The notes under the pieces are model-generated. The model saw only the letters and a list, made by a program, of their open reading frames with translations. It was not told the origin of the DNA and made no database searches. 9,479 bases of DNA, taken from assembly GCA_011049745.1 (NCBI GenBank), contig DRHE01000188.1, positions 1-9,479 on the forward strand, in the 5' to 3' direction. The DNA is from Spirochaetales bacterium. Lineage in GTDB: Bacteria > Spirochaetota > Spirochaetia > SZUA-6 > DRHE01. Positions 1 through 9,479 of the stretch are shown piece after piece (the first letter of the stretch is position 1; each line of letters begins with the position of its first letter). Both the position numbers and the translations under genes were made by a program.

Positions 1-317
1 ATGAAGAAAAGCTGATCGCCGGATTTCTGCCGGAAATATATGCCGCGGACAGGGCGGTAGAGCTGGTGGGGAAGGGCATACCTTTCCGGGAGGCCTATAG
101 TCAGGTTGCCGCTGAGTTGCATAAGATAGAAGATAAGGATCCTTATGAGGCTATCAAGCAGAAAACCCATGCCGGGTCGACCGGCAACCTGGGGCTGGAG
201 ATGTCAGCAGGCAGGGTCCGGGAGCTTGGGACCCGGCTGCATGAGGAAAGTAAAAGGGTTGAGCAGAAGATAACAGCTTTAGCGGGCGCTTCAGTGGAAT
301 TATTTAATCTGCAATAA
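1..317 (+). CDS. argH: Argininosuccinate lyase, C-terminal part (5' end outside window)
   Basis: The reading frame is open from base 3 and ends at TAA 315-317, giving the last 104 residues. The enzyme splits argininosuccinate into arginine and fumarate in the cytoplasm, the last step of arginine synthesis. The call rests on the C-terminal helical segment typical of ArgH: an AADRAVELVGKGIPFREAY stretch near residues 15-33 of the fragment, then a helix rich in Lys/Glu, and a late GSTGNLGLE motif. The catalytic signature (the SSxMPQK region) would lie upstream and is not visible, so another member of the fumarase/aspartase superfamily cannot be fully excluded. The 3' end overlaps the convergent gene on the other strand by 14 bases. 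Base composition is richer in G+C than in the block starting near 686. Confidence 0.85.
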   Translation, partial: EEKLIAGFLPEIYAADRAVELVGKGIPFREAYSQVAAELHKIEDKDPYEAIKQKTHAGSTGNLGLEMSAGRVRELGTRLHEESKRVEQKITALAGASVELFNLQ

Positions 318-612
318 GCAGTTTCTTCTCATTATAGAAAAGCTTTATCTTTTTAGGTTTTCCCAAAGAGTTCCAGTGTTTGGAGTTGATTATTACCGTA
401 CCGGTACGGCACTCATTCGCCAGTGACAGTTGTCCGGGCATATACCGCCCATCTTCTTTGTTGAACTCCTCTAAAGTATTTCCGGAAAATACTTTTATAT
501 AATTATGCTTATCCAGGAGTCCCAGGTCATAGCCGTCATTGGGGTGAACCACTATTTCGTATTGCTTCAGGGAAAGATCATTTATTACGGTCAATTCTTC
601 TGTCTGCTTCAT
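304..612 (-). CDS. Small protein of unknown function; frame also open upstream to 732
   Basis: I do not recognise this gene. From ATG 612 it encodes 102 residues. The frame stays open to an ATG at 732 (142 residues), but those extra residues are partly translated from the detached tRNA-3'-end fragment at 686-705, so the longer form probably arose by insertion. I prefer the internal ATG because a good promoter match lies just upstream. An AAAGGAGG match at 721-714 sits within the upstream frame, but no start codon lies at a proper distance from it. The protein is soluble, with no membrane segment. Its C-terminal 30 residues (TGTVIINSKHW...KIKLFYNEKKLLI) alternate in a strand-helix-strand-strand manner that weakly recalls AbrB/MazE-like DNA-binding folds; this is only a guess. 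It ends inside the argH stop region. Confidence 0.5.
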   Translation of the reverse strand: MKQTEELTVINDLSLKQYEIVVHPNDGYDLGLLDKHNYIKVFSGNTLEEFNKEDGRYMPGQLSLANECRTGTVIINSKHWNSLGKPKKIKLFYNEKKLLIAD

Positions 613-619
613 TATAGCG

Positions 620-648
620 ATATTACAACCTGAGTCTGCAAATGACAA
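620..648 (-). promoter_or_regulatory. Candidate sigma-70 promoter for the small minus-strand gene
   Basis: On the minus strand TTGTCA (648-643) and TAATAT (625-620) are separated by exactly 17 bases. The expected start of transcription, about seven bases past the -10 box, falls at or next to the A of ATG 612, which would make the message leaderless. No ribosome binding site is seen in front of that ATG. The match is by eye only. Confidence 0.4.
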
Positions 649-685
649 CCTGCCGTTCTTGACGAGGTGCTGAAGTAAATACTTG

Positions 686-705
686 TGGGCCCACAAGGAC
701 TTGAA
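686..705 (+). repeat. Left attachment-site copy (detached tRNA 3' end)
   Basis: The sequence tgggcccacaaggacttgaa is identical to 3692-3711 and stops matching on both sides (g685 against a3691; g706 against c3712). It corresponds, in reverse complement, to the T-loop, 3' half of the T-stem, 3' acceptor strand and discriminator of the tRNA. No tRNA body adjoins it. With neighbouring bases it also forms a perfect 16-bp palindrome at 683-698 (cttgtgggcccacaag). Confidence 0.75.
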
Positions 706-720
706 GGTTGTTACCTCCTT

Positions 721-790
721 TATGTCATCCATATAGGGCTATATGGAGCCATGTATCATGGGTTATGTAGTATGTTATCCATATAAAGCT
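721..790. repeat. Imperfect 20-bp direct repeat, first copy containing an inverted repeat
   Basis: Bases 721-740 (tatgtcatccatatagggct) and 771-790 (tatgttatccatataaagct) agree at 17 of 20 positions and start 50 bp apart. The first copy extends into a perfect inverted repeat, tccatatag-gg-ctatatgga, at 728-747. Lying 16 to 85 bp inside the left attachment copy, these could be arm-type sites for an integrase or excisionase, or operators. No protein that would bind them is encoded here. Confidence 0.5.
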
Positions 791-1116
791 ACTGGGCGTG
801 CTATGGTTTTATTAACTCATGTGGAAATTCTTCCACATTAAGCTCTGCCGACAATGAAATATGGTCACTCTTTTATCTACAATCGTTTTCTCCCATAATG
901 GCAATCTCATCTGCCAACAGTTAAGCAGCTTGAATACGAGTTTGCTTTTTACCTACCCAAAAAATCCATCTCCATGCAGAACTACCGCATTTTTTAATAT
1001 AGAAAGTTTGCGCAATCCCGGTAGTCCCACGGTGGGACTGTTTTTACACTGGGATTAGGATGTTAATGTAAAATTATTTTCGCGTAATTAAATTGTTAGT
1101 ACGCTCTTTAACAGAA
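733..1116. other. Gene-free left end of the element
   Basis: I see no convincing gene in these 384 bases. They hold the direct and inverted repeats near 721-790, a hairpin with 8-bp arms and a 4-base loop at 819-838 (atgtggaa / ttccacat), and a terminator-like hairpin at 1023-1045. A plus-strand frame of 65 codons (861-1058) has no ribosome binding site and no recognisable motif. On the minus strand one frame from about 1063 to 812 is interrupted by a single TAG (953-955), which may be a decayed gene, but I cannot identify it. Confidence 0.5.
1023..1045 (+). terminator. Possible rho-independent terminator
   Basis: A 6-bp stem (agtccc 1023-1028 with gggact 1034-1039) and a five-base loop are followed by gttttt on the plus strand. 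No gene that it would serve is evident upstream. It lies about 70 bp past the 3' end of the convergent hydrolase gene and could also block transcription entering that gene from the left. Confidence 0.4.
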
Positions 1117-2244
1117 TTAAATTCCCGACAAAAAATCACTGACCGACTTTTCGTATAATTCTTTGTCTGCACTCCATCCGTCAGTGTGATTCCCATCATC
1201 TATTTCTACAAGACTTATGTTTTTTGCTTTCTCTGCTAGAGATCTGCTTTCATAAACAGGGACCCACCCGTCATTTTTTGTATGCAGAATGAGAATTGGC
1301 ACCTTAGCATTTACTATATCTCTTCTATAATCCAATGCTTTCCAATTTACTTTGTACAGGATCGAAGTTATTAACTGAACCATTAACAAAAATGGTACAA
1401 CGGCCTTCCCGTACCGTGCTTTCCCACTTTGAAGAACCGATGAAGTAAAATTGAGGTTGGGAGAATCCAGTATAACAGCAGAAGTTTTGTCAGATAATTT
1501 TGATAACTTCATGAAATTGGCGACAATACCTCCGCCCATACTGCACCCGAATAGAATTACATTTTCTGCACCTGTTTTTAAGGAGTAGGCAACGGCGGCT
1601 TCTACATCTGCCCATTCGGTGAGCCCATATTGATATATACCGCTGGGGTCTTTGGGGTTGCCTTTGTCGTTTCTGTAATTTATTGTCAGTGTTGGATATC
1701 CCAGCTGAGTAAACAATGGTAGAAATCCCAGTGAAAGTAATTTTGTATCCCGAACTCCATGGACAAAAATAACACAAGTCGATTTATATCCTTTAGTAAA
1801 CCAGGCATTCATCAATCCAATTGCAGATTCATACTGTACTTCTTTGTATTCAATACCCATATCAGAGGGAGTTCCATGAAACGGCCAGTAACTGACTTTT
1901 ACATTATCACCCTGGTTTAGAGTTCCTTTTAGGCGGTTGTATGATCTTTTTACAGTTGTTGGTATGTCGGTTTTTTTACTGAGTATTTTTTCTGAGGTGC
2001 AAGTAAAATTGGTTCCCTCCAAACCAATATATCCGTCCAGTTCCAATCCGCCCCAGGCAGTCTCATAAATCTCAAGAGTCAATGATTTATCGTCAATCTC
2101 AATTACCTTTGCCCTGTCGGCAACATCCTTATCATTATCCCAGTCCGGATTAAACCCCACATTATAAAGAACCCTGCTAAGTATCAAACCTGCTGCTATG
2201 AATAGAATAATTATTATAACAAGGACAATTGAAACATAGATCAT
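1117..2244 (-). CDS. Membrane-anchored alpha/beta hydrolase (S9/BAAT-like)
   Basis: This 375-residue protein starts with one hydrophobic helix (about residues 2-22) that should act as an uncleaved signal-anchor and place the enzyme outside the membrane. An N-terminal region of about 120 residues without recognised motifs precedes the hydrolase core. The core shows the oxyanion-side motif FVHG (160-163), the nucleophile elbow GCSMGG with Ser235, a probable catalytic acid in TKNDGWVP (Asp325) and the histidine in DGNHTDGW (His353), so the triad looks complete. The arrangement resembles uncharacterised hydrolases of the YqkD/dipeptidyl-peptidase-like group; the substrate cannot be told and may be an ester or peptide. 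ATG 2244 has AGAGGAG about eight bases upstream. The gene lies within the tRNA-bounded block, reads towards its left end, and is divergent from the flavoprotein gene. Confidence 0.85.
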   Translation of the reverse strand: MIYVSIVLVIIIILFIAAGLILSRVLYNVGFNPDWDNDKDVADRAKVIEIDDKSLTLEIYETAWGGLELDGYIGLEGTNFTCTSEKILSKKTDIPTTVKRSYNRLKGTLNQGDNVKVSYWPFHGTPSDMGIEYKEVQYESAIGLMNAWFTKGYKSTCVIFVHGVRDTKLLSLGFLPLFTQLGYPTLTINYRNDKGNPKDPSGIYQYGLTEWADVEAAVAYSLKTGAENVILFGCSMGGGIVANFMKLSKLSDKTSAVILDSPNLNFTSSVLQSGKARYGKAVVPFLLMVQLITSILYKVNWKALDYRRDIVNAKVPILILHTKNDGWVPVYESRSLAEKAKNISLVEIDDGNHTDGWSADKELYEKSVSDFLSGI

Positions 2245-2345
2245 CGCATAAACTCCTCTTCTTTAAAAACAAACTATCAAGATAATATCATGGTACAGTG
2301 GATAAATCAAAATATCAATTCTTCACCAAACATTCATACTTTTAC

Positions 2346-2374
2346 ATTATACTGTATTTAATGTACTCTATTAA
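2346..2374 (-). promoter_or_regulatory. Candidate promoter for the hydrolase gene
   Basis: On the minus strand a perfect TATAAT (2351-2346) sits 17 bases after TTAATA (2374-2369), giving a leader of about 95 bases before ATG 2244. A second possible pair, TTGATA-17-TACCAT, lies nearer the gene. The region is very A+T-rich, so chance matches are common. Confidence 0.35.
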
Positions 2375-2456
2375 CTGATAACTATTAACTTTGAGGCTTA
2401 ACTAATTGTCTACATCATGGGGTCAAGTCCAAAGAGTGTAATTATTGACTGACTTA

Positions 2457-2465
2457 TGTTACAAT
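2457..2465 (+). promoter_or_regulatory. Candidate extended -10 promoter for the flavoprotein gene
   Basis: TG-t-TACAAT (TG at 2457-2458, -10 box 2460-2465) fits an extended -10 element with little -35 match. Predicted transcription would begin near 2472, about 40 bases before ATG 2512. Alternatively TTGACT (2445-2450) pairs at 17 bases with the weaker TAAAAA. Confidence 0.35.
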
Positions 2466-2511
2466 ACTAAAAAATTCTGATGCAATATATTTTTCAAACA
2501 AAGGTAGAAAC

Positions 2512-3171
2512 ATGAAAGTTTTGGCACTAAACGGCAGCCCTCGAAAAAGTGGAAACAGTTCATCTTTGCTTAAGGAGTTTCTAAATGGTGCCACAAATAT
2601 AGACTCCGAAATAACAGAAATTGTTGCTGACAAGGCAGATATCAAATCCTGTAAAGGCTGTCTTAAGTGTAATGTCTATAAGGAATGTGTTATTAAAGGT
2701 GATGAGTGGTCTCAACTCAGTAAATCCATCCTGGAAGCAGATACTATAGTTATTGCCTCACCTATTTATTTTCATCATTTACCTGGTCCACTTAAACTGA
2801 TAATTGATCGCTTTCGGTCTTTTGTTGATGTCAGGGTTACTGAAGAAGGTATAAATCATACTCCATGGCAGTCATGGACTAAACGTTTTGTGCTATTGTT
2901 GTCTCTGGGCTCCTCTGCTCCCGATGATGCAAAACCTGTAATTGACCTTTTTAGATATATGACAGAGATTATGGGCAAACAGAACAGCTTGGAAGTGCTT
3001 ACAGCAACCCGGTTGCAAATGAACGGTCAGGTAAAAATGAACGAACAACGGCTTTCGGGATTATATCCCCGGATAGGTTTGTCGGAGCGCCTCGCTCATA
3101 ATGATTATTTACGTAATCAGGATTTTTTAAAGCAAGCTTATAAAATGGGACAACTGGAACCTTCAAATTGA
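2512..3171 (+). CDS. NAD(P)H-dependent FMN reductase / iron-sulfur flavoprotein (Isf-like)
   Basis: This 219-residue flavodoxin-fold protein binds FMN through NGSPRKSGNS (residues 7-16) and the SPIYFHHLPGPLK loop (about 84-96). Residues 47-59 carry Cys47-x2-Cys50-x2-Cys53-x5-Cys59, matching the compact CX2CX2CX4-7C motif that ligates a [4Fe-4S] cluster in archaeal and anaerobe iron-sulfur flavoproteins. Such proteins move electrons from ferredoxin or NAD(P)H and some reduce oxygen, peroxide or quinones; the partner here is unknown. The later half is more divergent, and relatives with these cysteines are often annotated simply as flavodoxin family protein. ATG 2512 follows AAAGGTAG, a modest ribosome binding site. 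The gene is a cargo gene of the tRNA-bounded block. A soluble ferredoxin gene lies just outside the block and could be a donor, but this is conjecture. Confidence 0.85.
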   Translation: MKVLALNGSPRKSGNSSSLLKEFLNGATNIDSEITEIVADKADIKSCKGCLKCNVYKECVIKGDEWSQLSKSILEADTIVIASPIYFHHLPGPLKLIIDRFRSFVDVRVTEEGINHTPWQSWTKRFVLLLSLGSSAPDDAKPVIDLFRYMTEIMGKQNSLEVLTATRLQMNGQVKMNEQRLSGLYPRIGLSERLAHNDYLRNQDFLKQAYKMGQLEPSN

Positions 3172-3257
3172 GGCAACGATCAGATTTTCTGAACAGATTC
3201 CTGGCATTAACCAGTGCTATGGCTTTTTTAACTCGTGGGTTATTTTTTACACGGAAG

Positions 3258-3374
3258 CATCAGCAAGACGTCTTGATAACCGCTTATTTTCATCATCAAG
3301 TCCTCTTGTTCATACAAAATATGGATCAACAAGACGTCTCTATCTTTTAAAATTTCCCTATACAAGACAACTCG
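3258..3374 (+). repeat. Four degenerate repeats at exact 33-bp spacing, caagacgtcttg core
   Basis: Core sites begin at 3264 (caagacgtcttg, a perfect palindrome), 3297 (caagtcctcttg), 3330 (caagacgtctct) and 3363 (caagacaactcg), each 33 bp apart. The six bases before them are related (catcag, catcat, gatcaa, cctata). A fifth copy, cattat plus caagacaactta, occurs at 3450-3467, 93 bp after the fourth. Thirty-three bases is about three helical turns, so the cores lie on nearly the same DNA face. Read as protein the spacing gives an 11-residue periodicity (SARRLDNRLFS, STRRLYLLKFP), with a stop after the fourth unit. Confidence 0.5.
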
Positions 3375-3587
3375 TTACCTGGTAATCAGAAGTACTTACC
3401 TTGTAAAAGGCTGTCTACTGCTACGTATTCGATTTCAGCTTAAATAATCCATTATCAAGACAACTTATTGATAGACTTTTCTCAATTGATGAAGGCAAGT
3501 TTATACACTGAAACCCAGACAGTAAATACCAAAAAATAGAGATAGAAAAACCCAAATCACATTTCAATTGGCGTCAATAAAGGCGTC

Positions 3588-3605
3588 AGTACCAAATTTG
3601 GTACT
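3588..3605. promoter_or_regulatory. 18-bp perfect palindrome, possible operator
   Basis: agtaccaaatttggtact reads the same on both strands, with an A/T-rich centre as in sites for dimeric helix-turn-helix repressors. It is preceded by two ggcgtca copies 12 bp apart. It lies 87 bp from the right attachment copy. As RNA it could form a 6-bp stem with a 6-base loop followed by tttt, so a weak terminator is the alternative. Confidence 0.4.
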
Positions 3606-3660
3606 TTTACCTAAATCTCAATAATCAGCTTAATCTCTTCCCCCGAAAGGGTTTAAACAC

Positions 3661-3689
3661 AAAAAAAGCACCTCAAAAAGAGGTGCTTT
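3661..3689 (-). terminator. Rho-independent terminator of the tRNA transcript
   Basis: On the minus strand a 10-bp stem AAAGCACCTC / GAGGTGCTTT (3689-3680 with 3674-3665), with a TTTTT loop, is followed by further T residues (3664-3661). It begins three bases past the tRNA discriminator base and should end the tRNA-containing transcript. Confidence 0.85.
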
Positions 3690-3691
3690 CA

Positions 3692-3711
3692 TGGGCCCAC
3701 AAGGACTTGAA
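3692..3711 (+). repeat. Right attachment-site copy, inside the tRNA gene
   Basis: This is the second exact copy of tgggcccacaaggacttgaa. It is the 3' end of the tRNA read on the opposite strand, from the discriminator base through the acceptor strand and T-stem into the T-loop, the segment most often used as attB by tyrosine integrases. Confidence 0.75.
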
Positions 3712-3765
3712 CCTTGGACCGACGGATTATGAGTCCGTTGCTCTAACCAACTGAGCTATGGGCCC
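3692..3765 (-). tRNA. tRNA with CAU anticodon (Met or lysidine-modified Ile2)
   Basis: The 74 bases fold as a complete cloverleaf: acceptor GGGCCCA/TGGGCCC with discriminator A, D-arm GCTC-AGTTGGTTA-GAGC, anticodon stem ACGGA/TCCGT with loop CTCATAA, five-base variable region CGGTC, and T-arm CAAGG-TTCAAGT-CCTTG. The anticodon is CAT. It is not the initiator, because the first acceptor pair is a normal G-C and the anticodon stem lacks three G-C pairs. Elongator Met and Ile2 (C34 changed to lysidine by TilS) cannot be separated by eye; the TTCAAGTCC T-arm favours Ile2 slightly. No CCA is encoded, so the CCA-adding enzyme is needed. The gene follows the ferredoxin gene closely and probably shares its transcript. 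Its 3' end forms the attachment site of the neighbouring element. Confidence 0.9.
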
Positions 3766-3772
3766 GGTTAAA

Positions 3773-3796
3773 GCCCGTTCCAATTGAGGAACGGGC
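3773..3796 (-). terminator. Hairpin between ferredoxin and tRNA, weak terminator or processing site
   Basis: A 9-bp stem (gcccgttcc 3773-3781 with ggaacgggc 3788-3796) with a six-base loop lies just past the ferredoxin stop. On the minus strand only TTT follows, so termination would be leaky. Read-through would supply the tRNA, which has almost no room for its own promoter outside the ferredoxin gene. Confidence 0.5.
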
Positions 3797-3806
3797 CAGG
3801 GATTGA

Positions 3807-3992
3807 TTATTCGACTATAATGGCCTCAGCCGGACAGTCGTCTGTTGCTTCCTGTACCTCAGCTTCTTTGTCAGCCGGTACATCGGTCTGGATTACTATC
3901 GCTAGATCATCCTTCATCTCGAATATCTCCGGCAAGCTGTCTGTACATAGTTCGCAGCCGGTACACAGATCCGCATCAATACTGACTTTCAT
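3807..3992 (-). CDS. Single-cluster [4Fe-4S] ferredoxin
   Basis: The 61-residue acidic protein has Cys10-x2-Cys13-x2-Cys16 (CTGCELC) and a remote Cys53 followed by Pro (DDCPAEAI), the four ligands of one [4Fe-4S] cluster. Length and spacing match the one-cluster ferredoxins of sulfate reducers, Thermotoga and clostridia. The second cluster motif of 8Fe ferredoxins is absent, as are the two extra disulfide cysteines of some relatives. It is a soluble low-potential electron carrier; its redox partners cannot be told from here. ATG 3992 has AGGAG about seven bases upstream. It begins 30 bases past the stop of the BI-1 gene on the same strand, so the two are probably co-transcribed, with the tRNA following. 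Confidence 0.93.
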   Translation of the reverse strand: MKVSIDADLCTGCELCTDSLPEIFEMKDDLAIVIQTDVPADKEAEVQEATDDCPAEAIIVE

Positions 3993-4022
3993 TGCTAACT
4001 CCTAAATGCTAATATTTATTTG

Positions 4023-4724
4023 CTACTTCCTGCGGCCGAGAAAGCGCAGCAGGAACAAGAAGAGATTAATAAAATCCAGGTAAAGCTTCAAGGCTCCAAG
4101 CAAAGAAATACGTAAGTAATCAGCTTCGGATACTGAATCTCCAAGCTCCCGGCTCCATTTTTTAATGATTTGAGTGTCATAGGCGGTGAGCGCGGTGAAC
4201 AGGCCCACACCGGCCAGGGAGATGAGCCAGTAGAGAGCCTCACTGCGGAAAAGGAAATTAATCAGAGAGGCGATAATTATTCCCCATAAAGCCATGCGCA
4301 GGTAATGACCTATACCTGAGAGGTCTTTATGGGTGGTCAATCCAAATAAAGACATACCACCAAAGGTTAAAGAGGCTACAAAGAAGGTCATTGCAATGCT
4401 GGCGCCCGTATAAACTAAGAAGATCAGGGATAGGGTAACACCATTTAAGGCGGAATAGGCGGTAAAGGTAGCTACGGCAGCCATGGGGCTTAAACTCATG
4501 ACCCGCGCAGAAAAGAAGAAAACCAGGACAAGCTCAGCAATGATAAGACCATAAAAAACAAGCGGATTGGAAAATATTGCCCTTACCAATTGAGGGCTTC
4601 CCGCCACGCCCATGGCAATTACACCGGTAAGGGCAAGGCCGCCGCTCATCCAGAGATAAACATTCTTAAGAATTTTATTCTCAAGCGATGCCTGGGCAGG
4701 TATTGATACTATTCTATTATCCAC
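4023..4724 (-). CDS. BI-1 / YccA-YbhL family membrane protein
   Basis: This is a Bax inhibitor-1 family integral membrane protein (233 residues from GTG 4724) with about seven hydrophobic helices. Typical family signatures are present: ALNGVTLSLIF in the middle, TAYDTQIIKK (Asp183) and LYLDFINLFLFLLR (Asp217) near the C-terminus. The two aspartates correspond to the pair that gates pH-dependent calcium leak in Bacillus YetJ; that role is known for the family, not shown here. The frame is open to a GTG at 4760 (245 residues), but GGGAGGAAG at 4740-4732 is correctly placed for GTG 4724, so I chose the shorter form. The C-terminal RFLGRRK is a basic cytoplasmic tail. The gene heads a minus-strand unit with ferredoxin and tRNA and is divergent from the small membrane-protein gene. 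Confidence 0.92.
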   Translation of the reverse strand: MDNRIVSIPAQASLENKILKNVYLWMSGGLALTGVIAMGVAGSPQLVRAIFSNPLVFYGLIIAELVLVFFFSARVMSLSPMAAVATFTAYSALNGVTLSLIFLVYTGASIAMTFFVASLTFGGMSLFGLTTHKDLSGIGHYLRMALWGIIIASLINFLFRSEALYWLISLAGVGLFTALTAYDTQIIKKWSRELGDSVSEADYLRISLLGALKLYLDFINLFLFLLRFLGRRK

Positions 4725-4745
4725 GATAATGCTTCCTCCCGTTGT

Positions 4746-4773
4746 TGTATAATATTGCACAATGTGTGCTCAA
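4746..4773 (-). promoter_or_regulatory. Candidate promoter of the BI-1/ferredoxin unit
   Basis: On the minus strand TTGAGC (4773-4768) and TATACA (4751-4746) are 16 bases apart. An inverted repeat gcaca-atg-tgtgc (4757-4769) lies between and over these boxes and could be an operator. The leader would be very short, with the ribosome binding site at its 5' end, so the real start may lie further upstream. Confidence 0.35.
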
Positions 4774-4818
4774 AGAAAAGAAAGGTCAAGTTTTAATTGT
4801 AATTTGAGCATAAAGCTG

Positions 4819-4846
4819 TTGACAGTTCTCTATTATTTGCTATCTT
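4819..4846 (+). promoter_or_regulatory. Promoter for the small membrane-protein gene
   Basis: A perfect TTGACA (4819-4824) is followed after 16 bases by TATCTT (4841-4846). The predicted leader is about 35 bases and contains the GAGGAGG ribosome binding site. A TATAAT at 4864-4869 lacks a good -35 box. Confidence 0.5.
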
Positions 4847-4887
4847 CTTTAAGAGTATACTTTTATAATGTAGCGAGGAGGATAGTT

Positions 4888-5166
4888 ATGGTAGCTCTGA
4901 TGGTAGGTCTTTTACTGATTGCATTCGCGGTTTTTGCGATACTTCCCTTTCCCTGGGCGCTGCACTGGTGGCCCGAGGTTGTCCAATTCTTGAAGGGCGG
5001 TGTGCCCCTGATGGCGGTTTTTATTGGTATAATCTCCTTCTTTGTGGGGGTGGCGGATATTAAAGATAAGATAGAGACAAAGAGAGAGGAAGCAGAGGAA
5101 GCAGAGGAAACAGAGGAAACAGAGGAAACAGAGGAAACTAAAGCAACAGAAGAGGAGAGCTCTTGA
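4888..5166 (+). CDS. Small two-helix membrane protein with acidic repeat tail (LapA-like)
   Basis: From ATG 4888, preceded by GAGGAGG, the product has 92 residues. The frame is open from 4762, but that longer start would lie upstream of the promoter and has no ribosome binding site. Two hydrophobic segments (about residues 2-22 and 37-55) flank a Trp/Pro-rich loop (PFPWALHWWPE), and a charged helix IKDKIETKREE leads into a Glu/Thr-rich tail made by a 9-bp tandem repeat. The shape is that of LapA/DUF1049 proteins, small inner-membrane proteins linked in proteobacteria to lipopolysaccharide assembly, but the similarity is in layout rather than firm motifs. The function here is unknown. The stop codon overlaps the -35 box of the next promoter. 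Confidence 0.7.
   Translation: MVALMVGLLLIAFAVFAILPFPWALHWWPEVVQFLKGGVPLMAVFIGIISFFVGVADIKDKIETKREEAEEAEETEETEETEETKATEEESS
5086..5139 (+). repeat. Six tandem 9-bp units within the small membrane-protein gene
   Basis: Units gaggaagca (two), gaggaaaca (three) and gaggaaact (one) run without a break and encode (EEA)2(EET)4. Because the unit is a multiple of three, gain or loss of copies would change tail length without a frameshift. Confidence 0.85.
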
Positions 5167-5191
5167 CAAAAAAACCCTTATGTGAAATTAT
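5163..5191 (+). promoter_or_regulatory. Candidate promoter of rplM-rpsI
   Basis: TTGACA (5163-5168) is followed after 17 bases by AATTAT (5186-5191). The -35 box overlaps the TGA stop of the preceding gene. The predicted leader is under 20 bases, and no L13-binding leader structure is seen. Confidence 0.45.
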
Positions 5192-5214
5192 CCTGATTTC
5201 TAGGGAAATAGATT

Positions 5215-5643
5215 ATGAAGACAATATTTATTAAACCGAATGATATAGAGCAGAAATGGCGGCTGGTCGATGCCAATGGGCAGGTGCTGGGAAGGTTAGC
5301 CGTAAAAGTGGTCAATATTCTGCGCGGAAAAGATAAACCATATTATACCCCGCACCAGAATGTCGGGGACCGGGTAATAGTTATAAATGCCGATAAAGTG
5401 ATTGTTACGGGCAGAAAGCGGCGCGATAAAATATACTATCACCATTCCGGATATCCCGGAGGTTTGAAAGCGGAGGTTTTTTCCAAGGTTATGGCACGGA
5501 AACCCACTTATCCTTTGGAGCAGGCAATAAAAGGTATGCTGCCCAAGGGCCCTTTGGGCCGGCAGCTCTTCCGTAATGTAAAGGTATATGCCGGTTCGGA
5601 TCATCCCCATGTTGCCCAGAAACCGGAGCTGGTTGAAATCTAA
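5215..5643 (+). CDS. rplM: 50S ribosomal protein L13
   Basis: The 142-residue product has the usual L13 length and signatures: WRLVDANGQVLGRLA near the N-terminus (residues 16-30), ILRGKDKP (35-42), then YHHSGYPGGLK and KGMLPKGPLGRQLFRNVKVYAG in the second half. L13 binds 23S rRNA early in assembly of the large subunit. ATG 5215 follows AGGGAAAT, a weak ribosome binding site. The gene is followed 15 bases later by rpsI, the near-universal bacterial pairing. The wording of the sequence (YYHHSGYPGGLKAEVF, HPHVAQKPE) reminds me of spirochaetes. Confidence 0.98.
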   Translation: MKTIFIKPNDIEQKWRLVDANGQVLGRLAVKVVNILRGKDKPYYTPHQNVGDRVIVINADKVIVTGRKRRDKIYYHHSGYPGGLKAEVFSKVMARKPTYPLEQAIKGMLPKGPLGRQLFRNVKVYAGSDHPHVAQKPELVEI

Positions 5644-5658
5644 GAGCAGGAGAGAGTT

Positions 5659-6051
5659 TTGGTAAAGAATATAGCGGTTACTACCGGCCGGCGCAAAACA
5701 GCGGTGGCCAGGGTTTTCTTGAGAGCGGGAAAAGGGAATATTACTGTAAATGGCAAGAAGCTGGAAAAGTATTTCCCCTCTTCCATCCATCCGATAATCA
5801 TCAGACAGCCTTTAGAAGTAACTGATACTATTGATAAGTATGACTTTCTGATTACAGTAAAGGGGGGCGGCGTCTCGGGACAGGCTGGAGCCTGCCGTCA
5901 TGCGATTTCCCGTGCTTTAGTAGAGCATGATGAGTCAAATCGTGCTGCCTTGCGGGCTAATGGGTTCCTGACCAGGGATTGCCGTATGGTTGAGCGTAAG
6001 AAATACGGACAGAGGGGTGCAAGGAGAAAATTTCAGTTCTCTAAACGTTAA
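5659..6051 (+). CDS. rpsI: 30S ribosomal protein S9
   Basis: The 130-residue product shows [13 protein letters not shown] (residues 10-22), [21 protein letters not shown] in the middle, [21 protein letters not shown] near the end, and the conserved C-terminus FQFSKR, whose last Arg reaches the ribosomal P site. The start is TTG 5659, supported by AGGAGAGAG just upstream and by the MVKN-type N-terminus. It lies 15 bases behind rplM in the same operon and overlaps the likely start of recX. Confidence 0.98.
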
Positions 6052-6667
6052 ACTTACCGTCCTTTCAGTAAAAAGGGGAGGAACCAGGGGGGAGATGGCT
6101 CATATTGATCTCTCCAATGGTTCCTCTCTTTCTGTTTTAGCGGCTATCATTTTGCAGGAGGGTATCAGACCCGGTGAGGAGTTGAGCGGAGCCAGGATAG
6201 ATGAACTGAAAAAAAAATCGGAATTGCTGGCAGCTGAGAAACGTGGAATTTCCCTGTTGGCCAGGAGCCAGCATTCGGCTCATGGTCTTAAGGTGAAACT
6301 GTTCCGGAGAGGGTTCAGTGAGAGTGTAATCAGCCTGGTCCTGGAGGGTCTTGAAGAATCAGGGCTGGTGGATGACAGGGCCTATTGTGAAAGCTGGCTC
6401 TACTCCCGCCTGGATCGCCATCCCGAAGGCAGGTCCGCGCTTATTGGCGGATTAAGAAAACGGGGCATAAAGAGAGAGCTTGCCGAGGATATGGTTCAGG
6501 AAATTGTCACTCCCCAGGTTGAAGAGGAATGTGCCCGCCGGGTAATCGAGAAACTTAAAAGATCCGCTTCTTTAAGCAATTCTAAGATGATCTCACACTT
6601 AAGCTCCCGCGGTTTCAGCTGCCGGTTGATCAGAGCGGTGCTGGACCTGGAGGAGGATCTACTATAG
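6017..6667 (+). CDS. recX: RecX family regulatory protein
   Basis: RecX binds within the RecA filament and restrains (in some species helps) its recombinase and coprotease action. The product is rich in helices arranged as repeated three-helix units; the best signature is [36 protein letters not shown], written here only as key residues: Asp-Asp-Arg-Ala-Tyr followed by Ser-Arg and Lys-Arg-Gly-Ile. An N-terminal strand region ([11 protein letters not shown]... [19 protein letters not shown]) aligns in pattern with the start of Firmicutes RecX. That region argues for a start upstream of ATG 6095 (190 residues), although 6095 has purine-rich sequence nearby. GTG 6017 (216 residues, 35-base overlap with rpsI) is my choice; TTG 5990 (225 residues) is also possible. 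The position behind rpsI suggests co-transcription and translational coupling. Confidence 0.85.
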
Positions 6668-6755
6668 ACTATGATAGCTCAAAAGCTTGTTATTTTAGCA
6701 AGAAATATTAAAGTCCAGCGCCCATACCTGTTATGCTGTGTTTTACCATTAAAAT

Positions 6756-7451
6756 TTAGGTTGCGGATGTAATCTGCGATGGAAAAATTGTTTCTGCCAG
6801 CCGGCTGAGGTCAGGCGACTTGAAATTGAAACTTCTCCTTAAGGTATATCGCGGCAGATCAAAGATACTTTCATTCTTATCCATGATTATGGAGTCGGAT
6901 GTCGCTACCACTCCCCTGAAGGATTTTAGCGGGAAATCAGCTGAGGGAATCACAGCAACTGTAAAAGGGATTGTGGTTAATCTTTCCAGCTCTTTTCTCA
7001 AAGAAAGAGCGGTTTCACCTGAAAAGGAGATGGGGGAATCGATGTAGATAGATATACTTTCAGGCAGCAGGCAGATAATGTTTTTTAGTATTTCTGTGGT
7101 GGCACGGGGAGTAACACTGCCCGGGCGGTAACTGCCGTGTACCCCGGATGAATCGCGCAGCACTCCATCATCAGCAATAAAAACCGGATGCCCCTTCAGA
7201 TAGCTTTCCAGGGTAATAAGTACGTTAAACCAGTCTATTCCCAATGGCCGGCTGCAAAGCTGCTCCGGTTTCAAAAGCCTGGCAATGCGGCGGGATTTGG
7301 CTTTTTGGGAGACAACCCCGCGGAAGAGGCAGTTTCTGACTGTGGCGGTGAGGCGGTAACGATCACCAACCAGTTTCAGGGCTGCCCTGTCCGGGTATTT
7401 CTTATCTTTTAAAAACCTGAAATCAGAAAGCGCATTTAAGAAATCGTTCAT
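6756..7451 (-). CDS. DUF434-type conserved protein of unknown function
   Basis: This 231-residue soluble protein belongs, by pattern, to the family with an N-terminal DUF434 domain and a conserved C-terminal domain (COG2454), common in archaea and found in scattered bacteria. The N-terminal helical part shows KYPDRAALKLVGDRYRLT and RNCLFRGV (residues 18-45). The C-terminal part shows GIDWFNVLIT (71-80), DDGVLRDSSGVHGSYR (94-109), IDSPISFSG (138-146) and ATSDSIIMD (183-191). No function is established for the family as far as I know. The conserved acidic residues suggest metal binding. ATG 7451 has only a weak ribosome binding site (AGGT). The gene converges on recX, from which 88 bases with no clear terminator separate it, and is divergent from the receiver gene. 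Confidence 0.8.
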   Translation of the reverse strand: MNDFLNALSDFRFLKDKKYPDRAALKLVGDRYRLTATVRNCLFRGVVSQKAKSRRIARLLKPEQLCSRPLGIDWFNVLITLESYLKGHPVFIADDGVLRDSSGVHGSYRPGSVTPRATTEILKNIICLLPESISIYIDSPISFSGETALSLRKELERLTTIPFTVAVIPSADFPLKSFRGVVATSDSIIMDKNESIFDLPRYTLRRSFNFKSPDLSRLAETIFPSQITSAT

Positions 7452-7566
7452 TGACCTAACTGCTTAAATAAATATACTTATTATAGTTTGCCGTAGAGAT
7501 ATCTGCTATAGTATTTTTCGGGAAATACTTAAAAGAAAAGGAAAATAATTATTTAGTGAGTGGCAA

Positions 7567-7941
7567 ATGGAAATAGATAGAGCGACAATCCTGTTAGTCG
7601 AAGATGAAGATGCCATCAGGCTTTCTCTCAGGGATTACCTGGTTAAAAAAGGCTACCATGTGCTGGTTGCCTCGGAAGGAGTGGGCGCTATAAAGGAGCT
7701 GCTTGATAATCATGTTGACTTGATAGTAACTGACTATCGCATGGAAATCCTCGGCGGCGATTACTGGATACGGTTTCTAAAGAAATATTGTCACGATATA
7801 AAGGTGATAATTACCAGCGGTTTTCTCAATTCCGCCTTTTCCATTGAGTATCCGGTTCTCTATAAGCCCTTTGAATACACCGAGCTTGAAAGAATAATTA
7901 CTGACATGCTGGCAGGCGGGAGTGGCGGATCGGAATCCTAA
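7567..7941 (+). CDS. Stand-alone response regulator receiver domain
   Basis: The 124-residue protein is one CheY-like receiver domain with no output domain. The acidic pocket is in VEDED (Glu12, Asp13), the phospho-acceptor is Asp56 in VTDYRM, the switch Thr/Ser is at 83-84 (ITSG), and the conserved lysine is Lys100 in YKPFE. All residues needed for phosphorylation and metal binding are present. The C-terminus is a Gly/Ser tail (AGGSGGSES) whose codons also hold the ribosome binding site and start of the next gene. No histidine kinase is encoded in the window, so the phospho-donor could be a distant kinase or acetyl phosphate. ATG 7567 lacks a strong ribosome binding site (GTGAGTGG). Confidence 0.92.
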   Translation: MEIDRATILLVEDEDAIRLSLRDYLVKKGYHVLVASEGVGAIKELLDNHVDLIVTDYRMEILGGDYWIRFLKKYCHDIKVIITSGFLNSAFSIEYPVLYKPFEYTELERIITDMLAGGSGGSES

Positions 7942-8209
7942 GGCTTTCAGCGCCCGTGTTGAGGGAATGGTCCAGGGGGTGGGGTTCAGATTCTCCGCGC
8001 TCCATACAGCCGGCAGGTTAAGAATCAGCGGTTACGTGCAGAATTTGCCCGATGGTTCGGTAAAGGTAGTTGCCGAAGGCGAGGCGCAGAACCTTGACCG
8101 CTTCCGGAACTGGTTGGAAAAGGGTCCTTTGGGCGCTCATGTACGTAATTTATCCGTGGTGGAACGCCCCTATTCCGGATATTATAAGAATTTTACTATT
8201 GAATATTGA
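7922..8209 (+). CDS. Acylphosphatase
   Basis: Acylphosphatase hydrolyses carboxyl-phosphate mixed anhydrides such as acetyl phosphate, carbamoyl phosphate and 1,3-bisphosphoglycerate. The 95-residue product has the family's usual length and both active-site elements: VEGMVQGVGFRF (residues 13-24), with Arg23 binding the phosphate, and GYVQNLPDGSV (38-48), with Asn41 orienting the water. The C-terminal FTIEY is the usual last strand. GTG 7922 is supported by AGGCGGGA just upstream. The gene overlaps the receiver gene by 20 bases in another frame, implying coupled translation and a tight stoichiometric link. Confidence 0.95.
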   Translation: MADRNPKAFSARVEGMVQGVGFRFSALHTAGRLRISGYVQNLPDGSVKVVAEGEAQNLDRFRNWLEKGPLGAHVRNLSVVERPYSGYYKNFTIEY

Positions 8210-8223
8210 TTAAGGAATAGAAG

Positions 8224-8244
8224 AGCCGGCCCTTAAAGTCGGCT
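8224..8244. terminator. Hairpin between convergent acylphosphatase and enolase genes
   Basis: agccggc (8224-8230) pairs with gtcggct (8238-8244), including one G-U pair, around a seven-base loop. Both sides are followed by only partly T-rich sequence (attctat on plus, cttctatt on minus). It probably acts as a modest bidirectional terminator. Confidence 0.5.
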
Positions 8245-8264
8245 ATTCTATCTATAGGCTTTTC

Positions 8265-9479
<1,215 letters not shown>

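Follow-up and report, generated by a model that had tools for sequence, protein, structure and literature searches.

A recombinase-free two-gene cassette at a CAT tRNA of a Spirochaetales bacterium, with ends shared by a family of tRNA-loop cassettes in Spirochaetia

Based on sequence comparison, the 3,006-bp, two-gene block described here is likely a recombinase-free cassette, belonging to a family with conserved ends in Spirochaetia and inserted at the T-loop of a tRNA with anticodon CAT by a tyrosine recombinase acting from outside the element. It lies in a window of 9,479 nucleotides (the whole stretch of DNA analysed, which is one entire contig) and has the following features, in order of position:

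686..705, + strand: left core, a displaced tRNA 3' end from T-loop to discriminator (repeat match; the sequence to its left aligns with the empty site in genome G001)
706..719, + strand: 14-bp spacer from the crossover edge to the left arm (a length of 13–14 bp applies to 21 of the 22 left ends whose tRNA core could be recognised, including that of the window)
720..797, + strand: left arm, a partial copy of the conserved left (L) end in which the distal GGCGTC part is absent (held-out profile, E 1e-13 for 721–797; covariance model, 63 bits; alignment)
798..836, + strand: side motif GTGCTATGGTTTT.TTAACTC, copy 1
1117..2244, − strand: alpha/beta hydrolase, 375 aa, with an N-terminal membrane segment recognised by eye (Pfam PF00561, 47 bits)
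2512..3171, + strand: NADPH-dependent FMN reductase-like flavoprotein, 219 aa (PF03358, 73 bits; relatives 96% and 69–70% identical)
3214..3252, + strand: side motif GTGCTATGGTTTT.TTAACTC, copy 2
3264..3467, + strand: five CAAGAC(G)TCTTG-like iterons, four with 33-bp spacing (pattern scan)
3570..3588, + strand: right (R) arm GGCGTCAATANNGGCGTCA (held-out profile, E 2e-11 for 3550–3600; alignment; class-wide scan)
3640..3655, + strand: recurrent CCCCCGAAAGGGTTTA hairpin in the interval between right arm and core (alignment, fold)
3665..3689, − strand: terminator-like hairpin inside the insert, directly downstream of the tRNA 3' end (fold; perfect 10-bp inverted repeat; the tRNA strand has a run of T)
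3692..3711, + strand: right core within the intact tRNA (exact repeat of the left core)
3692..3765, − strand: intact tRNA, anticodon CAT, elongator Met or Ile2 (Rfam tRNA, 76 bits)

An earlier, sequence-only reading of this DNA had reported an exact 20-bp duplication derived from a tRNA 3' end, and the two copies of TGGGCCCACAAGGACTTGAA on the + strand (686–705 and 3692–3711) are indeed letter-identical. The right copy forms the final 20 bases of the intact CAT tRNA, comprising its T-loop (7), 3' T-stem strand (5), acceptor strand (7) and discriminator (1). The same reading held chance identity to be very unlikely; the 20-mer had two matches in the window at ≤3 mismatches and none in 200 dinucleotide shuffles, and both exact copies in the fragmented host assembly (2.42 Mb, 73% complete) fall within the window. 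The identity starts at the first T-loop base, and the crossover edge of a tyrosine integrase is expected at such a T-loop start. The interior proved A+T-rich, as had been stated, with a G+C content of 0.375 versus 0.464 in the left and 0.468 in the right flank. The further claim of structured ends held for the right end (the hairpin at 3665–3689, and a fold z of −3.1 for 3545–3711) and failed for the left (686–815, z −1.55). By alignment, the terminator-like hairpin is not at the corresponding place in G001, a genome of the same genus.

That the block was acquired, as the sequence-only reading had inferred, is supported by this sister genome: the reading had proposed looking among close relatives for an empty site, and G001 has one. 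Its flanks are 87–92% identical to those of the window and it carries a single tRNA with the sequence left of 686 directly adjoining; window positions 635–705 align to it without gaps (71 bp, 90% identity) through to the 3' end of that tRNA. Two marks of a tRNA-targeted island of the tyrosine-integrase type are present, namely an intact tRNA with a displaced 3' fragment in the window and an empty site in a relative; a third mark, an integrase encoded by the island, is absent. None of the relatives compared had the 20-mer at 686 with a different tRNA or with none. G001 could instead have lost the block through precise excision.

A search of 60 relatives with the insert DNA, in which few candidates were scored per genome, matched two (G047 and G050), at both ends only, and the ends can be followed through the class. 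Profiles of the ends built without the window recovered both of its arms. The R-arm motif (≤1 mismatch) was present in 28 of 198 class genomes (48 sites versus 8 for the reversed pattern), and the L end in 19 of 394 class genomes and 11 of 132 genera, the window's own included, using a single query (L098) that misses distant ends. L ends were found in 11 of the 26 genomes of the family of G050, and a phylum-wide sample of 296 genomes, scanned with an L-end model under stricter filters, yielded two with a match, including the genome of the window. The ends were absent from viral contigs (three patterns) and from phage and plasmid records (left end only); the exact R-arm pattern occurred in 20 viral stretches, where profile matches barely exceeded the motif (best E 4.6e-6). 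When all GTDB genomes were searched with the exact R-arm pattern, there were at least 80 matches, most of those listed being in unrelated phyla, as expected by chance; we kept only the rows from Spirochaetales.

A tRNA 3' fragment precedes 22 of the 37 L ends in the fetched loci versus 0 of 150 controls, a count in which 12 of the 37 had trained the profile, copies within one array are not independent, and the 15 ends that scored below the threshold (including L098 and L325, score 13) are entered as misses. The 22 cores derive from Met(CAT) (12), Leu(CAG) (8) and Leu(GAG) (2) tRNAs, and the spacing of 13–14 bp is kept at the T-loop of tRNA(CAT) and the anticodon loop of tRNA-Leu alike. At the other side, 13 of 31 R ends pass straight into an intact tRNA (letters read by eye). 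About 12 cassettes of nine genera, 0.2 to 9.7 kb in size and without an intact integrase, are closed at both ends; for the majority of cassettes the loci retrieved lack at least one end, three of the 45 loci (L059, L284 and L328) have no end, and no L end was obtained in some R-end genomes (G070, G086 and G120). Tandem arrays occur at L090, L057, L092/L093 and L091, and the window holds a single cassette. Iterons also lie upstream of right arms elsewhere (four at L105, two at L329, one each at L055 and L091), the iteron pattern, like the side motif, having been derived from the window itself. With the GGCGTC half of its left arm missing, the cassette in the window may have lost its mobility.

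The cargo has a patchy distribution. Homologs to the hydrolase were found in 3 of 394 class genomes, the window's own included, the others being G107 of family f27 (90% protein identity; 92.8% DNA identity over 1,204 bp for window 1116–2318) and G136 (69%), and the six other members of the window's family that were searched (G001–G006) gave no match at E 1e-40. This absence, set against a 90% identical protein in a different family, speaks against an ancestral hydrolase at this locus. G107 also holds close relatives of the ends (L329, 78.6% identical over window 3259–3765, and L105, 94% over 686–735), yet 16 kb around its hydrolase contained no L or R end, no tRNA(CAT)-type core or tRNA and no adjoining flavoprotein gene; hydrolase cargo is therefore not confined to cassettes. 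Other cassettes carry toxin-antitoxin, AbiH and GNAT genes.

The statement that the block is without an integrase was borne out, since a Pfam scan of four ORFs from the insert identified no domain of a recombinase and a recombinase profile run against 86 interior segments gave nothing better than E 2.9, leaving no integrase remnant in the window; the positive control of that profile (20 of 20 loci) consisted of the loci that built it. Over all 45 loci (569,736 bases) the profile had three matches: L284, from G001, which is not a carrier and was swept in by the choice of range; L314, beside an L end; and the L057 cassette of G047, a weak remnant of 52 integrase-like residues (6371–6526, E 2.8e-4). 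None of the cassettes in these loci yielded an intact tyrosine recombinase, and the integrase neighbourhoods (L108, L110–L129 and L267–L281) had no L or R profile match at E ≤ 0.01. Serine recombinases were rejected as the common enzyme, being present in 7 of 21 genomes searched, as were the phage-type tyrosine integrases of the same genomes, 7 of whose 14 scanned loci hold another tRNA or a tmRNA gene; arm-like matches near such integrases were at chance level (20 versus 19 for the reversed motif, ≤4 mismatches). Tyrosine recombinases were found in 19 of 19 genomes searched, among the matches listed. IMEX are Xer-exploiting elements that use the host Xer recombinases at dif; the window cassette has a tRNA loop as its target. 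Mycobacteriophage Ms6 integrates at the T-loop in tRNA-Ala genes and is a phage, whereas the spirochaete arms serve both T-loop and anticodon-loop targets.

No intact recombinase gene was found in the cassettes examined, and they are therefore likely moved by a recombinase encoded elsewhere. The sequence-only reading had left it at a lost integrase or movement in trans, and this choice can now be narrowed: because cassettes that have no intact recombinase keep the same ends in several genera and at two kinds of tRNA loop, movement in trans is favoured over an isolated decayed island. A cassette would travel as a circle in which the tRNA 3' end lies between the right arm and the left arm at the joined ends; the recombinase would bind the arms and swap strands across the 7-bp loop between the halves of the hairpin stem. 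The tRNA would stay whole after insertion, because the circle would bring its 3' end and a new terminator, and arrays would be built by repeated insertion at one tRNA. More tentatively, and in our judgement less likely than not, the family may be a tRNA-loop counterpart of integrons, in which one trans-acting recombinase moves common-armed cassettes into the T-loop of tRNA-CAT and the anticodon loops of tRNA-Leu, and the resulting tandem arrays disseminate genes for metabolism, defence and toxin-antitoxin systems from one spirochaete to another.

Among the alternatives, a CIME in the strict sense, i.e., the decayed relic of an integrase-bearing element (a phage satellite, IME or ICE) that has kept both attachment ends, is the one that deserves most attention, though we consider it unlikely. 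CIMEs and their accretion are already described (the available part of PMC5704250), and the block resembles them in having no integrase or transfer genes (hydrolase and flavoprotein only) while keeping attL and attR. The integrase-like stretch of L057 lies between a core-less left end at 4026 and a core at 8193, and in G138 a tRNA(CAT)-type core at 14959 and then an L end come after a satellite or prophage that encodes an integrase of its own as well as terminase, portal and capsid (PHROGs); an integrase for the same target may therefore exist. However, the G138 element has no R-arm match at its own end, the window has no integrase remnant, and the sharing of ends by some 12 two-ended cassettes of nine genera, none with an intact integrase, would call for repeated independent decay, which is unlikely. 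An old tandem tRNA duplication, chance identity or a misassembly would fit with a fragmented host assembly of which the window is a whole contig, but is so poorly compatible with the shuffles, the G001 empty site and the held-out profile matches to the ends that we give it almost no weight; the window also has both ends correctly ordered and oriented for a family that is found in the single-contig genomes G050 and G071 as well.

It is very improbable, in our judgement, that these are integron cassettes moved by an integron integrase, with tRNA hairpins replacing attC. Their cargo is integron-like, and the TIGR02249 integron integrase (372.7 bits, cut-off 265) was found in 21 of 28 motif-bearing versus 44 of 170 other class genomes (Fisher p 9e-7); in G000, the window's own genome, the match covers residues 251–401, at a contig end. 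Within the richest family, however, the association is gone (9 of 12 versus 5 of 7, p 1, with G110 counted as motif-free despite its L ends), the R-end carriers G070, G079 and G105 have no integron-integrase match at E ≤ 1e-30, and no arm was found near the integron integrases examined (L108 and L267–L281). Nor does the left arm form an attC-like long hairpin, as none of 14 pairs shows double-sided changes and the z of −1.55 for the window's left end (one strand folded) is weak; Treponema attC sites are stem-loops of 63–132 bp (PMC3607928, in the part available). Like integron gene cassettes, the spirochaete cassettes are small recombinase-free cargo units in arrays, but their left and right arms differ, they sit at tRNA loops and no attC-like hairpin was found.

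For the preferred reading of cassettes moved in trans, the layout resembles that of the additive flexible genomic islands of Alteromonas, Actinomarinales and Methylopumilus, which likewise add cassettes at a tRNA with direct repeats of its end. The portions available describe the last 20 nt of tRNA-Lys repeated beside gene cassettes (PMC10872708), five tRNAs that are cassette targets with tell-tale repeats (PMC7771536), and a 52-nt tRNA-Leu repeat (PMC4119200); in those portions of the three papers neither conserved arms beside the repeats nor the cassette-adding enzyme is described. The spirochaete cassettes, in contrast, have a left arm of ~112 bp and a GGCGTC right arm, in several genera, at three tRNA targets and with near-fixed spacing. 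Tycheposons are likewise tRNA-bordered cargo elements, of 4–200 kb and with a tyrosine recombinase (PMC10872708, same portion), whereas the spirochaete cassettes have no internal recombinase and are mostly smaller. A CIME, in the part of PMC5704250 available, shares with these cassettes the absence of an integrase, the retained att ends and tandem accretion and is a decayed ICE or IME, whereas no parent with the spirochaete cassette arms was found. Arms common to three tRNA targets appear new to us, as we found no description of them in the open-access literature, which was the scope of our search (subscription papers lying outside it). They suggest that different tRNA loops can be targeted with a single set of arms and, lying at a near-fixed distance from the crossover, they offer a defined substrate for trying resident recombinases and a key for counting cassettes.

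At the left border, a minus-strand ORF (304–732) that runs across the left core was rejected as an open-frame artefact, because seven of the eight relatives found are 102 aa long, a length consistent with translation from the ATG that ends at 612. The 102-aa gene itself (304–612) is present in the window and absent from G001, and is probably unrelated to the insert.

The 20-base exact repeat reported in the sequence-only reading was confirmed at 686-705 and 3692-3711, and a search of the 73%-complete assembly placed the exact 20-mer at these two places only. Its assignment to a tRNA 3' end also held, as the right copy terminates an intact minus-strand tRNA with anticodon CAT; in the direction of the tRNA, the repeat is composed as follows:
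First part: T-loop TTCAAGT, 7 bases
Second part: 3' T-stem CCTTG
Third part: acceptor strand TGGGCCC
Last base: discriminator A
The copies diverge one base 5' of the 20-mer, where the tRNA reads CAAGG and the left copy CAACC; such an identity edge at the T-loop start is expected if strands exchange across the 7-bp loop.

The suggested check for an empty site in a close relative returned one in G001, the sole other genome of the window's genus among our samples. Gene order is common to both (identity ~92% on the right side, ~87% on the left), the G001 locus has a single tRNA, and the bases neighbouring its 3' end form an ungapped alignment with window 635-705 (71 bp, 90%); thus the 3,006 bp including the 20-bp duplication are the difference between the two. 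On the two genomes compared, the block may have entered the window's lineage or left that of G001; either would be mobility. A covariance model detected no left end in the loci around the tRNA in four more family members.

Used as a query against 60 relatives, with few candidates scored per genome, the insert gave matches confined to its ends, in G047 and G050, where further tRNA-core copies and tandem units surround them. In alignments the right end carries GGCGTCAATANNGGCGTCA, ~100 bp ahead of the core in the window, often followed by a CCCCGAAAGGGTTTA hairpin and then a terminator, while a ~112-bp block forms the left end; it contains TTATGT-GT-CATATA repeats and mostly closes on a GGCGTC pair also found at the right end. 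Profiles of the left end (12 sequences) and the right end (20), built with the window excluded, match the window at both ends. A recognisable tRNA 3' fragment precedes 22 of the 37 left ends in fetched loci (best matches: 12 Met(CAT), 8 Leu(CAG), 2 Leu(GAG)), a score reached by 0 of 150 random stretches; as array copies are related, these are not 22 independent events. The gap from fragment to left arm is 13-14 bp in 21 of the 22, the exception being a diverged core (L315:8543), and this is true both of T-loop-starting tRNA(CAT) cores and of ~50-bp tRNA-Leu cores starting in the anticodon loop, two types that occur together in one G047 array (L057). Read from the sequence letters, an intact tRNA directly follows 13 of 31 right ends. 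We also saw G+C-rich palindromic sequences at the left-arm position, right after the core, in L096, L101, L104, L283, L316 and L057/L059; these are perhaps ends of another element type at the same loop.

Two further features recur in other loci, the first of them marking a sub-family. Inside of the right arm the window has five CAAGAC(G)TCTTG-like sites, four at 33-bp spacing, which, at a guess, an accessory protein may bind; similar iteron sites precede the right arms of L105 (4), L329 (2), L055 (1) and L091 (1). With this pattern, derived from the window itself, 28 right ends gave 13 sites in all, a rate of 0.46 per 600 bp vs 0.044 in 500 control stretches. The GTGCTATGGTTTTTTTAACTCGTGG motif, allowing ≤6 mismatches, had 5 matches in 906 kb of 87 loci, two of them in the window, and 0 for the reversed control:
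Window 798-836, GTGCTATGGTTTTTTTAACTCGTGG motif
Window 3214-3252, GTGCTATGGTTTTTTTAACTCGTGG motif
L058 8911, GTGCTATGGTTTTTTTAACTCGTGG motif
L105 12914, GTGCTATGGTTTTTTTAACTCGTGG motif
L326 5484, GTGCTATGGTTTTTTTAACTCGTGG motif

Across the class, Spirochaetia, the right-arm motif with ≤1 mismatch was found at 48 sites in 28 of 198 genomes (8 for the reversed pattern), some single-site genomes being probably chance. A single DNA query traced the left end to 19 of the 394 class genomes, spread over 11 of the 132 genera. In separate searches it was found in 11 of the 26 genomes of the richest family, that of G050, and in 2 of 296 genomes of a phylum-wide sample; it was not obtained in G070, G086 and G120 of the richest family, though right ends are present there. 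Three patterns of the cassette ends found none in viral contigs, and the left end had no match in phage and plasmid records.

About a dozen cassettes are delimited by both ends, at ~0.2 to 9.7 kb. The window's cargo is a hydrolase and a flavoprotein; within other cassettes or beside left ends we found toxin-antitoxin or defence genes (HigB-HigA-like, HepT-like, nucleotidyltransferase, AbiEi-like and AbiH) and, by eye, efflux genes in or beside the cassette of L092. At E 1e-40 the hydrolase is present in 3 of 394 class genomes, namely the window's own, G107 (90% protein identity) and G136 (69%), the latter two of one family other than the window's. The G107 DNA is 92.8% identical to window 1116-2318, which speaks for recent transfer, and G107 has cassette ends similar to the window's at other loci, matching window 3259-3765 (L329, 78.6%) and 686-735 (L105, 94%). 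In the 16 kb around the G107 hydrolase, neither a cassette end nor any tRNA was seen, nor a core of the tRNA(CAT) type:
L360 7569-8696 (G107, contig C233), close copy of the window hydrolase, outside any recognisable cassette
No flavoprotein lies beside it, and this setting counts against a simple cassette picture. Flavoprotein relatives in other assemblies are 96% and 69-70% identical.

The insert does lack an integrase, as had been read from its sequence: no recombinase-profile match there was better than E 2.9. Over 45 loci (569,736 bases) the profile, which recovered 20 of 20 control loci, the same that had built it, gave three matches: a non-carrier locus taken in by range (L284), an intact integrase adjoining a cassette but outside it (L314) and a 52-aa stretch within a cassette (L057). 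Given the shared arms and the missing recombinase genes, we infer that the cassettes are moved by a recombinase acting in trans. Serine recombinases were rejected as the shared enzyme, being present in 7 of the 21 genomes searched. Integron integrase occurs in 21 of 28 motif-bearing vs 44 of 170 other class genomes, but the enrichment is gone once the comparison is confined to the richest family (9 of 12 vs 5 of 7), and no arm lay near the copies examined. The integrase has this form:
L108 6619-7827 and its relatives, an integron integrase extended by ~90 N-terminal residues
Of the 198 class genomes searched, 65 gave a match to it; its G047 copy is interrupted, and no cassette array was seen beside it.

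Cassette islands at tRNA genes marked by repeated tRNA ends (PMC10872708, PMC7771536, PMC4119200) and CIMEs (PMC5704250) are established, and integrons are described in Treponema (PMC3607928). We place the window's family with the additive tRNA-cassette islands, as a variant new by its arms, of which literature titles and abstract openings made no mention.

Satellite- or prophage-like elements were seen in G138 (L314/L356, contig C56, 2018-14974), G050 (L354 and L110) and G047 (L355, contig C50). By PHROGs the G138 element has an integrase, both terminase subunits, a portal, a head-protease-like protein and a major head protein, and downstream of it lie a tRNA(CAT)-type core and then a cassette left end; by eye, the other two resemble it and no tail genes were recognised in the three. 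A GTAGGGTTTACCCTAC-like palindrome beside the variable region of such elements (L110 77-101 and 4682-4703; L123 3310-3333; L314 near 3196 and 9026) may be a cargo-swap site or a terminator.

Two smaller differences separate the window from G001. TCTGCAA occurs at 308-314 and 635-641, and G001 lacks the stretch between and keeps one TCTGCAA, likely a small deletion via short repeats; this stretch, with a 102-aa gene (304-612, minus strand; 8 relatives, 80-97% identical), looks independent of the island. At window 5076-5147 a 9-bp tandem repeat encodes the charged tail of a small membrane protein, with fewer units, by eye, in G001.
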